Notes under the pieces: generated by a model
What the model was told of the DNA's origin: nothing
Databases searched by the model: none
The model's input: only the letters and a program-made list of their open reading frames with translations
Translations under genes and position numbers: made by a program
NCBI GenBank assembly: GCA_020341755.1
Contig: CP070834.1
Location: 1,593,929-1,633,955 of the forward strand
From: Caldifarciminota bacterium
GTDB taxonomy: Bacteria; Hydrothermota; Tepidihabitantia; SM23-42
Direction of reading: 5' to 3'
Length of the DNA stretch: 40,027 nt
Part shown: piece by piece, positions 1 through 40,027 of the stretch
How positions within the stretch are numbered: the first letter of the stretch is position 1
How the letters are laid out: each line of letters opens with the position of its first letter

Positions 1-28
1 GTCAGAGACGCTCGCTAAAAGAATAAGC

Positions 29-1003
29 ATGGCTGGAATAAAGCAGATCGAATCTCCGGTCGATGGCATTATCAAGAAAATAGACACGGTTTTAGGCGTC
101 ATGATTATCAGGGAGATACTGGAGAGGCCGGATGTGCCGATTATTATCGATCTTACTGAGAAATTCAAAGATCCAAAAAGGGATTTCAGAAAATATGTTT
201 TAAGAAAAGAAGGAGATAGAGTCGAATACGGTCAGACAATAGCAGGCATTAAAATTATGCCAAAAATACCAATGTACACAAAAAAGGTCGTAGCGCCGTG
301 TGCAGGGACTATTATCGAGATCGATTATGAAAATGGAAAGATCAGCATTCAAAAAGATTTTCCCACCACTGAATTGAAGGCACATTATTGGGGAAGAGTT
401 AGCAAGGTCATTCCCCAATACGGAGCAGAATTAGAATTTAGTGGATATGTTCTGGAAGGTACCTTTGGTACCGGTGATTTTGCCTGGGGAAAACTAGTAC
501 GCAGCGACACAGATGTGAAAGATAATATCATATTTGTTGAATATCCATCTAACAATCATATTGAAAGCATTATTAGGTTAAAGCCTGCCGGTATTATTAT
601 TGGTTCGATTGATTATAAAGGTATTGAATTTCTGAAAAAAAATCATATTACCTCAGTAATAGTTGAGGGATTCGGTAAACTGGACGTACCTGAAGATCAT
701 AAGAATTTCTTTGCGCAGTCAACTGGACGAAATATTGTTTTGAAAGCGTCAACCCAGGTAAGAGCGGGAGTGGTGAGACCGAAAATAATAATACCATCAG
801 ACGAAGAATATTTTGAATGTAAAACACCAACAGAAAAAGTGAAGGTGATTTGGGGACAGTATTATGGAAAAACCGGAGTGATCAAGAAACAACCACATTT
901 TGGTAAAACGATCTCCGGCATAGAGACCTGGTTATGTGATGTTGAATGTGACGATGGTACGGTAATTACTCTTCCCATAAATAATCAGCAAATGATGCAA
1001 TAG
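29..1003 (+). CDS. Uncharacterised protein with lipoyl-like barrel-sandwich region and C-terminal KOW-like segment
   Basis: Function not recognised. The 324-residue product has no signal peptide or membrane segment. Residues about 62-107 (EGDRVEYGQTIAGIK, then VVAPCAGTIIEIDYENGKI) look like the beta-hairpins of a barrel-sandwich (biotinyl/lipoyl-like) fold, but I see no lysine in the usual modified hairpin-tip context. Residues about 280-297 (VIWGQYYGKTGVIKK) resemble a KOW motif, common in ribosome- or RNA polymerase-associated proteins. The middle (about 165-235) looks like an alpha/beta region with GIIIGS. A reading frame ending in TAA at bases 16-18 may be the tail of an upstream gene, so this could be the second gene of an operon cut by the window edge. 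The DNA is more AT-rich than the later genes. The coding call is good; function is open. Confidence 0.75.
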   Translation: MAGIKQIESPVDGIIKKIDTVLGVMIIREILERPDVPIIIDLTEKFKDPKRDFRKYVLRKEGDRVEYGQTIAGIKIMPKIPMYTKKVVAPCAGTIIEIDYENGKISIQKDFPTTELKAHYWGRVSKVIPQYGAELEFSGYVLEGTFGTGDFAWGKLVRSDTDVKDNIIFVEYPSNNHIESIIRLKPAGIIIGSIDYKGIEFLKKNHITSVIVEGFGKLDVPEDHKNFFAQSTGRNIVLKASTQVRAGVVRPKIIIPSDEEYFECKTPTEKVKVIWGQYYGKTGVIKKQPHFGKTISGIETWLCDVECDDGTVITLPINNQQMMQ

Positions 1004-1032
1004 CCAGATTGGCGTCACATCACTGATTATAC

Positions 1033-1060
1033 TTGACAAACAGGATTACATCACTATAAT
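1033..1060 (+). promoter_or_regulatory. Sigma70-type promoter for the 80-residue protein gene
   Basis: TTGACA at 1033-1038 and TATAAT at 1055-1060 are separated by 16 bases; both boxes match consensus perfectly. The start codon at 1072 lies 11 bases after the -10 box, so the mRNA leader would be only about five bases, with no room for a Shine-Dalgarno site. Confidence 0.8.
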
Positions 1061-1071
1061 GCTACACATAT

Positions 1072-1314
1072 ATGAATAACAAATCAGAACAGAAACCCAA
1101 AAACCCAGATGAAAAATTGCTCAAGAGAGCAGGTCTGGAGCATGAAGAATATGCGGGACTCAAGAAAGAATTCTATGAGAAATCCAAGGTCATTGCCGGC
1201 TTAAAACGCATTGCTAAAACATGCGTCGACTTCTGCCGCCGGACCGGCGGAAAATGTGAAACTCCAGAAAAACCAGCTGCGGATGTCAGCGAAAATCCGG
1301 ATACAAAAGAATAA
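1072..1314 (+). CDS. Small charged hypothetical protein with three cysteines
   Basis: The 80-residue product is not recognised. It is highly charged and helical in its first two thirds, has no signal peptide or membrane segment, and ends in a flexible Pro/Glu/Asp-rich tail. Three cysteines near the C-terminus (C51, C55, C62; CVDFC then GGKC) could bind metal or form a redox site, but the spacing fits no family I can name. It has its own consensus promoter immediately upstream and is the last plus-strand gene before the convergent envelope operon. The promoter placement makes it much more likely to be real than its length alone would suggest. Confidence 0.65.
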   Translation: MNNKSEQKPKNPDEKLLKRAGLEHEEYAGLKKEFYEKSKVIAGLKRIAKTCVDFCRRTGGKCETPEKPAADVSENPDTKE

Positions 1315-1362
1315 ACTAACACCGTAACACCGCATCAAAACACCATAGTCAGTGGGGTAAAA

Positions 1363-2022
1363 TCATTTCTTCATGAATATATAGCCTAAGCCCAATGACA
1401 TGCTCGGCAGTATATCACTCATATGCATATGTTCCTCACCCGATATAAATACCTGATATATATGACAGTTTACTTGCAGTTGTGAATACAGCCGGTCAGT
1501 AATCTTTATCTTCACACCCGTACTGACCACCGGTCTCAGGCTGATATTCGTTACCAGCGAGTCGTAGGTAGCGTCTGAATAATAATCGACATACACTTCT
1601 TGCAGTCGCATATATGATACACCCATGCCGGCTCCCAGATGATATTCAACATCAGCGGATAAACTACTGGTATACGCCATCTGAACACTAATATCCATGT
1701 ATGTCATGTGTAAATACTGTGGATCAAAAAAATGTAGACTGAAAAAAGCAAGATTCCTGGCATAGTCATAACTTCCAGACAGCGAGAGCATAACATGGCG
1801 CAGAGGCTGATATCTGATCCGACCACCTCCGCCCCAAATACAAGCCGGTAATGTGATCCCTCTATATGGCATCCAGTGTTCGAGGGTGAGATGCGTCCCT
1901 CCAAATATTTCCATGGACAAGGATTTTCTACATGACGGGATCTCAGGTTCAACAATCAGTGGTGCAGTTTGACTCAGGCATATACACATGCCAGCAAATA
2001 AAAGAATGATACACCTACACAT
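1363..2022 (-). CDS. Probable outer-membrane beta-barrel protein
   Basis: The 219-residue product starts with a short hydrophobic signal-like segment (CIILLFAGMCICLSQTA, cleavage probably near residue 19). The rest alternates polar and aromatic/hydrophobic residues as in amphipathic beta strands, and it closes with SLGLGYIFMKK, a typical last strand of small outer-membrane barrels. Its length suits an 8-10 stranded barrel of the OmpW/OmpX size class, but no specific family is recognised. A good Shine-Dalgarno site (AAGGAGGG) precedes the ATG. It is the last gene of the xerC operon, 55 bases after the preceding gene. Barrel identity is inferred from pattern, not from a motif. Confidence 0.65.
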   Translation of the reverse strand: MCRCIILLFAGMCICLSQTAPLIVEPEIPSCRKSLSMEIFGGTHLTLEHWMPYRGITLPACIWGGGGRIRYQPLRHVMLSLSGSYDYARNLAFFSLHFFDPQYLHMTYMDISVQMAYTSSLSADVEYHLGAGMGVSYMRLQEVYVDYYSDATYDSLVTNISLRPVVSTGVKIKITDRLYSQLQVNCHIYQVFISGEEHMHMSDILPSMSLGLGYIFMKK

Positions 2023-2077
2023 ACTCCCTCCTTAGTGTCCCCTTTTCTGCTGGCAGCGGTACAGCAGGAATATTTTT

Positions 2078-3298
2078 TTACCTGTCACCCTCTTTCCAGC
2101 GCATCCGCTCTTCATAGTAATTCCCATCTTTATCAAAACCAAACAGCACATATCCATGATCAATGGGCATTTTTCGTGTTTTTGGATCATACTCATGGTA
2201 TGTTATAATTCGCTTAATTTTCATAATGGGTAATGAAAAATCATCAGGGATTTGTTTTGGCACAACTTCCTCAAGAGCTTCCGGTTTTTTAAGCCTTCCG
2301 CATGAATCGAATAGCACCTGATACATACAGAATGCATTGTCTTCAGTTAATCCCATAACAGACAGCACAATATCGCCATTCGGCAAACCAGTAAAATCAA
2401 ACCCCTCATGAGAACTCCCAGACCCAGCAATTCCCATATGGACTCCAGGAATCCTTCGGAAAGCCGCTTGCGCGAGATCAATCTCATACGAATCGATCTT
2501 TTCCTTACCAGCAGTATCAACAAGAAAACATGCCACACGATTCGGCAAACCGCTCCATCCTTTCGGTTCATTATGAACAGGTTCACCATTAATACTGTGT
2601 ACACGACCGGCAACCAGGAAGTCATTCTGGGATGTCATCGTGATAACATTATCCTCAGAATCCAGATAATGTTTCATAAATTTTTCCCTTGGATATCGCG
2701 CGATCACTTTCATAACTGAACCAAAATGTGGCTTAACTTGAATGATTTCCGCATAATGCAGCCATGCATAACCAACTTCAGCAGCATAGACATTACCTGC
2801 ATTATCACGGACTATACTACATCTCTGGAAACTGATTTTAATACTATCTCGTACTACTGTATCATCAGTCAGATCTAACAACACTTTTTCTAATCGATAA
2901 CCCGGTGGATTGCTAAAAGCATGAACCATCTTACGTGCAACAATCAATACCTCATTGCGATCAATGAATAATATTGAATTTTCATCAAAAGCAGGAACCC
3001 CATAATGGTCATCTTTCCAAAATTCTAATTCCGTTTTTGGTATGAGCGTCTTTCCCTTTTCATCCAACACTTGGTAGAATGCTCTATATTCATATACAAA
3101 CATATCAGGAATTGGATAAATTCGTTCTACTTCATACCAGATGGCAAAAAAACCACCATTCGGACGTGTTATAATATGCGGATGACCGTTCACGGTCTGC
3201 TTCAAGCAAGAGAGCAGATTATTCAGTACACTGCCTCCACTGAAAGTAGTTAATACTAAACACAGAACGATCGATACAAGTAATTTTTTTCGCTTCAT
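2078..3298 (-). CDS. Secreted protein of unknown function, possible beta-propeller
   Basis: The reading frame is open from a GTG at 3337, but I prefer the ATG at 3298 because it places a classical signal peptide (MKRKKLLVSIVLCLVLTTFS) at the N-terminus; this gives about 406 residues. The mature part has repeated blocks such as RPNGGFFAIWYE, RDNAGNVYAAEVG, LDSEDNVITMTSQNDF, LPNGDIVLSVMG and DKDGNYYEERMRW, the rhythm seen in beta-propeller or sorting-type surface proteins. No catalytic motif is recognised. It follows the TPR gene by one base if the GTG is used, or about 40 bases with the ATG, and is probably co-transcribed with it. It is more AT-rich than the upstream operon genes. A periplasmic or surface location is inferred from the signal peptide. 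Confidence 0.65.
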   Translation of the reverse strand: MKRKKLLVSIVLCLVLTTFSGGSVLNNLLSCLKQTVNGHPHIITRPNGGFFAIWYEVERIYPIPDMFVYEYRAFYQVLDEKGKTLIPKTELEFWKDDHYGVPAFDENSILFIDRNEVLIVARKMVHAFSNPPGYRLEKVLLDLTDDTVVRDSIKISFQRCSIVRDNAGNVYAAEVGYAWLHYAEIIQVKPHFGSVMKVIARYPREKFMKHYLDSEDNVITMTSQNDFLVAGRVHSINGEPVHNEPKGWSGLPNRVACFLVDTAGKEKIDSYEIDLAQAAFRRIPGVHMGIAGSGSSHEGFDFTGLPNGDIVLSVMGLTEDNAFCMYQVLFDSCGRLKKPEALEEVVPKQIPDDFSLPIMKIKRIITYHEYDPKTRKMPIDHGYVLFGFDKDGNYYEERMRWKEGDR

Positions 3299-3338
3299 GC
3301 AGGTAATGGGATCAAGATCGTGTTGCCAATACGACACG

Positions 3339-5411
3339 CTAATCTTCGCCTACGGCGTTGAGTTGGGCAGTGGCTTTGTTTCGTATGCTTAACGAATTCG
3401 CGATCAGGCTCGCCTGGAGATAATATTCCCGTGCCTTGGGGCGGTCTGCGAGTTGTACCGAGGCATCACCTGCCCGAATCAGCGCGAGCGCGGCATCGTC
3501 ACGGCGCTGCTTGAAATACTCGCACGCAAGGAGATAATTCTTGCGTGCAGCAGGGAAATCCTCTATTTCGTAGTACAGATCACCGATCTGGACATATACT
3601 TCTGGTTTCTGTCCGACCTTTTTAAGCAAGCCGTTGAGTGCGCTGATCGCGTCATCATAATGTCCCTGCTTTTTATACAATCTTATCTTTATAAGATACG
3701 CGTCGAACAAGAACACCGAGGATGGGAATTTCTGGATGAGCCGGTCGACCATGGTTCCGGCTTCATTATTCTGACCGAGCTGCTCATAGATACGCGCTAT
3801 CTCCAATAGCGACTTTTCCTCATATTTCTCGTCATCCAGCAGCAGATTATAGTAATATAAAGCCGAATCAAACTCGGCCTCCTGAACATACAGACCGGCG
3901 AGTTCATCGGCAGCGAAAGAATGGTGTTCCTCTGCTGCCTCGCTCATGATGATATATTGATATGCCTGCTTGACCTCATCACGCTGCCCGAGTTCTTTGT
4001 GCACCTGCGCTTTTTTCAAACGCGCTCTGTGACCGATATCAGTATCTGGAGCCGTCTCTATGATCTTTTCCAGTTCTACCAGGCTCTGATATAATGCCTT
4101 TTTATCAAATAATATCGTGGCGACACGCAGACGCGTCGGCAGGAGTAGTGGTGAATCCGGATTTTCCTCAACGAACCGGCGCAGGGCATCAAGCAAGGTC
4201 GGTATCTGTTTTAGATAGTAACGGATTTCGTACATCCGCAGCCTTGACTGGGCTTCGATCTGCTGAGGCGGTTCATACTCAAGCACCCGGCTGTAGGCAT
4301 CGAATGCATTTCTGTATTCCTTTTTATCAAAATAGGCATCGCCAATACCCTTTTGTGCTGCTGGTGCGTAGATCGAATTCGGATACAGATTCACGAGATC
4401 GTTCCAGAACGTGATGGCATACTCATATTCCTTTCTGCGATAATTGATGGATGCAAGGATGAACGTGGAGCGGTCACCGAATTCTGAAAACGCGAACAGT
4501 TCGCGATGCCGCAGCAATTCTTCTTCGGAACGTCCCCATAATCCTAAAAAATAATCGGTCCTCCCCTTGTAAAAAAGGTACTCGTCCACGCTGTCGGGCA
4601 GCACCTTGAAATACACGGCAGCCGAATCATACCGTCCTTGATCACTGTAGGTCTTGCCGAGCAGGAAATATGCCTGGTCAGTCGGTGACCGGGCAAGGTA
4701 CTGCCGCAGATACGTACGTGCTCCTTCGACGTCACCGAGCGCGAGACTGACGTCCACTGCTTCCCACAGGCTTCGCGTCCTTACCAGTTCATCGTCACTC
4801 GTCTGGATGAGCGAATCAAGCAACTCCAGACTCGCCTCGTACTCCTCGACCCGCGCCAGTGTTAATGCCAATCCCATATCACGATACTGAGGGAAATATA
4901 GTACATCTGTGTACAGGGTGCGTGCCACATCGTAGTCACCAGCCACATATCGTTCATGCGCCTCCATGAGTTGATTATAGTCTGCGATATACTCGAGTAA
5001 CCATGTTTTTCGGTTAAAGGCAGGAGTGCCTTCAAAATACGACATTGCCGTGACAATACGGTTATGCTTCAATTCTATCAACCCAAGATAGTACCGTGTC
5101 TGCCAGATAGTCCGGTCCCGGTCATATGAAAGCTGGAAAAAATATGCTGCGTCGTCATACTGCTCGAGTTGATAATGTGCCACGCCGAGATAATGATATG
5201 TAACGGCGCTTTTATAGACGAGCGATAAAAGATAGTGTATGCTCTCTTCTATCTCACCATTGAACAGGGCAGAGACACCCGCCTCGTACACGGTCTGCTG
5301 GGACGGTATGATCTCCGCCATCATCGTATTACACCGGTAGGTTTCGGCTATGTCCGTATGCTGTAAACAGGTTTCACTGGTTAAAAGCAAGAGACACAGC
5401 ACGCTACTCAA
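3339..5411 (-). CDS. Large TPR-repeat protein, probably periplasmic
   Basis: The 690-residue product is almost entirely tetratricopeptide repeats. Examples are AVTYHYLGVAHYQLEQYDDA, DQAYFLLGKTYSDQGRYDSA, AQKGIGDAYFDKKEYRNA and VYVQIGDLYYEIEDFPAA, spanning about residues 40-680. Such proteins are scaffolds; the YbgF/BamD-like repeat style (gap between a structure and following helper repeats) suits envelope assembly, but this is inference. The frame opens with a TTG that overlaps the lipoprotein gene by eight bases; a GTG three codons later is an alternative. Either way a hydrophobic stretch (VLCLLLL) leads, suggesting export. It sits between a lipoprotein and a secreted protein, supporting an envelope role. 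Confidence 0.8.
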   Translation of the reverse strand: MSSVLCLLLLTSETCLQHTDIAETYRCNTMMAEIIPSQQTVYEAGVSALFNGEIEESIHYLLSLVYKSAVTYHYLGVAHYQLEQYDDAAYFFQLSYDRDRTIWQTRYYLGLIELKHNRIVTAMSYFEGTPAFNRKTWLLEYIADYNQLMEAHERYVAGDYDVARTLYTDVLYFPQYRDMGLALTLARVEEYEASLELLDSLIQTSDDELVRTRSLWEAVDVSLALGDVEGARTYLRQYLARSPTDQAYFLLGKTYSDQGRYDSAAVYFKVLPDSVDEYLFYKGRTDYFLGLWGRSEEELLRHRELFAFSEFGDRSTFILASINYRRKEYEYAITFWNDLVNLYPNSIYAPAAQKGIGDAYFDKKEYRNAFDAYSRVLEYEPPQQIEAQSRLRMYEIRYYLKQIPTLLDALRRFVEENPDSPLLLPTRLRVATILFDKKALYQSLVELEKIIETAPDTDIGHRARLKKAQVHKELGQRDEVKQAYQYIIMSEAAEEHHSFAADELAGLYVQEAEFDSALYYYNLLLDDEKYEEKSLLEIARIYEQLGQNNEAGTMVDRLIQKFPSSVFLFDAYLIKIRLYKKQGHYDDAISALNGLLKKVGQKPEVYVQIGDLYYEIEDFPAARKNYLLACEYFKQRRDDAALALIRAGDASVQLADRPKAREYYLQASLIANSLSIRNKATAQLNAVGED

Positions 5412-5841
5412 GCGGCACCTCGGATGTGAATATTTTGGTCAGTTGTTTGGCATCCAGATCATATACGAATTGCAACTGACAGCCGGCAAACACTGGATGA
5501 TCGGGCAATCTCGCAAAATAGCGGAGTATTAACTCACCCTGTGTTTCATCGACCATCGCGAATTTGAATTTGTATGTCCTGAGTCTATCAACAGGGAAGT
5601 ATTTTCCCGTCATGACCATGAGCAGGTCCTCGTGCGCCTCGATCTCTCGGCGAATCATATCAACGGTCTCCTTATACTCAGCACCGTCACGCAGGAACCG
5701 CGTCGTGCCTGTATACCGCCCCTGATACACGCTGGACAGATCGCCCTCATCGATCTTCTGCAGGAGGGTCTTCCGGCTGCACCCGGTCGTGGCAATGGCT
5801 ACTATGATGAGTGCTGACAGCAGAATAAGCTGACGCTTCAT
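5404..5841 (-). CDS. Small predicted lipoprotein
   Basis: The 145-residue product begins MKRQLILLSALIIVAIATTGC. A basic n-region, hydrophobic core and a lipobox-like end at C21 predict lipid modification and anchoring. The -3 residue is Thr rather than Leu, so the lipobox is not ideal. The mature part is small, with IDEGDLSSVYQGRYTGTT and charged beta-rich stretches. No family is recognised. Its ATG overlaps the xerC stop codon as ATGA, a coupling arrangement, and its end overlaps the start of the TPR gene, so the three are almost certainly translated from one mRNA. It may be the membrane anchor or partner of the TPR protein. Confidence 0.7.
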   Translation of the reverse strand: MKRQLILLSALIIVAIATTGCSRKTLLQKIDEGDLSSVYQGRYTGTTRFLRDGAEYKETVDMIRREIEAHEDLLMVMTGKYFPVDRLRTYKFKFAMVDETQGELILRYFARLPDHPVFAGCQLQFVYDLDAKQLTKIFTSEVPLE

Positions 5842-6725
5842 TCGGCCCTCGGGTGTTTCTTGTCGTAGATCTTTTTCAAACGATCTCTGGTTAAATGGGT
5901 GTATATCTGTACCGTCGAAAGCGAAGCATGGCCGAGTAGTTCCTGAACCGCTCGCAGATCAGCACCGTGTTCGAGCAGATGCGTAGCAAAGGTATGACGC
6001 AAGAGATGCGGATTCGTACCGGCTGCCTTTGCCACCCGCAGCAGATACTTGCGCACAATACGCTGCAGCGACCGCGTGCTCAAACGTCCGCCCCGGTAAT
6101 TTAAAAACAGTGCCGGTACGCGTGGAGCAGTAGTCTTCTTCTGCGATGAACCTTTTCTCACTTTCAGATAATCCAGTACTGCGAGTTCAGCGGACCGGCC
6201 GATCGGCAGTATACGTTGTTTGTTACCCTTACCCTTCACCTTGATCTCATCTTTATTGAAATCCAGGTCTTTGACATCAAGGCCGACCAATTCTGCTGCC
6301 CTGAGACCGCAGCTATACAGCACTTCCATGATCGCCCGGTCGCGTGGATTGGTCACCTGCAGGGCTTGCTCGACCTGTTCATAGGTTAAAAATCCCGGTA
6401 AATGCTTCTTGGTTTTCGGGGTTTTGATAACTAGAGCAGGATTATCGGTTATGACACCGGTTCGTTTCAGGAAACGGAAAAAGGACTTGATAGTCGACAA
6501 TCTACGAGCAACTGAGCGAGCATCCAGACCGTGCCGTAGCGAAAAACTCACGAAGAACATGATCGCATTCTTATCGACCTCTCCAGCCTTTTGAATCCTC
6601 AAGAAATCAAAGAACTGTTCAAGATCTGATTGGTATGCCCGTGATGTATGCCTGGAATAGTTCTTCTCTTTCTGGAGATATTGTATGAAATCATTCACAT
6701 GTGAGTACAAATCTTCTCTTTGCAT
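5838..6725 (-). CDS. xerC: Tyrosine recombinase XerC/XerD
   Basis: This 295-residue site-specific recombinase is the normal length for Xer proteins, which resolve chromosome dimers at dif. The N-terminal SAM-like core-binding domain covers residues about 8-90. The catalytic domain shows all active-site residues: R142 (CGLRAAEL), K166 (VKGKGNKQ), H240 and R243 (HLLRHTFATHLL), H266 (LLGHASL) and the nucleophile Y275 (VQIYTH). There is no sign of an integron or phage nearby, so it is most likely the housekeeping enzyme; XerC and XerD cannot be told apart by eye. It heads the envelope operon, with its stop codon overlapping the lipoprotein start. Its own promoter lies 17 bases upstream. Confidence 0.93.
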   Translation of the reverse strand: MQREDLYSHVNDFIQYLQKEKNYSRHTSRAYQSDLEQFFDFLRIQKAGEVDKNAIMFFVSFSLRHGLDARSVARRLSTIKSFFRFLKRTGVITDNPALVIKTPKTKKHLPGFLTYEQVEQALQVTNPRDRAIMEVLYSCGLRAAELVGLDVKDLDFNKDEIKVKGKGNKQRILPIGRSAELAVLDYLKVRKGSSQKKTTAPRVPALFLNYRGGRLSTRSLQRIVRKYLLRVAKAAGTNPHLLRHTFATHLLEHGADLRAVQELLGHASLSTVQIYTHLTRDRLKKIYDKKHPRAE

Positions 6726-6742
6726 GAAGAACCTGTACCTAA

Positions 6743-6770
6743 ATTTTAACGGCTTTTATCACATTGTCAA
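6743..6770 (-). promoter_or_regulatory. Promoter of the xerC-envelope operon
   Basis: Read on the minus strand: TTGACA at 6770-6765, 16-base spacer, TAAAAT at 6748-6743. The xerC ATG follows 17 bases after the -10 box, giving a leader of about ten bases without an obvious Shine-Dalgarno site. Confidence 0.75.
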
Positions 6771-6820
6771 TATTACATAACGAGGGAAAACGTACTGAGA
6801 TACCTATCAAATCTTATTTG

Positions 6821-6856
6821 AAAAAAATGGGGATGAATAGCTCATCCCCATTTTTG
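6821..6856 (-). terminator. Rho-independent terminator of the HU gene
   Basis: GGGGATGA (6829-6836) and TCATCCCC (6842-6849) form a perfect 8-bp stem with the five-base loop ATAGC. On the minus strand the stem is followed by a run of U (bases 6827-6821 are all A on the plus strand), as expected just after the HU stop codon at 6875. A shorter T-run on the plus side is present too, but no plus-strand gene leads into it. Confidence 0.9.
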
Positions 6857-6874
6857 TATGAGAAGAAAAAATCT

Positions 6875-7147
6875 TTACCGTACTTGCTGCTTCAACTCAC
6901 GGCCGGGCTTGAACTTTGGTGCCCGTCTTGCCGGTACGTTGATTGTCTCTCCGGTGCGAGGATTGCGGGCGGTTCTCGCCTTTCTCTTCGCTACCGAGAA
7001 TGTGCCAAATCCTACCAGCGCGACTCTGTCACCTCTTTTCAAGGCTGCTGTCACATTCTCCACAAATGTATCGAGTGCGATATTCGCCGCTCTCTTTGAA
7101 ATCTTTGCCTTTGCCGCGATTTTCTCGATCATTTCAGCTTTCGTCAT
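6875..7147 (-). CDS. hup: HU-family histone-like DNA-binding protein
   Basis: The 90-residue product carries the HU/IHF signature: the helical dimerisation half (TKAEMIEKIAAKAKISKRAA), GDRVALVGFGTF, and the DNA-binding arm region with ARTARNPRTGETINVPARRA followed by PKFKPGRELKQQV. It compacts chromosomal DNA as a dimer. I choose the second ATG at 7147 rather than the one at 7153: the strong Shine-Dalgarno site AAAGGAGGT (7164-7156) lies eight bases before 7147 but only two before 7153, and MTKAE is the usual family start. It is a single-gene unit with its own promoter and terminator. Confidence 0.95.
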   Translation of the reverse strand: MTKAEMIEKIAAKAKISKRAANIALDTFVENVTAALKRGDRVALVGFGTFSVAKRKARTARNPRTGETINVPARRAPKFKPGRELKQQVR

Positions 7148-7155
7148 CTGCATTC

Positions 7156-7207
7156 ACCTCCTTTCTGTACGACTAGCTAATTATAACAACAATTCTAAGT
7201 TTGTCAA
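7156..7207 (-). promoter_or_regulatory. HU promoter and Shine-Dalgarno site
   Basis: On the minus strand, TTGACA (7207-7202), a 16-base spacer and TATAAT (7185-7180) are followed by a short leader carrying AAAGGAGGT (7164-7156). This is the clearest leadered, Shine-Dalgarno type unit in the window and contrasts with the leaderless pfkA promoter on the other side of the same intergenic region. Confidence 0.85.
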
Positions 7208-7230
7208 GCCCCAAATAACGCTCTGGCAAT

Positions 7231-7280
7231 GCTTTGCGAGGAACCTCTCGGGAGACTTAAGTAAGACTTAGCTTTGCGAG
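7231..7280 (+). repeat. Pair of 10-base direct repeats between HU and pfkA
   Basis: GCTTTGCGAG occurs at 7231-7240 and again at 7271-7280, 40 bases apart, with AGACTTA also doubled between them around 7253-7270. The pair lies upstream of the pfkA -35 box and behind the HU promoter, so it could be a binding site for a regulator; no known operator is recognised. Confidence 0.45.
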
Positions 7281-7348
7281 CACCATGCTACACTTTTTCA
7301 TCAAATTATCGCTTATCCAGAGTCCTGCTGCGCAATGCTTGTCTACGA

Positions 7349-7376
7349 TTGACATTCCTGCGCATGCGGTTATAAT
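7349..7376 (+). promoter_or_regulatory. Leaderless promoter of pfkA
   Basis: TTGACA (7349-7354), a 16-base spacer and TATAAT (7371-7376) are consensus. The GTG start codon at 7382 begins after exactly six bases, so transcription would start at or next to the first base of the start codon. Confidence 0.85.
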
Positions 7377-7381
7377 ACCAT

Positions 7382-8356
7382 GTGAAGGTAAAGTCTATCG
7401 GCGTATTGACAAGCGGCGGCGATGCTCCGGGTATGAATGCGGCTATCCGGGCAATCGTGCGTACTGCCCTGCACCATAAAATTGCTGTCTATGGCATCAA
7501 GCACGGCTATAATGGCTTGGTCCATGATGATGTCATAGAATGTGACCGGAGTTCGGTGGCAAATATGCTGCAGCGCGGTGGCACGATACTCGGGACCGCG
7601 CGCTCCGCTGAATTCGAGACCGAAGCAGGGATGAAACTTGCCAGGCAGACCATGAACACCCATCATATCGATGCGCTCATAGCAATTGGTGGCGACGGCA
7701 CCATGCGCGGCGCTCACGAATTCTCGAAAAAATACGACATACCGATAATAGGACTACCCGGCACCATCGATAACGATCTCTTTGGGACTGATTTCACGAT
7801 CGGCTTTGACACGGCAGTGAACAGCGCCCTGGAAGCGGTCGACCGGATACGCGATAGCGCATCATCGCTCGAGCGATTATTCTTCATCGAGGTCATGGGA
7901 CGCTGCGCCGGCTTCATCGGTCTCAAGGTCGCACTTGCCGGTGGTGCCGACGATGTCCTCATTCCGGAAACGCCCACCGACATACAGGCGCTGGCAAACA
8001 AGATTACAGAAAACAGAAAAAGAGGGAAGACCTTCAGCATCGTGATCGTCAGCGAGGGCGATGAAGCTGGTGATGCTTATACGATCGCGGAAAAAATAAA
8101 AAAACTTGTGCGGGAGGATTACCGCGTAGCCGTGCTCGGTTACATACAGCGGGGCGGCGCGCCGACTGCGAATGACCGGTGTCTGGCTGCGACCCTCGGG
8201 TATGAAGCGGTATGCGGTCTCCTGCGCGGCAAACAGGGATGCATGGTAGGACAAATAGATAAACGAATCGTGTTCACGCCGTTCCGTGATACCTTCACGA
8301 AGAAGAAAACGATCGACCCACAAGTCTACACCATTATAAAGACCCTATCTGAATAA
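7382..8356 (+). CDS. pfkA: ATP-dependent 6-phosphofructokinase
   Basis: Phosphorylates fructose 6-phosphate to fructose 1,6-bisphosphate, the committing step of glycolysis, in the cytoplasm. The 324-residue length matches bacterial PfkA. Visible motifs are TSGGDAPGMNAAIRA (10-24), GGDGT (103-107) for the nucleotide, PGTIDND (126-132) with the catalytic Asp at 130, and IEVMGRCAGFIG for fructose 6-phosphate. The Gly in GGDGT and PGTIDND instead of GGDD and PKTIDND point to ATP rather than pyrophosphate as donor. GTG start set by the promoter six bases upstream; there is no Shine-Dalgarno site. It stands alone, converging with radC. Confidence 0.95.
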   Translation: MKVKSIGVLTSGGDAPGMNAAIRAIVRTALHHKIAVYGIKHGYNGLVHDDVIECDRSSVANMLQRGGTILGTARSAEFETEAGMKLARQTMNTHHIDALIAIGGDGTMRGAHEFSKKYDIPIIGLPGTIDNDLFGTDFTIGFDTAVNSALEAVDRIRDSASSLERLFFIEVMGRCAGFIGLKVALAGGADDVLIPETPTDIQALANKITENRKRGKTFSIVIVSEGDEAGDAYTIAEKIKKLVREDYRVAVLGYIQRGGAPTANDRCLAATLGYEAVCGLLRGKQGCMVGQIDKRIVFTPFRDTFTKKKTIDPQVYTIIKTLSE

Positions 8357-8367
8357 ACGGCACTACC

Positions 8368-9048
8368 CTATAACAGATTGTGCTCGGTGAACGAATAATA
8401 CCCTTTGTCGCCGATTATGATGTGATCGATGACACGTATGCCCAATATCTCACCGGCACGCTGCAGTCGTTCCGTAATATTTATATCATCCGGTGATGGT
8501 TTAACCTCACCGCTCGGATGATTGTGTATCAGGAATATTCCATGTGCTTCTGCATATAATGCGTATCTGAAGACCTCATACGGATGTACCAGACTGGCGT
8601 CGCGAATTCCCTCAGAGATCGATGTCTCATCCACCAGCCTATTCCGAGCATCGACCGCGGCGATCTTGAACACCTCATGTTTCAATCCTGCAAGCGTGGG
8701 AAAATAGTAATCATTCACCTGTTCAGGGGTTCTAAACGTTACTTTTTTCTCACACCGACTCGAAAGTGAACGCCTGCCCAGTTCAAATGCCGCGAGCACG
8801 GCAATGATCTTGGTCCTGCCGAGCCCCTTAATATCATAGTGTTCGATATCTCTTACTGATTTTTTGCTCAGTTCTTTCAGGTTTTTGGCTTCATTCAGTA
8901 ATTCTCTTGCCAGGTCCAGCGCTGATCTGTTCTGCGTTCCTTTACCAATGATGATCGCGAGGAGTTCGGCATCGGTCAAACCGAACCTTCCCCTCCTGGC
9001 GAATTTTTCCCGCGGACGGTCGTCCTCGGGCCAGTCCTTTATTTTCAT
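8368..9048 (-). CDS. radC: RadC-family JAMM/MPN protein
   Basis: The 226-residue product has the full RadC layout: an N-terminal helix-hairpin-helix region (TDAELLAIIIGKG; HYDIKGLGRTK, about 25-80) and a C-terminal MPN/JAMM domain. The metal motif is HNHPSGEVKPSPDD, with H175, H177, S185 and D188. The family was long labelled DNA repair, but its real substrate is uncertain. Its ATG directly follows the hppA stop codon, so it is the last gene of the nadE-hppA-radC operon; no functional link with those genes is evident. Confidence 0.93.
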   Translation of the reverse strand: MKIKDWPEDDRPREKFARRGRFGLTDAELLAIIIGKGTQNRSALDLARELLNEAKNLKELSKKSVRDIEHYDIKGLGRTKIIAVLAAFELGRRSLSSRCEKKVTFRTPEQVNDYYFPTLAGLKHEVFKIAAVDARNRLVDETSISEGIRDASLVHPYEVFRYALYAEAHGIFLIHNHPSGEVKPSPDDINITERLQRAGEILGIRVIDHIIIGDKGYYSFTEHNLL

Positions 9049-11133
9049 CTACTTGAACAGTGCAAAGTGAAGAATGAAGCCAGCGAACACAATGGAAACG
9101 GTGGACATGAGCTTGATCAAAATATTGAGCGACGGACCGGCCGTGTCCTTGAACGGGTCTCCGACCGTATCACCCACCACCGCTGCCTTGTGCTGCGGCG
9201 AACCTTTTCCTCCAAGTTCTCCCTTCTCTATATACTTTTTTGCGTTATCCCAAGCACCGCCGGCATTCGCCATCATCAAAGCGACTACAAATCCCGCAAC
9301 GAGTGCGCCAACCAGAAGTCCCACCACGCCATTGGGGCCGAGCAGTATACCGATGACGATCGGTACGATAATTGCCATGAGAGATGGAATAACCATTTCC
9401 TTCTGTGCGGCGCCCGTGCAGATATTGACCGCTTCGGCATAATCCGGTCGGGCTGTACCTTCAAGCAGACCTTTTATCTCCCGGAACTGCCGGCGCACTT
9501 CGAGTACGATCAGACCGGCTGCCCGGGACACTGCACGGATCGTCAAGGAACAGAATGCAAACGGCATCATGGCACCAATAAAGAGTCCGATAATGACCTG
9601 GGGATTACTCACCCGCAGATCGAGATCCATACCGAAAATAAGAAGCTGGCTTCGGTACGCGGCAATGAGTGCCATCACGGTCAGCGCCGCCGAACCGATG
9701 GCAAACCCCTTACCAGTTGCTGCGGTCGTATTCCCGATGGCATCGAGGGCATCGGTTCGCTTACGCACGTCCTTGGGCAGGCCTGCCATTTCTGCACTCC
9801 CACCTGCATTGTCGGCAACCGGTCCATAGGCATCGGTCGCCAGGGTTATGCAGAGGGTCGATAGCATACCGACGGCGGCGACCGCAACACCCAGGAGCCC
9901 GTACTGCGGGTTCTGTGCTCCACCAGGCAGGTAATAGCCGGCGATGATCGCCAGGGCAACCGCGATCACCGGAACAATGGTCGAGAGCATGCCGACGCTG
10001 AGTCCCTCGAGAATGACCGTTGCCGGTCCGGTCTGTGCTGCCTGGGCAATACTGCGCGTTGGCTGGTAATTGTCCGATGTGGTGAATTCAGTCGAAAATC
10101 CAATGATCATGCCGCAGGCAAGACCGATGAGTATAGGCCAGTAAAAATTGAAATTTTCCGGCATGAGTACGTAGATCAAAAGGGCGGATAAACCCGCCAT
10201 GAAAATCCCGGCGCCCCACACGCCCTTACGTATCGCCAGGAGCAGTTCACGCTGGGTCGCCTCTTCCCTCGTCCTCACCAGAAAGGTACCGATAATCGAA
10301 GCAACCACACCGGTCGCAGCCAGGAACATAGGCAGAAGTATACCCCGAATATCGAAACCAGCGGCAAAAGCCAGCGCCATCGCGGCAACGATCGAACCGA
10401 CATACGATTCGTACAGATCAGCACCCATACCTGCGACATCACCGACATTGTCGCCGACATTATCGGCAATGGTTGCCGGGTTGCGCGGGTCATCTTCCGG
10501 GATATCGGCTTCGACCTTGCCCACCAGGTCGGCACCCACATCCGCTGCCTTGGTGAATATACCGCCTCCCACCCGCGCGAACAACGCCTGGAACGAAGCG
10601 CCCATGCCATAGCAGATGAGCGTCTGTGTGATGACAAGCAGGCGCTCCTGCATGGGCAGGGAACCATAATACCAGTTCAGTATGAGCATCCATGCGGACA
10701 GATCGAACAGGCTCAGGCCGACGACCGTGAAACCCATGACCCCGCCGGCACCGAAGGCGACCCTCAGTGCACTGTTAAGACTCGTCTGAGCAGCATTCGC
10801 CGTACGTGCCGATGAATTCGTCGCCTGGGTCATGCCGATAAATCCAGAAAGTGCCGAGAAAAAACCGCCGGTTAAAAAGGTGAACGGAACGAATGTCGGG
10901 AGCAACTTATATAGAGATAAAACTAAAAGTAAGACAAACACAATACCGAAGATGATCACCACGAGCCGGTACTGGCGTTTGAGATACGCCCGGGCGCCTT
11001 CCCGAATCGCCTGGGCGATCTGGCGCATGCTGTCGGTACCTTCGTCAAAACGCTTTGTGGTGCGCGATAACACAAAGGCGAAAAAAAGTGCAAAGAATGA
11101 ACCTGCTGGTGCTATCCAGAAAAGAGGGAACAT
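9049..11133 (-). CDS. hppA: Membrane-bound ion-pumping pyrophosphatase, K+-dependent type
   Basis: Hydrolyses pyrophosphate and pumps H+ or Na+ across the cytoplasmic membrane. The 694-residue product has about 16 hydrophobic segments. The substrate site is clear: DVGADLVGKVEADIPEDDPR and NVGDNVGDVAGMGADLYES (about residues 198-243), then DAYGPVADNAGG and DTVGDPFKDTAGPS near the C-terminus. GNTTAATGKG (467-476) has Ala where K+-independent enzymes have Lys, so it belongs to the K+-dependent group, which includes many Na+ pumps; the ion cannot be fixed by eye. AAGGAGCC precedes the ATG, 24 bases after nadE, whose reaction makes pyrophosphate. Confidence 0.95.
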   Translation of the reverse strand: MFPLFWIAPAGSFFALFFAFVLSRTTKRFDEGTDSMRQIAQAIREGARAYLKRQYRLVVIIFGIVFVLLLVLSLYKLLPTFVPFTFLTGGFFSALSGFIGMTQATNSSARTANAAQTSLNSALRVAFGAGGVMGFTVVGLSLFDLSAWMLILNWYYGSLPMQERLLVITQTLICYGMGASFQALFARVGGGIFTKAADVGADLVGKVEADIPEDDPRNPATIADNVGDNVGDVAGMGADLYESYVGSIVAAMALAFAAGFDIRGILLPMFLAATGVVASIIGTFLVRTREEATQRELLLAIRKGVWGAGIFMAGLSALLIYVLMPENFNFYWPILIGLACGMIIGFSTEFTTSDNYQPTRSIAQAAQTGPATVILEGLSVGMLSTIVPVIAVALAIIAGYYLPGGAQNPQYGLLGVAVAAVGMLSTLCITLATDAYGPVADNAGGSAEMAGLPKDVRKRTDALDAIGNTTAATGKGFAIGSAALTVMALIAAYRSQLLIFGMDLDLRVSNPQVIIGLFIGAMMPFAFCSLTIRAVSRAAGLIVLEVRRQFREIKGLLEGTARPDYAEAVNICTGAAQKEMVIPSLMAIIVPIVIGILLGPNGVVGLLVGALVAGFVVALMMANAGGAWDNAKKYIEKGELGGKGSPQHKAAVVGDTVGDPFKDTAGPSLNILIKLMSTVSIVFAGFILHFALFK

Positions 11134-11157
11134 AACGGCTCCTTGTACATTGAAATG

Positions 11158-11907
11158 CTATTTCTTGAGTTCACAGATCCTGGGAGGTTGCCTCTTGTGC
11201 AGATTCCGCTCTCTCATGTTCTGAAGAGTCTCTGCACAGCTACCCTCCACCCTGCATTTGGCTATTTCCTGTAAAGCCTGGTCCATATCCTCATACGAAA
11301 AACCTATTTCCGCTTCATCGGTTTGCCCCTGCCACAGTCCGGCACTCGGAACCTTCTCAATGATCTTCTCGGGCACAGCGAGCACACGGGCGATGTGCCG
11401 CACCTCATGCTTGTACAGATCGCCGATCGGCAGTATATCACACGCACCGTCACCATATTTGGTGAAATATCCGAGCTCAAGTTCGGTCTTGTTGCCGGTG
11501 CCGCATACGAGATAATTTTTCAGATTTGCATAGAAATATAATACCACCATGCGGAGGCGTGCTTTTATGTTACCGAGTACTGCGTGCTCACCAGCCGGCA
11601 GGAGTTTAATCAGGTGTTCATACACTGGCGTGAGATCGATATACTCGGTAGGTAAACTCATGCGTGAGGCGATCTCAGCCGCATCATCGAGGTCTTTTAC
11701 GTCGGAATGCACTGGCAGGATCAATCCCAGAGAGTTTTCTGAAGCCCGCTTGATCAGGGCTGCACAGACAGATGAATCCAACCCGCCGCTCAAACCGAGT
11801 ACAAAACCGTCGGTATGTGTTTCGACGAGCTGCCTTTTCAACCAATCAACGATATATTCAATCTTTTTCTCCCACACAGTGGCAAGATTATATAGAAAAT
11901 CGATCAC
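11158..11907 (-). CDS. nadE: NAD+ synthetase, ammonia-dependent type
   Basis: Catalyses the last step of NAD synthesis, amidating nicotinic acid adenine dinucleotide with ATP and releasing AMP and pyrophosphate. The 249-residue product is the short form without a glutaminase domain, so it would use free ammonia. Motifs: the ATP pyrophosphatase loop LSGGLDSS (39-46), CGTGNKTELELGYFTKYGDG, DILPIGDLYKHEVRHIA and PSAGLWQGQTDEAEIGFSYE. The GTG at 11907 is the chosen start; I found no convincing promoter or Shine-Dalgarno site for it. First gene of the nadE-hppA-radC operon; its by-product pyrophosphate is the hppA substrate. Confidence 0.94.
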   Translation of the reverse strand: MIDFLYNLATVWEKKIEYIVDWLKRQLVETHTDGFVLGLSGGLDSSVCAALIKRASENSLGLILPVHSDVKDLDDAAEIASRMSLPTEYIDLTPVYEHLIKLLPAGEHAVLGNIKARLRMVVLYFYANLKNYLVCGTGNKTELELGYFTKYGDGACDILPIGDLYKHEVRHIARVLAVPEKIIEKVPSAGLWQGQTDEAEIGFSYEDMDQALQEIAKCRVEGSCAETLQNMRERNLHKRQPPRICELKK

Positions 11908-11973
11908 AAATCAAGAGTATTATGTATTCGTGAAACCGGCTTGATTTTTCCTGCAGGAAGGTGATAATTAAAT

Positions 11974-13680
11974 ATGAAGAACAAAGAACTCGCCCATATG
12001 TTCAATCGCATTGCCGATGCGCTGGAATTCCATGGCGAGAATGTGTTCCGGGTCATTGCATACCGAAAAGCAGCCCGTGTACTCGACGAACTAAGCGAAG
12101 ACGTCGTGGTGCTTCACAAAAAAAACGAGCTCGAATCCCTGCCCGGTATCGGTCGTGCGATCAAGGAAAAGATCATTGAATACCTGACGACCGGTAAAAT
12201 GAAGAAATATGAAGAAGTTACCCGGGAACTTCCGGGTGACCTGCTTGATATGCTCGATATACAGAATCTCGGCCCCAAGACCCTTGCCCTTGCGCACAAG
12301 ACACTGGGTGTGGTTAGTATCGAAGATCTTAAAAAGGTCATCAATGATGGCCGTCTTGCCAAACTTCCTCAAATGGGCGAAAAAAAAGTTGAGAATATAA
12401 AAAAAGGCATCGAACTCTACGAGCGCAGCCGCGAACGCCTGTCCATCGCCCTCGCCGAAAAAACAGCGAACGACGTTATCAAATATCTAAAACAGGATAA
12501 ACGGGTGAAAGCCGTATCCCCTGCCGGTTCTTTGCGGCGCTGGCAGGAAACCATCGGCGACATCGACATACTCGTGACCGGCAGCAAAGGACAAGACATC
12601 ATCAAGTATTTCACCAGGTATCCGGGGACCGATCGGGTGCTTGCCGCTGGCGCGACCAAAGGCTCCATCATCGTTGCCAATGATGTCCAGGTCGATGTAC
12701 GAATCGTACCTGCCGCGTCATTCGGAGCTGCACTCCAGTACTTCACCGGTTCGCGGGCACACAATATTCACCTCCGTAACATCGCGAAGGCAAAGGGTAT
12801 GAAGCTCAGTGAATACGGGGTCTTCAGGGGTACGCGGCAGGTTGCAGGAAAAACCGAACAGGGAGTATACAAAATTCTCAGTCTTCCGCTCATACCTCCA
12901 GAACTCCGTGAAGACCGCGGCGAAATCGATGCTGCGAGGATGAACCGGCTTCCCCGCATTGTCGAACCTGGCGATATCAAAGGTGATCTCCAGATGCACT
13001 CGACCTATTCTGACGGTGCGGATGAAATCGAGGATCTTGCACGCGCCGCTCGAAAACTGAGATACCACTATATTTTGATCACCGATCATTCACGGTCGGC
13101 TCGGTATGCGCACGGACTCGACCTGAAGAGGCTTAAAAAACAATGGCGGGAGATTGAAACCATCAATAAGAGGCTAAAACGCTTCAGAATTCTCAAGGGC
13201 ATCGAGGTAGATATTCTAGGAGACGGCAGCCTTGATTTTCCTGACCGTATCTTGAATCAATGCGACATTGTTCTTGCTTCAATCCACCAGGGATTTAAAA
13301 ACCGCGTAACCGAGCGAATGTGTACGGCAATGGATAATCCCTACGTCGACATAATCGCTCATCCGACCGGCAGGCTGATCTCCCAGCGGGAGGGATATGT
13401 GGTCGATCTCTGGAAGGTCATGGCAAAGGCTGCTGAAACGGGTACCTGGCTCGAGTTAAATGCATTCCCGGACCGACTAGACCTCAATGATGTGAACTGC
13501 AAAGCAGCCAAGGATATGGGCATAAAGATCTCAATCGGCACAGATGCCCACAGTACCGAAGGGCTATCCTGGATGAAATTCGGAATTGCGACCGCCCGCC
13601 GGGGATGGCTCGAACCTCAGAATATCGTCAACACCTATTCTGTCGAAAAATTGCTAAAATTGCGCAAACGCAGGCAGTAG
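11974..13680 (+). CDS. polX: DNA polymerase/3'-5' exonuclease PolX
   Basis: Family X polymerase with a PHP phosphoesterase domain, thought to fill short gaps in base-excision repair. Of 568 residues, about 1-95 and 95-150 are helix-hairpin-helix domains (SLPGIGRAIKEKIIE; QNLGPKTLALAHKTLG). The nucleotidyltransferase core shows AGSLRRW (184-190) and the acidic triad D196, D198 (GDIDIL) and D241 (VDVRIV), so polymerase activity should be retained. The PHP domain begins near 338 with LQMHSTYSDGADE, ITDHSRS, KGIEVDILGDG, IAHPTGR and GTDAHS. Good Shine-Dalgarno site AGGAAGGTGA upstream. Single gene, divergent from nadE. Confidence 0.94.
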   Translation: MKNKELAHMFNRIADALEFHGENVFRVIAYRKAARVLDELSEDVVVLHKKNELESLPGIGRAIKEKIIEYLTTGKMKKYEEVTRELPGDLLDMLDIQNLGPKTLALAHKTLGVVSIEDLKKVINDGRLAKLPQMGEKKVENIKKGIELYERSRERLSIALAEKTANDVIKYLKQDKRVKAVSPAGSLRRWQETIGDIDILVTGSKGQDIIKYFTRYPGTDRVLAAGATKGSIIVANDVQVDVRIVPAASFGAALQYFTGSRAHNIHLRNIAKAKGMKLSEYGVFRGTRQVAGKTEQGVYKILSLPLIPPELREDRGEIDAARMNRLPRIVEPGDIKGDLQMHSTYSDGADEIEDLARAARKLRYHYILITDHSRSARYAHGLDLKRLKKQWREIETINKRLKRFRILKGIEVDILGDGSLDFPDRILNQCDIVLASIHQGFKNRVTERMCTAMDNPYVDIIAHPTGRLISQREGYVVDLWKVMAKAAETGTWLELNAFPDRLDLNDVNCKAAKDMGIKISIGTDAHSTEGLSWMKFGIATARRGWLEPQNIVNTYSVEKLLKLRKRRQ

Positions 13681-13721
13681 TAATACACACTGCACGCGAT
13701 TTGTTTTCGTTCAGATACTGT

Positions 13722-15905
13722 CTACTCTTTTTCTTCTTTAGGAGAAAGGAGATCCTGGGCGTACACAGAAATCTGTTGGTCGCGGCTCGCTGCTGCCTGT
13801 TCCAGGGCTTTCTTTGCTTCTTCGCCGCCGATCTGATGTATCGCCCTGAGTGCTGCCGCCTTTGTAGGGTACAGGATATTACTCCGGAACAGTGCTTTTT
13901 CATGGAGCACGTCCACCAAGGTGCTAATGACCGTGGAGTTTCCAAACTGGCCGAGTACGGCGATGATATTCTGCCGGAATTTTTCTTCTTCTGTTTCCGG
14001 TATACCTTTCCGCGTCTTGAGCCAACCTGCTATATCGCTCATCTTCATAGCCGCTTCCTCACGGGACAGGTTTTGGACTGCCGCAAGGATCGTGCTCTTA
14101 TATTTACTTTTCAGGGCCTTGACGAAGTACTGCTTTGCGCTGTGATCACCTAGTTTCTTCAGACTGTGTATCACCTCGAGCTGCACCTGTTCGGATTCAT
14201 CACTGATCATTTGACCGAGAATGTCGACCGATTCTTTCGCCTGGATTTCTCCCAGAAGATGTACGCCGTTTCGTCTGATATACCACTTCGATGAAGCGAG
14301 CAATTTTCTTATTTCCGGGATTGCATTTGTGCCGATGCGAACAAGGACATCAAGGATCTTCATCCTGATCGATTTATCGTCAGTATCTTTCAGCGTCTCG
14401 ATCAAGAGCGGCGTGGCAAATTCAGAGAGTACGATGAGCGCTTCACGTGCTTCGACAAAAGTTCCTTGATCCCAGAGCAGGGAAACGAGTTCGGTGACGT
14501 AGTTCTCATCTTTGAGTTCACTGATCGCTCTGATAATACATTTCTTTTTCTCGATCAGAGCGACATCCTTTCGTAGAAGATGTTTGCCGAACTTCTTCGA
14601 TATGAACTGTACGATTTCATCGTTGGTGTACTCACGTGCCTTTTCATACACCAACTTTAGCGATCCTATGACCTTCTCAAACGTCACCATATCGGTCTCG
14701 GCATCGGCCATAGAATCGAAGCGGTCGATGAGCAGTCTGAGCAAATCGATATTTCCGGAATCGAATATCCTCTCGACGTATGCGGATAGTTCTTCAACTG
14801 CCTTTCTCCGTTCGTCCTGAGATTCTTCGCGCAACCGGGGGAAAATTGTTCTCATCTGCGTCTCGAGATTCTTGGTCGCAAAGGCATCTGAGCCGCGCTC
14901 GCCCTCAACGGTTTTTATTTCTGTCATGAGACGTGCGGCGATCTTTTCAAAATCGAGCTGCGGTGCATTGACCCGCAGTGATGCAAGTATTCCGGGCAGT
15001 CTCGTACCAGTAACGTTCTTGAGGATATCGATGATGTCCTGTTCCATTGCCGGGCTCTTTTCTCCAGCCTTTGTGGTAATGACATCGATGATGTCCTCGT
15101 CACTCATCGTCGGAATGAGATTCTTGAACAGCACAGCCAGTTTTTTGTTCTCTGTACGGTACTTCACGATATTCTTTTTGATGTTCGGGGACAATGCTGA
15201 GAGCATACGCGAGAACACCATCGAATACTCGTCCCAACGGTCCTCGCCGTACTGATCGGCGACTAGAAGAGCAAGCCGCTCCAATCCGGAAATGATCCTG
15301 TCGGTCTGAACATTAATGGGTTCACCGCCGACGAGTCCTACCTGAGCAAGAAATCCTCCCAGTTCCCTTATCCGTTCTTCGTCGGTCGCCACAGTCCGTC
15401 CTACCGCGAGCGTATCGAGGAACTGCCCCCATGCCATCATCGGACCCTCGTGATCACTCGACACAACACCAACCTGCAATTTATTGACCCGGATACCGGT
15501 TATTCCCTTTGCCCTGACCAGAGCGACAATATCACCATAATCGGCAAGGTCGGCCGGTGTCGCAACCATCGCGTTGAAAAACTCTTGAATGTCATTTTCT
15601 GATATATCGGTTCCGAACGTGATACTCTTTACACCAACCTTATTGAACCTGTTCACGAGGCTCTTGATGATCGGCAGTTGTTTTGAACTGAAACGATCTT
15701 CGTCAATCATGATAACATCCTCGATTACCACCAGCGAAATCGAGTCTTTCTCAATAGGAATCTCTTTCAGGAGTATGCGGAGCCTCTGCACCACCGGCTG
15801 CATAGAGGGATGGCCTTTGGGGTACGCACGCGCTATATTGATGCCAACGCCTATCTGTTTGAGTAGATCATTGTAAAATGCTTTAGCGTCTCCTGCCACG
15901 ATCAT
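13722..15905 (-). CDS. HEAT-repeat protein of the cyclase operon
   Basis: The 727-residue product is cytoplasmic (no signal, no membrane segment). Residues about 1-160 form a domain beginning KQIGVGINIARAYPKGHPSM that I associate loosely with N-terminal regions of bacterial signalling proteins; the exact family is not recognised. The middle is helical. About residues 480-720 are HEAT repeats, for example ATPLLIETLKDTDDKSIRMK, IGTNAIPEIRKLLASSKWYI and ESVDILGQMISDESEQVQLE. HEAT repeats bind proteins, so this is probably the scaffold or target of the two cyclase-domain proteins encoded just upstream. Its ATG overlaps the preceding stop codon as ATGA. Confidence 0.8.
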   Translation of the reverse strand: MIVAGDAKAFYNDLLKQIGVGINIARAYPKGHPSMQPVVQRLRILLKEIPIEKDSISLVVIEDVIMIDEDRFSSKQLPIIKSLVNRFNKVGVKSITFGTDISENDIQEFFNAMVATPADLADYGDIVALVRAKGITGIRVNKLQVGVVSSDHEGPMMAWGQFLDTLAVGRTVATDEERIRELGGFLAQVGLVGGEPINVQTDRIISGLERLALLVADQYGEDRWDEYSMVFSRMLSALSPNIKKNIVKYRTENKKLAVLFKNLIPTMSDEDIIDVITTKAGEKSPAMEQDIIDILKNVTGTRLPGILASLRVNAPQLDFEKIAARLMTEIKTVEGERGSDAFATKNLETQMRTIFPRLREESQDERRKAVEELSAYVERIFDSGNIDLLRLLIDRFDSMADAETDMVTFEKVIGSLKLVYEKAREYTNDEIVQFISKKFGKHLLRKDVALIEKKKCIIRAISELKDENYVTELVSLLWDQGTFVEAREALIVLSEFATPLLIETLKDTDDKSIRMKILDVLVRIGTNAIPEIRKLLASSKWYIRRNGVHLLGEIQAKESVDILGQMISDESEQVQLEVIHSLKKLGDHSAKQYFVKALKSKYKSTILAAVQNLSREEAAMKMSDIAGWLKTRKGIPETEEEKFRQNIIAVLGQFGNSTVISTLVDVLHEKALFRSNILYPTKAAALRAIHQIGGEEAKKALEQAAASRDQQISVYAQDLLSPKEEKE

Positions 15906-16552
15906 GCCCCTTTCATGCGATATTCAAACGCACGTACACTCAATGCATCCTGCACAAATTCACCAATTTCCTCAAATGTAAAGAAAGATTTTGCGATCCT
16001 GTATAGATTATCACATATAAGGATCGTGTTTTCCTCAGCATTCTTCTGCAGCACCTGACTCTTAGCAAAACCCGTTGTCATAATATAGGAACTGCGTAAA
16101 TCATTTCCTATATTATACAATGAAGCCTTCTCCATGGCAATGCCTATTTTCAGGCCGATCGGGTTCTCTGCAGTTTCTTTTTTGTTCATCTCCAGGATCG
16201 TCCTGAGCATTTCTTCGGCTGCCATAATAGCCATCTGAGGAGAAAACCCAGATTCTTGTGGATAACCGAAAATACTCACCATCTCATCACCGATGATATC
16301 ATACATTATACCCTTGTGCGATGCGGTAATTTCTGCCATCGTGCTGAATACATTGTTCAGGAAGATCATCACTTCCTCTGCGGTCATAGATTCGCTCATC
16401 TTGGTGAAACCCGAAAGGTCTGCGCGCAGTATCGTTAGCTTCAAATGCTCGAGTGGTAGATCACTCTTCGTCCCGGTGAACGCACCGCACAGGGGGCAAA
16501 ATTGAGCGTCTTCAGGAAATTCTGATGCACAATACTTACACTGCATCTTCAC
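15902..16552 (-). CDS. Zinc-ribbon protein with degenerate class III cyclase domain
   Basis: The 216-residue product has an N-terminal zinc ribbon (C5, C8, C19, C22: CKYC, CPLC) and then a class III nucleotidyl cyclase domain (about 38-210). Both metal-binding aspartates are present: D45 (RADLSGFT) and D89 (IIGDEMVSIFG). The other half of the active site is gone: where active enzymes have GDxxNxAxR this one has TTGFAKSQ (159-166), and the substrate lysine position holds Asp (D85). Alone it should not make cyclic nucleotides. Start is GTG overlapping the upstream stop as GTGA; an ATG two codons on is possible. Likely partner of the 1057-residue protein. Confidence 0.85.
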   Translation of the reverse strand: MKMQCKYCASEFPEDAQFCPLCGAFTGTKSDLPLEHLKLTILRADLSGFTKMSESMTAEEVMIFLNNVFSTMAEITASHKGIMYDIIGDEMVSIFGYPQESGFSPQMAIMAAEEMLRTILEMNKKETAENPIGLKIGIAMEKASLYNIGNDLRSSYIMTTGFAKSQVLQKNAEENTILICDNLYRIAKSFFTFEEIGEFVQDALSVRAFEYRMKGA

Positions 16553-19500
16553 ATCTCCAGGAGCCTTGAATACTCGGGTTTAAGGCTGAAGAACTGCTGA
16601 TTTTCCTTCTTCAGCTTGAATTTTATATCATCGAATACGAGCAGCGCTTTCTGACCGTAATAACGGGTCTTTTCGACATCCTGCTTTTCGGCACTGATCT
16701 CGGTCATCCGGAACAGTGCATGAGCAACAAGCGGTGGCAATTTAATCGTCTGGGCGACATCCAGTGCTTTTTCTGCATACTCAGCCGAAGCATCCCCATC
16801 TATGAAACTCATCATATAATAACAGGCATACTCTATTTCCCGGTATCCCTTTTCCACCGCGTTCTTCAACGTACTGGTGATGAAATCCCGTGCCCGGTCG
16901 TATTCCTTCAGGTTATAGAATATGCTGGCTTTCTTCAAGTTTATTTCAGACAATAATTTATCTCTGATAAGAAACGAGACCTTATTATCGGCGCGTTGTA
17001 TATACTCATCCGTTTTCTGGGGAGAACTGTCCAGGGAATAGATGATCGCCAGGTCGAGTGCTGATTTTATATATATTTCCGTGTTACCTATTTCATCAGC
17101 CTGTTCGTGACAATCGTGGTACAGCATCCGAGCCTTTTGCAGATTCCAAAGTTGATAATTAATATCTGCGAAAAAATAGGTGAATTGTGTAAGCCATCTT
17201 ATATTATCTTTGGCTATCAACTCGCTGATCCCGTGGTTCAGGTATTCCAGAGCTTGCTCGTAATTGCCGAGATTCTTGTGAAGCTGTGCAAGGTTTATCA
17301 GACACAAAAGCTCACCTTTCTCGTATTCCTGGGCGCGGGCGATATTCCAGCTGAGATTATAGTTCAGGATGCTTTTTTCATATTCATACGTGCACTGGTA
17401 TACTGCTCCGAGATCAGAGTAGAGAACGGACTGCAGGTCGGTCATCTGCTCGTCGCACTGTTCGATGCCATCAAGCAGCTGTTGTTCGGCTTCTGAGAGC
17501 CTGTTCGTCAGCAGGAATGCCACTGCCTGACGTTCCAAGAAACTCACTGTGTCGCGAACATCTTTGGCAGACTGTGCATACTGCAAACCCTCGGTTGCCG
17601 CCTTCTCCAACTTATCAATATCACCTCTGATCTCGTGTATATCCGAAAGATGCAGCAAGACATGGCGGGCTACATCATTACTGATATGAGCACTCTTATG
17701 TTTTACCAGAGCCATTACGTCATTATAATATTTCACTGCCTGATCCAGTGCATACAGATTCTTCGCCTTATCACCGGCAAGACTGAAATAATGGGCGGCT
17801 TTTCCATACCGGTCACACGAACGATAATGATGACCGACATTCTCATAATACTCGGCGAGTTGGTCAGCGTAGAGGTCCTCGTACAGACTTGCGACAAGAT
17901 GATGTATCTCTTTTCGCTTTTTAACCGGCAAAACTGTATAGGCAGCATCCTTCATGAGATTATGACGGAATATATACGAAGGATCCCGACCTTCCTTTGC
18001 CACCAGGATATAGCCTTCTTCAACAAGATAACGCAGCCTCTCTTTCAAGTTCATAGTCGGGAACAGTCCTTCAAGGATGAGATAATTGAAATTGTAACCG
18101 ATGACCGATGCGCAATCGACGATCAGACGGAATTCAGCCGGCAGCGAATCGATCGTCGACATGACCACACCATAGAGATCATCGAGGAATGGAAGTTTTT
18201 GTTCTTTATGAAGAACCCAGCGACCCTCCACCTGGGTTATGAATTTGGTCCGCCTGGTGTTCCTGATGGCCTCGATCGTGAAAAGTGGATTCCCACCAGA
18301 ACTCTTATACAAGAATTCGATGAGATGGTCATCGGCGTTTTTCAGGAAATGCAGTGCTAATTCAGCCGTGGCCTCACGGGAAAGCGGACCAAGATTCACG
18401 CGCGTAACCGGTACCATGATCCTGCTCACGATATCCTTTGGCGCATTGACCAGAACGAACACAACCGGTTGGTTTTTCAATTCTGATGTCAAATAGGTGA
18501 TAAGATAACGGGACATTTCATCGGCTTTGTTGAATTCTTCGAAGATCAATACAAAGGTGCTGTTCTTGCACTCATAGGTAATGAGACTCTTTATGGATGA
18601 AAATATCTCTTCATTTATGGATAGCATTTCAGTATGATTCATTCGCTCCATATCAGACAAGAAGAGATGTTTTAATCCGCGCGCAATAAGCGGCGAGAGC
18701 CCGCGCTCTACCAACATATCGGTTATCCGAACATCGACTGCGTCTTTGGTATCATTATCGCGAAGATTGAAATATTGTTTCAAAAAAAGTTTGAATGGAA
18801 AGTATGCCGACCCCATCTCTGCCGAGCAATGGGTTTCGAAATAGTGGCAGAAACCACATTCACTGAGCCGTGTTTCATAGGCTTCTTTGAGTCTGGTCTT
18901 GCCAATACCCATCTGTCCGGTAATGACGATGAATTTCAAATTTCTTGTATTCGCACTTTCTGTGATATCCATCAATTGCTCAAGTTCCTGTTCGCGACCA
19001 TACAGAGGGATCGCTTGTTTTGATGGAACATCGGGTTTCTCTTTCAGTTCTTTGATTAAGTAGATGTCGATCTTCGCCGTTTTTCCTTTTATGCTGCGTT
19101 CGCCAAGATGATCGACATCAACATATTCCGATACTCTGCTGTACGTGGTCTCGCTCATGAGGATGTCGTTGCGCGGACACATCTCAGCCAGCCGGGCGGC
19201 GGTATTGATGGTATCACCAATGACCGTCAGGAAACGCGGTTTCTCGAGCACGTAGCCAAAGAAGGCACGCCCGGTATTTATGCCAATGGTGAGATCGATC
19301 GATTTCAGCAGGCTCACGCTTTCCCTCTTCTTCTCCCACCACGTCCTAATCTGCCATGCACAGCGAATCGCCCTGAGCGGATCATCACGGTGTGCTTTAG
19401 GCGCTCCAAAAATCCCGAGGATACGTGAATCTGCGGTAATCACGTTCGAGGTGCCGCCGAGTTTGTGGATGAGCCCGGACATGTATGACATGCACTCATG

Positions 19501-19722
19501 AACGATGAGCAAAGCTTCATCATGAGCAACATCATCCATAAGGCTCTCGAATCCGATGCAATCTATGAACAATACCGAGAGAATCCGTGCCTCTCCGCCC
19601 CAGAATTGGAGGCGATCGGTCACGGCTTCGGAAGTGCGGGACGCGGTCATGTGGGACCCGCAGTAGCAGCAATATGTCGGGTCGGCAACGGTCATTTCTT
19701 TTTCACAAACATGGCATCTCAT
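16549..19722 (-). CDS. Zinc ribbon - class III cyclase domain - AAA ATPase - TPR signalling protein
   Basis: This 1057-residue cytoplasmic protein reads in order: zinc ribbon (C3, C6, C18, C21), class III adenylate/guanylate cyclase domain (about 44-225), AAA_16/STAND-like ATPase (from GREQELEQL at 242; Walker A GQMGIGKT at 269-276; Walker B-like FVLIFEEF), and a long TPR array (about 620-1040). In the cyclase domain D54 (FIDCIGFE) and D98 (ITADSRILGIFG) bind metal, and D170, N173 and R177 (VIGDTINTAARL) are intact, but the usual substrate lysine is Val94. The architecture is known in many bacteria as a signal-sensing ATPase-cyclase; its ligand is unknown. First large gene of the three-gene operon. 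Confidence 0.9.
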   Translation of the reverse strand: MRCHVCEKEMTVADPTYCCYCGSHMTASRTSEAVTDRLQFWGGEARILSVLFIDCIGFESLMDDVAHDEALLIVHECMSYMSGLIHKLGGTSNVITADSRILGIFGAPKAHRDDPLRAIRCAWQIRTWWEKKRESVSLLKSIDLTIGINTGRAFFGYVLEKPRFLTVIGDTINTAARLAEMCPRNDILMSETTYSRVSEYVDVDHLGERSIKGKTAKIDIYLIKELKEKPDVPSKQAIPLYGREQELEQLMDITESANTRNLKFIVITGQMGIGKTRLKEAYETRLSECGFCHYFETHCSAEMGSAYFPFKLFLKQYFNLRDNDTKDAVDVRITDMLVERGLSPLIARGLKHLFLSDMERMNHTEMLSINEEIFSSIKSLITYECKNSTFVLIFEEFNKADEMSRYLITYLTSELKNQPVVFVLVNAPKDIVSRIMVPVTRVNLGPLSREATAELALHFLKNADDHLIEFLYKSSGGNPLFTIEAIRNTRRTKFITQVEGRWVLHKEQKLPFLDDLYGVVMSTIDSLPAEFRLIVDCASVIGYNFNYLILEGLFPTMNLKERLRYLVEEGYILVAKEGRDPSYIFRHNLMKDAAYTVLPVKKRKEIHHLVASLYEDLYADQLAEYYENVGHHYRSCDRYGKAAHYFSLAGDKAKNLYALDQAVKYYNDVMALVKHKSAHISNDVARHVLLHLSDIHEIRGDIDKLEKAATEGLQYAQSAKDVRDTVSFLERQAVAFLLTNRLSEAEQQLLDGIEQCDEQMTDLQSVLYSDLGAVYQCTYEYEKSILNYNLSWNIARAQEYEKGELLCLINLAQLHKNLGNYEQALEYLNHGISELIAKDNIRWLTQFTYFFADINYQLWNLQKARMLYHDCHEQADEIGNTEIYIKSALDLAIIYSLDSSPQKTDEYIQRADNKVSFLIRDKLLSEINLKKASIFYNLKEYDRARDFITSTLKNAVEKGYREIEYACYYMMSFIDGDASAEYAEKALDVAQTIKLPPLVAHALFRMTEISAEKQDVEKTRYYGQKALLVFDDIKFKLKKENQQFFSLKPEYSRLLEM

Positions 19723-19799
19723 ATTCGTTCCGGGTTAGTATCGAACCATATAATATAAGAAAGAAGTACAATGCAGAAAGGAGTAATATCATTCAACAT
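19719..19799 (-). CDS. Possible 26-codon leader ORF before the cyclase operon
   Basis: An ATG at 19799-19797 opens 26 codons ending in TGA at 19721-19719, which overlaps the ATG of the 1057-residue gene as ATGA, the same coupling style used inside the operon. The predicted peptide has a hydrophobic core (FCIVLLSYIIWF) and a polar end. It starts about seven bases after the expected transcription start, fitting this genome's habit of very short leaders. It would explain why a strong promoter sits some 90 bases before the main start. No Shine-Dalgarno site and no homology evidence; it may be chance. Confidence 0.35.
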   Translation of the reverse strand: MLNDITPFCIVLLSYIIWFDTNPERI

Positions 19800-19813
19800 G
19801 CAAAACACTAATT

Positions 19814-19841
19814 ATTATAAAGAGATACATTAAGTTGTCAA
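19814..19841 (-). promoter_or_regulatory. Promoter of the cyclase-HEAT operon
   Basis: On the minus strand, TTGACA (19841-19836), 16-base spacer, TATAAT (19819-19814), all consensus. Transcription should start near 19807, leaving about 85 bases before the large gene. Confidence 0.8.
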
Positions 19842-19934
19842 GATTTTATGCTCATTTTGAGCAGGGATTAAGTCCTCCGCGGTACACGCTCTGCATGGCC
19901 GCCGGATTGCCTGCATGATGGCATGTATTCTATG

Positions 19935-19963
19935 TTGATACCGACATCTTTTTCCAGTATAAT
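19935..19963 (+). promoter_or_regulatory. Leaderless promoter of rlmN-acyP
   Basis: TTGATA (19935-19940), 17-base spacer and TATAAT (19958-19963); the GTG start at 19969 follows after exactly six bases. A nearer ATG at 19965 is in a frame that stops within seven codons, which supports the GTG. Confidence 0.8.
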
Positions 19964-19968
19964 TATGA

Positions 19969-21009
19969 GTGAAGCACAACCTTAAAGGCACATCGCTTGC
20001 CCAGATGCGGCAGTTAATGACCGACCATGGTCATGCTCCGTACCGGGGTGATCAAATATTCCAGTGGATATGGCAGAAGCACGCCCATGGCTTCACGGTC
20101 ATGACCAATCTCTCGAAAGACATCCGTGTACTGTTTGCCGAGCAGTACCGTATCTGTGGTTTGACCGTATCCGATACCATATCCAGTCAGGACGGTGCCG
20201 TGAAATACATGATGACGACAGAAGACAATCATACCATAGAAACCGTCTTCATCACCGAAGAAAAACGGACCACCGTGTGCGTGTCCACACAGGTGGGCTG
20301 TCCGCTGAACTGTTCATTCTGCGCTACCGGGCTCATGGGTTTTACCCGAAACCTGCGCGCATATGAAATTGCCGATCAGGTACGAACGGTTCAGGAAAAA
20401 ACAGGGGCCAGGATCACGAATATCGTGCTCATGGGTATGGGTGAACCCCTGCTCAATGTTCAGGAAGTACTTGCTGCCCTCGAAATCTGCTGCGCGCCCA
20501 ATGGACTCGGGATCAGCCAGCGGCATACCACGCTTTCCACTGCAGGCATTATCGATGGTATGAAGACCTTGCTGGCATCGTCCCTCAAGGTCAAACTGGC
20601 GGTTTCGCTCAATTTCCCGGATGTCAAGATGAGAACCCAAATGATGCCGGTCACGAAAAGTAATCCCCTCGCTGAGGTCCTGAACCTCGCCCGGGCATAT
20701 TCCATACGGAAAAGCATGGTCACGTTCGAATACGTACTCATCGATCGCATCAATGACCGCATCCAGGATGCGCGCTTGTTGTTGAGGCTGATCAAGGGGA
20801 TACGCTCCAAGATAAATCTCATCCCCTACAATCCTCACCCGCGACTTCCATATCGCCGACCCGATGAAGCGAGGATCGCGAGATTCCATGAATATCTTCT
20901 TGACTCACCGCATACCGTTACCCTTCGCAGATCCAAGGGTCAGGAGATCATGGCAGCCTGCGGGCAGCTCTGCCATTTGCTCGTGCACAGCACCGAGGCA
21001 GTATCATGA
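19969..21009 (+). CDS. rlmN: 23S rRNA (adenine-2503) / tRNA (adenine-37) methyltransferase RlmN
   Basis: Radical-SAM enzyme that methylates C2 of adenine 2503 in 23S rRNA and adenine 37 in some tRNAs. The 346-residue length is typical. The iron-sulfur cysteines are C111, C115 and C118 (GCPLNCSFCATG). The two further cysteines used in the RlmN mechanism are also present: C104 (TVCVSTQ) and C331 (AACGQLC). MGMGEPLLN, the SAM-binding GGEP-like element, follows. Cfr resistance enzymes share the fold, but AACGQL and the context favour the housekeeping RlmN. The stop overlaps the acyP start by four bases. Confidence 0.95.
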   Translation: MKHNLKGTSLAQMRQLMTDHGHAPYRGDQIFQWIWQKHAHGFTVMTNLSKDIRVLFAEQYRICGLTVSDTISSQDGAVKYMMTTEDNHTIETVFITEEKRTTVCVSTQVGCPLNCSFCATGLMGFTRNLRAYEIADQVRTVQEKTGARITNIVLMGMGEPLLNVQEVLAALEICCAPNGLGISQRHTTLSTAGIIDGMKTLLASSLKVKLAVSLNFPDVKMRTQMMPVTKSNPLAEVLNLARAYSIRKSMVTFEYVLIDRINDRIQDARLLLRLIKGIRSKINLIPYNPHPRLPYRRPDEARIARFHEYLLDSPHTVTLRRSKGQEIMAACGQLCHLLVHSTEAVS

Positions 21010-21287
21010 ACGAACAAAAACAGGTACATGTATGGGTCAGCGGTATCGTGCAGGGAGTATTCTTCCGCGCCCATACCCGGCAGGTCGCACAGAGCCTGCA
21101 CGTGTCCGGATGGGTGCGTAATCTTCATGACGGGAGGGTGGAGATCACCGCACAGGGCACACAGGATGCCCTGGAGCGATTCGTCGAGTGGTGTCATCAC
21201 GGACCATCCATGTCCCGCGTTGATAAAATCGATGTACGATGGGAAGATGTTACCCAAACCTTTGATGACTTTGAAATCAGGTATTGA
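21006..21287 (+). CDS. acyP: Acylphosphatase
   Basis: Hydrolyses carboxyl-phosphate bonds such as those of acetyl phosphate or carbamoyl phosphate; its cellular role is unclear. The 93-residue product is the standard size, with the signature VSGIVQGVFFRAHTRQVA (11-28, phosphate-binding R21) and GWVRNLHDGRVEI (catalytic Asn at about 39). It overlaps the end of rlmN by four bases, so the two are translationally coupled. It converges with the redox operon, with 26 bases between the stop codons. Confidence 0.93.
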   Translation: MNEQKQVHVWVSGIVQGVFFRAHTRQVAQSLHVSGWVRNLHDGRVEITAQGTQDALERFVEWCHHGPSMSRVDKIDVRWEDVTQTFDDFEIRY

Positions 21288-21313
21288 ACGGGAAACCGGA
21301 ATACTTTAGCGTT

Positions 21314-22714
21314 TTACCATTTCCCGGTCATGAGGTATTCATGCATTGAGCGGGCAGCTACCCGACCATCGCCCATCGCCAGGATAACGGTCGCACCGCC
21401 GCGGACCACGTCTCCGCCTGCCCAGCATCGTGGTTTCGAGGTCTTACCGGTCTCGGGATCGGCTTCGATATTCCCCCATTTGCCGACTTTGAGATCCGGT
21501 GTGGTCTGGGGAATGAGCGGATTCGGGCTCTGACCGATCGCACAGACTACAGTGTCGACCGGCGTGACGAAATTCGAACCGTCAATCGGCACTGGCCGTC
21601 TTCTTCCCGATGCATCGGGTTCGCCCAACTCCATTTTTATACATTCCATCTCTTTCACCCAGGATTTCTTATCACCGATGTATTTTATCGGGAGGGTGAG
21701 TATGTCGAAGATGATCCCTTCACCTTCAGCATGATGTATCTCTTCAAGCCGCGCCGGCATTTCTTTGTGCGAGCGCCGGTACACGATGTGAACTTGTTCG
21801 GCACCGAGACGCAATGCGGTCCGGGCGCAGTCCATTGCTACATTCCCGCCGCCGATGACCGCTACACTCTTGCCGCGCACGATTGGTGTATCGTATTCGG
21901 GAAAGAGATATGCCTTCATCAAATTGGCACGGGTGAGATATTCGTTCGCCGAGTATACACCGTTGAGATTCTCGCCAGGTATGTTCATGAACCAGGGCAG
22001 ACCAGCGCCGGTTCCGATATACACAACATCGTAGCTCTCGAGGAGCTGGTCGATCGTGGCTGTCTTGCCCACGACAAAATCCAGCACCAGTTTTACACCG
22101 CATTCTATCAGATAATCGACTTCCCGATATACGATTGCCTTGGGCAACCGGAATTCAGGGATACCGTAGACCAGCACACCGCCCGGTTCATGTAATGCCT
22201 CGAACATGGTCACCGCATGCCCCAGTTTGATAAGATCTCCGGCAACGGTCAAACCACCCGGACCGCTGCCGATGATGGCAACCTTTTTTCCGGTTTGTGA
22301 GGGGATTTTAGGGACTGACATACTTCCCTGCGCTCTTTCCCAGTCAGCGGCAAAACGTTCCAGACGCCCGATCGCCACCGGTTCATATTTTTTCGTCAGC
22401 ACGCAGACCTTTTCACACTGGTCCTCCTGAGGACAGACCCTGCCGCAGACCGCAGGGAGTATATTTTTCTCCTTTAATCTGTCGATCGCCGCTTGAAAAT
22501 CCCCCTTCGCGATAAAATCAATGAAGCCCGGAATGTCGATCTCAACCGGACAGCCCTGTATGCATGTCGGCCTCTTGCACTGTAGACAGCGGCTGGCTTC
22601 CTGCATCGCTTCTTTTTCGCTGTACCCGTATGGGACCTCGGCATAATTCCTGATACGCTCTTTTGCCGGTTGTTCGCGCATCGGGATCTTTGTTGGCTGT
22701 ATCTTCTTAGCCAT
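21314..22714 (-). CDS. nfnB: NfnB-type large flavoprotein subunit (glutamate-synthase small-subunit family)
   Basis: Family member with two [4Fe-4S] clusters, FAD and an NADP(H) site. The N-terminal cysteines CLQCKRPTCIQGCP and CGRVCPQEDQCEKVC (about 45-110) hold the clusters. VAIIGSGPGGLTVAGDLIKL binds FAD, and VAVIGGGNVAMDCARTALRL followed by VYRRSHKEMPA binds NADP(H). Because nfnA lies directly upstream and there is no glutamate synthase large subunit, NfnB of the ferredoxin:NADP+ oxidoreductase is preferred over GltD. The ATG at 22714 overlaps nfnA by eight bases; a GTG at 22723 is also possible. Length (466 residues) fits Nfn large subunits. Confidence 0.9.
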   Translation of the reverse strand: MAKKIQPTKIPMREQPAKERIRNYAEVPYGYSEKEAMQEASRCLQCKRPTCIQGCPVEIDIPGFIDFIAKGDFQAAIDRLKEKNILPAVCGRVCPQEDQCEKVCVLTKKYEPVAIGRLERFAADWERAQGSMSVPKIPSQTGKKVAIIGSGPGGLTVAGDLIKLGHAVTMFEALHEPGGVLVYGIPEFRLPKAIVYREVDYLIECGVKLVLDFVVGKTATIDQLLESYDVVYIGTGAGLPWFMNIPGENLNGVYSANEYLTRANLMKAYLFPEYDTPIVRGKSVAVIGGGNVAMDCARTALRLGAEQVHIVYRRSHKEMPARLEEIHHAEGEGIIFDILTLPIKYIGDKKSWVKEMECIKMELGEPDASGRRRPVPIDGSNFVTPVDTVVCAIGQSPNPLIPQTTPDLKVGKWGNIEADPETGKTSKPRCWAGGDVVRGGATVILAMGDGRVAARSMHEYLMTGKW

Positions 22715-23531
22715 ATCGCTCACACTCGTAAAAACTCAAGGAATATACCTCTTCTCGGATATATATCTTACGCCGGGACAGTAGATTATCCCAATCGACC
22801 TGATGACCGTCGAATTCAGGACCATCGACGCAGCCGAACTTGGTCTCTCCGTTAATGGTGACCCGGCATACTCCGCACATACCCGTTGCATCGACCATGA
22901 TTGGATTCAAGCCCACGATCGTCTTGATGCCGAAGGGACGCGTGGTCTCACTTGCCAAGTAGGTCAGATAGGTACAGCCCTGTACGTACACCAGATCGAC
23001 TTTACTCTTCTTCAGATGTTCAACGAGAAAATCATTGATATGTCCCCTGACACCCCTGGTACCGTCGCGGGTTATTTCATACAACTCATCGCTGTGTTCC
23101 TTCAACCTCTCGCGCCAGTACAACAGGAAATCACTGCGTGCTTCAATGATGGTTGTCACATGGTTCTTATTTGCCTTGAACATCCTGAGCACCGGGTTGA
23201 GGGCACCGATACCGTAACAGCCGCCGATACAGACGATCTTCTTGCCCTCTGATTTTTCAGTCGGCTTTCCCAGCGGTCCGGCAAGGGTGGCGATTTCATC
23301 TCCGGGTTTCAATGCTGCTAACTTACTCGTGGAGGTGCCCACTTCCATGAAAACCATACTGACGCTTCGCTCGTCCCAGTCAACAAGATTCAGAGGAATA
23401 CGTTCACCTTTCTCATCGGCCCGTACTACCACAAATTCACCGGCATGGGCGTTCTTGTGAATATGCTCGGTTTCAACAACCAGCAAATGTATGTTCGGGA
23501 CGATCTGTTTTCTTTCTATGACTTTATACAT
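22707..23531 (-). CDS. nfnA: NfnA-type FAD/NAD-binding subunit
   Basis: The 274-residue product belongs to the ferredoxin-NADP reductase-like family that includes NfnA, SudB and PyrK. It has the FAD-binding barrel (IPLNLVDWDERSVSMVFME), a nucleotide-binding half beginning KKIVCIGGCYGIGALNPVLR, and a C-terminal [2Fe-2S] site, DATGMCGVCRVTINGETKFG with a further Cys in GCVDGPEFDG. NfnA-NfnB enzymes couple NADH and reduced ferredoxin to NADP+ reduction by flavin-based bifurcation or confurcation. It overlaps the NuoG-like gene by 16 bases and nfnB by eight, so the three are tightly coupled. Confidence 0.92.
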   Translation of the reverse strand: MYKVIERKQIVPNIHLLVVETEHIHKNAHAGEFVVVRADEKGERIPLNLVDWDERSVSMVFMEVGTSTSKLAALKPGDEIATLAGPLGKPTEKSEGKKIVCIGGCYGIGALNPVLRMFKANKNHVTTIIEARSDFLLYWRERLKEHSDELYEITRDGTRGVRGHINDFLVEHLKKSKVDLVYVQGCTYLTYLASETTRPFGIKTIVGLNPIMVDATGMCGVCRVTINGETKFGCVDGPEFDGHQVDWDNLLSRRKIYIREEVYSLSFYECERYG

Positions 23532-25699
23532 TCGATCCTCACCGATTGATCTCCACTGATTGCCAGGGATGGATGAGCATAGATGAGTGCACTATCCGGA
23601 GGAACGTGATCAGTAATCCGCGCCGGTAGTGTGAGATCGATAGCTTGACCGATCACTCGTACATCAGCACCATCTGCTATCTTCAACTTTCTTGCTGTAG
23701 CACTATTAATCCAAATGCGATTATCATACCGCAGCCGCTCGAAACCCTTCATCAATGCAGAAAGCATGTGACCGCGGTAGACAAAAGAATTTTTTCGGAC
23801 TATTAAATACAGTGGATACTTCTTCGTTACCGTGATCTTCCGAAGTTGAGATTTTTTCCCACGCCTTTTTCGCCGGATTGTACGCTTCGTTAGATCGCAG
23901 TTCAACGCTTTGCCGATCTCCTTGATGATCCACAGGTCCGGTCGTGAGTTTCCAAGCGGCTCGGTCGCCTTGTGTAGTCGTTTGATCTTACCATTGATGT
24001 TGACGACGGTGCCGTCGATTTCAACGAATGAAGCCGCTGGAAGGAAAAGGTCGAAATCAAAAGAAGGCGGGAAAGAATCCTGCACGATGAGTCTCTTGTA
24101 TTTTCTATCCAGTCTTGGAGCAACACCGATCGTATACAGACAATCAACGGACTTGTCTTTCAATACACGTTCGGCAGAATCGTCCGTACCCATCTCGAGG
24201 ATTTTTAAAGTATTAATACTGCTCGCCAGCGGCAGTACACTGACCCGTTTTGGGAGTTTCATGCCCTTCATGTTGTCTGCATTAAAGAGCAGATAAACGG
24301 GCCCTTCCTTTACCGCATCTCTGCACGAGGTATAATCCTCTTGTGAAACGCCGACAGATTTCCCGATCCTACCTCCTGCGAACAGAGTTCTCACCAGATC
24401 CGACTCTTTTCCGGGCCGCGGCTGTAACCAGAGATCAGCCATCTCAGCCACTCTGCTTTTAACGGCATCGATAACAATAATGCGGTGCTGCATCTTCGAA
24501 TGCTTCCTCGCATGCAAAAGTACTGGTGCAAAATCACTAACCATATCAGTGTTTACGATTAGAATGACCGATCCCCTCTCGAATTTTTTCACATCGAAAG
24601 GTCTGACAACAGCGTCGAGTGCAAGCGGTGCGGCAATTGTGCTTTTCAGATGACGGGCGAGGGCATAGATACTGTCGATCGCTTTCACCGGCATCTGGGG
24701 AGTGAAGAGTATACCTGTTTTTCCCGTGTATGCCTTCAGTGTCTCGGCAACGTACGCAAGTGCTTCTTTCCACTCAACCTGGACGAGGCGGTCACCTTTC
24801 TTTAATAATGGCTGTGTGATCCGCTTTGGATGGTAAACCAGCGGTGCGATGCCGAAGCGGCCGCGCACGCAGATCTGCTCATGAGTCGGCGTAGTATTTA
24901 TCAGCTTCTTATCATTAATTTTAAGATCGATCGAACAACCGATATTGCATAACAGACAGGTACTCTGTACCGACTTCTCGGGCACGCCTTCCCACTTGCT
25001 GTATCGCTCCCGTAATGCGCCGGTCGGGCATACATCCACACATGCTCCGCAGAACTGGCAGCCGCTTTCCAGATGCGGTAAGCCATATGCAGTACCCACC
25101 ATGGTTTCTGGTCCGCGGTGGTGAAAATCCAGGGTACCGGCTTCTCGTATTTCCTGGCACGCCCGGATACATCGACCGCACAGGATACAGAGATTGTAAT
25201 CCCGTTCAAAGAAAGGATCACATTTCTCGATCTCCATGTTGCGGTATTTGAAACTGAAAGGGATTTCCTCTATCTTAAGATAATCGATCAATTCTTGTAA
25301 CTCGCAGTTTCCGTTGCGTGCACAGAACTTGCATCCGGATGTTATGGCCGTTTTCTGGATACATTCCTGATAATCAGCACATTCTATTCTCTTCTCACAA
25401 ACCAAACAGGCATGAGGATGCTCTGAAAGAATCAGCTGCAGAGAGAATCTGCGCAGTCTTTTGAGTAGCGGCGTTTCGGTCTCTACAACCATACCATCCT
25501 CTACCAGTAAGGTGCATGATGTCACTGGTTTTTCCCAACCTTTGACCTTCACGAGGCATAAACGACAGCCGCCGTACGGCGTGACGCCTTTCAGGTAGCA
25601 CAGTTTTGGTACGTAGATGCCCTCCCGCTGGGCTACTTCCAGCACTGTTTCACCCTTTTTGGCCCGTACCTTTTTTTTATTTATCGTTAATGTCATCAT
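23516..25699 (-). CDS. nuoG: NuoG-like iron-sulfur subunit
   Basis: About 727 residues from the ATG at 25699, chosen because it directly follows the nuoF stop; the open frame runs further upstream over nuoF sequence. Order: N-terminal plant-type [2Fe-2S] domain (LCYLKGVTPYGGCRLCLVKV), His/Cys cluster (HPHACLVCEKRIEC) with additional cysteines (SGCKFCARNGNC), two [4Fe-4S] ferredoxin motifs (CILCGRCIRAC, CQFCGACVDVC), a further cluster (CLLCNIGCS ... ICVRG), then a molybdopterin-oxidoreductase fold. That last domain lacks the Cys/Sec active-site residue of formate dehydrogenase, and no hydrogenase H-cluster motif is present, so this looks like an electron wire. It overlaps nfnA by 16 bases. Confidence 0.85.
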   Translation of the reverse strand: MMTLTINKKKVRAKKGETVLEVAQREGIYVPKLCYLKGVTPYGGCRLCLVKVKGWEKPVTSCTLLVEDGMVVETETPLLKRLRRFSLQLILSEHPHACLVCEKRIECADYQECIQKTAITSGCKFCARNGNCELQELIDYLKIEEIPFSFKYRNMEIEKCDPFFERDYNLCILCGRCIRACQEIREAGTLDFHHRGPETMVGTAYGLPHLESGCQFCGACVDVCPTGALRERYSKWEGVPEKSVQSTCLLCNIGCSIDLKINDKKLINTTPTHEQICVRGRFGIAPLVYHPKRITQPLLKKGDRLVQVEWKEALAYVAETLKAYTGKTGILFTPQMPVKAIDSIYALARHLKSTIAAPLALDAVVRPFDVKKFERGSVILIVNTDMVSDFAPVLLHARKHSKMQHRIIVIDAVKSRVAEMADLWLQPRPGKESDLVRTLFAGGRIGKSVGVSQEDYTSCRDAVKEGPVYLLFNADNMKGMKLPKRVSVLPLASSINTLKILEMGTDDSAERVLKDKSVDCLYTIGVAPRLDRKYKRLIVQDSFPPSFDFDLFLPAASFVEIDGTVVNINGKIKRLHKATEPLGNSRPDLWIIKEIGKALNCDLTKRTIRRKRRGKKSQLRKITVTKKYPLYLIVRKNSFVYRGHMLSALMKGFERLRYDNRIWINSATARKLKIADGADVRVIGQAIDLTLPARITDHVPPDSALIYAHPSLAISGDQSVRIECIKS

Positions 25700-25700
25700 A

Positions 25701-27530
25701 TCATTGTACCGCAGGCGATGTCTTCTTGACCGCCTTGAATTTTGGTGGACATACCGATAAACAGATCCCGCACTTGGTGCATTTGGTCTGGTCAATCGTA
25801 TGGATCTTCTTAGCTTCTCCGCTGATCGCCGCACTGGGGCAGTTCTTCGCGCAAACCGTACACCCACTGCACGTTTGAGGGTCGATAATATAGGAGATCA
25901 ATGATTTACAGACCAGCGCCGGGCAACGTTTTTCTCGAATATGAGCCAGATACTCTTCCCGGAAATATTTGATCGTTGTGAGTACTGGATTCGACGCGGT
26001 CTGTCCCAGTCCGCATAATGAGGCAAGTTTCACGCTCCTGCCTACCTCTTCCAGGAATGCAATGTCATGTTCCCCGCCTGTGCCTTCGCATATACGGTTG
26101 AGAATATGCACCATCTGTTTGGTTCCGAGCCGGCAGGACGGACATTTCCCGCACGATTCTTCCTGTGTGAAGTTTAGGAAATAGCGAGCAACATCGACCA
26201 TGCACGTGTCCTCGTCCATTACGATCATACCGCCCGAGCCCATCATGGAACCGGCTTTGGACAACCCTTCATAATCGATCGGCAGATCCAGAAGCTCTCG
26301 CGGTATACAACCACCAGAAGGACCGCCGGTCTGTACTGCCTTGAATTCCTTGCCGTCTGGGATTCCGCCACCGATATCATAGATGATCTGACCCAGCGTG
26401 ATGCCCATGGGTACTTCGACAAGACCGGTATTGTTTATCTTACCAACCAGAGAAAATATCTTGGTTCCCTTACTCCTCTTGGTACCGATCGATGAAAACC
26501 ACAGCGCGCCCCTTGCGATTATTACCGGGACATTTGCCCAGGTTTCGACATTATTGATATTAGTGGGTCTTCCCCACAAACCTTTTTCTGCCGGATACGG
26601 CGGTCGCGGCCTCGGCCTTCCTACTTTCCCTTCAATCGACGCGAGTAAAGCCGTTTCTTCTCCACAGACAAAGGCACCGGCGCCCTGAACAACATCGATC
26701 GTGAACGAAAAGTTTGTACCGAGTATATTCTCACCGAGCAGTCCATATTCTTCTGCCTGCCGCAAGGCAATCAATAGTTTCTTCACTGCAAGGGGGTATT
26801 CACTGCGCACGTAGATATACCCTTTGTGTGCACCGATCGCACGTGCACCGATGAGCATGCCTTCAATGACCGTATGAGGATCGGATTCCAGAACGCTTCT
26901 GTCCATGAACGCACCGGGATCACCCTCATCGCCATTACAGACAATATACTTCTTCTTCCCCGGTGATGTGCGGCACAACTCCCATTTCACCCCGGTTGGA
27001 AAACCGGCACCGCCGCGACCCCGCAGTCCCGATGCCTTTATCTCTTTGATTATTTCAGGAGGAGTCATTCTGGTAAGTGCCTTTTCCAGGGATGAGTAGC
27101 CTTCGAATCCTATGTATTCCTCGATGTTCTCGGGATCGAGTCTGCCTCTATGCCTCAAAACGATCAGTCTCTGATGTTTGAAAAACCCGATGTCCATCAG
27201 CCTGGGAATTGCCGGTTCCTCGGGTGACGGAACGAACATCATACTCTTGACAGGTCTGCCCTTAAATAGATGTTCCTCGACCAGATGCGGTACATCTTCT
27301 TTTTTTATCCTGTGATAGAATATACCATCAGGTTGAACGATCACGATAGGCCCGCGTTCGCAGAAACCCTGGCAGTCGGTCGTGATGACCGCGATCTCGT
27401 CCTCGAGCCCCTGCTTAACTATCTCTTTCTCCAATGCATCTTTGATGATGAACGAACCGTTGGCAGCACATCCGGTACCGGCGCACACAAGAAGATGCAG
27501 ACGGAAATCTTTACGTGCCTTTTTTCTCAT
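25701..27530 (-). CDS. nuoF: NuoF/HydB-like NADH-binding flavoprotein subunit
   Basis: About 609 residues from the ATG at 27530, which overlaps nuoE by 20 bases; the frame is open further upstream but there it only shadows nuoE. A thioredoxin-like [2Fe-2S] domain leads (CAGTGCAANG ... CQGFCERGP), then the NADH/FMN module (LRGRGGAGFPTGVKWE, CNGDEGDPGAFMDR, GAGAFVCGEETAL), a [4Fe-4S] site (ESCGKCPSCRLGT) and a C-terminal 2x[4Fe-4S] ferredoxin domain (CSGCTVCAKNCP, CTKCGICLSVCP). This extended form is typical of HydB/HndC proteins of bifurcating complexes rather than of respiratory complex I. NADH oxidation or NAD+ reduction is the expected role. Confidence 0.93.
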   Translation of the reverse strand: MRKKARKDFRLHLLVCAGTGCAANGSFIIKDALEKEIVKQGLEDEIAVITTDCQGFCERGPIVIVQPDGIFYHRIKKEDVPHLVEEHLFKGRPVKSMMFVPSPEEPAIPRLMDIGFFKHQRLIVLRHRGRLDPENIEEYIGFEGYSSLEKALTRMTPPEIIKEIKASGLRGRGGAGFPTGVKWELCRTSPGKKKYIVCNGDEGDPGAFMDRSVLESDPHTVIEGMLIGARAIGAHKGYIYVRSEYPLAVKKLLIALRQAEEYGLLGENILGTNFSFTIDVVQGAGAFVCGEETALLASIEGKVGRPRPRPPYPAEKGLWGRPTNINNVETWANVPVIIARGALWFSSIGTKRSKGTKIFSLVGKINNTGLVEVPMGITLGQIIYDIGGGIPDGKEFKAVQTGGPSGGCIPRELLDLPIDYEGLSKAGSMMGSGGMIVMDEDTCMVDVARYFLNFTQEESCGKCPSCRLGTKQMVHILNRICEGTGGEHDIAFLEEVGRSVKLASLCGLGQTASNPVLTTIKYFREEYLAHIREKRCPALVCKSLISYIIDPQTCSGCTVCAKNCPSAAISGEAKKIHTIDQTKCTKCGICLSVCPPKFKAVKKTSPAVQ

Positions 27531-27972
27531 GGTATTTATCCAGGAGTCCGCCGACCTTATTGACCGTTGTTTGACCATGGTATGTGCCATCGATAACGAC
27601 GATCGGCGCAAGCGCACAGGCACCCAGGCAATTCACCGTTTCCAGGGTGAACTGTTTATCGTCTGTCGTGCCGCCGGTTTCGACACCCAGTTTTTCTTCG
27701 ATACGAGCGAGCACGTCCGGCGCACCCCGCACATGACAGGCTGTTCCCATACATACTGTACAGAGATGCTTTCCGCGAGGGGTCAGGCTGAAGGCAGCAT
27801 AAAATGTTGCAATGCTGTATATCGTGCTCAAAGGCATTTTCAGCTTCTGGCTGACGGATTCCAGTATGTCTTTTGGCAGATATTTGTACTCGGCCTGGAC
27901 ATGCTGCAAAATTTGAATGATTCGCGACCTCTTGTAGTGATGGTCCTTGAGGATCTTCTCGATTTTGCTCAT
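27511..27972 (-). CDS. nuoE: NuoE/HydC-like thioredoxin-fold [2Fe-2S] subunit
   Basis: The 153-residue product has the NuoE layout: an N-terminal helical bundle (RSRIIQILQHVQAEYKYLPK) and a thioredoxin-like domain with four cysteines for a [2Fe-2S] cluster, CTVCMGTAC ... CLGACALAP. It partners NuoF in NADH-oxidising modules of complex I, bifurcating hydrogenases and related enzymes. It is the first gene of the five-gene redox operon. Its ATG lies eight bases after a TAGAAT -10 box, so its mRNA leader is almost absent; I see no Shine-Dalgarno site. Confidence 0.93.
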   Translation of the reverse strand: MSKIEKILKDHHYKRSRIIQILQHVQAEYKYLPKDILESVSQKLKMPLSTIYSIATFYAAFSLTPRGKHLCTVCMGTACHVRGAPDVLARIEEKLGVETGGTTDDKQFTLETVNCLGACALAPIVVIDGTYHGQTTVNKVGGLLDKYHEKKGT

Positions 27973-27980
27973 AAACCCTT

Positions 27981-28008
27981 ATTCTATCCAAAAAAAACCC
28001 AAAGTCAA
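27981..28008 (-). promoter_or_regulatory. Promoter of the NuoEFG-NfnAB operon
   Basis: On the minus strand, TTGACT (28008-28003), 16-base spacer, TAGAAT (27986-27981), then eight bases to the nuoE ATG. The expected transcription start is one or two bases before the ATG. Confidence 0.75.
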
Positions 28009-28056
28009 TATTTGCATAGATTATCTTTCAGCGGTACCGACAAAATTATGCCCTTC

Positions 28057-28084
28057 TTGACAATATTACTATTTACCATATAAT
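28057..28084 (+). promoter_or_regulatory. Leaderless promoter of the PTS-GH57 operon
   Basis: TTGACA (28057-28062), 16-base spacer and TATAAT (28079-28084), then exactly six bases to the GTG at 28091. Divergent from the redox-operon promoter, with about 48 bases between the two -35 boxes. Confidence 0.85.
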
Positions 28085-28090
28085 CGACAA

Positions 28091-29842
28091 GTGTTGCTGA
28101 TTTTTCTGTTTTTAGCCAATAGTGATTCCACTCTGGTCGATACCGCAATAGTCTATGAAATACCGACGATACTGGAATTCCAAACCCCTGCGGACAGTAG
28201 CGGCATACCGCACACCCTGGAAACGCTGTTCCCCGGAACGTATGGCTACAGTCTGGCACATACTGTAGATGCTGCGCCCTTTACCGTATTTGAGCTGGGA
28301 CATTGGCAGCCGGTCGTACTGTCGAGAAGGGGACAGTATCCTCCAAGCTGCAGGGTGTACCTGAACGGTCATGGGCTTGAGGAAACGGTATTTGGGTACC
28401 GCAACCTTGCGATCCTGCCGATCCAATTTCTCGACCGCATTACCATCAACCGACCATACCTCTCAGAAACCGGAGTTTGTCTCCATACCAAGATCAACCG
28501 CTATGACAGACCGTTCTCAATGATCTCCTACACAACGGGCAGTCATGGAACAAGCCAATATCACATAGATTTCACCCGTCCGATAACGAACGATTACGGT
28601 CTGTTCCTGAGCGGCGTGTACGGCAAATCCGCCGGATTCGAACAAAACGATTCCTCCGAGATTGGAGCAGCTTACCTGAATATGTACAGCGCAGGGTTCC
28701 CCGCGCGTCTGGACATCATGTTCAGCTTGAATGACTTCGGTATACCGGGTATTGTTGGCGACACGAATTTCGCCATCGTTGAATCACGTTTTCTTGACGC
28801 CTGCCTGCTGTTCGGGAGTCCCCTTCACAAGGCAGCTATATATCACACCCGCAATGACCATGCGTACCACGATTCCCTTCAGGGTTCATCTGTCGAGATC
28901 CGCGAACAGGTGATCGGCGCTGAAACGAAGAGTTATACTGATCTTGGCATCGCCGAGGTACAGTACGGTGTTACTGGAACATACAGCGACATTGAAAGCA
29001 ATTGTTACGGATCGCACACCGTGCGTTCGCTGACCGCCACCGCGGGAGTGACCAGGGCTTTTGGTCGCATCAGGTTCTCTATCGCAAGCAGAGCGGCATT
29101 CAGGGATGACTACCCCCTCCAGCTTGCACCTACCTTCGGGTTCGATGCAATGATTATCGACAGAACCTATCTTACGGCATCGGTATCACGGCATTTTCGT
29201 ATCCCGTCAATAGCAGAAACGACCATCCCGGCGGTTCCCCTGCCGCAAGCGTATTATCTGATTGGCGTTGATACCCTGAAGACAGAACATTTCTGGTCGC
29301 AGGAAATCGGTATTACCGGTCAGTTCCTGACCGTCATGGTATACAGACAGGATTTCACGGAGCAGATAATCATCGAAAAGGACGAAGATGATGTTCTCAT
29401 GCCTAAAAACTCTGGATCCTCGCAGAGTGCAGGTATCGAGTTCTCTTTCCATCCCCGTGTTTTTCTGCAGGGCACTGCTGGTGGAAAACATTCCACGTTC
29501 GTACATCTAACAGCAGGCGGTAATTATCTGTTTGATGAGAATCAACGTATACTGCTGCCCAGAGAATATGCACGAGCATCGATCGGCATCCACAGGGAAA
29601 CACCACGGTTTGGCTGTAGTTTCACGGCTGCCGGTCTGTACATTGGAGAACGAACCGATTTCTCGGGCGGGACGATCGAGATCGTACGATCGTTGAGCCT
29701 TGCCGCCTCGATCAGGTTCGTTTCTTTATCATTCATATTTCGGATGAACAATATCTTCGACGAGAGAAATCCGGTTCTACCGGAATACCCTGCACGACCA
29801 CGAAGTTATTTCTTTTCGATACACTGGGAGTTCCAGGACTAA
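28091..29842 (+). CDS. TonB-dependent-receptor-like outer-membrane protein
   Basis: The 583-residue product begins with a short hydrophobic stretch (LLIFLFLA) that may be a minimal signal peptide lacking the usual basic residues. A plug-like region follows (about 40-125: CRVYLNGHGLEE ... ILPIQFLDRITI), then a long beta-strand-rich region. The end, FIFRMNNIFDERNPVLPEY followed by ARPRSYFFSIHWEF, is typical of TonB-dependent receptor C-termini. It is shorter than most receptors and I see no clear TonB box, so transport is uncertain. As first gene of a carbohydrate operon it may import oligosaccharides. The stop is two bases before the PTS IIB start. Confidence 0.75.
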   Translation: MLLIFLFLANSDSTLVDTAIVYEIPTILEFQTPADSSGIPHTLETLFPGTYGYSLAHTVDAAPFTVFELGHWQPVVLSRRGQYPPSCRVYLNGHGLEETVFGYRNLAILPIQFLDRITINRPYLSETGVCLHTKINRYDRPFSMISYTTGSHGTSQYHIDFTRPITNDYGLFLSGVYGKSAGFEQNDSSEIGAAYLNMYSAGFPARLDIMFSLNDFGIPGIVGDTNFAIVESRFLDACLLFGSPLHKAAIYHTRNDHAYHDSLQGSSVEIREQVIGAETKSYTDLGIAEVQYGVTGTYSDIESNCYGSHTVRSLTATAGVTRAFGRIRFSIASRAAFRDDYPLQLAPTFGFDAMIIDRTYLTASVSRHFRIPSIAETTIPAVPLPQAYYLIGVDTLKTEHFWSQEIGITGQFLTVMVYRQDFTEQIIIEKDEDDVLMPKNSGSSQSAGIEFSFHPRVFLQGTAGGKHSTFVHLTAGGNYLFDENQRILLPREYARASIGIHRETPRFGCSFTAAGLYIGERTDFSGGTIEIVRSLSLAASIRFVSLSFIFRMNNIFDERNPVLPEYPARPRSYFFSIHWEFQD

Positions 29843-29844
29843 CC

Positions 29845-30324
29845 ATGCTCATTCTACGGGTCGATGATCGTCTCATACACGGACAGGTCGTTGCCGGATG
29901 GGCGCGTCCCCTCGGTATTGAGATACTCATGCTCGCGTCTGACACCATTTCCCAGGACCCGTGGGCATGCAATGCATATCAACTGGCAATCCCCGAAGGG
30001 ATTACTTTCAATTGTATCGGCATCGAACAATGCATCAGCCTGGTAGAGGCACACAATAAAAAACGGACGATGATCATTGTCGAGTCCGTTGGCGATGCCC
30101 AGCGTTTGCTCAAGAAACGGCTCATCGTGAAGGAAGTAAACATAGGTGGGCTCGGTTACAGAGAAAATACGCGGGAAATTGCCCCATACATATACCTCTC
30201 ACCGACCGACATCGAATCGGTCGTACAATTGTTCCAAATGGGTATCAAGGTCATCGGCAAGCAACTGCCCAACTCTGCCAGCATAGATGTCATTAAGACC
30301 CTTGCAGGAGTCTCGGGTGATTAG
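29845..30324 (+). CDS. Mannose-family PTS enzyme IIB
   Basis: The 159-residue product is a stand-alone IIB of the mannose/fructose/sorbose class, which passes phosphate from IIA to the sugar at IIC/IID. It has the family N-terminus RVDDRLIHGQVVAGWA with the phospho-accepting His at residue 12, and GGLGYRENT and IYLSPTDIESVVQLF further on. Unlike E. coli ManX, no IIA domain is fused. Two bases after the receptor gene; its end overlaps the GH57 start by eight bases. Confidence 0.93.
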   Translation: MLILRVDDRLIHGQVVAGWARPLGIEILMLASDTISQDPWACNAYQLAIPEGITFNCIGIEQCISLVEAHNKKRTMIIVESVGDAQRLLKKRLIVKEVNIGGLGYRENTREIAPYIYLSPTDIESVVQLFQMGIKVIGKQLPNSASIDVIKTLAGVSGD

Positions 30325-32233
30325 ATTCGCATTCTGCGTCCACAATCATCAGCCGACCGGCAATTTTCATGAAGTCTTCGAATACGCGTACTCCCATGCG
30401 TACCTTCCGCTACTTACGTGCCTCATGCGTCACGAGCACGTGAAATTCGCCATACACAATTCCGGCATACTCTGTGAATGGATCACGCAGCACCACCCTG
30501 AATATTTTGAGATGCTGCGCGAAGCCGCGGCTCGAGGCCAGGCAGAGATCCTCACGTCTGCATATGGTGAACCGCTGCTCAGTTTCATACCGCGTAAAGA
30601 CGCCATCGATCAGATCCGTTATTTCAACGAATACCTGCACCGTCTGACCGGACAGATGCCGAAAGGCTTGTGGCTGACCGAACGCATCTGGGAGCCGGGG
30701 CTCATCACCATGCTCCTGGACTCCGGCATCGAGTACCTCTTGCTCGACGATACGCATTTCTTCTATGCAGGACTAGATGATCGGGATCTTTTCTCATACT
30801 ACGTGACCGAGGAGGACGGACGGGTATTGAAAGTATTTCCCATATCGATGAAGCTGCGGTACCTCATTCCTTTCCACCCTGTTGACGAGACGATCGCTTT
30901 CCTGAAGGAAACGCATACGACTCAGCCGGGAAGTCTGAAGACGCTCGCCGATGATGGTGAAAAATTCGGCGTATGGCCGGGAACGTATGAGTGGGTGTAT
31001 GACAAAGGTTGGTTGGATGAGTTCCTCGGGCGGTTGGACGCAGAATCCTGGATACGATCGGTTTCACTCCGCGAGACCACAGAAAAATCCCCTGCCGGAC
31101 GAATATACCTTCCGACATCATCGTATGAAGAAATGGGTGAGTGGGTCCTGCCACCGGACGCCGGCAGGCAGTATGAAGAACTGAAAAGGACCGTCGATCG
31201 GAAATATTTTCATTTTATTCACGGTGGGTATTTTAAGAATTTCCTGCGCAAATATCCAGAGGCGAACGCGATGCAGAAAAGAATGATCCACGTATCGAAA
31301 AATATTGCCGACACAATGGATGCAAAGCTCGCACTGTGGCGGGGGCAGTGTTCGTGTGCATACTGGCACGGTATCTTCGGCGGGCTCTACCTGCCACACC
31401 TGCGTGAGGCGATCTACAAAAATCTCATTGAAGCGGAGAATCACTCTATCCGTGAATTCTTTACCTCAATGGATTTCGACGCGGACGGCGAACCCGAACT
31501 CGTTTTTTCAGACCGACAATTCTTCATGGTCATGAAACCGCGCACCGGCAGTTTCGTGGAGATCGACGACCGAAAGGGACTGCGCAACATACTGAACTAT
31601 ATCGGTCGCGTCCGAGAAAAATATCACGAGAAGGTTTCGCAAACCTCGGATGCAGGCGGTGTGAGATCCATCCATGAGATAGCCGCGAGCAAAGATGCAC
31701 ATCTTGCGGACATCATCGTCTACGACGCCTACCCCAGGGGCTTCGGCATCGACCTTCTCTTTGACAAGCCACCGAGCCTGGAGGAATTCTACCGCGGCAC
31801 GCACGGCAGCAGACCCCTCCAGTATGATCGTCATACGCTGCATAACGACAAGCATCTTTCGGTAAGCTTTTTTGGCGGCATCGAAAAAAATATCAGTCTC
31901 GGAGGTACCCGTGCTCGTACCCTCCAGATCACTTACCAGGGACAGCCGACGAGTATTGGGGTCGAGTTCTCCTTGGGTCTATTCGATAAGAACCTGAGAC
32001 TGAATAAGGATAAATATCTCCGCGATATACAGGAGCTTGCCGATCTGGACACGTTGACGATCATGGGTGAGAACATCTCGCCGATCAGCTTCAGTGCCAG
32101 CGAAAACTTTTCCTTGTTATCATACCCCATCGAAACAGTGTCGTCTTCAGAAGGCGGGTATGAGAAGAATTTTCAGGGATTCTGCATGCTCATGCTGTTC
32201 AGGGCGCTGCCCACGATCACCATAGAACTATGA
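30317..32233 (+). CDS. GH57 alpha-amylase / 4-alpha-glucanotransferase
   Basis: Acts on alpha-1,4-glucans, probably cytoplasmic (no signal peptide). From the GTG at 30317, which has AGGAG six bases upstream and starts the family sequence IRFAFCVHNHQPTGNF, the protein has 638 residues. Catalytic residues match Thermococcus litoralis glucanotransferase: nucleophile E122 (LWLTERIWEP) and acid/base D213 (DDGEKFGVWP). The C-terminal half (DAYPRGFGIDLLF, GVEFSLGLF) fits the beta-sandwich domains of that subfamily. The longer frame from 30287 only shadows IIB. Transferase versus amylase cannot be settled by eye. Its place inside a PTS operon is unusual. The stop overlaps the IIC start by four bases. 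Confidence 0.92.
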   Translation: MIRFAFCVHNHQPTGNFHEVFEYAYSHAYLPLLTCLMRHEHVKFAIHNSGILCEWITQHHPEYFEMLREAAARGQAEILTSAYGEPLLSFIPRKDAIDQIRYFNEYLHRLTGQMPKGLWLTERIWEPGLITMLLDSGIEYLLLDDTHFFYAGLDDRDLFSYYVTEEDGRVLKVFPISMKLRYLIPFHPVDETIAFLKETHTTQPGSLKTLADDGEKFGVWPGTYEWVYDKGWLDEFLGRLDAESWIRSVSLRETTEKSPAGRIYLPTSSYEEMGEWVLPPDAGRQYEELKRTVDRKYFHFIHGGYFKNFLRKYPEANAMQKRMIHVSKNIADTMDAKLALWRGQCSCAYWHGIFGGLYLPHLREAIYKNLIEAENHSIREFFTSMDFDADGEPELVFSDRQFFMVMKPRTGSFVEIDDRKGLRNILNYIGRVREKYHEKVSQTSDAGGVRSIHEIAASKDAHLADIIVYDAYPRGFGIDLLFDKPPSLEEFYRGTHGSRPLQYDRHTLHNDKHLSVSFFGGIEKNISLGGTRARTLQITYQGQPTSIGVEFSLGLFDKNLRLNKDKYLRDIQELADLDTLTIMGENISPISFSASENFSLLSYPIETVSSSEGGYEKNFQGFCMLMLFRALPTITIEL

Positions 32234-32874
32234 TCATAGCACTACTCTGTATTACCGGCGCCTTGATTCTCCTTGACAAATACGCCTTTGGGGAATTCGG
32301 CATCTCACAACCCCTGATCGCCGGAACCATTCTGGGAGCGCTTTTCGGTAACCTTGATGCCGGGATATTCATTGGCGCGATGCTGCAGCTGATCTTTCTT
32401 GCCGGTCTGCCGATCGGTCGGGAGATCCCTCCCGACGGTCAGAGTGGTGGTATCATAGGTGTTGGATCGTATCTACTCCTCCGAATATCGAATGCCGAGG
32501 GGCATGCACTCCTCGTTGCCATCCTTTTTGCCCTGGCAGGGGCTCTCATCGGCGGACAGTTGGAAATCGTGACCCGGCGTTTCAATGAAAAAATGTACCG
32601 CCGTTTTCTGAAAACAGGCGAGCATCTGGTACGCTGTCACCTGCTCGGTACCCTTACGGCTTTTATACGCGGTCTCTGCGTAATGCTGCCATTTTTCGCT
32701 CTGGCGTATTATATTACGATCCCTCCGGCACTACCAACCATGAGCCGTAGCCTCTTGATGACGATCAGTATCAGTGTCGGCTGTGCGAATGGATTGTATC
32801 TCTTCTTTAAAAAATCAAAGATTATCTATATCGTGGTAGGTGTTCTATGCGGCTTGGTTTCTGTCGTCTTGTAA
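32230..32874 (+). CDS. Mannose-family PTS enzyme IIC
   Basis: The 214-residue membrane protein has about six hydrophobic segments and the IIC signature (LLDKYAFGEFGISQPLIAGT; GAMLQLIFLAGLPIGREIPPD; GGIIGVGSY). With IID it forms the sugar channel in the cytoplasmic membrane. Slightly shorter than E. coli ManY (about 266), with the C-terminal segments trimmed. It overlaps the IID gene by 28 bases. Confidence 0.9.
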   Translation: MIIALLCITGALILLDKYAFGEFGISQPLIAGTILGALFGNLDAGIFIGAMLQLIFLAGLPIGREIPPDGQSGGIIGVGSYLLLRISNAEGHALLVAILFALAGALIGGQLEIVTRRFNEKMYRRFLKTGEHLVRCHLLGTLTAFIRGLCVMLPFFALAYYITIPPALPTMSRSLLMTISISVGCANGLYLFFKKSKIIYIVVGVLCGLVSVVL

Positions 32875-33539
32875 AGGTATTCTTTTCGAGCCTCTTCTTG
32901 CAGACCTCATGGTCCTTTTTTTCCATGCAGAGTATGGGTTTTCTTGTCACACTCATGAGTGGTGTTAGGAAAGACCAGCATGCGGACATCAGGGAAGCCC
33001 ATAAGGGATTTTTCAACACCCACCCCTATATGGCTTCGTACATCGTGGGTGCTACCCTCCGGGCGCATGATGAGGGTAAGACCCCGGTCAACGATATACA
33101 GAGGTTCATCGCCATCGCACAAACGAGCTTTGCCTCGGCCGGTGACCTCTTGTTCTGGCGGACAGTACGACCGGCGCTGCTTTTATTAGCCACCATTCTC
33201 GCGGTGAAGATAGGTATATGGGGATCTCTCGTCTTCCTCGTATGTTACAATGTCATGCACCTCTATCACCGCATCAGGGGGATACAGGATGGTTATGCAC
33301 GGGGACCGAATGTCATCTATGTCATAAAATCTGCACGGTTCACTGTCGTACGCCGGGTCTTCGAAACAATCGGTGCGCTCATGTGCGGTCTCCTCTGTGC
33401 CCTCGTTTCACTACAAACACACGCCCTTCTCATAATCCCGATAGCTGCGCTCATCTTGATCCTTATGATTAAACGGCTGTCGAGTGTCATAATTACCATT
33501 GCAATCATGCTCATAATGATTATTATGTTACTGGTGTGA
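32847..33539 (+). CDS. Mannose-family PTS enzyme IID
   Basis: The 230-residue product has the IID N-terminus (SSLFLQTSWSFFSMQSMGF) and the conserved HKGFFNTHPYMASYIVGATL. The following segment (VNDIQRFIAIAQTSFASAGD) matches the family position, and the C-terminal third is a run of hydrophobic segments (LIIPIAALILILMIKRLSS). It is the membrane partner of IIC. The start overlaps IIC by 28 bases and the stop overlaps the HPr start by four. Confidence 0.9.
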   Translation: MRLGFCRLVKVFFSSLFLQTSWSFFSMQSMGFLVTLMSGVRKDQHADIREAHKGFFNTHPYMASYIVGATLRAHDEGKTPVNDIQRFIAIAQTSFASAGDLLFWRTVRPALLLLATILAVKIGIWGSLVFLVCYNVMHLYHRIRGIQDGYARGPNVIYVIKSARFTVVRRVFETIGALMCGLLCALVSLQTHALLIIPIAALILILMIKRLSSVIITIAIMLIMIIMLLV

Positions 33540-33802
33540 TGATAATGATTAAAGAAACGATCGTCATAAAGAACGAAAACGGGCTTCATGCGCTCCCGGC
33601 ATCGCGGTTTGTGAAACTTGCCGATACCTACTCGAGCAATGTGAGCATTACCAAAGATGGCATTGAGGTCAACGGCAAGAGCATCATGGGAATACTGACC
33701 CTGGCCTGCGAAAAAGGCAGCAAGGTCATCCTTAAATGCGAGGGCAGGGACGAAAAGGAAGCGATGAAGGCATTGCGGTTGATTTTAGAAGGACAGGACT
33801 GA
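33536..33802 (+). CDS. ptsH: HPr phosphocarrier protein
   Basis: Carries phosphate from enzyme I to IIA/IIB proteins. The 88-residue product has the active-site NGLHALPA (His18) and the regulatory-site region KSIMGILTL (Ser49). The Ser suggests it could be phosphorylated by an HPr kinase, but none lies in this window. GTG start at 33536 overlaps the IID stop; an ATG at 33545 is the alternative start. The stop overlaps the ptsI ATG. Confidence 0.94.
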   Translation: MMIMIKETIVIKNENGLHALPASRFVKLADTYSSNVSITKDGIEVNGKSIMGILTLACEKGSKVILKCEGRDEKEAMKALRLILEGQD

Positions 33803-35553
33803 TGGCAAGAGAAAAAATCCTTAAAGGCATTGCAGTTTCACGAGGTATTGCACGGGGAACGGTCTTTGTGTATGAAACCGAAAGGATCGAAGTATTTCAA
33901 ACCCCCATTCATCCCGTCTATCTCGATGATGAAAGCGCCAGGTTCGAACGAGCGCTGGACAAGACAAAACGGGAGCTTGTGAATATCCAGGAACGTATCA
34001 ACCAGGAAATCGGACAGGACTTTGCACAGTTCCTCGATGCGCAGATACTGATGCTCGATGATGATGCGATCAACAAAGAGGTAAAGAAACGCATCATCGA
34101 GAAAAAGAAGAACGCCGAATTCGTGTTCCATCAGGTGATGAATGAATACGCGGAGAAGCTCGGGGCATCGAAAGATACGTATCTCAAGGAACGTGTAGCA
34201 GATATATGGGATGTCGGCACGCGTGTACTGCGGAATCTTTTGGGGCTTACCCATAGTTCGGTCGTTGACATACCTGAAGGTTCCATCATAGCCGCGCACG
34301 ACATCTCGCCATCCGAAGCAGCGCTGATTAACCCGAAGACGACGCTCGGCATTGCAACCGAAGTCGGCGGCAGGACATCCCACACCGCCATTACCGCACG
34401 GGCACTGGAAATTCCGGCGGTGCTCGGCATTGCCGGGTTGATGGACAAGATCAAAAATGGGGAAAAGGTCATAATCGACGGCGACCGGGGTATACTCGTG
34501 AAGAATCCAAAAGCTGGAAGGATTCATTTCTATGAAAATGCGAAGAAGAAGGATCAGGAACTCCAGAAGGAACTCTCCCCCTACTGCGAAATGCCTTCCC
34601 GGACCCGTGATGGTCGTCACATCGACATCTCTGCCAATATCGAGTTTTTCTCAGAATATACTCACGCCAAAAAATACGGTGCCGAAGGCATCGGATTATT
34701 CAGAACAGAATTTCTGTATCTAACCAGACGGGGCACTCCCACGGAAGAAGAACAGTATCGTGTATACAATGCGCTCGCTGCCAGGATGAAACCGAATCCG
34801 GTCATCATCAGAACCTATGATCTGGGCGGGGACAAGATATTCTCGGATTATCACGAGGCCAATCCCTTTTTGGGATGGCGCGCCATCCGTGTCTGTATGG
34901 ATGACCTCGATTTCTTCAAGAGCCAGCTGCGGGCGATCCTGCGCGCCTCGGTGAACAAGAATGTGAAGATCATGTTCCCCATGATCTCCACCTACGAGGA
35001 GATCAAACGCGTCAACCTTATTTTCGGCAAGGTCAAGAAAGAACTGCACGAGAAGAACATCCCATTCGATGAGGACATACAATTCGGTATCATGGTAGAA
35101 ACACCGTCTGCCGCTATCATGAGCTCTCATCTTGCTCATCAGGTCGATTTCTTCAGCATCGGCAGCAATGACCTCACCCAGTATACCCTGGCGGTCGACC
35201 GCGGGAACGAAAAAATAAGTCAGCTGTTCGACCATTTCCACCCGGCCGTTCTCAACCTCATCAAACGCGTCATCGATTCAGGGCACGAATCACACATCTG
35301 GGTGGGATTGTGCGGCGAACTTGCCGCCGATCCAATCGCCATCCCGCTGTTGATCGGATTGGGTATCGACGAACTTTCGATGAACCCAAGTTCAATCCCC
35401 CGGGCAAAGATGGTCTTGCGTGCCATCACCATTGCCCAGTGTGAAGGCATAGCTGAAACAGTCCTCGGTTTCCGGACCGCGCTCGAGGTGAAAAAATACC
35501 TCCGACGTCAGCTGAGTTCCATATTGCCCAACATAGACAAGGTCATCCCGTGA
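33802..35553 (+). CDS. ptsI: PTS enzyme I (phosphoenolpyruvate-protein phosphotransferase)
   Basis: Takes phosphate from phosphoenolpyruvate and passes it to HPr. The start is the ATG at 33802 (MAREKILKGIAVSRG); the longer open frame before it overlaps ptsH. It is 583 residues, normal for enzyme I. Phospho-His is H194 (GGRTSHTAI). The C-terminal PEP-binding domain shows RTEFLYL, YDLGGDKIFSDYHEANPFLG, MVETPSAA, FFSIGSNDLTQY and GLCGELAADP. It overlaps HPr by one base and the isomerase by four. Confidence 0.96.
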   Translation: MAREKILKGIAVSRGIARGTVFVYETERIEVFQTPIHPVYLDDESARFERALDKTKRELVNIQERINQEIGQDFAQFLDAQILMLDDDAINKEVKKRIIEKKKNAEFVFHQVMNEYAEKLGASKDTYLKERVADIWDVGTRVLRNLLGLTHSSVVDIPEGSIIAAHDISPSEAALINPKTTLGIATEVGGRTSHTAITARALEIPAVLGIAGLMDKIKNGEKVIIDGDRGILVKNPKAGRIHFYENAKKKDQELQKELSPYCEMPSRTRDGRHIDISANIEFFSEYTHAKKYGAEGIGLFRTEFLYLTRRGTPTEEEQYRVYNALAARMKPNPVIIRTYDLGGDKIFSDYHEANPFLGWRAIRVCMDDLDFFKSQLRAILRASVNKNVKIMFPMISTYEEIKRVNLIFGKVKKELHEKNIPFDEDIQFGIMVETPSAAIMSSHLAHQVDFFSIGSNDLTQYTLAVDRGNEKISQLFDHFHPAVLNLIKRVIDSGHESHIWVGLCGELAADPIAIPLLIGLGIDELSMNPSSIPRAKMVLRAITIAQCEGIAETVLGFRTALEVKKYLRRQLSSILPNIDKVIP

Positions 35554-36521
35554 GAGACATTATCCGCGCACTTCCCGACCAGATCGCGTACGCGCTCGAG
35601 CATGCTCCTTACCGGCTCAGCCCTACGACAAAGCGGTTCCGAAAGGTTCTGGTCTGCGGTATGGGCGGTTCCGGCATCAGCGGTAATCTTTTGCAGGCAC
35701 TGTATCCATCACTCGATATTACGGTCAATAAGGATTATATCGTACCTCAATTCATTGACCGGGAAACACTTGCCGTTATCATAAGTTACTCGGGAAATAC
35801 CGAGGAAACGCTCAGTAATTACCAACAGCTGGCAAAACGCAGAATTGAACGTATCGTCATCACTTCGGGCGGGAAACTAATAAGACAAGCCAAACGCAAC
35901 AAAATACTCGTACCCGGAGGATTACCGCCGCGCGGTGCGCTCGGTCATCTCTTCACACCGCTCCCGTTCATTCTCCACCACTATCGATTGGCAAAGAATC
36001 CTGCAAAAGAACTTTCCACACTCGTCCGGTTCCTCAAGGACCAGACTCGTATGATCGAACCCAGGGCTAAAAAACTGGCACGCATGTTCACTAACAAATT
36101 ACCTATCATCTACGCATCATCACTCAGTCATTTTGTGATTGCTCAACGATGGCAATGTCAGTTCAATGAGAATGCAAAAACCATTGCCCATATCAACATC
36201 ATTCCTGAGATGAACCACAACGAGATCGTCGGACTCGGAAAACCACTGCTCCTTCATCCCCATACCGCCCTTGTATTCTTAGATGATCCTGCAGCACACC
36301 CCCGCAATCGTCGCAGGATGAAGGTCGTCAAACAAATCGTGAAGGGCATGTTCTCGCGTATCATAGAGGTGAAGCCGCATGGTGCAAATGTCCTCCAGCG
36401 AACATTCTGGGCTATCATGCTGGGAGATCTCGTCAGTTATCACCTTGCCGTCCTCACCAATGTCGACCCGATGCCGGTCAGGCGCATCGATTATCTCAAG
36501 GAACAACTGAGAAAAAAATAA
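35550..36521 (+). CDS. Bifunctional phosphoglucose/phosphomannose isomerase
   Basis: Interconverts glucose 6-phosphate, fructose 6-phosphate and mannose 6-phosphate; the archaeal-type PGI/PMI family. The 323-residue product has two SIS domains, with VLVCGMGGSGISGNLL (33-48) and ISYSGNTEET (phosphate-binding), then GGLPPRGALGH and PEMNHNEIVGL with the family Glu and His. GTG start, overlapping enzyme I by four bases. Last gene of the carbohydrate operon; it would feed PTS-imported hexose 6-phosphate to pfkA. Confidence 0.9.
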   Translation: MRDIIRALPDQIAYALEHAPYRLSPTTKRFRKVLVCGMGGSGISGNLLQALYPSLDITVNKDYIVPQFIDRETLAVIISYSGNTEETLSNYQQLAKRRIERIVITSGGKLIRQAKRNKILVPGGLPPRGALGHLFTPLPFILHHYRLAKNPAKELSTLVRFLKDQTRMIEPRAKKLARMFTNKLPIIYASSLSHFVIAQRWQCQFNENAKTIAHINIIPEMNHNEIVGLGKPLLLHPHTALVFLDDPAAHPRNRRRMKVVKQIVKGMFSRIIEVKPHGANVLQRTFWAIMLGDLVSYHLAVLTNVDPMPVRRIDYLKEQLRKK

Positions 36522-36587
36522 TACCCGCCTAACTGAATACCGAAAGGTCATCTCAGGTTTCCGGGTGTCGATAGGGTATGGGCTGCG

Positions 36588-37523
36588 CTATCCCTGCGCG
36601 AGGGTGGGGTAGATTATGCCAAAACGCCTGTGGTAGTATACGCGCATGGCAATGAAAACAAGTGCGAGCACGGCACCGTACACCGGGTACAGTATCGCGG
36701 TGATGATTGTGAACAGTACTCCGGGCAGGCGGAAACTCATAATCAGCAGCTTTCTCGGTGCAGGTCCTTGCTTAACGAGGGAATATATACCAAGGTACAT
36801 AAAAAGCGGGAATGAAAGTGCCGCCGGGACCAGACAAACAGGATCGCGGTTATGCAGTGCAATCATGACAGCACCTGCCATGAGTACAGTGCTGACGAAT
36901 GCTGTTATACGGGCTCCCAGGAACACCGCCGTCGTGATTTCACCGGCTTTTTCGTCCCCCTCTCTATCGGCTATGGTCGTGTTCATGAATACGGCACAGA
37001 TACTCAGGAAGTACGGCAGGAATTCCATGGTCATCGCCCACGTCGGTGGTCTAAGGACCAACCATCCCACGATGAAGTTTACCATACCATAGCCGATACC
37101 GTTGGACAGAGTATCGAGCAGCGGTTTGCCTTTGAGTTTGACCGGAGGGAGTGAGTACATGGTACCGAGTATGAGCGAGATGAGAATAAAGACAAAAAAA
37201 GTGATGCTGAAAAAAGATGACAGAGCAAGGCCTGCGGCCCACAGGAACATCATCTCGACATATGCGTGACGGACCGGGATATACCCTTCAGAAAGAAGGA
37301 ACAATTTCTTATTGATCCGGTCAGTCTCACGGTCCGTGATCTGATTGAGGATATATATCCCTCCCATTATGAGGGTATAGATACACGCCGCAAGCAGTAA
37401 ACGACCGACCGGACGCTCACCGTCCTGCGCCAGATACGCGCCGATGAGCAGAAAATTCCAGGAAGGGATCAGTATGAGGGGTCTTAATAAAAAGAAATAA
37501 TCAAAGGGATTAGCTTTACGCAT
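36588..37523 (-). CDS. UbiA-family prenyltransferase
   Basis: The 311-residue membrane protein has about nine hydrophobic segments and both Asp-rich motifs of the UbiA family: NQITDRETDR (first) and DREGDEKAGE (second), which bind magnesium and the prenyl diphosphate. Such enzymes attach prenyl chains to quinone precursors, haem, chlorophyll or glycerol-phosphate backbones. No quinone or haem genes are next to it, so the acceptor is unknown. It begins nine bases after rpmB and is probably co-transcribed with it. Confidence 0.85.
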   Translation of the reverse strand: MRKANPFDYFFLLRPLILIPSWNFLLIGAYLAQDGERPVGRLLLAACIYTLIMGGIYILNQITDRETDRINKKLFLLSEGYIPVRHAYVEMMFLWAAGLALSSFFSITFFVFILISLILGTMYSLPPVKLKGKPLLDTLSNGIGYGMVNFIVGWLVLRPPTWAMTMEFLPYFLSICAVFMNTTIADREGDEKAGEITTAVFLGARITAFVSTVLMAGAVMIALHNRDPVCLVPAALSFPLFMYLGIYSLVKQGPAPRKLLIMSFRLPGVLFTIITAILYPVYGAVLALVFIAMRVYYHRRFGIIYPTLAQG

Positions 37524-37532
37524 TCATTGGGT

Positions 37533-37721
37533 TTATGCCTTCACTACTTTTCCAGACCTAAGGCACTTGGTGCATACGAGGACCTTCTTGGTCTTGCCAC
37601 CAATCTTTGCCCTCATTCTCTGTAAGTTGATGCTGAACTTACGTTTGGTCTTCTTATGTGCATGACTGACATTGTGTCCGCTTTGAGCACCACGACCGCA
37701 TATCTCGCATCGCTTTGCCAT
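37533..37721 (-). CDS. rpmB: Ribosomal protein bL28, zinc-binding form
   Basis: The 62-residue large-subunit protein shows the family start [20 protein letters not shown] and [12 protein letters not shown]. Its two CxxC pairs (CEIC and CTKC) mark the zinc-containing version. The start is the ATG at 37721 with AAGGAG just upstream, not the earlier in-frame ATG at 37742. Promoter and strong Shine-Dalgarno site precede it. First gene of the rpmB-UbiA unit. Confidence 0.96.
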
Positions 37722-37726
37722 TACAA

Positions 37727-37768
37727 CTCCTTTCGCAATCATTATAACTATTTTTCGATCTAAGTCAA
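37727..37768 (-). promoter_or_regulatory. rpmB promoter with Shine-Dalgarno site
   Basis: On the minus strand, TTGACT (37768-37763), 16-base spacer and TATAAT (37746-37741), then a short leader with AAGGAG before the ATG. Its -35 box is eight bases from the -35 box of the opposite-facing YggS promoter. Confidence 0.85.
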
Positions 37769-37776
37769 CCGGCTAA

Positions 37777-37804
37777 TTGACACTTCTGGGTTATTCCTTA
37801 TAAT
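37777..37804 (+). promoter_or_regulatory. Leaderless promoter of the YggS-type gene
   Basis: TTGACA (37777-37782), 16-base spacer, TATAAT (37799-37804) and exactly six bases to the GTG at 37811. Confidence 0.85.
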
Positions 37805-37810
37805 ACGTTC

Positions 37811-38491
37811 GTGTCGATTGCGGATAATATTGCACACGTCAAACAGAGAATTCGAGCCGCCGCCCAGCGCAGCGGTCGAAACCCCGACGATATAGCACTG
37901 GTTGCGGTCACCAAGACCATAACGGCAGAGATCATTGAACAGGCGATCAGTCATGGCATTTCGATCATCGGTGAAAACAGGGTCCAGGAAGCGAAAAGGA
38001 AATATGCGGACATCACCGACCCTGTAACCTGGCATATGGTCGGACATCTTCAGACAAACAAGGTGAAGGATGCCCTCAAGATCTTTTCGCTGATACACAG
38101 CCTGGATTCTCTGCGCCTCGCCCGAGAAATAAACAAACGGGCTACAAAACCCATTGCTTGCTTAATCGAGGTCAATACCTCAGAAGAAACCACGAAATAC
38201 GGTATTAAACCGGCCCAAATCCTTAAATTTTTTTCGGATCTGCAACCCTTCACGAATATCGCGGTACAAGGACTCATGACCATAGGACCAGGTTGGGCAA
38301 TTCACGACCCTCAGGCATCACGATCGAGTTTCAAGCTGCTCCGCACACTTCGGGATGATCTGCAACGGCAATTTCACACAACACTCCCCGTTCTCTCGAT
38401 GGGCATGACATCAGACTTCGAGGTAGCAATAGAAGAAGATTCGACCATGGTCAGGATAGGTACAGCTATTTTTGGTCCGAGGTCTCCCTAA
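37811..38491 (+). CDS. YggS/PLPBP-family pyridoxal-phosphate-binding protein
   Basis: Holds pyridoxal 5'-phosphate and takes part in vitamin B6 and amino-acid balance; no enzyme activity is established for the family. The 226-residue product has VAVTKTITAEIIEQAI (the Lys in VTK binds PLP), GENRVQEAKRK, WHMVGHLQTNK, GLMTIGP and LSMGMTSDFEVAI ... RIGTAIFG, all family hallmarks. GTG start fixed by the promoter six bases upstream. The next gene starts directly after its stop. Confidence 0.94.
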   Translation: MSIADNIAHVKQRIRAAAQRSGRNPDDIALVAVTKTITAEIIEQAISHGISIIGENRVQEAKRKYADITDPVTWHMVGHLQTNKVKDALKIFSLIHSLDSLRLAREINKRATKPIACLIEVNTSEETTKYGIKPAQILKFFSDLQPFTNIAVQGLMTIGPGWAIHDPQASRSSFKLLRTLRDDLQRQFHTTLPVLSMGMTSDFEVAIEEDSTMVRIGTAIFGPRSP

Positions 38492-39979
38492 GTGGTCGAT
38501 AAGGATTCAACGGGCTTTGCCGACCTGGAAAAACTGAACCGGTGGCGGAGATATCAAGCCACCCTGTCATTCGTCCTGTGTGCTGCCGTTAAGAAAATCT
38601 GTCCCCAGGCACGTGTCAGGATCGAACATTCAATCAGCAATGGCTTGTACTTCATGATCGATGAGAATATCACCTACAGCGGTATGCGTTCCCTGGAGAC
38701 AGTAATGAAGGAGATCATCAACCAGGGTCACCAGATCAGGAAAAAAGTATATCCGAAGACCAAGGCACGAGCTATATTTGTCCGGCACGGACAAAAGGAT
38801 AAGGTGCATCTTATCGAAAACACCCCCAGACAGAACGTTGCGGTATACTCATTGCTTGGTATACACGATACTTATGCGGTTCCGCCCTTTGATTCGACCA
38901 GCAGCGTACCGCTGTTCGGTATCGAACGCTTCTCCCCGGGATTCATACTGATGCTGCCGACCTGGCACGACCTCTCAACCATACCTGCGTACACCCCTCA
39001 GCCGAAACTTGCGCGGATTTTCAACGAGTATGAGAACTGGGCACATATTCTCGGCATCGACACGGTCGGAGAACTGAACCAATCCATCAAAAAGGGCAGG
39101 GGACCCGAGATTGTGAAGGTGAGCGAAGCGCTGCACGAAAAGAAGATCGTCTATATTGCTGACCGCATCGTACGTGAGCGAGAGCGGCTCGTGCTCGTAG
39201 CGGGACCGAGCAGTGCGGGCAAGACCACATTCACCAAGCGATTATCGATACAGCTTCTCGTGAACGGCATCACGCCGCTTATTATCTCGTCGGACGATTA
39301 TTTCCTTCCCCACAGTCAAACTCCCCGGGATGCATCCGGTCAGATGGATTTCGAATCCATACATGCCGTCGACATACCGCTGTTGAACGATCATCTCTGG
39401 AAGATTATCGAAGGGCAGGAGGTGACGCTCCCAAGATTCAATTTCCACACCGGACGCAGGAACAAAGGAGAAAAAGTCGCATTACCCGAGAACGGTGTGA
39501 TCCTGCTCGAGGGTATACACTGCCTGAATGAAACCCTTACGTATAAGATACCAAAACCGATAAAATTCAAGATTTACGTGAGTGCCCTTACCCAGCTCAA
39601 TATCGACGATCACAACCGTATCTCAACGACCGACACGCGCATGCTGCGGCGTATCACCCGGGATACGAAATTTCGTGGCTACAACATCCTCGGCGTGCTT
39701 GAACGATGGAGCCGCGTGCGCTGCGGTGAGGAGCGCAACGTATATCCGTTCCAGGAAGAGTCGGATGAAATGTTCAACTCCGCGCTCATCTATGAGCCGT
39801 CGATCATGAGAAAATCCTGCCTGTCGCTTCTCAGACGCGTCAAGAAAAAACATCCGGCATACGAAGAGACAAAGCGCCTGTCCGATTTCCTCGATCTCTT
39901 CGTTGATCTGGAGGAACGCGATATACCGTCGAATTCGATACTCTGTGAATTCATCGGCGGCAGTTCATTCGTATACTGA
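38492..39979 (+). CDS. Uridine-kinase-like nucleoside kinase with N-terminal synthetase-like domain
   Basis: The 495-residue product has a C-terminal P-loop kinase domain of the uridine kinase/phosphoribulokinase type: Walker A GPSSAGKT (238-245), ISSDDYF, PRFNFHTGRRN, and LLEGIHCLNE. The N-terminal 225 residues resemble the TGS/editing-like region found in a known class of long bacterial nucleoside kinases. Phosphorylation of a nucleoside, perhaps uridine, is the family expectation; substrate unproven. The GTG start at 38492 directly follows the YggS stop codon, so the two are co-transcribed. Confidence 0.88.
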   Translation: MVDKDSTGFADLEKLNRWRRYQATLSFVLCAAVKKICPQARVRIEHSISNGLYFMIDENITYSGMRSLETVMKEIINQGHQIRKKVYPKTKARAIFVRHGQKDKVHLIENTPRQNVAVYSLLGIHDTYAVPPFDSTSSVPLFGIERFSPGFILMLPTWHDLSTIPAYTPQPKLARIFNEYENWAHILGIDTVGELNQSIKKGRGPEIVKVSEALHEKKIVYIADRIVRERERLVLVAGPSSAGKTTFTKRLSIQLLVNGITPLIISSDDYFLPHSQTPRDASGQMDFESIHAVDIPLLNDHLWKIIEGQEVTLPRFNFHTGRRNKGEKVALPENGVILLEGIHCLNETLTYKIPKPIKFKIYVSALTQLNIDDHNRISTTDTRMLRRITRDTKFRGYNILGVLERWSRVRCGEERNVYPFQEESDEMFNSALIYEPSIMRKSCLSLLRRVKKKHPAYEETKRLSDFLDLFVDLEERDIPSNSILCEFIGGSSFVY

Positions 39980-39994
39980 TCCGCTTTTCCCTTC

Positions 39995-40022
39995 TTGACT
40001 ACCAGGCTTTTTTCCCTATAAT
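39995..40022 (+). promoter_or_regulatory. Promoter at the right edge for the next gene
   Basis: TTGACT (39995-40000), 16-base spacer and TATAAT (40017-40022). If the six-base rule seen at other promoters holds, the next gene begins at 40029, two bases past the window. Confidence 0.75.
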
Positions 40023-40027
40023 CAACA

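Follow-up and report, generated by a model that had tools for sequence, protein, structure and literature searches.

Mammalian membrane adenylyl cyclases divide the labour of catalysis between two unequal domains: the metal aspartates (D396 and D440) lie on C1, and Asn1025, Arg1029 and Lys1065 lie on C2, so that the pair has one complete and one degenerate site (PMC9223806). The soluble adenylyl cyclase sAC (ADCY10) also has unequal C1 and C2 domains, with one catalytic site and one degenerate, regulatory site, which binds bicarbonate (PMC9452739). In soluble guanylyl cyclase (alpha/beta) and in the fungal NeoR/RGC rhodopsin cyclases the site is put together from two different gene products (PMC3591389, PMC8815786). 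Bacterial class III cyclases, in contrast, are presented in a 2022 review as single-domain proteins that homodimerise, a fused dimer being unknown in bacteria, and that review asks what an unequal dimer gains (PMC9552081). An earlier report describes tandem cyclase domains in clade A Pycsar cyclases (PMC11224242); unequal bacterial dimers may therefore not be unique to the phylum considered here. Our search of the open-access literature found no bacterial heterodimeric class III cyclases.

The window (the whole stretch of DNA that was analysed, 40,027 nucleotides) comes from an uncultured bacterium of candidate phylum WOR-3; the relatives of its host genome are listed as candidate division WOR-3 or Candidatus Stahlbacteria. 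Three genes, B, S and H, form a packed operon on the minus strand, where all of the features described below also lie. Gene B (16549-19722; ORF, Pfam, orthologues) encodes the putative large subunit, 1057 amino acids with a zinc ribbon, a C2-like class III cyclase domain, an AAA_16/STAND ATPase and TPRs. Gene S (15902-16552; the same evidence) encodes the putative small subunit, 216 amino acids with a zinc ribbon and a C1-like class III cyclase domain; its translation may start at codon 3 (ATG at 16546), the start used by most orthologues, to give 214 amino acids. Gene H (13722-15905; Pfam HEAT_2, synteny, family) encodes 727 amino acids with an N-terminal 'YPKGHP' domain and HEAT repeats. The original prediction, which had placed the B and S ORFs correctly and proposed that their cyclase domains complement each other's active site, made no mention of H, the third conserved gene of the operon. 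The comparisons that follow make it likely that a single class III nucleotide cyclase, working as mammalian C1/C2 does, has S and B as its two subunits.

Both cyclase domains match Pfam Guanylate_cyc (PF00211, cut-off 21.9 bits), B over residues 48-224 with 50.7 bits and S over residues 38-198 with 43.0 bits, and AlphaFold2 and Foldseek predict a class III cyclase fold for each, the best structural matches being CyaB, CyaC and Cya2 at E about 1e-15. The domain of B spans residues 44-226 (19045-19593; pLDDT 82.6, E 6.6e-16 to CyaB) and that of S residues 34-211 (15920-16453; pLDDT 87, E 3.3e-16 to CyaB). The class IIIb homodimers among these matches (CyaC of Arthrospira, CyaB of P. aeruginosa) have the fold of S and B, but a whole site in each chain. 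Searching PDB sequences with S retrieved mammalian C1 chains (VC1, AC5, AC8, AC9) and not IIC2, and with B the beta chains of soluble guanylyl cyclase and not VC1; the structural ranking of S among C1- and C2-type chains was not exclusive. The cysteines of both zinc ribbons are invariant among orthologues (C3/C6/C18/C21 of B, 19657-19722; C5/C8/C19/C22 of S, 16487-16540, where Pfam weakly matches a zinc ribbon at the N-terminal end). Beyond its cyclase domain B continues with the ATPase (18454-19008; Pfam), whose Walker A sequence GQMGIGKT (18895-18918) has G269, G274 and K275 invariant, and with the TPR region (16603-17805; Pfam TPR_12 and related).

Like gene order and predicted fold, the conservation and loss of site residues can be read from the data, and they divide between the two proteins. 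In an alignment of 25 S and 21 full-length B proteins (mammalian numbering for the catalytic positions, with catalytic roles of the aligned residues according to PMC9223806), S is C1-type in 25 of 25: both metal aspartates are invariant (D45 at the D396-like position, 16418-16420, and D89 at the D440-like position, 16286-16288), the T401-like phosphate-loop Thr is always present, and the Asn/Arg half is always lost. At the site of that loss (16037-16078; TTGFAKSQVLQKNA; alignment and motif check) stands a conserved GFxKSQxLQKNA. The N1025- and R1029-like positions are, conversely, Asn and Arg in all 21 B proteins and in no S protein, and Thr at the D1018/Thr-like position has the same distribution (21/21 and 0/25). 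The C2-type motif of B (T166, GD169-170, N173, R177; 19192-19227) is thus invariant; K212 (19087-19089), the equivalent of mammalian C2 Lys1065 (role from PMC9223806), is Lys in 19 B proteins and Arg in two, and neither occurs at that position in S. T166, at the base-recognition position, and K212 add two C2-type residues, both absent from S, to the residues listed by the original prediction, all of which sequence and alignment bear out: D45, D89, D85 and TTGFAKSQ replacing GDxxNxxxR in S, and D170, N173, R177 and V94 in B.

Motif checks give the same partition. All 21 B proteins and none of the 25 S proteins have GDxxNxxxR, and the S-type loop D..[GN]FT shows the opposite pattern (25/25 S, 0/21 B). 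We compared 27 other cyclases from the same genomes and from related ones: 25 have both motifs, the exceptions being a truncated ORF and a degenerate 193-aa protein of the host genome, and complete cyclases of the same genomes show neither the S-type nor the B-type loss. These genomes also encode cyclase-AAA-TPR proteins of 1100-1250 amino acids that share the domain order of B and often start with a zinc ribbon, but each of their chains has a whole site. The chance that losses would fall as they do between S and B is about 0.008, a rough guide that takes positions as independent.

B is C2-type, yet it keeps the second metal aspartate (D98, 19429-19431; invariant within the order and Asp in 21/21) with a one-residue insertion after it (PDxR), and the window protein, alone among the 21, also has Asp at the first (D54, 19561-19563), where the others have Asn (14), Ser (4) or Gln (2). 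The original prediction did not mention that both metal positions are Asp in this B. With D54, D98, T166, N173, R177 and K212 all present, the window sequence alone would allow B to be active as a homodimer and S to be a regulator in its own right or a paralogue in decay. Comparison resolves the matter: all B proteins but that of the window (20 of 21) lack D54, none of the 21 has the phosphate-loop Thr (E59 in the window protein), and the second metal hairpin carries the insertion, so that we regard a homodimer of B as highly improbable. The second metal aspartate, for which a pure C2 subunit has no need, persists in B throughout the order and counts against the C1/C2 reading, as does D54 in the window protein.

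Nor does S have the appearance of a gene in decay. It is conserved as much as B, its metal aspartates do not vary and it is always adjacent to B. Of 100 related genomes searched, 26 belong to the same family or order, and 24 of these have an S orthologue (42-58% identity); the other two are 53% and 67% complete. H follows S directly at 24 of 24 loci, and B immediately precedes it (at one locus the sequence ends 139 nt before S), so that S stands between B and H everywhere except at loci cut by a contig end. B and S overlap by up to 4 nt or are separated by at most 3 nt, and at ten loci they share one reading frame. The flanks are more variable than the trio, with rlmN upstream in 14 compared loci and polX downstream in 8. 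Pseudogene decay was rejected on the strong conservation and the open frames.

The 2.38-Mb host genome has six cyclase matches and four proteins with cNMP-binding domains; the latter are possible receptors. At least two of its cyclases besides S and B are apparently complete and homodimeric, and S, which offers one complete half-site, might pair with these promiscuously, inhibiting or modifying them. Such a role would not account for the company that S keeps: every S-bearing genome also has B and H, closely linked or overlapping, whereas the count of other cyclases differs widely among genomes. We consider promiscuous pairing very unlikely and a dedicated partnership of S with B much the better reading.

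Diverged B/S/H sets are found in three further lineages of the phylum (L143, L144 and L148). In L143 the three genes have the same order, at 24-34% identity: B has lost both metal aspartates (to Lys and Asn) and keeps T/N/R together with a K938-type Lys, while S keeps both aspartates and has Glu and Leu in place of Asn and Arg. L144, with the gene order of the window, and L148, with the order S-H-B, both follow the trend with single-residue deviations: Lys for R177 in B of L144, an Arg retained near the lost position in S of L144, and an Asn retained at the lost position in S of L148.

A second pair of cyclases, encoded by overlapping genes in nine genomes of the order (L128-L131), has its site split in the same manner. 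The upstream protein has AD[LI][TS]GFT and EGD and no Asn or Arg; in the downstream protein the metal positions are Glu and Lys/Arg, and IDKHEG and YTVMGDxVNxAAR are present (chance of such a distribution about 0.007, with the same independence of positions and as rough a guide). A tree, built with a short search and containing several long branches, was read solely for whether S, B and the second-pair subunits form distinct clades; in it the second-pair subunits fall apart from S and B. The split therefore probably arose at least twice. Conservation, synteny and this independent pair lend strong support to complementation of S and B, as originally predicted, and the locus is best explained as a real and conserved bacterial two-gene cyclase of C1/C2 type.

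How such an enzyme might work can be outlined from the aligned residues. As the C1-type partner, S would hold two metal ions with D45 and D89 and the phosphates with its F49-T50 loop; as the C2-type partner, the N-terminal cyclase domain of B would face the base with T166 and orient the ribose with N173, and R177 and K212 would bind the triphosphate and stabilise the transition state. Each S-B pair would have one complete site at the interface, its mirror image being degenerate. Turnover is probably gated by the STAND ATPase and TPR arms of B, which are probably the sensors; H, with its HEAT repeats, may be a constant partner or scaffold. From the same comparisons we infer that S and B form a dimer, that this dimer is catalytic and regulated, and that its likely substrate is ATP.

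The substrate deserves comment. In the aligned cyclases, we take the Asp1018 position to concern the base and the Lys938 position to select the purine, that is, the substrate. A purine-selecting Lys on C2 is characteristic of adenylyl cyclases and is not shared by all heterodimeric class III cyclases. That Lys is not a conserved feature of B; the second pair has the canonical Lys. The original prediction noted its absence from both proteins of the window and suggested on that ground that the product may be unusual. The absence stands (V94 in B, D85 in S); the suggestion is weakened, V94 being found in the window alone. At the K938-like position B proteins have Arg (9), Lys (5), Gln (4), Val, Glu or Tyr (one each), and S proteins Gln (23), Asp or Glu (one each). 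The missing Lys is thus partly a peculiarity of the window, Lys or Arg being present in 14 of 21 B proteins, and an exotic product is not required; an obligate exotic substrate was rejected for that reason.

The lack of a conserved base-selecting Lys, and the presence on B of a whole ATPase module, perhaps itself the true output, also suit the other alternative of the original prediction, an S-B heterodimer without catalysis, in which a metal-nucleotide site at the interface senses ATP or another nucleotide on behalf of the STAND ATPase. Yet D45, D89, Asn173, Arg177 and Lys212 are all kept, which exceeds the needs of binding, and in the distant lineages the catalytic residues mostly persist while the unused halves decay. 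Genomes of family f12, moreover, encode near an H-like gene a relative of the ATPase-TPR part of B that is fused to GGDEF, as might be expected of a messenger-making output, and that arrangement is consistent with an ATPase-TPR/HEAT module whose messenger-making head can be swapped. A non-catalytic sensor is accordingly rather unlikely to our minds, and we return to S-B as a cyclase.

Its degenerate site may have a use. The residues there are strongly conserved (GFxKSQxLQKNA in S, PDxR in B), which hints that the mirror site could be regulatory. A bolder proposal, which we find doubtful as a whole, is that heterodimeric C1/C2-type class III cyclases were invented at least twice in one bacterial phylum independently of eukaryotes, that the mirror site of S-B (with conserved K164 of S and R100 of B) is an allosteric receptor, and that relaxed base selection yields another product in place of cAMP or alongside it.

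Set beside the systems described at the outset, S-B would divide its labour as the mammalian C1/C2 core does, with one complete and one degenerate site. In contrast to that core, S and B are soluble, come from two genes, and have zinc ribbons but no membrane domains; the Asp1018 position is occupied by a Thr of class IIIb type, and the Lys938 position varies. In sAC an ATPase-TPR region follows the cyclase domains, as in B, but both of these domains lie in one chain, C1 first, whereas the WOR-3 operon has C1 (S) and C2 (B) as separate genes and thus no single C1-C2-ATPase-TPR polypeptide. Soluble guanylyl cyclase and NeoR/RGC differ from S-B in being eukaryotic and in having other sensory domains and a guanylyl substrate. 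If S-B is what it appears to be, the origin of unequal cyclase dimers is separated from animal gene fusion and from membrane domains, and these small soluble proteins, together with a second and independent pair, would make the benefit of unequal dimers testable.

Two other resemblances were followed up. Matches to PycC are weak, with best E values of 3e-9 (B) and 5e-8 (S), a level that any class III domain would be expected to reach, and a Pycsar defence system was rejected: the linked gene encodes a HEAT protein rather than a PycTM or PycTIR effector, and the operon is vertically conserved. Residues 63-675 of B resemble the cyclase-ATPase part of the TOMM kinase/cyclase fusion (TIGR03903) with E 7e-50, the model being matched in part and B scoring 169.9 bits against a threshold of 705.75.

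A second overlapping gene pair (L129:1-4721, L131:3-4417, L130:3135-8500 and L128:2062-8414), carried by nine genomes of the order, encodes two proteins that both start with a cyclase domain and that are ~1050-1100 aa long in complete copies. The active site of this pair is split in a complementary way, the upstream gene supplying the C1-like and the downstream gene the C2-like protein, with the canonical Lys present in the latter. The window's own genome lacks the second pair.

That genome encodes two more cyclases (L067:5313-6971 and L068:5033-6706), whose N-terminal starts look, by eye, FHA-like in one and CHASE2-like in the other. Their active sites are apparently complete; cyclic nucleotide could be made there without S and B, the neighbouring C1-like and C2-like genes of the window. 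The same genome also encodes a free-standing class III cyclase-like protein of 193 aa (L069:6413-6994) in which most of the catalytic residues are degraded, with His at the N1025-like and Glu at the R1029-like position; an SPFH-type gene adjoins its gene.

The N-terminal domain of H (13722-15905), the HEAT-repeat gene in the operon of B and S, has a conserved YPxGHP motif and no matching Pfam family. Relatives are found across the phylum; guaA/purH-type purine genes, judged by eye, adjoin several of them (L144, L146, L147, L149 and L154). In WOR-3 family f12, an H-like gene lies ~2 kb from an ATPase-TPR module that is related to B and fused to a GGDEF domain (L151:350-3529; L153:6067-9246; L156:2223-5000, the last with its head cut off), an arrangement suggestive of a swap of the cyclase head.

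Three further genes of the window (21314-25867) may together encode an electron-bifurcating complex: by Pfam, a product of 469 aa resembles NfnB, one of 274 aa resembles NfnA, and the third resembles a NuoG-like iron-sulfur/molybdopterin subunit.
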